55,979 nucleotides of DNA. Origin: Amanita rubescens (Eukaryota > Basidiomycota > Agaricomycetes > Agaricales > Amanitaceae). Shown here in pieces: positions 1-55,979 of the stretch (the first letter of the stretch is position 1; the number at the start of each line of letters is the position of its first letter). Location: positions 1 to 55,979 of the forward strand of contig WION01000342.1 in NCBI GenBank assembly GCA_015039365.1, written 5' to 3'. The notes beneath the pieces were generated by a model. That model was not told the origin of the DNA. It did not search any database and saw nothing but the letters and a program-made list of their open reading frames with translations. Made by a program: the position numbers and the translations under genes.

Positions 1-3000
1 TTTCTTATCATCTACGGGCAAAACAACAGAATCCGTCATGGCTTTCCAAAAGCGCCGGCGCGTCGTGCGCGGCGACTTCAAGCTTTTTTTGTAGTCGGCC
101 TCCGAGACGATGTTCCCCACAATTTGGCGTGGATGTCCCTTACCTCTCATCCAATGGTAGAGACGAACTAGAGAAGCTGCGCGTAGAGCTTGGCTTTGTC
201 TTTGTGTTCTGCGGACAGACATAATAGCAAGATATTCGTTTGTAGACGTCTTTAAAACGATAGGATCCGATGGTTCCAAATCGTGGCCACAAGCTTGAAC
301 GTAGAGAACCTGGCCCTATGGTTTCACCTGGCGCTAGGGCTACATTACCACATCCCTTTATCAAAATACACAACGAAGGAAGAAAGGATTAACTTACCGG
401 AGAATGTCGTCGACTCTGCAGAGTTTCAAGCGTAACCCTTTCTGGAAGGCTTCGAATTGACGACGTTGCCATGGTGCGTGGTGGCCAACGAGGAGTGCCG
501 TTAAGAGTGGGCGCACGATACCCTCGTGTTCATCACCCTCGCGCACACGCAGGAAAGGGTGCAGGTATCTCGGCCTGTGCAGCCCGTCGATCAGAGTATT
601 GTGAATCGGGTCACTTATAGAGAGCGTTGTATCTGGCGTCATGTTTTAGGACGAGGGCAACAAGGTCATGGGTCCTCCTTGTCAGGTAACATCGCGAGTA
701 GATGTTCAGGCAAGTAGTCTTGATACGGGCGCAAAAGGAAATCAAAGCATGAATCGTCTTGGAAGAAGGCTGCGTAAACGAGGAACGGGTTGACTGGATA
801 AGGCTCAAGCAGGAGTTGCACCATCACTAGTGCCATCAACACGCCATCTGTTTCATAATCTATATATGCGGGCGCGCGTATAAGATTGGTGGAAGGGACA
901 TATCCAATGTGCGATAGGCTCCACCTTGGAAGGGAACCCAACGGTTATCCCCTTTACGCGTAGATCAAGAGCACCTTGATGAACACTTTGTGATGGCCCA
1001 TCGCCAAGTGCGGGAATCTTATTCTTGCCTCTGAACCTGAATGAGATCATGCTCGAGCGACGTGCAATGCCACTTACATAAAAAAGGGTCGCAGTGAAGA
1101 CAACCGCTACTGTTCCGGATGTTGCATGTGATTTGCTCAGGGTCTTCGGGTTCGTATTGATACGGCGCGGTGCCTGATATCAATGACTTCACCAAATGGA
1201 CGAATGCCGGTGAGGCCAGCTCGATTGAAGGCGCGCCGAGACGGAACACCTGGTGGATCGACTGAGAACGGATATGAAGCTGCCAGACTCTGATATCGTC
1301 CAATCGTGGCAGCTGTACTTCGCCTTTATCTGCCGAGGGATCGTCAACTTCTTCATACAAGTCGAGATCATTGGCGAATCTGCCCTGTCGTTTTCAATGT
1401 CGTCCTGCAATAGCGTCGTCGCGTCTTCGCCCTCATTTCGGGTTTCTACCATTTCGATGTCGCTATCGCTGGTTTCCTCAGAAGATGTAGAATTCTCGCC
1501 TGGGCGGCGCCGCTTAGCGTTGCCGGGCTTGAGCTGTAGATATGGATTGGCAAGAGAAGCGATCATTGTGGCAACTCTTACCGTGGGCGATGAGATGCGG
1601 CGTCGACGGCCAGAAGCCTGAGTTGTTTATATCATGGGAGGACTTTCTGATTTAAAAAATCACCTACAGATGAACTAGCGCCCTCTGCTGATGGCATTCG
1701 TTGTTAATACATCCTCCATTTCTTGCAATGGGTTTCAGTTTAAGCCATTTGAAGGTATCACCACCGAGAAGGCGCCATGGCATGCAAGCGTGTTGAAGGC
1801 GATTCAGTGGTCCGTCGGGAATGGGGCCTCGAAGGTTACCACGTGTAGGGGCTAACAGATAGGTATGAATCAATTGCATGGATGATAGCGAAAGAGGACT
1901 GACCAAGCAAGAGAAAAGGAGCCTCACGTGTATTCGTTTGAACGAGAACGATCGTCGCATGTTGGCGCAAGAACTCGGTAGTGAATTCGGCAAGACCTGC
2001 TAAGCCCACTTGGAAAGCCCACTTCGACCTCTTTTGCTTGGATTTGGATTGACCCAACACGTCCCATGCGAGGCTATTGAACGTGTTGCCGTCGTCATCG
2101 TCTGGGCGCTTGAGCTGGAATTCGTTGGCGTCCAGATGCAATTTCAAGGCACGATCAATCGTCATCCATGGATTGGGCGCATTTTGACTTAATTCTACAT
2201 GAAACACCAGATTATGTCTCGACAAGTGGTCGACGACTACACCAAGCTCCCTGATGTTGAAAACAGGTTCGGGTGGCGGTTGTCCTGCGTAGGAATAATT
2301 GTTATCAAGCTAAGAAGTTTAAGTGACATGTTATCATGAAACAGGGAGAGAGGGATACGCACGACAAATGGCCATATTGCACAATTATATTGAATAATCG
2401 TGGACGCGGCAGAAGGCACTTGTGGAATAGGGACGGACACTTGGCTGCGGCTTCTGCGTGCTTTGGAGGACGATGGTTCGCTGCTGCCTCCATTCTCTGG
2501 CGATTTGCTGTGCTGACGGCCGCGGTGGCATTCGTCCATGAATGTAGTGATCGATTGCCGACATTAGCAAATGCACGCGCGGGAGGGCTACGTGCCACCT
2601 GAGCGGCGGCTTCGGTGGCATTGGGCTGAATTGGAGAAGCGGCAGCTGCAGCAGCAGAAGCTCCACTGGCGTTTGCCTCGGCTTGTGTAGAGACAAGTAT
2701 CTCGTGGAGGTCGAATGACTGGCCGCAGACACATAACGTAGGGTTATCTCCTTGATTCTAAATAAAAAATCAGACGCTAACTAATCGGATGGTAAACAGA
2801 CGAGTTACATGGGGATGATACCCTCCGCAATGGCTTGAAAGGCATCCACCTTGACCTACTGATGGTGGAGGTGGGACTATATGCATCCACCACGGATGCT
2901 GGCAAATGCAGACCTCATCGGGACTCTTAGGCATCCGCCTTAAGTTGATGCCATCATCTTCTCGAAAGACGGCCTTGGGACAGCGGCACCCCTCTCTCAG

Positions 3001-3048
3001 AGTGCAATGGGCGCGTATTGCCAAAGCTGTTGGGATAACTTCTGGCAT
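1..3048 (-). CDS. Orphan multi-exon protein, 3' end cut by window
   Basis: I do not recognise this family. The chosen start is the ATG at 3048; an in-frame ATG lies further upstream at 3105. The first exon is cysteine/histidine-rich (pattern REGCRCP...VCICQHPWWMH) and ends at a GTAACT donor after the sequence YHPH. The next exon, about 2760-2350, adds another Cys pair (LCVCGQSFDLHE) and an alanine-rich stretch. Further exons are readable near 2225-1930, 1850-1665, 1615-1400, 1400-1090, 940-670, 640-395 and 330-1, the last through LYHWMRGKGHPRQIVGN towards the left edge. Around 1375-1450 the frame changes: either an intron with a weak GTAGAA donor or a one-base frameshift. A Cys-rich N-terminus suggests metal binding, but that is inference. 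Individual exon ends are approximate. Confidence 0.45.
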
Positions 3049-3105
3049 GAGAAGATGAGGGTGGGGCAAAGGTATGGCACAGTTTTTTTTTTTTCGCTGA
3101 AGCAT

Positions 3106-4859
3106 CGGATCACTTGTTTGGATAGGATGTCAGCGATTTTACGATAGGGAAGGTCGGCCGCCGACGGATGCACGTTTAAGCTCGGCTTACACGGGAATAG
3201 GGATATTCTTTTGCCAAATTTGAAATATAAATCATTGAGCAGGACGTATCATGGCGATAGAACACTACTATCTGCATCATGGCTCGGCTTTCCCGGGTAC
3301 GTGGGTATGTTGTTTTCAAATATACCTTGTTCAAGCAGAAGCGGTAGGGGCGTGACGGCCGTATGTGGAACACTTGTGTCATAATCTAAAAATAGGACGA
3401 CATGCAGCTGAGCTGTTCTGGGATATACGCGAGGAGGTGAAACAGGGGAGGGGAACGGAGGATAAGGTCCAATGAGGAACTTGACGAACATTGAAGAATT
3501 TAGGCGCGGGAAATTGATGCGCCGTCGAGGAGTCGTGACCTATTTTAACGTTACCCCATATGTCAGTCGGAGCGCGTGACATCAGGCCTTCCTCCGTTAC
3601 CAAAGCAACCTTCGCCAGAATGGTGGATTGTTAACTGTGGATATCCGTTGGTATTGAAGGTGCCGTCACGTACCGTGTGTCGTGAATGGAGTCCGGACAT
3701 TATTGCATTCGTGGTCCCGTCCCGTTCCCGAGCCGACGATCATGCCTCTATCACTGATGCATCAAGGCCGTATTTGATCCGTTTGATTGTGGCGATGACG
3801 AGTGGCGTACAACTGTTAAGAAGTTATCGTTTTTTGCGCGTGAACGCTAACTCATATTATATAGAGAATAGATTGGGATGTTGGACGCAGTATTGTGTTC
3901 ATACGGGACTACAAGATGAAGTACGGAGAAGTGAAGATATGATATATGGAATGCATTCTAAAAACAGGGCGTACTGCCGGGATATGATATGATAGTGAAT
4001 CGTGTTGTTGGCATCAGGCGAAGGGGCACGCGTTGTCCATCACTTCAGAACATCGCGAAGGATATAAAATATCAAGAAATATGTTTTCGAGAGCGAAGAA
4101 ATGACTATCACACGTCCTCCGCGCCCCTACCGCTCTGGACTCTCCTGTATTGTTCCAAGGGATCCTTCTTCCACCTACGAATGACCGAATGCAATACTTT
4201 GCTTTTCGTGAATAATGGGTTAATTGGCCGTCGGTGAACGCACCTGCAGAACAATACCCGGCAAGGCCGCTTGCCAATGTCTCAAACACTCTAAACAAAA
4301 CATTCGTCGCTTTACGTCGTCAAAATTTGATTGCGACGCTGTAGTGCCTCGCGGACGAACCATCGAACAAAACCGACCCCAACGCATTCCCCATACGTTT
4401 CATACTATCTCGAATGAAGACCGCTATCGACGGTGAAAGAGTATTTGGGATTAATAGGTCAAGGACGCACCAGGCATGGCTTGATTTGGTATGAACGCGG
4501 TAACAGGAGGTCAAACGAATGGTACGGGCAGGAGAAGAAGCTCAAAATGGTAAAAGGTCCGGGTGGGTATGCTTGGCGTTGCGAGTGCTTCACGGCGATG
4601 AGTCGTGACAAGAACGCAGCGCACCACTCGACGTGTGGGCTCGGGGTTCAGCATCTTTCTCCAGCTCTGCGCAGACAGCTTTTCCACCCTCAAGCCTTTG
4701 TCGAAATGTCACGCAACCAGTAATCCCTCGACGCACCCAGCAGCAGCAACCTGAATACCATCACTCTAGCTTCGGCCAGACCAGGTGCGACTCTCGCTAC
4801 CTCACTCGCTCTTCTCTTTGCTCATTCACCTCTAGTTTTCCTCGGTACCCAAATAGAGT
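3106..4859. other. No recognisable gene
   Basis: Only short overlapping frames are present on both strands, none with a recognisable domain or a convincing exon chain. This is the spacer between the minus-strand orphan gene and the NACHT-ankyrin relic. The last few hundred bases may be decayed upstream coding sequence of that relic, but I see no P-loop in them. Confidence 0.5.
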
Positions 4860-6420
4860 TTGCCCGTACCCTCGCCGTCCGTCATACTCGTAATCGACCG
4901 TCGTAGCCGCGACACTTACGCAACAGGTTTGCTTGCTCAACTTTTACGCAAAGTCTCTCCAGGGTTGAAGCCAGCCGTCATCAATTTACTCAAACAATGT
5001 CCAAATCCTCGATCCGTTCACGACTTCGACCTGACAGAGCTCATCTTGGAATTCGCGCGAGAGTTTGATAAGACTTCGTCGTGATTGATGCCGTAGACGA
5101 ATGTGACAATCTTTCCGAGTTGCTACCAGCTCTGACAGTTCTAGCTGTGGAAATCAACGTGCTCGCTACTGGTCGCGTCAATTCTCAAATTCGCAACGAG
5201 TTTCAGGGGCACGGAAAGGTGATAATTGGACGAGACGATATCAACCATGACGCGCGGAGGTTCGTCGAAACGGATGTGAGGCACGTCAAAACTCGGGATC
5301 CCCAGCTAGTTCGGGACATTATTGATAGGTTGATCTCCGGTGCACAAGGAACGTAAGCACGTAAGCATTATCTATCCGATTTACATCTTTTGATGGAGAT
5401 CCTGACGTTTCTCTTCAGCTTTCTATGGCCGTCGTATCACATGCGGCGATTGAGAAAGTTGCGGACAGATTACGATATACGAGAAGCTTTGGACGACTTA
5501 CCCCACGGAATGGAGGACACGTTATCTAGGGCTCTCGAAACCATTGATGCGCATCCTAATTCGGACCGCATTCGTCGAGTGCTGCGACTGGCTATATACG
5601 CAGTACAACCTCTCACGCTGTACGAATTGGCGGAAGGCATCGCGACAGGTGAAATGATCGACGTATGGGACCCAGCACGCGTCGTGACGGATCCAATATC
5701 CCTCATCGACGATTGCGCAAACCTCCTCGTCTGTGCTCCCAGCAGTACTTTTCCATATCTCCCTGACGTGGTTATTCCTTTTCACGCGTCTGTCAAAGAA
5801 TTCCTCGCGAACCCTGCCAGGATAACCCAGCCGTTCCTCAGATATGCCCTGTACCCGCAGAGTGTTGTACATTGCGATTTGGCATACGAGGAACTAGGAG
5901 CGCTGCAGCTTTACGACAAGAATGGCGTCAAGGTTGAGCTTCATCTCCTCACTCCCGGCCAACTCGCCGTCAGACTCGATCTTGCGATGTTGATCCCACA
6001 TTTTTGTACTGAAGAACTCATGGCTGAAGATAACAGAGGTTCAACACCGCTATGCGTCGCCGTGGAAAGATCTGCCTCCCTAATGCTTGTCGACAACCTT
6101 TTAAGGAGGGTGGACGTTAATCAAATCAACTGCAACAGTGAAACGGCCCTTCATATCGCTGCGTCCACCGAAGACGTTCGGAATTGGGAAGCTATCATTC
6201 ACCGGGTTTTGGTGGCTGGTGCAAATCCACACTTTCAGAACGACGAGGACAGAGTGCACTGCACCTTCTGATGAACAATCCTATGCGAGCATTGTCATGT
6301 GTATCCCTCCTGCTACGGCGCGGGGCTGATATCCATGCCCGCGATGCGTATTCTCGCACATCACTTCCGGTTCATCGACGTCCTTCAGCTGATTTTAGGA
6401 CGTGGAACTGAATCTGGACT
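4860..6420 (+). pseudogene. Decayed NACHT-ankyrin STAND NTPase (fungal NLR-like)
   Basis: The sequence reads as the middle and C-terminal part of a NACHT-ankyrin protein. A Walker-B segment VVIDAVDEC lies near 5077-5107, followed by the typical helical region (ALDDLPHGMEDTLSRALE, about 5490-5535) and ankyrin-like units (TPLCVAVERSA; ETALHIAAS; GADIHARDAYSRTSL). A clean GT..AG intron at 5353-5418 joins GAQGT to FLWPSYHMRRL. It is broken: no P-loop (GxxGxGKS/T) is found upstream, one base is missing just before the Walker B (about 5076), and the ankyrin part changes frame near 6250 and again near 6365. Intact members of this architecture are signalling NTPases often linked to non-self recognition in fungi. 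This copy is 5'-truncated and frameshifted, so very probably non-functional. Confidence 0.8.
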
Positions 6421-6450
6421 CGCGCGCTACGAGCGGCTCCTTCATTATCG

Positions 6451-6602
6451 GTTACTCTGAAGGATTCGAACCATCGCTATCAACACCTTTCCATTTTTCA
6501 AGCCTTTTAAACACATATCTACAAGCAGGTCCTTCAGTTACTTTCAAGGATTCGAACCATCGCTATCAACATTCCATTTTTCAAGCTCGTAAACACATAT
6601 GT
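6451..6602 (+). repeat. 86-bp imperfect tandem duplication
   Basis: The segment beginning GGATTCGAACCATCGCTATC at 6462 recurs at 6548, together with the following CCATTTTTCAAGC and AAACACATAT blocks. The offset is 86 bp, with small indels between the copies. It follows the ankyrin relic and precedes the palindromic array. Confidence 0.7.
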
Positions 6603-6784
6603 TTATCGCTATCAGTCACTCTCGAAACTTCTGTGGTCTCAATTCATACTCCTTGCTCTCGTTCAATTCTGCTAGCCACCGGTCTCGCTAGAAGTAGAAA
6701 TATAGTAGAATTTTCGTTCCAATGTTTAGCTTGAGAAATACAACGAGTCGTTTGTCTCAATACTTCATGCTCGTGCACGAACAA

Positions 6785-7062
6785 TGCATGGACCACGCAT
6801 TGGGGATGAATGGGTCACGCGTTGGTCATGAGTGTTCGACGCGTTGTTGTAAATTCACTTTTTCAAGTTGGAGGTGTGGACGACGAGTGATCACGCAAGG
6901 ATGATTTTTGCTTCGAAAAGTCAATCATGCGTGGCCCACGTACGATCATGCGTGATCATGTATTGGCCATGGGTGATCATGTGTGGCCATACGTCGTCCA
7001 CTCGTGATCATGCGTGATCACGCAGATCTTGCATGGATAATGCATGATCATGTATGATCATT
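6785..7062. repeat. Degenerate array of palindromic TGATCATGCGTGATCA-type motifs
   Basis: This stretch repeats variants of GATCATGCGTGATCATG, GGCCATGxGTGATCATG and TGGACCACGCATTGG. The core TGATCAxGCxTGATCA is nearly self-complementary, so the array is a series of imperfect palindromes. It lies immediately before the first readable LINE codons (from 7054). It could be the LINE 5' UTR or promoter, or a target-site satellite. I could not define the 5' end of the LINE. Confidence 0.55.
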
Positions 7063-9825
7063 CGATTTAGTCCAATTTGGCGGAGCAAATACACAGACCC
7101 GCCAAACGATGAATACGCCCAGCGCCTCGAAACCCTTGACTCACCGTACAAATGCACCCCCCCCAAAGGAAGATTCTGGCACGGATCGGAAGACGAAGAC
7201 ATGAACGACAGGACGTCAGTCCCACCCTCCCAATCTCAGGAGCGCGAGTACGACCCTAGAACGCCTCGGCCAAAACATAAGACCAAAGTCAAGAGGCGCT
7301 TCACCCCCCTGGGAAGCCTCCCTTCCCCGATAGCCAACACAATCAGACAATTGGAAAAAGCACCCCACCTCTTGGTGCCGGACCGAACCGTGGACACGGC
7401 CCCCCTCAACGTGCTGAAAACGTGCATCCAGAAAACCTACGAAGCACAAAGCATCCGGACCCCTCCCCCCACCGGGGAGCACTGCGGCGCACCAGTGGAC
7501 ATCAACGCTGAACATGAGGCCTTGACTAGCACAGCAGCCCCACTACAAAACGACGCAATTGCCCGCCTGAGTTTACCTGCTTTGATTGATACGGTTCGAC
7601 GGACCATCCGAGAAATCCTCTTGGACTCCCCAAATGTTTACTCCTTAGGATACCTCGTCATTGACATAATTTCCCCCTTTAGGACCCGGGATCCAGAGAC
7701 CAAATCGTGGACGTCGCCAGCTCCATCGCTGCGACCTTCGCCCCCACGCTCCTAGGGGAGACCTATCCATCAAGAAGTCAGATGAACGCCTCAAAGAGCA
7801 AGACTCTGAAATCCGTAGCCTCGAAGAAGTATACACCTGGGCCGAATCCATGGCTAAGACCATCACCTCTACCAAATTAGACCTACGGGATGCTAACTCC
7901 CGCATTAAACAGATAGAAGAACGCAACAGGCACCTCAGGCAAGAGTTTGAAAACGAACAAAAACGCGCAAACGCGCTCGCCCAATCCATCTCCCACGCAA
8001 ACGCAAGAGCCAACGAGGCGGAAAACTCCTTCAAGAACACCCACGCAAAGTTCACCCATTTGCAGGAGGAACATGGTATGCTACTCGACGAATTAGAAAG
8101 GGAAATAGAGTCCCGCAGGCGCCAAGATCAAGAAATGGAAATTCTGCGCACGGCAAACCAAGAGCTGATGCTCCAACGGGCGGAACACCAAGAAAACCAC
8201 AGAAACGAAAAGTCACTCTCAGGTAATGAACAGACAAAAAGGAACCGACTAACGACGAAACAAACATGGCTATCGATACGCCACCATCCCCCCTGACTGT
8301 TGGACATCGCCCGAAAAAGCCAACGCCCCCTCCGACCACGACCAACAATTTTACGGGCAAAAGACGGCCAATTAACACGGTTGCAGAGCAAGACGGCGTC
8401 ACCGTAACATGGGGAACCCCTCCACCAGAAACCATCTCCCAACTCCTCAAGTACAACCTTCAAAACAACCCCGGCGCAAACATCGACTCGCTCATTGAAA
8501 TGTCTTTCAAAATGGCAGATGTGGCACACTCAATTCTGAAGCCCACGCCCACCACACAGGAACCCAAGCCCCGAACGCAAACCAGCAAAGTAGGCGATCC
8601 AATCCCTTTGCCCCTCCCCTCGCAAATGGCCCGACCAATGAAGCCAAAGAACGGATGGCCCGCACCCTGGCAGACATCGATAGAGACATTCGCGCAGCCT
8701 ACACAAAAACAAGCAAGGATATTGAAGAACGGCGCAAAAACGCCAGGGGCCCCCAGCCCGGGACTAAGCCTTATCCCTCCTCACCGCCAAAAATGTACGC
8801 TAACATAGCCCGCATAGACTCCGAAAACCCTTGGACTGTTGTCCAGAACAAGCGCCCGCCCGCAGGCAAGCCCCCTCACCGTCCAACAATACGCGGCACC
8901 AGAAGCACAGAGCTTCACATCTCCTTGGGCAAGAACACCAAAACCGACACCCTCAGGTCCCAGACCGGCAACCTTCTCGCACAATCTATAGTCAACGCTG
9001 TCAACGCCACGGCCAGCCCCCAGGAGCTAAACCACGTAAAGACAAACCCAATCGCCTCCGTCAAATGGTCCATGCGCGGAACCCTCGTAATCCAGTGCAA
9101 TAGCCCTCTCGACGATACAATCACAGAACTCCTGAAGAAAGCAGCCAATTCTCTGGATGATGATACAGTAACTGTTACCAATCGCCCACCCACCACCCTC
9201 CTGAAGTTTGCGGCCGTCCCGACAGTAAATTTTGATGGCACAGAAGCAGACGAATACGACCTCGAAAACGAGATAAGATCCCACCCAGCCTGGGCCGACA
9301 TCCACTTCGTCGAGCGACCAAAGTTCATCACCCCGAGGGGCAAAAAAAGGGTCTCACTGCAGTTGTCCTCGTGGGGGTGGCAGACGATGCCCAAGGGTCA
9401 CTGGGTAAAAAGCTCTTGAACACGACCATACATTTCTCATGCGGCCCACGCCGATGCCTCCCTTGGATTGTCAAGAACGGCCCAAGCAATGCACCACGTG
9501 CATGAGGTGGGGCCACCCTGCCTACTGGTGCCGATCTCAGCAAGCGACATGTGCACGGTGTGGTGGCAACCACGCCACCATCTCTCACTCTGGCCAGTGC
9601 ACTTCGTGCAAAACGGGCCAACCGTGCAGCCCAACATGCATAAACTGTGGCGAAAACCACGAGGCGACCAGCTCTGCCTGCAACTTCTATGCGGCGCGCT
9701 ATGATGACAACAAGATCAGGGAACTGCAAATCCTGGCCCGAGAAAGACGATCGCTGGCGGCCACAAGCCGCATCACCAATGAAATCAAACAGGGCACCAC
9801 CAACCCCATAGCCTCATCATCGTAA
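7054..9825 (+). pseudogene. LINE ORF1 (gag-like, coiled coil plus zinc knuckles), frameshifted
   Basis: Four successive frames carry one protein: 7054-7755 (basic, proline-rich N-terminus), about 7770-8250 (a charged coiled coil, such as RQEFENEQKRANALAQ), 8655-9415 and 9439-9825. The last piece has a canonical CX2CX4HX4C knuckle (CTTCMRWGHPAYWC) and two further Cys/His groups, CARCGGNH and CINCGENHEATSSAC. This is the usual nucleic-acid-binding tail of LINE ORF1 proteins, which coat the element RNA. At least four frame changes separate the pieces, so no full-length ORF1 protein can be made. The stop at 9825 overlaps the ORF2 start ATG (9825). Confidence 0.8.
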
Positions 9826-11151
9826 TGGCGATAAGCTTTGTCTCGAAACTAAAGTTTGCCTTCCAAAACATCCGTAAAAAGACCCCCCTCCACACTCTTC
9901 TCGAAACGCTACAATCAAATACTGACCTCCTCTTTATTCAGGAACTCCCCGTATACCAAGTCCGAAATATTGCGTCTTCAACGAATGAGGAAGGAGACCC
10001 CCTCATAGGAAAGCAGCCCACGCCCAGTGGGTTTGCATAGACAAACGATCCGCATTCCCAGACTCGCAAGTAGCCATTTTCGTTAACAAGCGCATCCTCC
10101 CCTCCTTTTCCCTATTCATGGACCCACTAGATGTACCGACCTCAAATGTACTGACTCTTCGTCTCACCAGGAACGTTGACCAATCAAGCGCTACAGTCAT
10201 CTGCCTCTACAACCGACCAAAGACGCGCAACACGGCGGTCCGTACCCTCCTCATGACCCTCCCCACCCTTCGGGACATCGCCATACTACAAGGGGACTTC
10301 AACCTCCACTCACCAGAATGGGACCCACAACGCACCGAAGCAGATGAAATGGCAATAGAGCTGCTAAATGCCCTCGCGCTCACTGACCTGCACCTAGTTA
10401 ACGAAGATGGGCAACCAACATGGCACAACCCAAAGCAAAACCGATCCTCAGTCCTCGACCTCATCTTTGCGCACGTCTCACTACTGCGTCACAAAAAGTG
10501 GACCTACCAAAACTGCATAGAAGAAAGAACCAAGTGACCACTCCCTTCTCAAACTTGATCTCGGCATCAACAAGACATGGCGCGGCGCCCCGTACATAAA
10601 AGGGGAAAGCGAAGAAGAAGAAGATTTTGTAAACTCGATCAGAGGTGCCATCCTGGCTGGCGCAGATAACGTCTCATCCAATCTCTCTGACACATTTGAC
10701 GAAATTTACAGAACTATCGACTATGCTTGGCGTCGAAACTCAAGAAGCCCAAAGCAGGGATCAAACCCGTCCATGTGGTGGGACGACGACTGCATGGCAG
10801 CTAAAGACAGACTCCAGGAGGAACAGTCCCCGGCAGCACGAAAAGCTTTCCAAAAGGCCGTGAAAACGGCACAAAAAGCCTTCTTCCGCAAAAAGCTCAA
10901 GACCATGTCAAGCGTCAAAGCACCTTGGGAAGGCGTCCGTTGGACCGGGGCACGAAAAGTCCCCCCTATCTCCACAATCAAGACAATGGCGAAACAGTCA
11001 CCGACACTGACCACCTCTGGAGAGTGTTCGATAAACAATTCAACATCAACGCCACGGCAGAAATCAATTGGGGCTTCATAAATGCTTTGCCGACACATCC
11101 AGAACGGGACTTCCCCCCCGTGGCGGTATACGAAGTTCGCACTGCGATACA
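9825..11151 (+). pseudogene. LINE ORF2 5' part: AP-like endonuclease and linker, frameshifted
   Basis: The start reads LKFAFQNIRKKTPLHTLL, followed by LLFIQELP, the usual beginning of an exonuclease/endonuclease/phosphatase domain. After a frame change near 10030 the core continues through CLYNRPK and the metal and active-site block ILQGDFNLHSPEWDP, typical of LINE endonucleases that nick the target. Further frame changes occur near 10535 and 10985. The linker WRVFDKQFNINATAEINW...VYEVRTA leads straight to the insertion site of the LTR element. Joining 11151 to 18938 restores the sentence RTAIQSTSNSSAPGGDHITW. Confidence 0.8.
11147..11151. repeat. Left target-site duplication ATACA
   Basis: ATACA directly precedes the TG that opens the left LTR. 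It is identical to the five bases after the right LTR (18933-18937). Five base pairs is the usual duplication made by retroviral-type integrases. Confidence 0.9.
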
Positions 11152-11636
11152 TGACGAAGATACGCCCAGCAGCGCAGCGTCTAAGTATTAAAGTGAATAC
11201 TTACTTAGAGTGGAGTGTAGAGTGGCGGTTACGACCTCAAACGATAACTCACTATCCTATGGATATAGGATGTGGTGGTAAGAGGAGAAGGAAGGTTCTT
11301 ATTTGTACCTACGTACAGGTAGTCTTATATACTACTAGTATCCTAATAAGTACAATGTATAGTAAATAGAGGAAGACTGTGCATGACGTATGATATGACG
11401 TCTAGCGCAGCTATGACGCGTCTACCGCAGTAATGGGATGACGCAAGCGACTATAGGATATTCCAGTATCCTATGTATGTATATGTACATGTATATATGT
11501 ATGTGGATACATATATGCATGTATGTACATCTAATCTGTATATCCTAATCTATAGGATAAGATATGATGTATTATCTTATATGAGATAAGATAAGATATA
11601 TGTTATCTTATATGATTAGATAAGATAACTTTAACA
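11152..11636 (-). repeat. Left LTR (3' LTR in element orientation), 485 bp
   Basis: It begins TGACGAAGATACGCCCAGCA and ends GATAACTTTAACA. It contains strong hairpins: ATAGGATA..TATCCTAT near 11452-11473, ATCTTAT..ATAAGAT near 11574, and a perfect 10-bp stem GTTATCTTAT/ATAAGATAAC at 11602-11629. Four TGACG motifs (11384, 11396, 11414, 11439) resemble bZIP/CREB half-sites. Their role is untested. Confidence 0.95.
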
Positions 11637-11648
11637 CACCCCCTCGCT
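11637..11648 (-). promoter_or_regulatory. Polypurine tract
   Basis: Read on the minus strand this is AGCGAGGGGGTG, directly before the TGTTAAAG that opens the LTR. A purine-rich, G-run-containing tract at this place primes plus-strand DNA synthesis in LTR elements. It confirms that the element reads right to left. Confidence 0.75.
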
Positions 11649-14600
11649 AAGTTATCCAGGAATATATGAAATATTTTTATACGAGTCACCGGAATTGCAA
11701 GACTTGAAAGTCTTCACGGAAGATCTCTCGTTTCGTGTACAAGTATGGGGATCCAGACTATATGCTGCTTTCACCTTAATCCTTGTATTATATATTTCTT
11801 TAATATTCCTATAATGCTTGTTGTATACGTTATACAATATTTATCATTGTTTGATCCTAAAGGTATAGGATATGACTTTGTCGAAAAGCCAATACAATGA
11901 CGTATATTGTTTGAATCGATTTATCAAAAATCGAGTTTCCTGTCATATTGATAATATCCATTATAAAAGCACCCCCAGGCTTCAAGCCTTACAAAGTGTG
12001 TGAAATCATATTTAATCGAGAAGGGGCTTGGTCTACTGCCTTCACAATCTCTTATATGATTTATTACTTTGTGTAATAAAGGATAAGTCTATATCCTTAA
12101 GTGCTAAATGAATATTTTTGGCAGGTAAACGATAACGTTTAACAACTTGCATAAATATCAAGCTATATAAATAGCGAGATATATGACGATGATTCTTTGT
12201 GTGAAAAGAATCCTCTGATGGATATGCGAGTGTGTATATGTCGCATTGTCAAGTAAAGACTTGACGTGTCTTCCTAAATGAACTATTTAGACGAGTATAG
12301 TATCTCTACAAGGGGAGCTTCCTCCCTTGCAAATACTCTCTGCTCGTATGTGTGACGAGTGTGATAATCATTCCTTGTTTCTTTACAAGTTCTGATTATA
12401 TGTAACTCGTATATTCTCCTATTATGTCTAAAGGCGTCCAACGCCTTATGTGGTGTAAAGGTGTCTAGCACCTTAAAATGTAAAGGAGTATATATTCTCT
12501 TGCACAGCAATACGAGAATATGACGTGGCGTGTTCACTTTGATCGACAAGTCGCACGCGTGACAATTTTACTTGTAATGACAAGTGTAATTGTTTGTGGT
12601 CTATATAATTGCTCATCCTTGTAAAGACAAGTGTGATGACAAGCGAATTATGTTATAGACGGTTGCCCAGATGATTCTTATACATCATGGTTTACATCTC
12701 TGTTATATCGATAAAAACTCCTTTTTAAATTTCGATAAAGAGTTCAACCATGTGTCTTAAAGAATATCTATGTTGTTCAACAGAGCGAAGTCCTTGGGTC
12801 TTTAAAGGACTTATGCTTTCAAAGCATTTGACCCGTCTGTTATAGAACAACGAATGTTCCCTTCTATAGATATGTGTGTATATCTTGTCTTTTGTAAATG
12901 ATGATAATCCGTCTGGTATGATGATTTGCATATCATTAAATCCTTTATAATCACTTTGGTAAAGGATTGTATTTGGTTGTGATTCCATATATCCCTATTT
13001 TGATAGGAACGCACAACACCAGCGGGGAGACAATTCTCCTGATTTCGTAATAACGAAATGAACTTCATCATTATCCAATTCCTGAGCATGTGTGACGATT
13101 ATTAAACTTGAGCTTATATTTGATAAGCTTTCTTGTTTTAATCGTGTAAGTGAATCCAGATACATTTTACTGGATGCTCATACAGATATGATTCCCTACT
13201 TGACTTATACGTGGTGGTCATCCACATTTGCAATATATCTTGGTAATCATTATAAAAGGGTTTTACCATATATGATCAGCAGTGAGAACTGCTATAAGTG
13301 CCCGGCGCATTTTATCTTAATATAAAGATAATTTGCTGGCAGTATTGTGTCTGCCGTACCCGACGATCATTAATGATGTAATCCTTATTGGACACTGTGT
13401 ACAAGATTTGTTTGATCTTGTTTTGTATATGCTATATTTATCGTTACTTGTGTATTGGTACAAGATACGATTTATATGACTTTAAAGGTCTACACCCACA
13501 GGGATACGACCGTTGTCATGACAAGTTTAATTGAGGATCCAAGAATGATCGACATTCTGCATTCACTCATACTTGTATATTTATAGCATATTGGATCTAA
13601 AGTTTATATAGATCCTTTATGACGAAGAGGATATACTTGTTTTGACAACAAGTATAATTATAAGTGTTTGTATAGGAGAACAAACACTTATATAATATCT
13701 CGTATGAACGAGATTTTGACCTCTAAGTCATTTAAGTGTCAATGACTATCTTTTTGGACGATATATTCAACATGAACACGTCTACTGGGAAGGTATAACT
13801 GCGACGTTATCCGATATAGGTTTCCTTTTCAGTACAGCCTATATAATCCTTAAACAAGGATTATTCCTCTGTTACGTGTAGTCCGTTGGCAAGTATTGTC
13901 CTCTTAACTCTGTTAATTCTTGTTCTACCCTGGTTCTATTTTATCTTTATGCATTATCCAGATGCAATAAGAGTATAGAACTCGATCGGGGAAGTCTCGT
14001 CGAATGATTTTGAATATCCTTTTTGATGTTCAATGTATAATGACAACATTAAACCGAAATTCATTATTTATAGAGATCCTCCTTATGAGTTGCCGAAGCT
14101 CATTCATATACGGTATATTTTGGCAATGACAATGTGTCCTTGCTAATACCGTCAGGAAGATCATAACGAAATTTCGAAGTCATAGCAGTATTGGGTCTGC
14201 TGTGCCCTTGAATAACCCACAATATATAAATATTGCTACCTATCCAAAGGTTGACCTGTACAAGTTTATTTTCGTAGCAGTATTGGGTCTGCTGTATCCC
14301 CAAGTGATCCACAATATATAAATATTGCTAACCAACCTGAAAACCGTCAAAACTTGTGTAAGGAAATTCTCCATTGTTCGATGAGACCAAGAACTAGAGT
14401 TGATTAAAGAGGGTGTTGGATTATATGCAAGGTGTTCCTATCTTTAGCTTCTGAGGGCCAGATCTGTGCAAGGAACTAAATGTATTCCAATAATCCAACC
14501 GTAATATCGTATGAACGATATTTGGGATTCTGTATTTTGAAAGGAACTGGCGCAAGATTGACATAATCTATTTCTTTGTTTTTAAGCTACCATTGTTTCT

Positions 14601-16268
14601 TATAAAGAAATACTGTTATATGTATGGAGAGGATATGTGAGATTATTTGCGATAAGCCATAAGACAGGCTTATTTGAGATATGCATTAACCTGGCATTCC
14701 ATATAATACACGTTCCTGACTAGGATATTTGTCAGGAGTGTAATGTCATATTGTAAAGACGAGACGCTTTCAAGACCGTATAAGTTTCAACGGCAAGGAG
14801 CCTTCTCTATACAATAGACGGGGATAAAACTCCAATACATATATTTGTTCGTGTTCAGGCATCTGTATATTATCGAGGGAGCTTCCTCCTCTAATACAGT
14901 TGATGACCATTATTATGGGCCTATGTTTAATACGCAACCATAATATATATACAATATGGGCCTATATCTAATACGCATCCATGATTGTTTGTGTATACAA
15001 GTTATATCGAATACTTGTTTTGATTGGTCATATATACAAGTCGTAATGTACTTGTTTATTTGCAATGATTCCCCCTCAATCAAGACAGGGATTGATATTG
15101 CGTAATTTAGCCTGATAGAATCATGTATATTTTTGACATGATCTATTTATCACGTTTTAATTATATACGTGATGTGAACAGTATTCTTATTTAACATGTG
15201 ATGGTTTGTAAAAATCATCTTCATGTATTTAAAGAAATCAATGATTTCGTCAATTTATCATCTTTATAAAAAGATGTAACCGTTCTTGTGTTTCACACAA
15301 TACATTATCCAACATAACGACGTTGGTCAACGTATATGGTCATGGTACATGTATTTCACTCAAGGATGATCTGGTTCCTATAGATAATCATTTAGAATTA
15401 TAATCCACAATTCTTAAAGCTATAAGAATTATTTCGAGGTATTTTAGTTACGTCTGTCCTGTTATTGGAAAACCTATTTTGATATGAAGAGGGGATGAGC
15501 GTGAAGACGCCGCCGAACAATTCAATTTATAGATTGAGTACAAAGATACTCTGGACGTTTATAGATGCTTATAAGCATCGCAGTCTATTCTTATACAAGT
15601 GATCGAAATTCCCTTGTATGCGACAGTATTCTGGCAATGATGATAAATCCTTGCTAACGTCGTTAAAGAATGACGGTGTTTATACCAAGAATTTGTTATC
15701 TCCAACAGATAATGTTCAGCAGTATGAAACTGCTATGTGACTACAGTGTTATGAGACGCTTTCAAACCGTATAAGTTTCAACGGCAAGGAGCCTTCTCAA
15801 GTGTAGGAAACCATATTATGAGACGTTTTCAAAACCGTATAAGTTTCAACGGCAAGGAACCTTTCTCAAAGGTAACACATTACTGTTATTTGCAAATAGA
15901 TTATAGCCGTTTATAGGCTATAGACATCAGTTTGCATATGTGGAGAGCTTTTAAAGATATTGTTTTTATAGTGTAAACTTTATAGATATTTCTGATTGAC
16001 GAAGATAATATGTGTTGATGCTTGTATATAATGACAAGCTTGATGATCTTTCTTCAAGTGATCGAAATTCCCTTGAACGCGGTATATTATGGCAATGATA
16101 ATAATCCTTGCTTAATACCACCAGAAAGACCTTTATTTATAAGTAATCGGGATTGCAAGGCATTCGCCTACACGATTTCCTTATTTTGAATATAAATTGT
16201 ATGACAAGTAATCGGATTTATAAGGAGTGATCCTTCACGATACTCTTGTTTTGACGACAATTTATATA
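11649..16268 (-). other. AT-rich internal region of the LTR element without pol
   Basis: This 4.6-kb stretch occupies the position of pol. All six frames are closed by frequent stops; the longest frames are under 100 codons and resemble nothing. It is strongly AT-rich and contains dispersed short repeats: a 48-bp block GAGACG..CGTATAAGTTTCAACGGCAAGG (14761, 15753, 15820), a block ending AATATATAAATATTGCT (about 14183 and 14275), TATGGGCCTATxTxTAATACGCA (14914 and 14955), and GGCAATGATxATxATCCTTGCT (about 14121, 15631, 16092). Either pol decayed and was replaced, or this is a structured non-coding cargo as in large retrotransposon derivatives. Confidence 0.7.
13278..15734. repeat. Family of five AGCAG..CTGCT hairpins
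   Basis: Hairpins lie at 13278-13293 (AGCAGT, loop GAGA, ACTGCT), 13338-13355 (GGCAG..CTGCC), 14184-14201 and 14276-14293 (AGCAG, loop TATTGGGT, CTGCT), and 15718-15734 (AGCAGT, loop ATGAA, ACTGCT). The copy at 13338 changes both sides of the outer base pair (A-T to G-C), as expected if the stem is maintained. All lie in the non-coding interior of the LTR element. Confidence 0.65.
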
Positions 16269-17417
16269 TTACATATATTTCTTCCAGAAATAATCTAAGT
16301 CTATGCTATATTGTTCTTCTACCCATTGATCATAGCTATTCATAGCCATGAAATTTCCATAGTGACGCTCGAAATCTTCATGAGCATCATAAAATTCCTC
16401 CTGGGAATTTGTTATTCTTGTATCGGATGAGTCTGTCAAAGACTCATGTGATAAAGGTGAAGGCGTGGAAACATTTGATTTACATGATTTAAATGAATCA
16501 TGTGTGGAGTCTGATTCCTGATCAGATTCGGGCTGTTTGACTAATAGTGGAGATCCTCCCCTGATATAATCAGGCTTGCTACTATTTTTAAGGTCTTCCC
16601 AGCGCAAATGTGTAGGCTGTGGATGCGGCGAGCATCTGCAGCGGCCTTTGCCTTTGTTTGTTAAGGAGGCATTAGCTAAACAATGTTCCGTATGCAAGTT
16701 AGGGTCTTGCGTCGACGGAGACGATTGGTTTATAGCATGATGCCGTAACGACCATGCTGAACGAATTTCACTAGCAAGTTGCTGGACTCTGATTGGTCCA
16801 ACTTGTGTGGCAGTGTTTCCTGAACGAACTGCCATAGGGCTAGAGTAATTCGTATTATTAGCGGTAACGGATGATGTAGCCGCTGTTTGGTTGATCCATT
16901 TTGATGGAACAGCCCTGATGGTCGTAAGTGCTTTATTTAAATGAGCAGCCGGGAATTGATGTCCCTGTGCTGCTATGTGTCTGTAACGAGTGATGATTTT
17001 ATTTATAGATCGATCATGATCTATTTTGTCCAGTGATCCGTCGAGGATTGCTGGCGAATCATCTTTGTAACGTTCTTGCAAGAACATCCATAGGAGTCTT
17101 GCGTTGTAAACGTGTTGATAAAGCTCAAAGATTGTAAAAGACAATCTGAGCTTAATGGCGTGTAACGCCTTCTCGTTTTGTACAAGCTCATCAGCTTGTA
17201 TGATGATTGCTGCCTTATTGGTGGCAGTGATCGGCGCAATTACTGCTTTGAGGTGAGCAGGGATTGCATTTGGAATAACGGGACACATGAATACCATCAG
17301 ATTTGAGATCTGAAAGTATGCCGTTATTTGTCGTGACCAGGCACGATAATTGTTTCCTTGTAATTCGGTGACAAGGGAACATAAAGCGCTGTCTTCTTCT
17401 TTGGTAAAAGAAGACAT
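16269..17417 (-). CDS. Copia-type Gag protein (382 aa)
   Basis: This single open frame starts with MSSFTKEEDSALCSLVTELQ, followed by GNNYRAWSRQITAYFQ. That is the pattern of the copia Gag N-terminus (L.G.NY..W...I...L). A helical region with LWMFLQERYKDDS follows (about residues 108-120), then a Ser/Thr/Asn-rich linker and an acidic C-terminus. It would form the virus-like particle that packages element RNA. No CCHC zinc knuckle is visible; the only Cys cluster is KGRCRCSPHPQ near residue 245. About 1 kb of leader separates it from the primer site. The frame is intact, in contrast to the missing pol, which suggests that gag is kept under selection or that the copy is young. Confidence 0.8.
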   Translation of the reverse strand: MSSFTKEEDSALCSLVTELQGNNYRAWSRQITAYFQISNLMVFMCPVIPNAIPAHLKAVIAPITATNKAAIIIQADELVQNEKALHAIKLRLSFTIFELYQHVYNARLLWMFLQERYKDDSPAILDGSLDKIDHDRSINKIITRYRHIAAQGHQFPAAHLNKALTTIRAVPSKWINQTAATSSVTANNTNYSSPMAVRSGNTATQVGPIRVQQLASEIRSAWSLRHHAINQSSPSTQDPNLHTEHCLANASLTNKGKGRCRCSPHPQPTHLRWEDLKNSSKPDYIRGGSPLLVKQPESDQESDSTHDSFKSCKSNVSTPSPLSHESLTDSSDTRITNSQEEFYDAHEDFERHYGNFMAMNSYDQWVEEQYSIDLDYFWKKYM

Positions 17418-18434
17418 GACAAGAATGTTGGTAAAGGTTTATATTTATATAAAACCTTATGGAAATGTCGGTAAACAAGGTTTGATGGCCTTGTAAGGGA
17501 GATGGGTGAGCGAGAAATGTTATTTCTTGCTTCTTGATGATAGAACGATTGATTGAGATGAAATCAATTGATCGTTTTGATGGATTATTTATAAATTCAA
17601 TGATTTATATCTATTTAAGGATTTTTATTAATGAAGGTGTCATTACATAAACGACAACGACTTCATAGGCGAGGGTGTCATAACGAATACGACAGCAACC
17701 TTGCGTGCAGCGTTATGAGCTACAGCCAAGCATAATAATGCCTAGCACCAGGATCGATCCGAGGAACATGTACCAGACTTGTGTGCCTGACCTGTAAACA
17801 AGTATGACATGCATAAGGTCCGCGGACTGCAGTGCGCCTGCGGCAACTGCCTGGTCCCAAGAGGTACCAGTTGTCTTTGGAAAATGAAAGGTGTCCGGTC
17901 CATAAACCGTCCGTGACCACCTTTATAAGCACTCCCAGTAACAATATGAAAGTATACGTGGATGCCTTTTGAGCAGAGCCAACGGCTAATCTAAGGCGCT
18001 CTCTAGGAGTGGACGCCTAATAGTCTGCGTGTATGGTCCACAATGGGACCCCAGCACGACCTTTATACTTTGTGAAAGTTACTACGGGCCATATGATCTA
18101 CATACGGTAACTAAAGGCACTAAGGGCCTTATAATGGAATATCGTGCATGAATACCCCAGTCACATCATGGAGGGCAAGTATAACTCCATGGGGGTCAAG
18201 GTTGCCATGCCAGCCTTGAGAAACATAGGTGGTACCCTTATCCCTGGGTGCAAGGAGATCCCCCTAAAGCCCTAGGGTCCGGGCGCATGTCATAAGCTCG
18301 TATGTCAGGTACAAGAACTTAGTTAAATTGACGGATGCCACTCAGGTCTCCGACCTGCACAATACTATACCTGTTCACACATCTTGCATGGTAACATGCC
18401 TGGAGGCGATGGTGATGCAAGCAATACCATGTCG
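17418..18434 (-). other. Untranslated leader between primer site and gag
   Basis: This is about 1 kb with no coding frame of note, GC-richer than the rest of the interior near 17800-18300. It contains several GGTACC/CTAGGG-type patches. By position it is the 5' leader where RNA packaging and dimerisation signals would be expected; none can be assigned by eye. Confidence 0.55.
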
Positions 18435-18446
18435 GGGCCCATAACC
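18435..18446 (-). promoter_or_regulatory. Primer binding site for cleaved initiator tRNA-Met (copia type)
   Basis: On the minus strand the bases just inside the 5' LTR read GGTTATGGGCCC. The plus strand, GGGCCCATAACC, equals the anticodon stem-loop sequence of eukaryotic initiator tRNA-Met, with the CAU anticodon at 18440-18442. Drosophila copia is known to prime from a half-tRNA cut in the anticodon loop rather than from the tRNA 3' end, and this site has the same layout. Confidence 0.8.
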
Positions 18447-18932
18447 TGACGAAGATACGCCCAGCAGCGCAGCGTCTAAGTATTAAAGTGAATACTTACT
18501 TAGAGTGGAGTGTAGAGTGGCGGTTACGACCTCAAACGATAACTCACTATCCTATGGATATAGGATGTGGTGGTAAGAGGAGAAGGAAGGTTCTTATTTG
18601 TACCTACGTACAGGTAGTCTTATATACTACTAGTATCCTAATAAGTACAATGTATAGTAAATAGAGGAAGAGCTGTGCATGACGTATGATATGACGTCTA
18701 GCGCAGCTATGACGCGTCTACCGCAGTAATGGGATGACGCAAGCGACTATAGGATATTCCAGTATCCTATGTATGTATATGTACATGTATATATGTATGT
18801 GGATACATATATGCATGTATGTACATCTAATCTGTATATCCTAATCTATAGGATAAGATATGATGTATTATCTTATATGAGATAAGATAAGATATATGTT
18901 ATCTTATATGATTAGATAAGATAACTTTAACA
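18447..18932 (-). repeat. Right LTR (5' LTR in element orientation), 486 bp
   Basis: It is a direct repeat of 11152-11636 with one extra G near 18667. It has the same TG..CA ends, hairpins and TGACG motifs. Transcription of the element would start in this copy and run leftwards. Confidence 0.95.
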
Positions 18933-18937
18933 ATACA
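18933..18937. repeat. Right target-site duplication ATACA
   Basis: It is identical to 11147-11151. The first base is also in frame with the downstream RT reading frame, so removing the LTR element plus one ATACA gives uninterrupted LINE coding sequence. Confidence 0.9.
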
Positions 18938-21485
18938 ATCAACATCAAACTCGTCTGCCCCAGGAGGCGACCACATCACATGGCGCCTACTCAAAAAAGC
19001 CCTCGCAACTTACGAAGTCGCAAAAGCGCTAGTCAAGCTATACAACAGAATCCTGGACGAAAGCTTCTGGCCGGCGCAGTTCAAGGAAGCAGAAAGCGTT
19101 ATCATTCCCAAGCCCAAGAAAGACGACTACTCAGTCCCAAAAGCCTACCGCCCAATCGCCCTTCTCAATACGCTTGGAAAGCTCTTCACCAAAATCCTGG
19201 CATCCCGGCTCCAGTATGACGCCAACAAGCACAGCCTCCTCCACCCTGGACAATTTGGTGGCGTTCAAAAACATGCCACTACTGACGTTGCCCTTATACT
19301 GATGGACACTATTGTCAAGGCCCGCGAACGTGGCCAACATACATCAGTCCTTGCCTTGGACATAGCCCAATTCTTCCCGTCACTTAACCACCAGGTAATG
19401 CTCACGATACTAACCAAGCTAGGATTTAACAGGAAACTCACAAACTTTATCGTCACTTACTTCTCAAATCGCACTACACGCTACCGATGGGGTTCGAACG
19501 TGTCCCCGCCCATGGACGCCAACGTTGGGGTCCCCCAAGGCGATTGCCCCTCCCCCATCCTCTCCGCCCTATACCTGGCAATGTTGCTAACGCTTGCCTT
19601 TCAGTGGGGAACAGATAAGAGCATCAACTTACTGGTTTTCGTCGACGACGGCGCCCTGATTACAGCATCCGACTCCTTCCAAACAAACGTTGACATCCTC
19701 GCTACCATGTACAAAACCCTGCTAACACTCCTATCCTACTTTGGCCTCACCGCTGAACACTCAAAACTGGAACTCAAACACTTCTACGCGTTTGACCTCA
19801 ATAGCCCAACTCGGAAATTTAAGGAAGATGCTCAACCCCCCCTTACGTTTGAATGGGAAGAAAAGATATGGACAGTCCCGCCATCAGACATATGGCGCTA
19901 CCTTGGTTTCTATTTCGATTCTCGCCTCAATTTCATGACCCATGTTAAAATATACACTAACAAAGCTTTCAGCACGATGCGAGCATGTCAAATGCTCGGA
20001 AACTCTCACGACGGTCTCGGGCCAGAAGAACGAGCCATCATCTACAAAGCATGCGCCCTCCCGATCCTTGCCTACGGACTGGCTCTATGGTATGCCCCCT
20101 TTGGCGATGGCGCTAAAAAGTGTTTAGCGCGAATGGAAAGAGTCCAAGCCTTTGCTACCCGATGGATCACCGGCGCTTTCCGCACCACCCCACGAGGTGC
20201 CCTTGAGGTCCTCTCTGGCATCCCCCCACTTGCCTTATGGTTTAACATATGTCTCGCTAAGTACAGTGCTCGTATCATGACCCTCCCTGAAAATCACCTC
20301 CTTAGGCAAATCTTCCACTATGACCCAGTCCCAACCCGGTACCGGCACATACCCCCAAGACGCCGACGCCGCAACTTACCAGATGATAACCCTATAGTCC
20401 GACTCAAAACCGACCAAATACAAGAATACTTCGAACCATACCATGACGAAGCAAAACCTGGAGCCAGAATCCTCGACACCTACCTGACAAGAATCCACTT
20501 CTTAAACATGGATGCCCCCAAGAAGAGTAGCGAGTCCTTCAAGCCATGGCTAGCAACGTACAAACGCTGGTTATCAGACGAAATGAAAACCCAAGTTATC
20601 TTCTTCACAGACGGAGCCTTTTGGCGACGGAAAAGACGAGGCGCAGCAGCATGTGTATGTTGGAGCAATGAACAGTGGAGTGGGGAAAAAAGGGAGTGGT
20701 GCGCTGCCGCCTCCTCCTTTGACGCAGAACTCGACGCATGCGAAATAGCAATCACGTGGCTCCTCCAGCGCACGGACATCAAAAGTGCAACCATCATCAC
20801 AGACAACAAGGCAGCCATCAACGCCCTCTTCGACACGAATACACACTCGAACCAAAGCACCTCCCTAAGAATATGCATAGCCGCACGAGATTGGCTAAGC
20901 CGATCGTCTGAGCACACATTACGAATTTCATGGTGCCCGTCACATGTAGGAATCGCAGGAAACGAACGCGCAGACAGATTGGCAAACAGAGAGAAAGATG
21001 AAACAGTGGCACCAGCCATCCTCCGCGATCACTTCATACAAACGGCAAAGTCCCAGGCGCAACGCTGGTGGAACGCGAGATATCGCAGCCCTCACTATGT
21101 GGGTCGCAGCTGGATAACAATCAAACGCAAGAAAAAGCCCATCAAACCCTCCATCGGCCCCACCACCCGGCGTTTCGTCATGCGGGAAATGGCAGAAAAC
21201 AACCCTTTCATGATGACCAGGCTAACACGCGCAATCACGAACCACGCCCCAACAGGAGAATACCGAAGACGTTTCTTCCCAGATCAGCCGACACAATGCT
21301 TCCACTGCGAAAACCCTACTCTCCACACAAGGTCTCACATTCTAACGTCATGCGGCAAGTACACGTCCCATCTTTCTTCCGTAAAAGCAATCTGCACTGA
21401 TGAAAACAGCAAAAAACTCAAGACATTCCTAAAGAATAACCCCACCGCCTTCACATTTGACGACCTTCCCCCAGAACCCCCGTGA
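18933..21485 (+). CDS. LINE ORF2 3' part: reverse transcriptase, RNase H, Cys/His tail
   Basis: The frame is open for 850 codons. RT motifs in order are SAPGGDHITW (about 18957), YRPIALLNTLGKLF, ALDIAQFFPSLNH, GVPQGDCPSPILSALYLA and the catalytic FVDDG (near 19640), then YLGFYFDSRLNF. RNase H follows, with catalytic residues in FFTDGAFW, ELDACEIA and TDNKAAINAL and the closing block WCPSHVGIAGNERADRLA. The C-terminus has a CFHC..H..H..C group often found in fungal LINEs. The enzyme copies element RNA at a nicked target. Here it is separated from its start by the LTR element and has no start codon of its own near 18933, so it is a 5'-truncated remnant in the present state. Confidence 0.92.
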   Translation: MQSTSNSSAPGGDHITWRLLKKALATYEVAKALVKLYNRILDESFWPAQFKEAESVIIPKPKKDDYSVPKAYRPIALLNTLGKLFTKILASRLQYDANKHSLLHPGQFGGVQKHATTDVALILMDTIVKARERGQHTSVLALDIAQFFPSLNHQVMLTILTKLGFNRKLTNFIVTYFSNRTTRYRWGSNVSPPMDANVGVPQGDCPSPILSALYLAMLLTLAFQWGTDKSINLLVFVDDGALITASDSFQTNVDILATMYKTLLTLLSYFGLTAEHSKLELKHFYAFDLNSPTRKFKEDAQPPLTFEWEEKIWTVPPSDIWRYLGFYFDSRLNFMTHVKIYTNKAFSTMRACQMLGNSHDGLGPEERAIIYKACALPILAYGLALWYAPFGDGAKKCLARMERVQAFATRWITGAFRTTPRGALEVLSGIPPLALWFNICLAKYSARIMTLPENHLLRQIFHYDPVPTRYRHIPPRRRRRNLPDDNPIVRLKTDQIQEYFEPYHDEAKPGARILDTYLTRIHFLNMDAPKKSSESFKPWLATYKRWLSDEMKTQVIFFTDGAFWRRKRRGAAACVCWSNEQWSGEKREWCAAASSFDAELDACEIAITWLLQRTDIKSATIITDNKAAINALFDTNTHSNQSTSLRICIAARDWLSRSSEHTLRISWCPSHVGIAGNERADRLANREKDETVAPAILRDHFIQTAKSQAQRWWNARYRSPHYVGRSWITIKRKKKPIKPSIGPTTRRFVMREMAENNPFMMTRLTRAITNHAPTGEYRRRFFPDQPTQCFHCENPTLHTRSHILTSCGKYTSHLSSVKAICTDENSKKLKTFLKNNPTAFTFDDLPPEPP

Positions 21486-21643
21486 TTCCAACCTCACGCC
21501 GCCTCGTCTCGTTTATTAGTAACTTATTAGGTACTATTACATTATGATCCTGGGCTCTCCGCCACACATACAAACTTCCGTAGAAGTGAAACAATAGCTA
21601 TAATAACTACGATAAAGTACTTAATACATCCATTTCTATTCGG

Positions 21644-21694
<51 letters not shown>
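21644..21694 (+). repeat. 51-nt poly(A) tail of the LINE
   Basis: This is an uninterrupted run of A that ends the LINE 3' UTR. Such a long pure tract normally marks a fairly recent target-primed insertion. The following bases, GAGGCATCGCTGACG, do not recur upstream of the LINE as far as I can see. Confidence 0.9.
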
Positions 21695-21698
<4 letters not shown>

Positions 21699-24680
21699 CA
21701 TCGCTGACGAAACACAGCAAATGTTAGGCGCGGTGAACTCACTCCCGTGGCGTCGGTTTGAGTAGAGGTCATGGCAAGGACCGAAGCTTGCACGCCCGCT
21801 AAGAAGGTACACTGTCGGCAATCAAAGCTGGAGGGTTCCATCCATGATGCGAAATGGCGCGGCACTTACAATGACTGCCAAGCTGCGACACCCTGTCGCG
21901 ACTAGTTTGATATACTCTGAAACGCGACCTTCCCATTCCTTTGCTTCGATCGCACCACCTTCACTATGTGACCTACGTCGTGCAGATTTAGCCACTTCAT
22001 TTGGAAGATATGGTTAAAACCTTGCTTACCCTGCCCCGAGGGAAATTCTGATGGAGAGATCACAGTGGAGATGACTCTGAAGCCTTGTCTGGGACAAATT
22101 AGTGTCGCTTTAGGCAACCCCCACTAATGGCACCCATTCTCCCCTTGTGATGATGGTATGTTTGACAACTAGATGAACGGAAACGGGTAATAATTGTCGA
22201 TGTGTCATGTACATCTATAATGATAATAATGATATTGTTTTATTCAAACGTCTTATTGTGTCCAAGGATGGACTCGAAATCAGTTTCGCGATTTTCTTTG
22301 ACATTCCTAATGAAGACTGTTCGATATCAGCAAGAGACTCGGAGACATGGAAGGAGGATACCACTGGCAGCAATTCTTGGGTCGAGGCACAGAGAGATCT
22401 CCAACCAAATCATGGCTCAGTCAGTGTCCATAATTTCAGTTGAGGCATCCGGCCCAATTAAGGACCTGGTGATGTGGGCTACCGCTCCATGTCCGAGGCC
22501 ATCCTTAAATTGTGGGTGGATCTTACGGACAACCGAACGAATACGCGAGGACAGCATAGGTGGAGCGTTCGCTACGGGTTCCCCGCAGTATAATCACAGA
22601 GACCCGTGCCCGTACTCAGCACCCGTACCCGTTTTCAAACCTATGGGTACGGGTATTACTAGTACGAACTCGCGGGCAGAGGCATGTCCCAAAATGACCG
22701 TGCGAGTGACTAGCCCATCTCCACGTCTGGTCTTGAATAGTGATAGCATAGTTGTCACCTTGAACGGTGTTCACAGAGTCAAGGGGTTGGAGGCTGACCG
22801 AGTTCTCCCGGAGAAACATGACTAATTCCAAGCATCGACGTGCACCACCTGTGAGTATGTATGACGATTAAACACTGAGCGAGCGTGAGGATGGACGCAC
22901 CTATACGGCCCTTTGTAGTCCAAAGTCAAACTTTCTCTCTGATCATGGCCTACGAAATCCAGTTCACCACCGGGAGTTATGATCTCCACTGCTGCACCCG
23001 TGCAAATTTGACCTACACATTCTCTTCAGATGTTTTTCTTTCTGTCGCTCGCCTCTTTGCGGAGCACTGTGATGGTCTACTGGGCTGGGCGCTTAGCTCA
23101 TCTCGGTTCACAAACCAATTATCGCGCGAATGAGTCTAACTTCATTGTTGGCTTTCGGGAAAAACCGGGTTGCCCTGGTAACATCATTCCATGATGCAAT
23201 GCATACAAGTGAATTTTTCCCTTTCATCGCTGGATTTCTTGCTGGCCCGGGGCCCTCGCTAGCGCCCTTACCCAAGTCGCTCTTTCTAAACGCATCTCTC
23301 TATTCTCTGCGATCTATGCGATATATGCACCCAACAGACATAACTTGATGGGTAAATCAGGCCATCCGAGAAGGACGTTCCTCAGTCAACTTACATGGTG
23401 CCTACATGGACCGTATCCCATGGCTGCGCAAGACGGAGCGAAGCTGTTACATTTCTCGCAACAACGTCTCCATTTCACCTCTGCCTTACACTTGCAGATG
23501 GTTTTATCAAACCCCTCTCGCCATCGTGCGTCCAGAGTAAACTACATCAATAGCGATGCGTAACCCTTAATGCTACTCATCCCGCGCGATTCAGTCCTCT
23601 CGGTTATGGTCGTGTGTCAATACCTGGAGGCGAACAGAACTAAAAGCTGACTTTGATGCGCATTCATTCACCTCCAACGCGCGCCGTCGTAGTTGATGAA
23701 AACTTGGAGTATTGGGTGTAGGTGGGGTTGTGGAATTGAAGACGGGGCGCATAGAAAACAAGACTTTGCAGCGAACGCTCGCTCAATTGCTCACCGGCGT
23801 CTTGTGCACCATACAGCAAGAGATTTCACGAGGCCGAAAACGAGTAGCCTTTCAAAGCGTCGTATATTTCAAAAAGAAATCTGACGTTCGTCTGCAGAAG
23901 AGGGTCAGCCACATCAATGCCCGTCGCAGGTTTCCATGTTTCGCGTGGGTGCAACAGCTTCATGACAACGAGTCCACGGAAAAATGATTACAATCCGAAA
24001 TATTCGTAATGTTATCCATCTGCTCTCGCCCCCACGGCCAAAACTGCAGTGCAAATGACCTCCGCAGGACAAACCTCATAGCCGTATGTTCTCTTATGCC
24101 TCCCCAGCATCGTGCTCGGGTCAACAAATAGCTATGGGATCATCTCTGAAAGGATGCTCACAAGGGTGGGGAGAACCAGCCGAGAAATGGAGTAGTTTGC
24201 AGCGCGTGTAAACTTCAATTGCAACATCAAACTATTACAATACGTCGGCAGACGCGTTCGGCGCGCCGCCCACATGGTTAGCCTATGTATCTTCCCAAGA
24301 TCCCTACCACTCGCCTATGATAACCGGCCCCGAGGGTTAAGTAGTAAAAATGGCAACGGGAGCAGTCTGCTGGGCTCGGCATCTATGGCCAGCTACTATT
24401 AGTATCACATGACAGTCATATCCGAATTTGAATTTCCCATCTACCTCCTCCATTCCTTCGAGATGACCACCTGTTCTTGCAGCTATTCTTGATCTACGCG
24501 ATCCGCGTGGACTGCATCCTATGACTTCTACTGTTGTGGGTTTCAACCTCAGTGCCTCATGCCCCGGCCCGATCGGCGTCCGGAAATACCCCACACTAGC
24601 ACACGCCGCGCTATTCCTATTTAAACACTATGGTTCTTCTCCGGTTTAATTCCCCGTTCTTTAGTAAACAGCCAGCTGGC
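21695..24680. other. Long stretch without a recognisable gene
   Basis: There are several frames of 60-200 codons on both strands (longest 22202-22825, plus), but no domain, no convincing exon chain and no clear codon pattern. Near 22600-22660 there is a short cluster of ACCCGTACCCG / TACGGGTA units, a low-complexity motif. The last part upstream of 24681 is the promoter region of the sugar transporter. Confidence 0.5.
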
Positions 24681-26555
24681 ATGGGTCGTGGGGTTGGTTT
24701 TTTATTTTTTCCACTTCTCACACACTCACATACTCAACGCAATGTAGTACAACGCTGCAATTGCCTCCAACCCGGTACGCGCTCCCTCTTCGTCCACTGG
24801 CAAGCTGAATTAACGAGTTTTTTAGTATGTGGTGGGCTCCTTTGCCTGCATCGGAGGAGGCCTTTTTGGCCTGGACATATCCTCCATGTCCGCTGTCCTC
24901 AATGTACGCACTTTCACAATTCTCCTCCTCTAACCATCTTCCAACTCCACCCACAAAGAACGATGCATACTTCGAGACGTTTCATCACCCAGGGGCTACC
25001 GCTCAAGGGGCCATCGTCGCCGCAATGCCCGGAGGTTCTTTCTTGGGCGCTCTAGCTGTAACCCAACTCGCCGACCGCATCGGTCGCAAACCCACCATCA
25101 TCATCTCCGGAATCTTCTGGGTTATCGGTTCTATCCTTCAATGCGCTTCCGTCAACCGTGGGATGCTCGTCGTCGGTCGTATCATCTCTGGATTGGCTGT
25201 GGGCCTCGCATCTGCCGTTGTACCGATCTACCAAGCCGAAATCACCGCTCCTTCCATCAGAGGACGCATAGTTTCTCTTCAACAGTGGTCCATCACTTGG
25301 GGAATCCTAATCCAATACTTTATCCAATTCGGGTGCTCATATATCAACGGCGTCGCTTCTTTTCGAATCCCGTGGGGCTTGCAGATGATACCCGCCATCG
25401 TTCTTAGCTTGGGCATGACGTTATTCCCGGAAAGCCCTCGATGGTTGTTCGACAAGGGCAGAGAAGACGAAGCTTTGCAAGTCTTGGCCGATTTGCATGG
25501 TGGAGGCGACGAATCTAACTCGCTTGTTCAACTCGAATACGCGGAAATCAAACAACAAGTCGAGTTCGAGCGCAAGGAGGGCGCCAAGTCCTACTTTGAT
25601 TTGTTTAAGCCTGGGAACCCGAGGAGAGTCTTCTTGGGCTGCTCATTACAGATGTGGTCTCAACTGTCAGGAATGAATATTATGATGTATGTTATCCGTA
25701 TTGTCTCCGTTCTGAAGTTGACTTTGACCGACGTACAGGTACTACATTGTCTATGTCTTCCAAGGTGCCGGCCTGACCGGTCGCAGAGCAAATCTCATTG
25801 CAGACGTAAGTTCAGGCCTCGTCTTTCTATATCCATTCTGACACACGCATCTGCAGTCGGTCCAATACGTCCTCAATGTCGCATTCACTGTTCCAGCCAT
25901 TATCTACATCGACAAATGGGGCCGTCGTCCAATGCTTCTAGCCGGAACACTGCTGATGGGATTCTTCCTCTTCCTCGTCGGAGGCCTCCAAGCGAGATTT
26001 GGTGAATGGGGTATCGTAAATGATTCACGTACGCTTTCTTTAGTTAAACTCATCCACCTACACTTCTGATCACGGATATACGACGCAGGTATCTGGGTCA
26101 TCAACAATAACAAAGCAGCAACAAAAGCCATCATCGTCTGCTCCTATTTCTTTGTCTGCAGTTTCGCCATCACCATGGGCCCCGTCTCATGGACATACCC
26201 AGCGGAATTGTACTCTCTCAAAGTACGCGGAAAAGCCGTTTCTCTCGCCACCGCCACGAACTGGTTGTTCAACTTTGCCCTCGCATTCGCCGTTCCCCCC
26301 GGCCTAAGCAGCATCGCATGGAAAACATACTTTATCTTTGGGACGTTCAATTTCGCCGCCTTTATCCATGTGTTTTTCATGTTCCCCGAGACGGTGGGCA
26401 GGACTTTGGAGGAGGTTGAAGAGATCTTCGAGAGCGGCCACGTGTTTTCGCCATGGAAGGTTGGTAGGGACGTCGGCAGGCGGACCTTAGGAGAGGTTAG
26501 AGGTGAGGCTGCGGTTGATGATGAAAAGGATGAGAAAGATAGTGGTAGTCATTGA
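24681..26555 (+). CDS. MFS sugar transporter (7 exons, 516 aa)
   Basis: Exons are 24681-24692, 24748-24774, 24826-24903, 24959-25686, 25739-25805, 25857-26028 and 26089-26555. Joined they read MGRG-YNAAIASNP-YVVGSFACIGGGLFGLDIS and so on, 517 codons including the stop, the usual length for a fungal hexose/H+ symporter of 12 membrane helices in the plasma membrane. Family marks are ADRIGRKP after helix 2, PESPRWL before the central loop, DKWGRRP, PAELYSLKVRGKA and the closing PETVGRTLEEVEEIF. The first two exons are tiny (12 and 27 nt) and their donors (GTTGGT, GTACGC) fit fungal consensus; the exact start is the least certain part. The substrate cannot be told from the sequence. Confidence 0.92.
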
Positions 26556-26595
26556 CGTTTTTGAATTGCATGCCCTACTAACGATGTACAATTTA

Positions 26596-27301
26596 TTATG
26601 ATTTTCCTGGCTCTTTCCCTCCCTCACCCTCCTTGAACGAATACACCATTATAATCACGGAAGAAAAGAACAACGAGGTTTGCAGCAGCAACCTTATAAA
26701 CTTGATCGCGTTTATGGGTCCTTGACAACAGCACCCATCACGGCACTCGCATTCTTCGTCCTCTTCGTCATCTAAGCCGGGTGCTCTTCCCTCTTCCGTG
26801 CGACTATCGGAAACGGCTCCATAAGATTGATAAGACTTCAGTCTCAGTTGGAGCCTCTCCAAAAGCCCATCGGGTCCTTCCGTTCCTTCTCCGTGCATCA
26901 GCGCAGCAAGGCTTCCTGATAACCGCGCAGTCGGGTTCGTAAGTCATATCCGAGCTTTGGGGAGGGATACACTCACCAGGCCGGACACCCTGATCTGGCG
27001 TATATCCTATCCAATCCTTGATTTCCGTAATCACTTGCACTGGGAGCTGAACCAGCACCGCGTTAAGAATCTGACATGGTAGAAATGGGACGAGCGACCA
27101 AATCAAGAGAATGAGCGCCGTATATCGAGGGTGATCCGCAGCTGAGTTGTATACTGTTCAGTGTAATCGATGGTACGCGTGCCAGTGAGATATGTGCATT
27201 TGGCTGGTTATGAGAGAAGATCGAAAGTACTTAGAGTATTGACACGAACCTTTCTGCAGAGCAGGGTCGATGTAATCCTTGAAAATGTGGTTCATATCCA
27301 T
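26596..27301 (-). CDS. Small Cys-rich membrane protein, unknown (3 exons, 182 aa)
   Basis: Exons in transcript order are 27301-27250, 27153-26977 and 26915-26596. The joins are clean (donors GTTCGT and GTGAGT) and total 549 nt. The protein begins MDMNHIFKDYIDPALQK. It has one likely membrane segment (TALILLIWSLVPFLPCQIL), an amphipathic middle, an acidic Cys-rich patch (DDEEDEECECRDGCCCQG, about residues 127-144) and a second hydrophobic stretch (LLLQTSLFFSSVIIMVY). I do not recognise the family. It is convergent with the sugar transporter, the two stop codons lying about 40 bp apart. Confidence 0.7.
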
Positions 27302-29183
27302 GATGGAGGAAGAACAAGTTGAACTTTGTGCACGAGGAACACTGGTTTTACATGACAGGACGGGAGTTATGGCTACAGGCTGAGGATATATATAACCTAG
27401 CTTATCATCTTAGCGTGGGAGACGGTGTTGGACGTGCTTCTCTCACTGCGCCGCATTTACGTAAATCCGCTGGGGAGTAGGTAGACCAGAAATGGATGAT
27501 TCTATTGTCAGAAGACCGGTCTAATCAAGCTGGGGTCATATGACGAGGGAATACTTAGGAGACTGATGCGAAATAGAGACAGATGCGAAACAATATGCCA
27601 ACGTTGGCAGTGTACAATATGCTCTGAATTGGTTTAGTGGACGTTCTCGGGCCCCGGCTTTGCGAGCTGCGTAAACTCAATTTTCCGATTTCGATGTTTG
27701 TATTGAAAAGATGACTGTCATCAGCATTGATTGACATGGGATATGTTTGGGCGTACTCGGCACCCGCCGTAATGATTGATTGATGCGCTGTGATGTATAT
27801 GTCGAAGTCAATGTAAGGCCTTGATTTGCCCAGAATATGTCCGGATACTGGATTGTGTCCATTGGTGAGTGACAAAAGAAAGAAGCGGAGAGAAAAGAAC
27901 CACCACTTACCTCCGACGAAGCCCTCGGCGTTGTAAGGCTCGTCTCCTCAGATTCACGGACATCCCGAGAACGCGGGCATTAGCGACCTTTCCTCCCTAT
28001 TCCGCCCCGTGGATTCAGAACATTCAGGAACGCGTTATGTGCCTGAAGCTGGCTTTGGCGGACGCCATTTCTCTGGACTCCTGTACATTTTTTAGAAGGG
28101 GGAATTTACATAGAGTGTGAAGTGTTGGAGGGCTCGAGGCATAGACGTCAGTACCTCGTACCATTATTTCTATCTGTTTGATTATAGACTGTGTGCTACG
28201 GGTGTAATTTAGCCCCACCTCGTTAGCTGGTCCGTCTACAGTGGTGAAGCACACGGGACTTACGAGACTTATTAATGAGCTCACGGGTCGTATCTCCCAT
28301 ACCCCAACATAGATGCATGAAGATGAAAATACTCAAGAAACAACCTGACCGATGACTTCTAAGATAAGCTTAGCTACGTATCATATGCCGACTCCCAGGG
28401 TGGTCAGTATAATACAAGATAATTCTGTTGAGAATAAGGATTCAAGTGGCGCGAACTGGGTAGCAAGGCTCCGTTCATCAAATATGTAGAATGGGAGAAT
28501 GCGATTGCTTGGCGCCGATATTCACACTCCATCAGGAGCTGCTGAACCCAAGTACCCGTCAGCGCGCGAACCTGTTGCCTGTAAACAGATCCTGAGAGTG
28601 GTGGCCATGTTTGCTGAGCACTGGTAGCGATAACGCTCAAGATCCCTCATCCTGATGCTCGTCCCATTAGATCGTGGACGAATCAAAACTCGCAGCACGC
28701 ACCGTTAGCCACCAATGATGTTCGCATGTCCTTTCTCGCCCTTGGATACTACCCGGGTGATTCACTATTATTCACACTCTCCATATCGACGGTATGGAAT
28801 CCAGAAACGCACCATGAACGATGGGCAACAGCAGATGAGTGTCGTAGGGAACAGAGCGCGAGCGTGACTTAGGTCACGCTCTGGCACGCTTTCCCACCAC
28901 CGTTTATCATCAATCTGTACTCGGTGATGTGTACTATGATGGTTGTGGGCCGGGGTCCCTGCCGAGTTTGCCGTCGTCTTCCCACGGTCGACATTGGGTC
29001 GGCACCCTACGGAAGGTACTGTAATCAACTTTTCCTCCGATACAGGCGCAAAAGCGGTTTGCGTAATAGTCAGCATTGCTATGTTCGACGAGTATATACC
29101 GGCGCATGTAGATAAAGATAGAGACCCATCTAAACCTTTAAGTAAATAAAAATATTGTTGTCTACGATAATAGAGGTAGTAAG
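27302..29183. other. No recognisable gene
   Basis: Only short frames occur here. A minus-strand frame at 27555-27875 (106 codons, starting MSLTNGHNPVSGHILGKS) looks more protein-like than the rest but has no domain I know and no convincing neighbouring exons. The left part is the promoter side of the small membrane-protein gene. Confidence 0.45.
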
Positions 29184-30254
29184 CTAGTCTACATTAACTG
29201 ATTCCCATGTATGCTCCCAGAGTTTCTTTCTTTGCCCATCGTCGCCGAAATAACGTTTGGTGCCCAAGTTTTCGCCGCGAGAGCCAATTCTCCACGCACC
29301 CTGAACACCAGCACTTCCTTCATTCTCCGAGGTGTTGAAAATACCATGCCACATATATTCCGCACATTCCTCACCAGACACGGTAAAGGGGTAGAACAAG
29401 CCAAGCATGGACTTCGACAAAGTTCGCAAAAAAGCAGAGTCGAACCGGGAAATATAAGAAGTGCGTACAATCCCGGGATACGCATGAATGAATGGTATAG
29501 ATGGATTTCTCAATGCAAATTCCTGCAGTGGCGGTAAGAATTGGGTCACATTCGACGATTAAGGGACACTCACCTCTACCATTAGGTCGTTATACGTCGG
29601 GGCGGCACCGCCAGCTGCTGCCACGGAAAATCCCTTCTTCAACCCAAGGTCATCTGAATCAATCGCGATCCCTTTTCCCGCCCCCAATACCGACACAACC
29701 TTCGCTTCCTGACCAGCATCTTTCGCCCTCTGTATGCTAGGAAGCAAATCTTTCGTAAATTTCCACCTCGAATAGTAGTGCGCTGCAAGTTTCCTATCGA
29801 TCCCTTCGGGTGTCTCGTCTCGATCTTTCATACTGAAAAACCCAGGAGACATGACAAGGAAGTTGACCGTAGGGTATCGCCGAAGAAGCTGCTTCGTGAC
29901 GGTATCGACGTTCTTCATGAGGGTGACGTCGCACTGTATAAACTCGTGCGTAAAGTTGTTCTCGGAAGCGTTGGATTTGGGAAAGGACGCAAGTATAGAC
30001 TCTGCAGCGTCACGGTTCCGACCGATGAGAACGATATGTGCGTTGCCTTTTGTATAGCGAGCGAATGTTTCCGCCATGCCACGTCCTATCCCTGAGGTTC
30101 CACCGACGAATATGGCGACGGGTGCTTGAGGCAAGATGTGTGAAGCATTGGAAGCGCGGATGGCTGTTAATGATGAGAACATGGTCGATCTGTAAAGGAT
30201 GAGGATAGCGGTGGTGAGGGCTACTGCGTGGAAAATGATCATAATAAAACGCAT
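29184..30254 (-). CDS. Short-chain dehydrogenase/reductase (2 exons, 339 aa)
   Basis: Exons are 30254-29574 and 29522-29184, with an intron whose donor is GTGAGT and acceptor is CTGCAG. The joined sentence YNDLMVE-EFALRNPSIPFIHAYPG is typical of fungal SDRs. An N-terminal hydrophobic segment (IIFHAVALTTAILIL) may anchor it to a membrane. The Rossmann glycine motif is VGGTSGIGRGMAETFA (residues about 50-65). LVMSPG replaces the usual NNAG, and the active-site pair lies in YYSRWK (YxxxK). Such enzymes use NAD(P)(H) to reduce or oxidise carbonyl or alcohol groups, often in secondary metabolism or lipid/retinol-like chemistry. The substrate is unknown. Confidence 0.88.
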
Positions 30255-31054
30255 ACCGGAAAGTTGATATATAAATGAGGGTACCGGTTAATGCGACTCG
30301 GCCGAAGCGACGCGTAATATGCCTCGCATACGTCACGCGGCTTGAATGGTACCGATTTTGAGTTGCGTCCTGGTCATCGTCCATGCGTCATCCTCTCCAA
30401 GAGAATGAGCGGCAGCCGTTCACGCGTTCATGCGTTGGACGATGATGAATTGATGATGGTGTTGTTGCCGAGAGATGTTTTAGGTTAATTTTACTAGTAA
30501 AGCGGAGTTTGTAAATGCCACGTTCTGCTCAACGTCATCGTTTTGCAACTTCACATCATTGATTCACTGTTGCCTCTGAGCGACACCCGACAATCTTTGT
30601 GGAGAAATTAGTGCAGCCCTGACCGTCGACTCGACAAATCTCTGTCTGGTCCATGTCCGACAGTCGTTCACGGTAGATGTCTTGATCAACTCCACTTCTC
30701 AAAGCCTGCGTCCAACAGCCAACTTCCAGTCAGTCCGCATCGTTCAAACCGCATCGGGGGACGTCCCTTGTCCTGCTGCTGACATTTGCTGAGCATGCAG
30801 AAGTACAACTACCCTGGCTGTATTGGATAGCGGGTACGTTTATATATTTGTTTTCCGTGAGGCGGATTGGTTTACATACGATAAAAGACAATACTGGAAG
30901 TGATATCAATCATTTTCCAAAAGCAGAACAGGCGCAAGACTCGTGGCAACCAATAGAGGGAAGAACATAAAGAACACGGTGAATTTAAAACTACAACGAA
31001 CAAGGTACAGGGCAGGTCTGCTACGCGATGTGACTTTTTCTGATGATGCTATGA
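30255..31054. other. Intergenic region
   Basis: This 0.8 kb contains the promoter side of the dehydrogenase gene and the 3' flank of the DUF5648 gene. I see no gene or repeat. Confidence 0.5.
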
Positions 31055-31598
31055 CTACGGCGTGTAGATAAACGCAGCAATTCCCTCATAAGTGTATCCA
31101 TCATTCGCAACAGCGTTATCCTTCTCAGCGGCACCCATGGTGTAGAAATGGTCGGTGCCTCCACCACTATATAGACGAAAAAGAGGCTGACAGCCGCACC
31201 TCCCGTCGGGGTAGACAAATCCAGTGATGCCTTCGTTACTGTACCCGAGGTTACGAATAGCGTTGTCCCTCTCGGAGGCGTTGGTGGTATAAAAATGGTC
31301 TGTGGCGCCTGGGCTGTACATCCTGTAGAGGGGAATGGTGCCAGCTTGTTGGTCGGGGAAGATGCGACCGACAACGCCCTCGAAATTGTACCCGAGATTG
31401 TGGACGGCATTGTTCATCTCGGCGGCATTGGTTGTGTAGAAGTGGTCTATAGCCGATGGGCTGTAGGCTCTGAGGAGGGATATGGCTCTGGAAGGGTTTC
31501 CACCACCATCACCCGCAACAGCGTAGGACTATGTGAAGTGAAATTAGAGTCCACGCCACGTGGGGGAACTTGGCACACACCTCGAGCTCGGATGACAT
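31055..31598 (-). CDS. DUF5648 repeat protein (2 exons, 163 aa)
   Basis: Exons are 31598-31581 (six codons, MSSELE) and 31528-31055, separated by a 52-nt intron. The protein is three tandem units of about 40 residues, each with a core like YSPGATDHFYTTNASERDNA, then a G-Y-x-x-E-G and an aromatic/proline segment (ITGFVYPD, IAAFIYTP). This is the DUF5648 pattern found in many small secreted or cytosolic basidiomycete proteins. A carbohydrate-binding, beta-propeller-like role has been suggested by its repeat nature, but function is unproven. No signal peptide is seen. Confidence 0.85.
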
Positions 31599-34500
31599 AG
31601 CGAGAGTGGAATCAACCAAGACAGGGAGGAGGAATGGGGATGAGGGAAGGTGGCGACTCAATTTTATAATGGTCAGTCGTGACCAGAGCCAAACAACTAG
31701 TTACGGTCAAATGACCGTCAGACTAATATCGTTCCCTAGAGCCTCCTTAGTGACGGCAGTTTCCAGTTATCATTCTGTTGGACGAGACGCAAATGCAATG
31801 CCCCCTATATGTACATGTACTACACTAGATGCGAGACAGCTTCCTTAGTAGTGACAGCAGTTTCCAGTTATCATGGGAACATTGTCCATGGTTGTCGGAC
31901 GAATTTTCCCTACGCAATGCCCCCTATATGTACATGTACGGAAGTCGAGGTAGCCTCCATTCAATTTTCGACTCATGCATGCATGATGCCAGGTTGTACT
32001 ATAATAATTGGCCTCGGACCTTACCACGTGAAGCGGTGGCCCACAACCCACAAGTGTTGAAAAGCCATGCCACATATATTCAGCAGATTAACTTCGGTAG
32101 AGCCAAGCACTGACTTAATGCAGCTGACGTTACAGTGCCGAGAGTCTAGTTTAAAGCGGAGTTTGTTTGTTAGCCTTGCCGGCTTCTGGTGACCGTGGAT
32201 TCAGGTATACGCTTCTTCAAGTTGAGCGGCACTATACCATCAAAGATCTCTTTCTAAACCTGCCCACCATCGGCATCGACTCAAGAAGATGCTCCCATTT
32301 GCGGTTGAATCTGATCGTGTTGTGAGCGAAAGAATCTTTCATTCGTCACTTGATCAACTCGTCAGGCCACTTTGGGCAAGTAAGTGGAGTTTCCTGATTG
32401 CACAGTGAGCTGAATTATTTGCCACAGTGGTTCCCAAACTACTGTCGGCGATGTGAGTTGAATCACGAGATCAGAAGGTGTTCGTTGTGCCCCAGATTGG
32501 CCGCTTGGATTTCCATGAATCACTGACCACGACGAAGGGGAAATCTCGCTCAACATTAACCGAATCTTAATCGCCTAACCCTAGTTGGGCATCCCATGAC
32601 CACGACGGAGGATTCCGCCACTGTGACGCGATAGGCCCAGCCCATGATAGCCTTCCGCTACGAATGCGGAACTGCAAGCTGAGCCTTGTCTTAAGAAAAC
32701 AACGGTTAATAGTGTATACCTCGTATAAAGGAATCAGATCAGGAAGGCGAGGAACACGCATAAGCAGGAATTGAAGGCGACCATGTCTACTCCCTACTCC
32801 TCGCCGAGCGCGCATGCTCTACGAAAGGTACGCCTTGATGATCTCAGTGTAGGTATATGCCCAAGAATTCTTTCCCTACACCATCATTCATTCCCACTCT
32901 TTCCTTGCTTAAACACGGTGATCGCATCTCGAAGTGAGCAACGACAAATAACAATGATCAGAAAAATGAGAGACAACGAGTTACGACAGACATTCAAGTT
33001 GAGCAACGGAGCATCGTCCTGCGGGTTGGCGTTATTCGCGGTGAGCTTGTCAGTTCTGCGCAGCACCGCTTTATCGCCAAAGATGATATAACCACGTCAG
33101 GGTATTTGAACAACTCTAACTAGAATAGATGATACGTGTAACAATTGGCGTTTTGAAGCGCCATAACCTCCACCCTAGCAACAACTGCGTTATACTTTCT
33201 AGTAGTACCACGTTTGCGAGTCAAATATCGTCTCGAGACTCAAGCGTTCTGTGAAGCAAGCATAGTAGTGGCCGATCTTTAGGGAGCGGAAAAGCTAACA
33301 TGAAATGGCAAGGTTACGAAATGCCCCGCAAACCAACGGCTTATGTACTAAAGCTCGCCAGCCTAGGGACCGTTCGCGTTCACGGCCTTCACTATCTATC
33401 TTTACACAATGTTTCGTAAGTTTCAGCAATGTTTCCGACAGTTATTATCTAAAGTACGCAATCCCTGTTTCAGTTGTCAAAGTTGATAGATCTGATCAAT
33501 GTTAGCAGAATATGCATTGCTGCATTGTCGTATATGCATACGAAGTTTGTATGATGGGTCACCCTTTGGTCGAGACGAACCTGAAGCTTCTTGTTCCCGA
33601 AGCGGCCGAATTGCACCGGTTTCGAAATGAACTGGTTCTCGCGGTTCTCTACAACTTAGCTTTCCGAGGGGGTGAGTGCTAGTGGCAGAGACGTTAACGA
33701 AGTACGCCAGTTAATGCTCTCTCGATGATGTTAATAGCCTAGGTTCACAAGTTAAATCGAACCAGCTGTCCAGCCCGCGGGTGCAATTGCGCCAGATACA
33801 CGCCAAGAGTAGAGGGGGAAGTTGACCAGAAGCAATCACCTTAAACTAGCTTCTGTACATGTGCTTCTCAGGCACGTCCATGGGGCTGGACTATATCCAA
33901 TCTTGCATCATCATCCGAGCGTTGTATTTTCGTACGTGCTTCCCAATACTTTTTCATGGGTTCCAAAGACTTCATCGACGTTCAAGGACGGGTTTCGAAG
34001 ACGATAGGGTTGACTTCATTTCCGAAAAGGCTCCAAAAATTGTGCTCGTGTAGATGTGCGCCGCCTTCATTTTTCAAAGTGTATGAAGGCTATAAATAAC
34101 CCGATGGTTGCCGTGGGATATGCGGCACCTTATCAGGTCAGAAGTCCGTGTCACTGACAAAGGAAGCAAATGTTAGTATGATCACCAATGGGTGTGGATT
34201 TGTAAAATTGCAAGGCTGTCGCATGTGATTATACTGGAATGGCACATGGTGGTGTAGTGGAGATGTTGGAACGTGATATTTCGCAGTGATAGTCATCAAA
34301 CGGAATAACGCCGGCCCGGTGACACTTACCACGGTTTGACGGTAACGTGGCGTTTGTTTACGTCCACTTGAACGGAATCTTTATCTCCTTATCATTTTGT
34401 ATCGCAGGCTTTCACCTCCGTCATAAAACCATTTCAGGCTGGATGGATTAGCTGGAAGCAAGAGCGGCTATACGGCCTTCTATTGTCATTCGACTAGTGC

Positions 34501-34903
34501 CTTTGTCGTCACGGTGACAGCTATCTACGTAAACGTTGACGGTATGGACGATAACCTACAGTATCGTCCGTTCTAAACGCGCTGAGCTGGTCCGGACCCA
34601 GCCATGTGCTTCCGAATCTTGATGCCTCCGCATCTCTGGTGGAACCGGAACTCGTGGCGCCTACCATTGTATCAAAGTCCAAGGTCAAGACAGACGACAT
34701 TCTTGCTCATGTGGTTCAACTAAAAACTGAATTGAGTTCCATAACGAGCCCAGATGATTTCATTTCAGGCTTGACACCAAGGGTCATTCCACATGTAGGG
34801 GTTGATCAGTGATCACCTCATAAAGCTTAGAACGCTTCTCAGGTGTCAGCGACTTCTTTTGTCCCCCTCCTGAGACCCCGACTTTCCTCCTCCGTTGGTC
34901 ACC
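31599..34903. other. Long stretch without a recognisable gene
   Basis: No frame above about 110 codons and no known domain. A possible first exon, MSTPYSSPSAHALRK, lies near 32783 but leads nowhere. The frame at 34606-34812 (plus) could be a leftover or an upstream exon of the peptide transporter, but that gene has its own well-placed start at 34904. Confidence 0.45.
31744..31942 (+). repeat. Imperfect tandem duplication with TATATGTACATGTAC palindrome
   Basis: TCCTTAGT..GACxGCAGTTTCCAGTTATCAT and GCAATGCCCCCTATATGTACATGTAC each occur twice, at about 31744-31823 and 31841-31941. The second copy is longer by a short insertion. TGTACATGTA is palindromic. Confidence 0.65.
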
Positions 34904-37303
34904 ATGGATGGTCTCCAGCCTAGCACCACCATCGCCATTGCGGAATTTGGAGACGCTGGTAAACATTACGGAATTCGGGATGAGAAGACTGCAGAAGACG
35001 GGTCAGAGAAGTATGAGCTGGACGGGATTCATGACGGCTTAGTATTTCCGACTGAAGAGGAACGAGCAACTCTGAGAAGGGTCCCCGATTCCATTCCGTG
35101 GAGCGCCTACCGTACGTCCCGGTTCTACTCTTTTCATGTTATATCCCTCAATCGAACTCTGCAGTCATCGCGGTTATTGAATTGGCCGAACGCTTCTCTG
35201 TCCGTGTCTCTCCTTATCGTCGTTCCCACAACTAACGTAACCCACTCAGTTTTACGGTTCCTCCGTCGTCTTTGTGAGTTGTCACTTTTTTCTACAATGT
35301 TGAATCCACCCTGATGGTAATCCACAGGTAAACTTCATTCAACAACCACTCCCTCCGGGTTCTCACACCGGTGCTGGAGGTAAAGACGGTCAATCAGGTG
35401 CCCTAAACCTTGGCCAACAAGCTTCTACCGGTCTCACGACGTTTTATCAGTTCTGGTAAGTTTTTCACATGCCCGTTCCATATGCGGTTTGACATTGACA
35501 TCAATTTTCCGAACCTGAAGGTGCTACGTAACGCCTCTCCTCGGAGCTTGGATTGCAGACACGTATCTCGGGCGATTCAATACAGTTTGCGTCGCCGTTG
35601 CTATAGCTCTTGTCGGCCACATCATCCTCATCATCTCAGCCGTTCCTGGAGTTATCGAGCATAGCCACAATGCAAGCGCCGCGTTTGCCGTCGCGATCAT
35701 CGTTACCGGATTGGGTACTGGCCTTTTCAAGGCCAACATTTCCCCTCTCATAGCTGAACAGTACCGTCGTACGAAGCTCTTCATCAGGGAGGGAAAAAAT
35801 GGAGAACGTGTCATCGTCGACCCCGTCTTGACCGTATCCAGCATATACATGGTATGTTCTCAGGCTATCTCTATACATACACTGGTTACAATCTGATCGA
35901 CTGTCGATCAGTACTTTTATTTGTTCATTAACATTGGCGCTCTCGTCGGACAAATCGGCATGACGTACTCCGAAAAGGTACTTACCATCCGGGTTTATTT
36001 TTGTCAATTCATTTTATTAACTGACGCCGCACTAGTATGTCGGGTTTTGGTTGGCGTATACTCTCCCTACGATCGTTTTCATGTTATGCCCCATCATCCT
36101 TTTGATTGGCCGAAAACGGTACATCCGCTCACCGCCAACTGGTTCAGTGTTATCCGCTGCAATGAAGTTGTGGTGGTTGGCAGCAAAAGGAAGATGGTCT
36201 TGGAATCCTGTACGGCTCTGGAACAACCTCACCGCATCCGATTTCTGGGATAGCGCCAAGCCTAGCCGCCTGTCGGTGAAACCATCGTGGATGACGTTTG
36301 ATGATAATTGGGTAGACGAGGTTGGACGTGGGTTCGCCGCTTGTGGAGTTTTCTTGTGGTACCCGATCTATTGTACGAGCTCGCGTTTCCTTCCTGTGAC
36401 ATATGGTTAACGGTTATGAATAGGGCTAACGTATAACCAGTTGAACAACAACCTTACGTCGCAAGCTGCAACGATGAGCACTCACGGGCTTCCCAACGAC
36501 GTTCTGTCCAACCTTGACCCCCTCGCGTTGATTATCTTTATTCCCATCTTTGATATTATCGTACGTCATTTTGTTGTTGGCTTCTTCTATTCTCTTTATT
36601 GACGCGTGCATAGATATATCCTTTCTTCAGGTACATAGGCTTGAACTTTTCGGCTTTAAAGAAGATCACGGCGGGTTTCTTCACTGGTGCCATGGCCATG
36701 GTCTGGGCAGCAGGTAAAGTGTCTTTCATACGCAGTTGCTGTAGCAAGGCTAAACTCTGGATTTCCCCTTTGTACAGTCGTGCAACACTACATTTACAAG
36801 GTACGCTTCTCGTTTCACCTGCCAAACCTTAATTTTTTACTCTGTCATAGACCAGTCCCTGTGGTTACCAAGCCGGAGCATGTGTCGCTCCTCAAGTCTC
36901 CCCACTCAATGTCTGGATCCAATCCGGATCGTAAGTCCGCCCTTCCCCCAGCGCAATCCCAAACTCTGACACTCGCACCAGATACATCCTCATCGCATTC
37001 AGCGAAATCTTCGCGTCCATCACAGGCCTCGAATACGCCTTTACCAAAGCGCCTCGAAATATGAAATCCCTCGTTATGGCTGTCTTTTTGTTCATGTCCG
37101 CCCTTAGCTCCGCCCTTGGAGAGGCGTTTGTCAGTCTTTCGACTGACCCCCTGCTCGTGTGGAATTATGGCGTTATGGGCGTTCTCGCTGGGATATCTGG
37201 CGTCTTCTTTTGGATTCACGTCCGAAAGCTGGATCAGCAGGAGGATGCACTCAATAATCTGGCTGATGGCCATTTTGGAGATGAAGTTGAAGTTGCTCAT
37301 TAA
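34904..37303 (+). CDS. Proton-coupled oligopeptide transporter, POT/PTR2 family (12 exons, 596 aa)
   Basis: Exons are 34904-35111, 35165-35199, 35250-35273, 35328-35455, 35521-35851, 35912-35977, 36036-36372, 36424-36560, 36614-36713, 36778-36800, 36851-36930 and 36982-37303. The total is 597 codons including the stop. The start ATG lies in a strong context (TCACCATGG). The POT signature ELAERFSFYG (ExxERF.YYG) is formed across an exon join, as are FNTVCVAVAIALVGH, GLGTGLFKANISPLIAEQY and YFYLFINIGALVGQ. It should import di- and tripeptides with protons across the plasma membrane through 12 helices. Two exons are only 23-24 nt. The gene looks intact. A chimeric duplicate of the GH16-permease locus begins about 40 bp after its stop. 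Confidence 0.93.
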
Positions 37304-37344
37304 GGCATTCGGTTTTATGTGACTTTTTTTCTTCTTTTTGTGCT

Positions 37345-38252
37345 TGATCTTGTTGGGTGGTTGTGGTTCTTGTAACAGTTGTGAAAGAGTAAAACGAGTG
37401 TACATGTAATGATTATGATTCAGAATCTGTACAAACGAGTAAAACATGATGTAAATGTTACAGGGTATATGGGACTCCGGATAAGGAAATCAATGAGGAT
37501 TGGGTCAAGAACCTTGAGCGGCATATACTCTGAGAGATGATATTTCCCAGTATGCATTGTTGTACGTAGATCCAGGACCGATGACATTGTCGTTTACCTA
37601 TAAGGGCTATTCAGTCATTGTGCTTTCCTATTGTATAGAGGGCAACTTACGCAAGAGTTTGTTCGAGTGTGGCAAGTGGAGTCGTAGATCCAGGGTACTC
37701 CAGCCCTGTTCGTGAAAACGAAGAACGAAAAAGGAGGTTTGGTTAGTTACGGATGCAGGGGTGAGTAAAAAAGTGGAAAATTACCAATCACCGCATAGAG
37801 TTGTTGTGAACAAGAGCTGTTGAGGTGCAAAGAATTCATTGTAATCGCAGGTTGAGCTAGAGTACGCAGCACTAGGTGGTCCCCAGGTCGACGTGTCGAG
37901 AGTAGATGTAGACGTTGCAGTCTGAATGTTTTCCGGGACATTAGGTCGCTATGCAACATGAATCGCGTGAAATAGAGCCGAATTTAAAAGTACCCTGGGT
38001 AGGATTCACGCTCCAGAACGCCCGACACGTCAAGTTGAGCCGCATACACGCCTCCTGCTTGTGCAAAGCCCGCGCCGTAGCTGTTTGCTTTGTCTCTGCC
38101 ACGACGCATCCAGCCGGTATTGAATAATCGGTGCCCAGGATGTGTCCGGTGTGCGAACGGCTGGTGTCTTTCTTGCAGCCAGAGGTGGTGTACAACGCGT
38201 ATTGGTTGTTCATCAAGTTGATACTTTCGATCTCGCCGCCATCTGGCCCAAA
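37345..38252 (-). pseudogene. GH16 glucanase relic, 5'-truncated copy of 48270-49190
   Basis: It aligns over about 0.9 kb with the 3' half of the intact GH16 gene, including introns and 3' flank (stop at 37505-37507 matching 48427-48429). Damage: a short deletion in the active-site helix turns GGEIDIIEAVN into GGEIESIN, removing the acid pair. One A is lost in the run encoding ETKANS, shifting the frame. An 11-bp loss deletes the VYIWFW segment. It has no 5' exons. The left edge lies just after the peptide-transporter stop codon; the right edge joins directly to a permease fragment. Confidence 0.88.
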
Positions 38253-38745
38253 TGAGTAAGACAGGCGAGCTTCCGCCCATGACCCAAGTTCAACACGGGA
38301 GGGCGGAGGCATTCCCTTGATAGCGTTCGTAGTTGATCTGCTGCACCCCAATCCAGCCAACCGCCGTTATTGTCGCCGCGGCAGCAATCATGGAATTGAC
38401 GTCCACGCTTCGCCACTGCTATTATAGCCGGCGCAATGATGGAGGATAAGGCATAGATAACGGAAGCAAAGGACGAGACACTTGCAGAGAGTGGCCGCGC
38501 TGGGCGAGGGTAAAAGCATCTTGTTGAAATTTTCGATGTTCGATGTGCTGACGAGTGTTTATGCAGGGACTCTCTAACGGGTGATGGCATTTCAAGATGT
38601 TCAATTTGACGCTTGGCTTGGCTGGCTTCTGGAACAGCTTGCATCGGAATGTGGGGTTACCGGTAAAGCGATCCAGATTACGTTTGCGATTTCTGCTGCA
38701 CCGAACCTCATTTTTCTTGGGTGCACCGCACTCGTATGTGTATCC
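38253..38745 (+). pseudogene. Amino-acid permease relic joined to the GH16 relic
   Basis: Two pieces are recognisable. 38253-38320 matches 50466-50535 (coding for MSKTDKLPPMTPDQHGRAEAS in the intact gene). 38320-38745 matches 52231-52660 (the C-terminal exons and last intron). The order and orientation are those of the intact locus, with about 1.3 kb and 1.7 kb missing between the blocks. Frameshifts and stops are present, so no protein is expected. Confidence 0.85.
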
Positions 38746-39975
38746 ATGATAACCTGATCCTTTATTATGAGATGTAATTTATGGACATGCATCAACTGGG
38801 TAGGATGAGCATATGTTTTTTCGCGGAATTTGTCGAAATATGGAAGATAACCTTTGGGCTTAACATCTGGGCTTCCTGCGTGGAGATTGTTTCGGGAATG
38901 TGCGCTGTGAGGCAGTGGCCATGGGTTTTACTAAGCTACCACGTACCCGGTCTAGAAATCTCGACCCGCCGCCCACTTGTGCTCCCATGCTTGTCAAGCA
39001 ATCCAGTTCTATGAGGAGGGAAGGTAGGAGCTAGTGAAGACGATGTGAGGTGTCATTGGAATGATGGCGGAGCAGACTTGCGCACGGACCAAGTGTTCCT
39101 GCAAGTCCCATCCTTGAATTCACTTGCACCACCACCATATTCTCATGCTCGATGAACAACAAGCGCGGCAAAGCAGATGCTGTCTTCGCGACTGCGGCAG
39201 AAGACAGCCAGGAATATATTGTGGATGGGTAGGAAAAGGAAATGGGAGGGCCTCGTGCCCTCCTGTCACCTGTGTTGTGTTGCTGCATGATGTGTGGTCC
39301 GAGTAGTGATCTGCGCGCCCTTGGAGCGCGCATTTTTTTTCTCGCTGTGGGAAGGGTGTAGAGCCTTCTCTTGCCGAAAAGGTGGTCGTTCGCGCGGAGG
39401 CCGGAAATTACCGGCCAATCGTGCCAGCATCGCTGCGGCAGAAATGTACGCCCACCGCTGGCACGAGGTATCAAAGCAAAAAAAAAGTATGGCTTTCGCG
39501 ACGTTACCGCGTTTCGTGCTTACACTGTATGAAGGATATATGGCAATAGCTGCACTTGAGGGTCGCTTGTCGGTAACTGAACGCGTAAGATGATCTGATT
39601 GCCTGTGCGAACCATGCATTTATGTTAGGGCATTTTCAGGCACCAAAATCGTCGTGCGTCACTAATTCTGGTAATGGGACTTAGTTTGCGTCTATTTGCT
39701 CAGTGATTAATGATTAATCAGGCAATGAGCAGAAAGACTATTTTGAAGGGAACGAGGCATACACGTTGAAATCACATTTGAGTGAGTATAAACGTGTTCT
39801 GGCTCTGGCCAACCACTCAAAACCCAGCTCCACTTCAGCAGACCAACATTGGTAGCCCGAAACGCAGAGACCTTCTATTGTCGTCACCGACTCGGAGAAG
39901 TCGGTCAACAGCGCTCAACACCCACATCCGAGGACATATAAACACATAAAGAAGCGAGTCCCTCAGGCTGTCCCA
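38746..39975. other. No recognisable gene
   Basis: Only short frames on both strands. Part of it is the promoter of the F-box/WD40 gene. A G/C-rich stretch with GGGCGCGCATTTTTTTTC-like patches near 39310 has no assigned role. Confidence 0.5.
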
Positions 39976-42106
39976 ATGTCCAATCCAATGCAACCCCACT
40001 TTTTTGCCCAACGATCTTTGAATGTCGAAGACTACGGAAACACCGCCAGCACTACCGTCCGATCAGTGCTTAAATCGCTCGACGCGCAAGTCGTTCAGTA
40101 CGTACCTATTTTATCACCCCCAACCCCAGCACCGTCTCCGGGACCGTCCAGAAGCTCTGAAGGCCAAAGAATTCGGGATCTCTCATACATGTCCCTCGGT
40201 TACCCAATACCTCCTCGTGACTTTCCCCTTCGACGCCAGTACCTCTTTGAAGTCCTTAAGTCATGCACTCCGTCTGAACTGCTCTACATATCTACTTCAA
40301 TCTCACCGAGGCTCAAACGTGATTTCCTCCATTTTCTACCAGTTGAGCTGGCTATCCACATCCTGGGTTTCATCGATGATCCGCGGACTCTTGCGCGTGT
40401 AGCGCAGGTCAGCAAATATTGGAACACCCTAATGCATGATGAATTTGTTTGGAAACGGATGTGTATCTGGAACGGCTTTGATGATTGGTCAACGGACGGA
40501 ATGGAAGAACGGAATTCGGCGGCATGGGACCCTGTAGTAAGTTCTCAACCGAGATGGCTCGTGATAGGCAAACTAATTACACATGTACAGCCAAGCGACG
40601 ATTACGCTAAGCCAAAATTATCCTCGACTTATCGGCATTTTAAGCTGTCATATACGACAAGTTCGTTCGATTTCCTCGAGTTTTGCGTAGCCTTACACTT
40701 CTACGGACAGTGATGAATTGGAGACATGGCGGCCAATTGCTTCGTTCGCATCGCATGCCTGTTGTCACTCCCAACAGCGGAGTCGTAACTTCGTTGGCTA
40801 TCGATAATGAATGGGTGATCGTCGGGCTTACCAACTCACGAATCCATGTCTTTAGTGCACAAACGGGTGTATTACACAGAACGCTTGTCGGGCACGAGTC
40901 AGAAGTATGGGGCGTTTGCCTCGTCAGCCGGGGCGGACATCTTGCCGCGTTTCCAACAGAACCAGGCTTGTCCAAGCACCGGACGAATACTAACGACAGA
41001 ATACACGGGCTGAACTCGAGGCTCGCGCTAGGAGTGGATATGCCTAACGTTGCTCAATCATCTAATGTTTCATCTTCCAACCTGTCTGGCTCTTACAGCG
41101 ATCAATGCTATGCGTCAAAAGGATGGGGGCAACCTAATGCTCTAGTTGTGAGTGGTGGATGCGATAGAGTTCTCCGAGTGTGGGACATCGAATCAGGGTA
41201 AGCATCGCAAAAAGTTTTATCTTGTGAGGACTGAGGCATAGAGGTTCTTATTCTCAGGCTGCGCAAATATGAATTACGCGGCCACACATCTACAATTCGT
41301 TGCATCCGCGTGTTAGATAATCGGCCGATAGTGGTCACCGGCTCTCGCGATGCAACATTGCGCGTGTGGGATATTCATCGTGGAGAGATGCTTCGCGTGC
41401 TTGAGGGACATACTCAGAGCGTACGCTGCTCGGATGTTAGCGGAAACAAAGTCGTGAGTGGCAGTTACGATACTACTTGTCGGGTCAGTACTCCCTTCAC
41501 ATTCATGTCTTATCCAACCGATCCTGTTAATTTCCGTCACCCAGTTGTGGAATATTGATACGGGAGAGTGTTTACATGTCCTCAGCGGCCATTCCCTTCG
41601 GATTCATTCTGTTGCGTTTAATGGAGTTAGGATCGCCTCTGGAGGGTTGGATACAACGGTCCGCGTCTGGGACGCGAATACAGGGTCAGAAAATAAAACC
41701 ATAACGCAATACACTGTTTTCTTACCTTTTTCTCATTTACAGGCAATGTTTGGCACTTTTACAAGGACATAAAGCGTTGGTATGCCAACTACAACTTTCG
41801 CCCACCATTCTTGCCACAGGCGGGTCAGACGGCCATGTCATCATCTTTTGTCTGAAAACCAATAATGTTCTCCACCGCATCGCAGCCCACGACTCGTCCG
41901 TTACATCATTACAATTCGATGACAACTTTTTAGTCACGGGTGGGAAGGATGGGCGCGTGAGACTGTTCGAGACGCAAACCGGGAATCCTGTGCGGGAATT
42001 GAATGATTCTAGCGAACGTGTGTGGAAGGTCGCATATACGAAGGAGACGTGCGCGATTATGTGCAAGAGAGCAGGACATACCGTGATGGAAGTTTGGAGC
42101 ATGTGA
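39976..42106 (+). CDS. F-box/WD40 protein, SCF ubiquitin ligase receptor type (6 exons, 614 aa)
   Basis: Exons are 39976-40533, 40591-40660, 40711-41197, 41258-41483, 41545-41684 and 41743-42106 (615 codons with stop). An F-box lies at residues about 118-165 (FLPVELAIHILGFIDDPRTLARVAQVSKYWN), preceded by a proline-rich N-terminus. At least six WD40 blades follow: [84 protein letters not shown] and TGGKDGRVRLFE. This is the architecture of Cdc4/Met30-type receptors, where the F-box binds Skp1 and the propeller binds a (phospho)substrate. Which ortholog it is cannot be settled by eye. A linker (about residues 295-345) rich in Ser/Asn interrupts the first blades. Confidence 0.92.
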
Positions 42107-42941
42107 ATAGGGTAACCTAAAGGAAGGTAAGTGAAGACGAAGAGAAAGGAATAGTAGACGTAAACGCGCCTCAGTCTCGTACAGTATCGGACAGAGGTGA
42201 CAACACTATGGCAGACGATTGTATTTATATGTACGTAGGCTTAGCAACTTAACCGAAAATGCATCGAAGAGGTGAACGTTGAACATGAAAGACGACATGG
42301 CCTTTAAGCAGGTGGTCGATTGCTGTAGTACGTGGTGATGCACACAATGGCGCGGTGACGACGTCGTGATGTCTTTCACTCCTTTCAACAGCCTGAGAGC
42401 ATGCAGAGGCCTTGAGGCCCAAAGACATCAGGGTTTCGGTGGGGGCCCGGGTTTACGGCCGGGCCCAATCGTAACACCTCCTCGTGGTGAAACATTTACT
42501 ACTTCTTCAGCAAGTGGATGGAGGTGGACAAGTATTGCACGAAGATCTCTCAGATTCCTCGGCACTAATCATCGGCGGCGAGGATAATTGTCGTGCGCTA
42601 CGGAGCGTAGATGTAGTATGTACCTGCAAACATCATGGAATCCAGTTCGGGTCGCTATTAATGACGTCTGTAATTATAGTTAAGAATGCATGATTCTGAT
42701 TGCCTCCGCCAAGTACAGGAATAAAAATCACTATCATAAGACGTATTCGAGCATGGGCGAGTCCTTAACCGTGTCCCAATTTTGTGCGTGAGGTTTATAT
42801 CCTTGCTCAGCAATCCGGAGTTTGACAGTACTATGAACCAATATCTTGTTCTCGTAAAACGGAATGTACCTGCCAAGACCGAAGTTACACCTATGGCAAA
42901 AACTGTCAACTATCGAATGCATATACAAGCTTCGCAATTGC
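42107..42941. other. Intergenic region
   Basis: This is the 3' flank shared by the convergent F-box/WD40 and DUF2235 genes. It contains a GC-rich inverted motif (GGCCCGGGTTTACGGCCGGGCC-like) near 42446-42468, which might fold or terminate transcription. No gene is seen. Confidence 0.5.
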
Positions 42942-45028
42942 TTACATCCGCCGACGGATCCAGTTTCCTTGAGAATCTTGATATGTCGATAACGTAGGAA
43001 TAAATTCGAGTATCCACCAAAAGCACATAAAGAGTTGAATCACATCAACGATGTCGCGTAGGTACCCGTGTGAGTGGGTTTGGGGAGATCTGTTCGGGGC
43101 GACAAATGGCTGGGAAAGCGCTTTTGAAGGGCTTTCCCCAGCGTATTTCTCGAGTTCCTGATATGCTTCGCCCAACTCCTTCAACTTCATATTTCTTCGT
43201 CTCATCTCCGTCATGACGTCAAGAAAATCGAATTCTAACTCGTCCCGCAGATACTCCACATTGAACTGAATCCCTGTCTTTGCCAAGATACATTCCTTTA
43301 TCATCCAACGCAGTGGTATGAATGATAGATTGGTATTGCGTCGCGTTGAAGGAGATCCTCCGCCAACGTCTGAATGGGAACCTGAGGTATGTAAGTAGCA
43401 ATAACAGACACGTTTGCTCAAATTAAATCACCTGCAAACCAGACCTCTTTCACGTCAGTGTGGTCACGTTCTGGAGCTGTGTATTGCCACTTATCGCATT
43501 TGCTTTGCTCAACTTCCCAAGTAACAGGAAAATCGACATCCAGTTCTTGTTCATGCTCCACCGTGGCTTCACTCCACACATTAGGGCGGAACCAGGCCCT
43601 GCGTTCATCGAGGGCAAGAGCATGTCGGAAGCACTTGATACTATAATTTACCGATGTGTACGGGTGCATCTGGGGAATGATTCCCACAGAAGAAACGGTG
43701 TCCCTGTGTGCAAGGTAAACGCTCGAACAAATGATAGTAAGACGTTACCTTACCAAACACCAACAAAGTCAATAACGACAGATGGGCTGATTGCAAAAGT
43801 TGGGTTAAAGCAGACGAGCTCGAGGAGAGGGAATAAGCATACTAGAACGCAAATGTCGATTTGAACTCCCGGCCGAGCTTATAGCCTTGATAGCCAGTGG
43901 TCATATATATGTTGAAGGCAAAGTCGACGTGCTGAGGATTGTCCCTTGACAAAATCCCAACCTTGAAAAGAGGCAGACGTGTCTTTTCAGATCTGTGATA
44001 ATAGAGTTGGCCTCACCTTGTAAACCATGCCTGCTACTGCTCGGGCCGTATGGGCTGAGAATACACCGGATCAAGACATGTATAATTCCATAACAAAAAG
44101 ACATACCGCCCCGTGAAAAACCGAACAAACAGATTTTGTCTCCAGGTTGGTAATTTTGAATAAGGAATGTATAACTGAGGAGTGTCAGTTAGTAATTATT
44201 GTAGGGAAGAGACGCCATTTTACCCATCCTTGATACAATCATCAAGGTTCCAGACTAATATACCAATACCCGGCTGATATCGATAATTGGTTAGCCGAAG
44301 GAAGCTGGAACAGTTGCGGACGAACCTGATAATACACGACCTGCTCTCTGTCAAGCTTTTTGAGAGCGCGAAAGAACCGGACGATGTTCGATTCCTGATG
44401 AAAAGTCAGTAGGATCCTCTGGAAAGTTTAAATTTGCATACTCGCTGCAAGAAGATTTAGCAAGTCAGTCAAGACTCGGCGAAGGATCGACACTAACCTC
44501 CCCGAGCTTGGCCCCTGTGCCGTCGAAGCACAGTATCAGAACTCTGCCGGAATCGCGGGAAGGACTGTTCTGAGGGCCGGGATGTAAGATGTCAAATTTT
44601 GGCGGCTCTTCCAGATTTGGGGTATGATAGGAAGTGCGAAACGGACTTGCGATATTGGGCACGGACGAAACCGGCGATTTCGGATGCGTGATAGGCACGG
44701 CGTCACGGAAGGGACCGTCCTGAAGGGACTGGAGATGCAAGATGTTGAATTTCGACGACTTTTCCACATTGGGGATAGGATAGAAAATGCGAAGGGGACT
44801 TATTGGCCGCTCTTCTAATGTGGGTGTATCAGGGGGCGTGCCAGGAGGACTTGCGATATTGGATACAGACGAAACCGGCGAATTTAGATGTGATGTCGCG
44901 ATAGGTACGATGCCAGTCCCTTGCATTTTGGGACTGGAGGTGTATGAGGGAGATTTGAGAGGAGTAAATAATGAATATTTCCTACCTATAAGGGTCTGCA
45001 TCTCTCTGGAGTTTCTTATCACGGTCAT
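42942..45028 (-). CDS. DUF2235 alpha/beta hydrolase (9 exons, 539 aa)
   Basis: Exons in transcript order are 45028-44498, 44394-44326, 44273-44224, 44174-44107, 44054-44017, 43961-43843, 43786-43754, 43703-43432 and 43381-42942 (540 codons with stop). Family marks: RVLILCFDGTG (residues about 160-170), the nucleophile elbow LFGFSRGAHTARAVAGM (Ser in GFSRG, about residue 237), VVIDFVGVWDTVSSVG and VWFAGGSHSDVGGG with the late Asp and His. Bacterial relatives include phospholipase effectors; in fungi DUF2235 proteins are abundant and mostly uncharacterised. The N-terminal 150 residues are a low-complexity Ser/Pro region with two copies of a SPVSSVxNIASP unit. The first codons lie in the first copy of a 245-bp tandem repeat, so the start is uncertain. 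Confidence 0.88.
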
Positions 45029-45840
45029 TCAAGCCGCTGGCATTAAACTAGCAAAAGGAAGAGCATGAGCTTTCATATTGGCTTGCCCGAGCCACAGTTG
45101 CATACCTTATCCGACGGAACCGGTGAATTTAGACGTGATGTCGCGATAGATACGATGCCAGCCCCCTGCATTTTCGGACTGGAGGCGTAAAAATAAGATT
45201 TAAGAGGAATGAATAATGAATATTTCCTACCTGTAAGGGTCTACATCTCTCTGGAGTTTCTTATCTCGGTCATTCAAGCCGCTGGCATTAAACTAGCAAA
45301 AGGAAGTGCATGAGTTTTCATATTGGTTCGTCCGAGTCACAGTTGCATACCTTATCCGACGAAACCGGCGAATTTAGACGTGATGTCGCGATAGATACAA
45401 TGCCAGCCCCTTGCGCTTTCGGACTGGAGGTGTAAAAGGAAGATTCAAGAGGAGTGAATAATGAATATTTCCTACCTGTAAGGGTCTACATCTCTCTGGA
45501 GTTTCTTATCTCGGTCATTCAAGCCGCTGGCATTAAACTAGCAAAAGGAAGTGCATGAGTTTTCATATTGGCTTGCCCGAGCCACAGTTGCATACCTTAT
45601 CCGACGAAACCGGCGAATTTAGACGTGATGTCGCGATAGATACGATGCCAGCCCCCTGCATTTTCGGACTGGAGGCGGAAAAAAAAGATTTAAGAGGAAT
45701 GAATAATGAATATTTCCTACCTGTAAGGGTCTACATCTCTCTGGAGTTTCTTATCTCGGTCATTCAAGCCGCTGGCATTAAACTAGCAAAAGGAAGTGCA
45801 TGAGTTTTCATATTGGCTCGTCTGAGTCACAGTTGCATAC
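44873..45840 (-). repeat. 245-bp tandem repeat, about four copies, over the 5' end of the DUF2235 gene
   Basis: The motif GAATTTAG starts at 44880, 45125, 45370 and 45615, exactly 245 bp apart, and the rest of the unit is conserved (GGAGTTTCTTATC, CATTCAAGCCGCTGGCATTA, AAACTAGCAAAAGGAAG). The copy next to the gene contains its start codon and first codons. In the other copies the equivalent minus-strand frame starts MTEIRNSREM and then hits TAG. As 245 is not a multiple of 3, the repeat is not a protein repeat; it multiplies a promoter/5'-exon module. Confidence 0.88.
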
Positions 45841-46015
45841 CTTATCCGCTAATGTAGGTGAAATATTTTTCTGAATAGTGTCCGTAGATTTGTGCTCAAT
45901 AGTATGTGTAGCTGATTCGGATTTGGATGTAAATGCCATTGGCGCCTTCTTGTAACAAATTGTAAGCCGTGCCAATATTCCTCGGATGGATGTTAATTTA
46001 TCGCATCTTACCTGC

Positions 46016-48206
46016 TCATCCAAATCCACATCTAAACTTCTCATACAGATAATACATTAGATACATGGGAAAATGTCAAAGTAAGACTCACCTTTTTAGA
46101 ATCACGCTTCCTATCCGATGTGTAGGTCACTATTAAACAAAACAAACTTTGAACGATTGGTTACCATTCTCAATCACTGCTTCGTAAGACCGTTTTATAT
46201 TTGTGAGTAAGCCATCGATATTAGGATTTAAAGCATCAGCAACAAAGTCCTGCAAAATGACTCAGCTTCCTGTTCGACACTTGAGAAAATAAATGCGTAC
46301 GTCTGGCAAGTGATTGCGCCATTCGCTGTCGTGCACCATAGCAACTTTAGCCTCCGGTTTCTGTTCGGATATGAGTCTAAACACCACTAAGTCCGTCAAG
46401 TCTCACCAGGCGTAAAAGCTCGACATTGATCAAATCCGAAGGGTGTAACTTATTAGAATGAGTTTAACCATGTGAAACGTATAGGAAATTAGGAATACAC
46501 GAGTACGCACAGGAGCTGTTGCACCAACAAGCTCTTCTAGCATGACATCTCCGAGCCAACCATGTTTCGGATCACCCACAGTTCCAGAGTCACTGGACAT
46601 ATTAGCTGCCTTGGTTGTCTGACTGTATTCAAGGCGCACCTGTGTATGGTCTGGCTTGCATGTTGTCTCGTACCACGGCTAGGATCTCGAGCGCTACGAC
46701 CATCGCTCATACTTGGATGAAATGATTTCGTTTGACTTCCGGACGTACTGGGGTTCGGAGAGTGGTCGAATGTTCCAGTCGATGGTGAGGGAAACTCGCC
46801 ATCCCGGGATGGATCAACCGCGATCGCATCCTTAAACAGGTTGTTCCATATGTCTTGTCGAAGCATGACTTTATATCCGCTTAAGAACACGCATTGATTT
46901 GGTTCCTCGTCAGAAGGAATTATATCCGTCGATTCTGGTCCCTCTCTAGCATCTACCTTGCCGCAGTAGTCCCACTGACACGATTCGCGGCTAAAAACGA
47001 ACCGCAGATAATCGCCAGGTATCGGACGCGCATAAAAGACCGCGGTGCCCCAATTAATGGACTTGATGCATCCGGTAACAAAATAAAGGGACCCGTTGGA
47101 AATGTCTCTCCCTTTGTCAATTAGCATATATTTGTACCAATTGATGGCATGACACGCAGCATGCTTCCGGAAGTGAAGCTTATTCATTGCTTTATAGAGA
47201 GTGGCGCCTTTGGGCAGTGCAAGAGCAGCTCCTTCTGTTGCATGACACCGCAAATGTCGATACCTCCAGCTTTTGGGTAGTAAACGGCCCATGCAACCTG
47301 GTTCACCACGGCCAATTTCGTCGACATGAATACCGGGTAGAAGTTTCTCAGGACCAATTGCAAACACTTGCTTTTCAATTTGGATACCAGATTCCGGTGA
47401 AAGAAACTCGAAGCGATCAGGAAGTTTAGCCAGATTAACCGCTGCATCTCGCTGATCGTGGTCTTGACAAGCATTGAACATAAAATCAAAGGCACCCTCA
47501 TCGGTTATTGCGCCGACGTCCCCGACTCTTATACCATACTTTCGATATACTGTTGAAAGTCCGGATGGCGTGGGCTCGTAGAGAGGATAACCCTTCCCGC
47601 ACATCAACATATCACGGGCGTATATTTGAGCCCAGGTTGGGGCATCGGTGTCTATGTCATTGTCGATAGGAACAACCGTGCAATCCGCAATCATTGTCTA
47701 CGCAGCACGTGAACTACAGTATAATCAATATGGACACGTCACTCACCGAGTCATCCGGAGGATCCGGGTCTACGGGAATGGCAGTTACGTGTGGCTCGGA
47801 TACGCTTCTCTGAGTCTCATGCTGGGGTGCCTTGTTTCCAGAACCACGTCCATCTCCGGCCACCGGTATTTGGGGCCGGTAAATTTGTTCAGGTTGAGAT
47901 TCTGAAATTAGCATGTCATCAGTAGATATGGGACACAGTTGAAGTTGCTATCAAACCTTGAGCGTTTTTCTCCTCAAACTGTGGTGTGCTCCGGGAAGAA
48001 GTATCGCCCATGGTTACAAAGTTCAACATGTTGATGTTATATTTCCTGAGGCTGGCATTGTCACGTAAGTCGGACATGTCACTGCCCACTATGCTGAAAT
48101 CTTTGGGTTTTTCGAACCATCCACCCTCTCTGGAGTCAGACTCGGCTGGCGGCATGGAATACAACTTGCAGTTCAGCAATGCGAATAACGCTTCCGTGAC
48201 AGGCAT
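46016..48206 (-). CDS. Agaricomycete orphan protein (about 9 exons, about 592 aa)
   Basis: My exon chain is 48206-47957, 47901-47747, 47697-46713, 46650-46511, 46448-46407, 46360-46301, 46249-46165, 46129-46092 and 46039-46016. The large third exon carries the family core: WAQIYARDMLMCGKGYPLYEP, YGIRVGDVGAITDEGAFDFMFN, EGAALALPKGATLY, a WYKYM helix and GSLYFVTGCIKSINWGTAVF. The C-terminal part reads LHPSDLINVELLRL then KPEAKVAMVHDSEW and NPNIDGLL. I recognise this as a widespread basidiomycete family without an assigned domain name or function. The exon joins near 46650-46713 and the last two exons are the least certain. The downstream frame at 45808-46044 may be an alternative 3' end. Its 5' end is partly duplicated at 52690-52930. 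Confidence 0.68.
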
Positions 48207-48426
48207 TCTGACTGGTCACGAGATAATAACGCGTGCCTGCCATGAGGCCAAATTTTATTTTTTGTTGCTTGGGTGGTGGTAGTACTTGTAAGTTGTAACG
48301 GTTGTGAAGAGTAAAACGATTGTACATGTAATGATTATGATTCAGAATCTGTACAAACGAGTAAAACATGATGTAAATGTTACAGGGTATATGGGACTCC
48401 AGGTAAGGAAATCAACGAGGATTGGG

Positions 48427-49768
48427 TCAAGAACCCTGAGCGGCGTATACTCTGAGAGATGATATTTCCCAGTATGCGTTGTTGTACGTAGATCCAGGAC
48501 CGATGACATTGTCGTTTACCTATAAGGACTATTCAGTCATTGTGCTTTCCCATTGCATAGCGAGCAACTTACGCAAGAGTTTGTTCGAGTGTGGCAAGTG
48601 GAGTCGTAGATCCAGGGTACTCCAGCCCTGTTCGTGAAAACGATGAACGAAAAGGATATTTAGTTAGTTACGGATGCAGGGTGAGGAAAAAAGCGGTAAT
48701 TACCAATCACCGCATAGAGTCGTTGTGAACAAGAGCTGTTGAGGCGCAAAGAATTCATTGTAATCGCAGGTTGAGCTAGAGTACGCAGCACTAGGCGGTC
48801 CCCAGGTCGACGTGTCGAGAGTAGATGTAGACGTTGCAGTCTGAATGTTTTCCGGGACATTAGGTCGCTATGTAACACGAATCGCGTGAGATAAAGCCGA
48901 ATTTAAATGTACCCTGGGTAGGACTCACGCTCCAGAACCATATATAAACGCCCGACACGTCAAGTTGAGCCGCATACACGCCTCCTCCTGCTTGTGCGAA
49001 GCCCGCACCGTAGCTGTTTGCTTTTGTCTCTGCTACGACGCATCCAGCTGGTACTGAGCAATCGGTGCCTATGATGTGTCCGGTGTGCGAACTACTGGTG
49101 TCTATCTTGCAGCCCGGAGTGGTGTGCAATACGTATTGGTTGTGGTTCATCAAGTTGACGGCTTCGATGATATCGATTTCACCGCCATCTGGCCAGGTAA
49201 CGTCTGCGCCTCTTGTCCAAAATGAGGGCCAGACCTGTTAAGGAACGGTTATGGGTGACGTGAATGACAGGAGGTGGAATCTCACTGAGCAGCCGTAAGG
49301 TATGTGAAGTAGATCGATCACGATGAGGCTTCCGGCGCCGTACGAGTCCTGGGATGTGATTCTGACCTGCAGCAACAACGTTAACGCGTGAATTCAAGAA
49401 ACGAACGTGATGAAAGTCGTACCGAAGCTCGGTTGACCACGGATGCTGGTGCGATGTACGTCGTGTCGTCGACTCTCATGATAGCGTTGCCCGCCGAATT
49501 CACGGTCGCAAGGCCGCTGGACATGGCATCTTGGCGATCCAGATACGTCACATTTCCTGTGCGCGACAGCGTAAGTACCAGCATTGGGAATTCAATACGT
49601 GTAACGCTTACCCCAAGTCGTGTTATCGACATTGCCGTAAAAATCCCATCTGTCAAAGAACGAGCTGCCGCTGTATTCGCGGAGGAGTGAATAGACTGCT
49701 CCGGCCGGGGCAACTAGGTTAGTTGCCAGCAGGAAAAACGGGAAGGCTAAGAATTGCCTGTAACCCAT
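48427..49768 (-). CDS. Secreted GH16 beta-glucanase (laminarinase-like; 7 exons, 329 aa)
   Basis: Exons are 49768-49612, 49556-49423, 49366-49286, 49234-48929, 48867-48704, 48627-48573 and 48519-48427 (330 codons with stop). It has a signal peptide (MGYRQFLAFPFFLLATNLVAPAGA). The core includes YLDRQDAMSSGLA, then WPSFWTRGADVTWPDGGEIDIIEAVN, where Glu143-x-Asp145-x-x-Glu148 is the GH16 nucleophile/acid motif. Later blocks are TGHIIGTDCSVPAGC, NSYGAGFAQAGGGVYAAQLD, VYIWFW and CDYNEFFAPQQLLFTTTLCGDWAGV. The enzyme should cut beta-1,3(1,4)-glucans, in the fungal wall or in substrate. It is divergently arranged with an amino-acid permease 531 bp away. A decayed partial copy lies at 37.3-38.3 kb. 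Confidence 0.94.
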
Positions 49769-50299
49769 TTTTTAATGGTGTGCGGGATCGAATTGGGAAG
49801 CAAGTAGAACTTCTACGAATGCTTGTTTGTCTTGGGAATGTTATGGAGGAGCTAGTCCTTTTAGGGTGGTTTGTAATTCCGTCATGTGAGTTCCATCAAT
49901 GAGGGTTTGATGGGTTGAACCAAAGCACCCCGTGTGTGCTGCCAGTGAAAGCAAAGAGGTTCTTAAGTAGAACCAAGTGAGGCCGCCATTCAAGTTCTAG
50001 TAGTTCTAATTATAGGTAGGTATGGCAATTTTAGGTCAATTGAAACTCAGTTCGCTACTCACCGCCCACATCCCCGGAGGCGCATGGGCATATAGCTTCC
50101 GTTCTGTTACTCTTCCCCCAAATGCCCCAGTCTGACCGATCCAGGTCACCACGATGCGGGTGCTATGTCTACTCTTTCACGCGGGCGCAGCCAGGCTTTG
50201 TCAAGGTTCTATCCATAACATCGTTTCGGGAAGGAATATGCCGTGTGCTGTAACACTTCGCTTTTAAGGAGACCTTGCTCATCGGAAGCAATCCCACCC
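49769..50299. promoter_or_regulatory. Shared upstream region of GH16 and permease genes
   Basis: These 531 bp separate two divergent start codons and must hold both promoters. No binding site can be named with confidence. The block is absent from the duplicated copy at 37-38.7 kb, where the GH16 and permease pieces are fused. Confidence 0.55.
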
Positions 50300-52662
50300 A
50301 TGGATCCTAAACCCTCAGAGGTCGTTATCCACCCAGCGCAATCTGAGGTTGTCTTCGAGGAATACCTCTTTTACGCGGCGTTGCAACGAAATGAAGAAGG
50401 CGGCCTACCAGTCTTTCCGCTCAATTCGCAAATCGATATCCCTCCTGACTCGAAAGAGATCTGGATGAGCAAGACAGACAAGCTTCCGCCCATGACCCCA
50501 GATCAACATGGGAGAGCGGAGGCATCCCGCGTACTTCGAATAGCGTCTTGGATGTCGGTTTTTTGGCTGCTTACCACTGACATCGTTGGGCCATTCACCG
50601 CCCCGTACGCAATCTCCCAAGTAGGCTGGGTCCCTGGTGTTATTCTCTTCGTCTTCCGTTGAGTCTATCTCTTGATAACATCCTTTGCGCTTATTCATTA
50701 TTACATGTTCCAGTGGGGATACTATCGTCATACTCCGGGATTCTACTATGGGCATTGTTCCTTCGACTTGATTCTCTCCGGTACCCCCTCAGAACGTATG
50801 CCGATATCGCGGATCGGATATACGGGATGTATGCCCGCCGTGCTTTCAATCTTTTGCAATCAGTACAATTAATGATCAATGTATACTTTTTTCTCCTGCG
50901 ATATCCTCGCTGGCCTGATCTTTCCTTTCTTCGCAGGTTGGCGGGATCAGCTTGGCACTTGGACAGAGTTTATCCCAAATAACTCAAGGACGGGTGAGTG
51001 ATCATTATTAATCCCGGTGATGAACCCCCTCAAAGCTTTCTATAGTTATGTTTCTCGATTTGTGTTCTCATCTTTCCGATAATCAACATGATCATAGGCC
51101 AAATTCGAACGCTCAAGGTACAACCTTTCGTATACACTACCCTACCTCGTCCCTCAATTTATACCCATCAGAATTTTAGTTGGTTTGCTATATCTGTTAT
51201 ATGGTGCGGTGGTACTACTTATTAACATTTAGTGTCTAATCGATTTACTATCAGGCTTAATATCGCCATAATGTGTATATCCATGGTGATAGTAACTCGT
51301 AGTCTGCCTGATTATGCTGCAGCCGAAAAATCATTGGGAGTTTTACCCGGGCCTGTCGTCACCCAGACTTTCACCAAATTACCATTGTATGCAAAGGTAG
51401 CATCCTTTTCCTCTATCGCGTAGATATGAACATATCTCAACGTTTGCCTAGGTGAATGGAGTTATGAACCTGGTTAGCGTTGCACAGCCTTCACTCATAA
51501 CTTATCTCATATCGCCTCATAGGTTCTCGCATACGGAGGCGCTATAATTTTTCCGGAGATTGTCAGCATCTTCAACCGAATCTTCGATTTCTCTTTGCTC
51601 ATCAACATTCATAGATGGCTGAAATGAGGAGACCAATGGACTTTTGGAAATGTCTGGTTCGTCCTAATTCTTTTCGCTTTACGAGGCACGAAGGCTTACT
51701 CTCTTCCTCATAGGTACTTACACAGACCTTTTGCATTATCGTCTACCTCCTCTACGGCTGTTTTATCTACGTATGTTCAAAGCAGTTCCCGGAAAGGCAA
51801 AACTAATGTATGGTATTCTAGGCATATCAGGGACAATTCACCCTACCTCTTGCGTATCAAGGCATTAGCTCGTACGCATGGCAAACAGCCGGTCAGTTCT
51901 ACATTTGTAATGCATATCCAGTCGCGAAATCGACGCTTTGAAGGAAACGTTCTGGCGCTCGTCGTTGGTATGACCGCCGCCGGACTTTATGGCAATATCG
52001 CCATCAAGGTTATATACACCAATATAGTTGAAGACATGTTTAAAGGCCCTCGGCTTATGAGTTTCAAAGGGTATTTTGTTTGGATGGGTAGGCGATTATT
52101 ACAATTTCTCTACGTTATTACCGACTGATGTGTGGGATTAGGCCTCGTCATTGTATACTGGGCGATTGGTTCGTACTAAATCCACCCCCCCCCAACGCGT
52201 ATTTGTACGGTTAACATCGACTTTCCAGCATTCGTAGTTGGCTCTGCCATTCCTCAAGTCCAAACAATCACTGGTATCATCGCCGCGGCTGCAATCATGC
52301 AATTCACATATACGTTCCCTCCTCTTCTTTGGTTTGGATACCAAGTTAAAACCGACGCCATGATCGAGGACAAGGCATACAGTCCAGGTGACGGAAGTAA
52401 AGGGCGGATAGACACTTGGAGAGACTGGTCACGTTGGAAGAGGGTAAAGACGTCTGCTTGAAATCTTCGATGTTTGATGTGCTTACAAAGGATACAGGGA
52501 CTCTTTAGCGGACGATGGCATTTCAAAATGTTCAATCTGACACTTGGCTTGGCGAGCTTTGCAACAGCTTGCTTGGGAATGTGGGCCGCTGCTAAAGTGA
52601 TTCAGGCGGCGTTCGCGATTTCTGGTGCTGCGACATCGTTTGGATGCACCGCACCCGTGTAA
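50300..52662 (+). CDS. Amino-acid permease, Aa_trans family (15 exons, 537 aa)
   Basis: Exons are 50300-50657, 50714-50880, 50937-50993, 51046-51117, 51180-51195, 51233-51396, 51452-51472, 51523-51561, 51615-51656, 51714-51770, 51822-51891, 51944-52087, 52142-52168, 52229-52443 and 52498-52662 (538 codons with stop). All joins keep frame. Typical segments of the amino acid/auxin permease family are QSVQLMIN-VGGISLALGQSLSQ, YGGAIIFPEI-MAEMRRPMDFWK, YQGQFTLPLAYQGISSYAWQTAG and GLYGNIAIKVIYTNIVEDMF. About 10-11 membrane helices are expected, probably in the plasma or vacuolar membrane. Exons of 16 and 21 nt and an intron of only 37 nt (51196-51232) are unusual. The start at 50300 has good context; an in-frame ATG at 50243 is an alternative. 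Confidence 0.92.
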
Positions 52663-52689
52663 TGTGTGCGCATCGCGTGCTACGAACTG

Positions 52690-52930
52690 CGTCCATCTCT
52701 GGTTCCAGGTGTTTGGGCCGGGTACATCTGTTGAGGTTGGTATTCTGAGATTAGCATGTTATCGATAGATGTGGCACGCATATTGCCATCAGACCTTGAG
52801 CGTTTCTCTCCCCAAACTGCGGCGTGCTCCAAGATTTCCTTAGGCTGACATCGTCACGTAAATCAGACATTATGCTGAAATCCTTGAATCTTTCGAACCA
52901 TCCGCCCTCTCTCGGGGCAACGCGCAGGCT
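52690..52930 (-). pseudogene. Duplicated 5' fragment of the orphan gene at 47.8-48.1 kb
   Basis: It matches about 47830-48130 with gaps. Shared blocks include GGTTGAGATTCTGAxATTAG / GGTTGGTATTCTGAGATTAG, CCTTGAGCGTTT.TCTCC and CTTTCGAACCATCC.CCCTCTC. One internal stretch is missing. It has no start or continuing frame, so it is a relic. It lies directly after the permease stop codon. Confidence 0.75.
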
Positions 52931-53507
52931 GGCAGGCGTTCGGATTCAGGGACAAATAAGTGGCATTGCCTGATGGTATTATAATATTAATAGGTATCGA
53001 AACACGCACCGGTTCCAGGGGTCCCTCGTCGCGCGTTCTCAACTCTTTGACAAACTCACCCCTTGCTACACTCGCACCGCCCTGCGCGAGGCTCTCGACT
53101 CTTCGTTCAAACGTAGCAGTTTTACGCTGTCGCTTGAATTACTGTCACACGCGACGCGTGACACCCGCGTCCAACCTCTCTGATCGCACCCGGGCCATCT
53201 ATTCCAAGCCTCACATACTAGTAGGTCGAGCCACATGACTCACAGCATGCTTATCACTGCTCTAGCATCCATCGTTCTTTTTCTGAACCAGACACTCCAT
53301 TCAAGTTCTTGCTTCACACACTCAATTCTCAACTGTGAACCGTCCAAACACATTATTGTTACTTCTTTCCTTTTCTCATCTTCGCCCAATCCCGGCATCA
53401 CTCTTGCACTATCCCACTGCCAAACACTTTATTGCTAGTGATGGCAGATAGTGCACTTTCATTGAGTAATCCAATATGATATCTTTGGCATTATCATCCT
53501 CTGATGG
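52931..53507. other. Intergenic, promoter side of the GTPase gene
   Basis: No gene is recognised. GC content drops sharply towards 53450, and the DNA to the right stays AT-rich. A short ATG-led frame at 53443 (MADSALSLSNPI) could be an extra 5' exon of the GTPase gene. Confidence 0.4.
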
Positions 53508-55979
53508 ATGGAATCAGGCACAGATGAGACACATGTTAAACTGCTCAGGGAACAATATCTATGCCCATACTTTCGTATACTTGTCATTGGGAGGGCTATT
53601 GCAGGCAAGACAACCATCCTTGAGAAGGTTTGTGGTGTAGCAAAGGGGACAAAACCCATCATATATGACAAGGATGGTAAGTCAGTCTGAGCTTGCTTGT
53701 GCTTCTTTTGATTGTTGAGTTTGTTGCAGGTAATCAGCTTGAACAGTCTGAAATACATTTGATGCCATCACTTGAGGTGAGCCAGATCATAATGGTGTAT
53801 GGATGTATCCATTCACATGCAATGATGACAGAAACGCTTGCATAATATTGACCATCAAATTACATACCCTGGAAGTAACTTTATCTTCCATGACTCTCAG
53901 GGTTTTGAACCTGGTTCAACTGAGGAATTGGAGATTGCTTGGAAGTTCATTGAAAGGAAGTATGCAGAAACTGAGCTGAAGAATCAGCTACATGCAATTT
54001 GGTATCTTGCTTTATCCCTTTACATTACTGACTGACCAAGCCACCTGTAGGTACTGTATACCCATGGACAACTCTCATCCTATTCAACCTGCAGAACTTG
54101 AATTCTTCAACAAAGGGACAGGCAGAGGTAGGTCCTAATGAATTCATATCTCATCTTGTTGGTTTTGGAGGGATTGTTTTCCCTTAACTATTGTTACCTC
54201 CTTTCCATTGATCAACTTGTCACAAAATCTACTAGTACTGACTAGTAAATATTCATTTTACAGTTCCTTTAGTGACTATATTCACCAAATTTGATACTCA
54301 AATAGCCTGTGAATTTGACAAGTTGACTGATGCAAAGGATGAAGATGAGTGGGAGAGGGCCAGGGAAATTGCTGAAAGCACTTTTCAGACAGTTTATCTC
54401 CCTAAAGTTTTGAATGCTAAATATCCTCCTATAGCATATGTGAGATTAGAAGGTGAGAATAGTGAACATTTCTTCCTTGAAAATAAAATAAAAATGCTGC
54501 TTTATAGACATGGATTTGCCAGAGAAGGATTGCCCTGAATTGACTCAGAAAACTGCTGATGCAATTGATACAAGCATACATCAACTGTTTGTTCTAACGC
54601 AGATGAATAATCTGGACTGTTCAGTTAAATCTGCACTTCGGTGAGGGTCACATTCAAAATGTCATTTACTAACATTGACATTGTTTAGACATGTTCTGAA
54701 ACATAAACATTGGACATGGGATGATGTCATCATCATAGTTCTTTCAAAATTTCCACATTCCTGGGTATGCATTTTTGTCAAACTACACATCAGCATAGGA
54801 AATTCAAATGTCAATAGGTGGACAGGGAGGTAGGTGGCATTCATATGGAATGATAAATATCTGCAAAAAAGTTCATTAGGAGGTAAGTAACATTCCAATA
54901 CCATCAGATGAAAACAAGATTAGTCATGCTTCAGATGGCTAATAAACAACTGAGTGAAACACAGGTTAGTTGTCACCATATTCTTGGTGGCAGGATCTAA
55001 TGTTATTGATATCAGTGGGTAAGTACATAACATTGAGCTAGGATAAATCTTATATATTGTCCCATGACAACAGTTTGTGAGTAATGCTTCCTTTTGTGAT
55101 CAGCAGTTTTGTCCCATAATCTACAGGAAGTGAGTAACTCTTTTTTTTTGGTGAATTATCCCATGGCACATCATATGATCAATAGCAAGTGAGTTAATCT
55201 ATCACTCCAAGCAGACTTGTCAATCCAGTCTCTTGTGGACAGGGAGTGAGCAATACAACATTGCCTCACACCACATCTGACCTGCTTAAAGAAAGTAAGC
55301 AACATTGATGTTTGTGCAGTTTATCAGATATAACTTGAGGAACAATAGAAAGTCAGTGACATACTTTATCTGAAAGAGAGTCCCAGCAAACTTCATTGAA
55401 TCAACAACAGGAAGTAAGTGACATTTCCTTTCTGTCTGCTGGTAAACTGTCCCAAAACAACAGACAGTAAATATTTCTCCTTTTCAAAATCTCTTCACAA
55501 GCTACAAGCTATTGCAAAACAAATAGGACGTATGTGATACTTGTGTGAGATATGAATTCATCATATGAAATGCTATTGCAAAAGAGGGTCAGTGGCATTG
55601 TATTCTTTTCTCCCAACTCATTATACCAATTCAATTCTAAAAGGAAGTGAGTGATGCTGGCCACTCTGCTGCAAGACAATTTGGACACATTCTTTTGTTC
55701 TACAGACTGTGAGCGATATTGCAAGTTTTGTGAAAAGTAATGAAATCACATCTCCAACAGTCTGTGAGTGACATTGCACATTTTGTGAAATGCAGTCTCA
55801 TCACATCATTTCCTATAACAAACAGCTAGTGAGTGATGTTGCACATTTTTTTGAAAGGCAGTCTCACCACATCTTTTCCTGTGACCAATAGCCAGTGAGT
55901 AGCATTGCACATTTTGTGGAAGGCAGTCTGATCACATCTTTTCCTATTACAGCTTGTGAGTAGCAGTGGATATTTTGTG
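53508..55979 (+). CDS. P-loop GTPase-like protein with single-codon microexons; runs off window
   Basis: Ordinary exons are 53508-53676, 53730-53776, 53832-54001, 54051-54127, 54264-54452, 54508-54640 and 54689-54764. They keep one frame for 287 codons, ending KFPHSW. The G domain shows G1 ILVIGRAIAGKTTIL (P-loop about residues 28-35), G3-like FHDSQGFEPG and G4-like FTKFD. It belongs to the G-domain/P-loop NTPase proteins that are expanded in many Agaricomycetes; function is unknown. From 54765 the gene continues in phase 0 through exons 54818-54829 (VDRE), 54880-54882 (E), 54935-54964 (MANKQLSETQ), 55016-55018 (W) and sixteen further 3-nt exons. No stop has appeared at the right edge. A strange 3' structure made of homologous introns supports tandem duplication. 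The 5' start may lie further upstream. Confidence 0.82.
54765..55979 (+). repeat. Tandem array of short introns separated by 3-nt exons
   Basis: Introns: 54765-54817, 54830-54879, 54883-54934, 54965-55015, 55019-55073, 55077-55126, 55130-55185, 55189-55242, 55246-55291, 55295-55348, 55352-55410, 55414-55463, 55467-55526, 55530-55584, 55588-55643, 55647-55705, 55709-55760, 55764-55825, 55829-55891, 55895-55952, then one cut by the edge. Donors are GTRAGT-like (GTGAGT, GTAAGT, GTCAGT, GTATGT), acceptors CAG, TAG or AAG. From 55016 the spacers are TGG TTT GAA CAA GGA AAA AAA GAA ACA GAC AGG GAA ACT TCT CTA CCA CTT, each exactly 3 nt and none a stop. The last four introns are clearly homologous (shared ATTGCACATTTTGTG, CATC.TTTCCT). 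Confidence 0.85.

Follow-up and report, generated by a model that had tools for sequence, protein, structure and literature searches.

The terminal part of contig WION01000342.1 of Amanita rubescens raises the question of whether a protein segment can be encoded by a succession of exons of one codon each and, if so, what such an arrangement would serve. To our knowledge, no gene has been described that devotes a separate exon to each codon of a protein segment. The window analysed here is the whole contig (C271; 55,979 nt of a 75.7-Mb genome), and its end falls inside the array of small exons. The G-domain part of the gene comprises seven ordinary exons extending from 53508 to 54764 on the forward strand, which add up to 861 nt, or 287 codons, in a single frame. 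Next come three exons measuring 12, 3 and 30 nt, and after them 17 exons that are each exactly 3 nt long; all are in phase 0, and the introns between them measure 46-63 nt (Table 1). This anatomy agrees in every countable detail checked with that proposed in the first-pass annotation of the locus. The 17 one-codon exons, from 55016 to 55955, read W F E Q G K K E T D R E T S L P L when joined, and the joined codons predicted from the window are those for SETQWFEQGKKETDRET. The 30-nt exon was placed from the raw sequence and an alignment anchor. The contig ends 24 nt past the last codon of the array.

Table 1. Exons of the window gene, with the basis for each placement
Feature	Position	Strand	Basis
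G-domain exon 1	53508-53676	+	exon parse of sequence
G-domain exon 2	53730-53776	+	exon parse of sequence
G-domain exon 3	53832-54001	+	exon parse of sequence
G-domain exon 4	54051-54127	+	exon parse of sequence
G-domain exon 5	54264-54452	+	exon parse of sequence
G-domain exon 6	54508-54640	+	exon parse of sequence
G-domain exon 7	54689-54764	+	exon parse of sequence
12-nt exon VDRE	54818-54829	+	parse; P0003 has matching VDR
One-codon exon E	54880-54882	+	parse
30-nt exon MANKQLSETQ	54935-54964	+	contiguous in cDNA-like P0037 (MANKQLSEAQ) and P0003 (VTNEQLSETK)
One-codon exon W (TGG)	55016-55018	+	parse
One-codon exon F (TTT)	55074-55076	+	parse
One-codon exon E (GAA)	55127-55129	+	parse
One-codon exon Q (CAA)	55186-55188	+	parse
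One-codon exon G (GGA)	55243-55245	+	parse
One-codon exon K (AAA)	55292-55294	+	parse
One-codon exon K (AAA), donor GTCAGT	55349-55351	+	parse
One-codon exon E (GAA)	55411-55413	+	parse
One-codon exon T (ACA)	55464-55466	+	parse
One-codon exon D (GAC)	55527-55529	+	parse
One-codon exon R (AGG)	55585-55587	+	parse
One-codon exon E (GAA)	55644-55646	+	parse
One-codon exon T (ACT)	55706-55708	+	parse
One-codon exon S (TCT), variable part begins about here	55761-55763	+	parse
One-codon exon L (CTA)	55826-55828	+	parse
One-codon exon P (CCA)	55892-55894	+	parse
One-codon exon L (CTT), last before contig end	55953-55955	+	parse

Arrays of this kind are widespread in the genome. The context AG-NNN-GTRAGTGACATTGC has 741+730 matches, while the reversed control gave 0. 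The G domain, for which a protein search revealed Amanita homologues, yields 355 exon-wise tblastn matches in the same genome, and the C-terminal exon motif occurs at 83 places within 3 mismatches, a count that includes duplicates such as C61/C363 and misses other subfamilies. When the pattern AG-N{k}-GTRWGT was compared over array-bearing stretches for k from 0 to 12, enrichment was observed at k = 3 alone. Parsing seven arrays under a flat prior on exon length (0-60 nt) assigned exactly 3 nt to 337 of the 368 internal exons; of the remaining 31, 5 have a length of zero, 10 measure 2-12 nt and 16 measure 18-60 nt. A second count, which needs no donor model, considered spacers of up to 12 nt between exact copies of one 62-nt intron at four loci; 78 of these 82 spacers measure 3 nt, two measure 2 nt and two 4 nt. 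Both counts bear out the original contention that seventeen equal spacings could not be due to chance. Regions selected as k = 3 chains of 8 or more units contained, over 14 loci, 644 spacers of 3 nt; among the other lengths in the range 0-16 nt, none was counted more than 13 times. Spacings of 17-30 nt, which reach 61 in the same regions, are read as fixed AGs within the repeated introns. This set omits C271, C170 and C105 as copies of C61, C1a and C35, respectively, includes the close paralogs C13b, C228 and C254, and has no contribution from C12, which yielded no chain. Ten database models of family members were inspected: nine stop where the G domain ends or shortly beyond it, and the tenth jumps to the C-terminal exon.

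One 62-nt intron is present in 352 exact copies genome-wide, haplotype duplicates included. Within the arrays, units of 56-65 nt recur in tandem, some of them near identical. Tandem repetition would be expected if the array were a non-coding minisatellite, that is, one long intron or 3' region assembled from copies of an intron-like sequence bearing decoy splice sites, in which the 3-nt spacing is a by-product of copying. The A. rubescens gene model P0086 may point the same way: in it the C-terminal exon follows the G domain with almost nothing between them, as though an array had been spliced over in the prediction. The near absence of stop codons argues against this reading. The 644 one-codon spacers contain no stop, whereas column shuffles gave a mean of 36.0 and a minimum of 21 in 2000. 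Genome-wide, the strict context CAG-NNN-GTRAGTGACATTGC holds TRA once, against 747 occurrences of ARA/CRA/GRA and 121 of TWT, where about 120 TRA would be expected from the first-base T frequency of ~0.14 in the 644-codon set. A looser scan of the examined loci made 26 stop calls, of which 25 were shifted second readings of a donor and 1 was not; with a strict donor and shifted readings removed, no stop was left in the 644 codons. Nineteen stop codons called in an early scan were likewise discarded, each lying 4 nt after another match and representing a second reading of the same donor.

Within an array, conservation is seen in the first ~13 codons and in the last few, with a hypervariable middle between them; in the subfamily of the window, paralogs begin alike with W F E Q G K... 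D E I Y, or close variants, and have L K I or L K N as their last codons. The third base is A or T in 603 of 634 codons (M and W left out), a bias that suggests synonymous selection arising from splicing. Conservation of the first and last codons is a further argument against the minisatellite, as is the observation, described below, that codons differ between copies while introns do not, which is the opposite of neutral-repeat behaviour.

Direct comparison of the array with joined codons was provided by proteins from JGI contigs of 1-2 kb, which were recovered by protein search and pass through the G domain without introns. Since introns are absent, these proteins are read as cDNA, and they are likely transcripts of close relatives. 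Three of the seven transcript-like proteins with a tail (P0003, P0037 and P0055) were searched against the genome, with exon identities of at most 90%, and none is from A. rubescens itself. In P0003, P0037 and P0019 the tail is contiguous with the G domain. P0003 reads on as VDRAVTNEQLSETKWFEKGKKESDREIEYDG... and P0037 as GRDEMANKQLSEAQWFEHGKKDTDKQIVYDG..., corresponding to the 12-, 30- and 3-nt exons of the window joined together, and P0019 displays array-type codons followed by VCDIAQF..., a stretch resembling a translated array intron, so that its end is likely a retained array intron. P0055 was aligned with locus L030 (C1:29501-36500), to which it is related through two exons 86 and 90% identical. 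In the tail of P0055, 50 residues in a row align with 49 individual exons of L030, each of 3 nt, with 41 of the 49 aligned positions identical and in order and one gap, located at an odd 4-nt unit of L030; the score of 228 compares with a best value of 46 in 1000 shuffled orders. Thus, the joined codons of P0055, a likely transcript of a relative, match 49 exons of 3 nt one to one, as expected of spliced microexons, which are exons of less than ~30 nt with functional splice sites that are present in mature RNA.

Further searches returned little. A protein search with the tail region alone gave 23 candidates, none at E<=10, and a search of the A. rubescens genome for a contiguous copy of a 31-residue joined tail returned no candidate, the query being too short to be informative. 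Among the best 120 of 1273 matches of a profile search there were no full-length transcript-like proteins beyond those in the best 120 of 535 of the protein search. In P0118, a distant JGI protein, Y, H, E and L are abundant in the tail, which might come from an array.

Because stops are nearly absent and intron-free relatives carry the joined codons in order, the array is, on the sequences compared, coding and spliced. The one-codon exons are real, sense and in phase 0, as first described, and the reservation then expressed, that this could be an intron-only tail never spliced in such a way, is contradicted by the same two lines of evidence. With the joined codons contiguous in intron-free sequences, the non-coding minisatellite is strongly contradicted, and we regard it as extremely improbable.

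The first-pass annotation also proposed that subsets of the one-codon exons might be skipped. If the production of very many isoforms per gene were the purpose of the array, phase-0 units would be well suited to it, as any skipping keeps the frame, and the rare units of 2 or 4 nt in C13b and C254 could be left out in the same way. The frame-keeping property was thus correctly recognised, but skipping itself finds no counterpart in the sole full comparison at hand, in which P0055 includes all 49 codons of L030 in order. In addition, codon strings are unchanged in two pairs of loci with diverged introns (C35/C105 and C1a/C170), as expected if the whole string matters. Combinatorial splicing is, consequently, an unlikely purpose of the array.

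L030 contains, besides its 4-nt unit, frame breaks in the C-terminal exon and for these reasons is, as judged from its sequence, decayed or mis-assembled. Together with a 1.1-kb insertion ahead of the array of C170 and foreign-looking sequence near the array end of C8, these frame breaks could be taken to indicate that the arrays are relics of a decayed gene family whose protein is no longer made. Such decay is very improbable for the family when set against the single strict-context stop seen where ~120 are expected genome-wide, the window gene that is open over its 287 G-domain codons, and the C61 copy of this gene, which runs into intact C-terminal exons and, apparently, a kinase.

The same gene is located on C61 and C363, which are identical across the 10 kb compared. 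Where they overlap the window (2481 nt), both differ from it at a single base, located in a run of Ts. The array of C61 (L027) extends ~29 units past the window end, giving 46 one-codon exons as read here, and is followed by a 51-nt exon (HALFSMFG...), a 25-nt exon, the exon IIIAKLSFWINKPF... and a predicted phase-1 intron leading toward a protein kinase domain. A conserved TTT preceding GTAAAT near the 3' end was considered as a further one-codon exon and rejected, as comparison with P0055 places it at the end of the 25-nt exon. The joined exons downstream of the C61 array match Pfam PK_Tyr_Ser-Thr at 4.7e-42; the frame of this kinase was traced in full only to ...MAALLAALHK, and its membership of the same gene is read from the splice sites. 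When the frames of C1a and C13a were followed by eye, they instead hit a stop shortly past the SFWINKPF exon. The array segment apparently joins the G domain to a helical C-terminal domain and, in at least one locus, lies in frame with a kinase.

The P-loop motif GRxxAGKTT is nearly invariant in the family. It conforms to the GxxxxGKT motif of P-loop GTPases, and the predicted structure has their G-domain fold; by motif and model, the protein is P-loop GTPase-like. The AlphaFold2 model of P0055 displays a mean pLDDT of 80.6, with the G domain and the helical C-terminus mostly at high confidence. The G domain, mostly above a pLDDT of 80, matches the folds of septin, EngB and IRG G domains. The array corresponds to residues 327-376, of which residues 327-359 have pLDDT values almost all <50 and residues 360-376 lie in a helix. 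The best whole-length folds relative to the P0055 model are those of immunity-related GTPases (Irga6/IIGP1, Irgb10, Irgb6 and GM4951), slightly ahead of the EngB and septin G domains, a likeness of fold arrangement at 9-13% identity. Pfam hits up to E=1 include no IRG family, and MMR_HSR1, Arf and others appear only below their cut-offs.

The hypervariability of the array middle extends to otherwise closely similar gene copies. P0035 and P0047 are identical at 288 of 303 positions before the tail, at 86 of 91 in the C-terminal part and at 26 of 48 in the tail, with 21 gap columns. In the six pairwise comparisons of C228, C254, C257 and C13b, the upstream G-domain region is 0.8-1.5% different and the array introns 0.8-1.0%, whereas the aligned codon bases are 32-43% different; the 238-1244 gap columns arise because array lengths differ. 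Introns are homogenised in some arrays, and in these four loci one identical 62-nt sequence accounts for 20/33, 23/34, 19/29 and 35/40, respectively, of the variable-part introns; because the 62-nt intron is so heavily repeated, the register of unit against unit is not unique. The codon make-up nevertheless differs between these ~1%-diverged loci (78 spacers, chi2 101, 0/5000 permutations), and shuffling of one shared set of units is therefore insufficient. The diversity that can be demonstrated lies between gene copies in the genome, not between splice forms.

A process that rewrites the three spacer bases and spares the introns would account directly for identical introns accompanied by different codons. 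In C13b, 35 copies of one 62-nt intron follow 5 different codons; C8 has 13 copies of a 53-nt intron, preceded by 6 different codons. Between C228 and C254, 28 of 32 aligned variable codons differ, 11 of them at all three bases and none synonymously. Among 21 pairs of units with one of the rarer repeated introns in common, only 29% also have the same codon ahead of it, as compared with 11% of all pairs. These observations, with the codon make-up of the four loci, are compatible with codon-targeted mutagenesis, but much of the same picture is given by recombination among identical-intron units combined with selection and exchange with other arrays. Neither an enzyme nor a template is in hand, and codons are unchanged in near-identical pairs: in C35/C105, where no array intron is repeated, codon bases changed at 0/174 positions and intron bases at 20/4181, and C1a/C170 present 7 differences, none in a codon. 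Codon-targeted mutagenesis is thus a doubtful explanation, if less so than combinatorial splicing. The data, from few comparisons, fit a rule in which identical introns go with fluid codons and diverged introns with frozen ones.

Exons far under the usual minimum and accurately spliced have precedents. Consecutive microexons reportedly occur in RPS24. Published examples include a 1-nt exon of Arabidopsis APC11, with 3-nt exons also known (PMC4674806), and a 1-nt exon of Fusarium CYP621A (PMC12940212). Ultra-small exons of this type number one to a few per gene, in contrast with the dozens in a row, one codon each, at many loci and with a hypervariable middle, that were observed in Amanita. Schistosome micro-exon genes and aphid bicycle genes consist mostly of tiny symmetric exons and are linked to variable proteins, although their exons are mostly of 6-36 nt and their products secreted, in the schistosome genes by way of a signal peptide, while the Amanita exons, at 3 nt, fall outside this size range and lie behind a G domain, with which the product starts. 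Introner elements are near-identical introns spread over many unrelated genes, and they resemble the Amanita arrays in the many identical copies of one short intron (352 of 62 nt); introner copies are scattered, whereas the Amanita copies on the loci examined, a minority of the 352, all lie inside arrays. The non-self recognition genes HNWD of Podospora combine a repeat array in a signalling NTPase with concerted evolution and rapid rearrangement (PMC2873952), and they share with the Amanita genes these properties and a hypervariable protein segment. The HNWD repeat is a coding WD40 unit, whereas the Amanita repeat is 95% intron and contributes one residue. The association of NACHT or NB-ARC with WD40, ANK or TPR was not found in the four proteins scanned: for P0055, P0035, P0067 and the product of the joined kinase exons, Pfam gave none of these domains at E<=1. 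No description of arrays of one-codon exons was found among the literature matches listed, in a search that was thin on subscription journals and bioRxiv, in line with the earlier statement that such a run is undescribed in fungi.

Considering that intron-free sequences present the codons joined in order, the array codons are very probably spliced into one continuous protein segment, likely the variable recognition surface of an immune-type GTPase. Introns of 46-65 nt would be recognised singly by ordinary intron definition and, being short enough for one-by-one recognition, would relieve the 3-nt exon of the need for signals of its own. The unit of intron plus codon would act as a recombination module whose gain, loss or swap alters residues without frameshift, because a repeat that is 95% intron and one residue cannot shift the frame when duplicated, lost or exchanged. 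In arrays with identical introns the codon string would be rewritten quickly, and in arrays with diverged introns it would be frozen. The array would thereby constitute a frame-proof diversification cassette varying one segment of an IRG-like GTPase, through which the genome could change a likely recognition surface one residue at a time with the frame intact. The presence of a variable segment in such a protein, with one locus apparently in frame with a kinase, suggests on sequence and model grounds that the segment serves non-self or partner recognition, possibly coupled to signalling.

A more far-reaching proposal, which we put forward tentatively and at slightly less than even confidence, is that the arrays are a diversity generator built on splicing. 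Each residue of a recognition segment of 30 to 80 residues would have its own exon, the introns would be the material of exchange, runs of identical introns would allow recombination of units or codon-directed rewriting to give each new copy a new in-frame segment, and intron divergence would lock the string. If this is true, the arrays would be a fungal, one-codon-at-a-time counterpart of V(D)J joining, lamprey receptor cassettes and diversity-generating retroelements. Dozens of successive 3-nt exons, with no room for exon signals, stretch the limits of spliceosome biology, and the intron would become the repeat unit of the cassette, in arrays that annotation misses. These arrays make it possible to test by what means the spliceosome puts many tiny exons in order, and to ask whether hypervariable immune-type proteins of fungi are generated by repeat recombination or by directed mutation.

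In four of the five single-codon exon arrays examined, the last I codon is separated from the single codon after it by a zero-length exon, in which GTRAGT directly follows AG; in the fifth (C1c, L023, minus strand) AG is followed by GTACTG. The zero-length exon is a candidate ratchet (recursive splice) site. GC donors, of the forms TGG/GCAAGT and GGG/GCAAGT (codon/donor), are present at some single-codon exons.

L030 (C1:29501-36500), the array locus nearest to the JGI protein P0055, contains one 4-nt unit and its C-terminal exon displays frame breaks, reflecting either a decayed copy or an assembly error. The copy on contig C170 (L029, C170:51301-61300) carries a 1.1-kb insertion separating the G-domain exons from the array, the latter being 99.87% identical to that of C1a, an array locus on C1. 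The window gene itself was found in three contigs (C271, C61 and C363) with practically identical sequence, and these copies represent either haplotype redundancy or very recent duplication.

Elsewhere in the window, two tracts of one and the same 29-nt-period repeat, ~7.3 kb apart, bracket a region that is poor in GC (35%) between 12 and 16 kb, and are possibly the terminal repeats of an element.

Coordinates of features in the array loci and the window
Feature	Location	Position	Remark
Zero-length exon	L027	~4303	
Zero-length exon	L022	~8441	
Zero-length exon	L016	~8103	
Zero-length exon	L030	~4702	
GC-donor single-codon exon	L030	1750	
GC-donor single-codon exon	L030	2819	
GC-donor single-codon exon	L023	~6711	minus strand
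4-nt unit	L030	~2990-3000	
Frame breaks	L030	~5020-5220	
Insertion	L029	~3331-4463	
Short tandem repeat, 29-nt period	window	11552-11627	equal score
Short tandem repeat, 29-nt period	window	18848-18923	equal score
245-bp tandem repeat	window	44868-45848	four copies, 92% matches
Poly-A run	window	21644-21694	51 A

The distant relative P0118 (JGI, 458 aa) has the tail SREGELHSLLYHLEYHHREEEEYHHHHHYLEYEEYL, whose sequence is suggestive of an array beyond the present clade.
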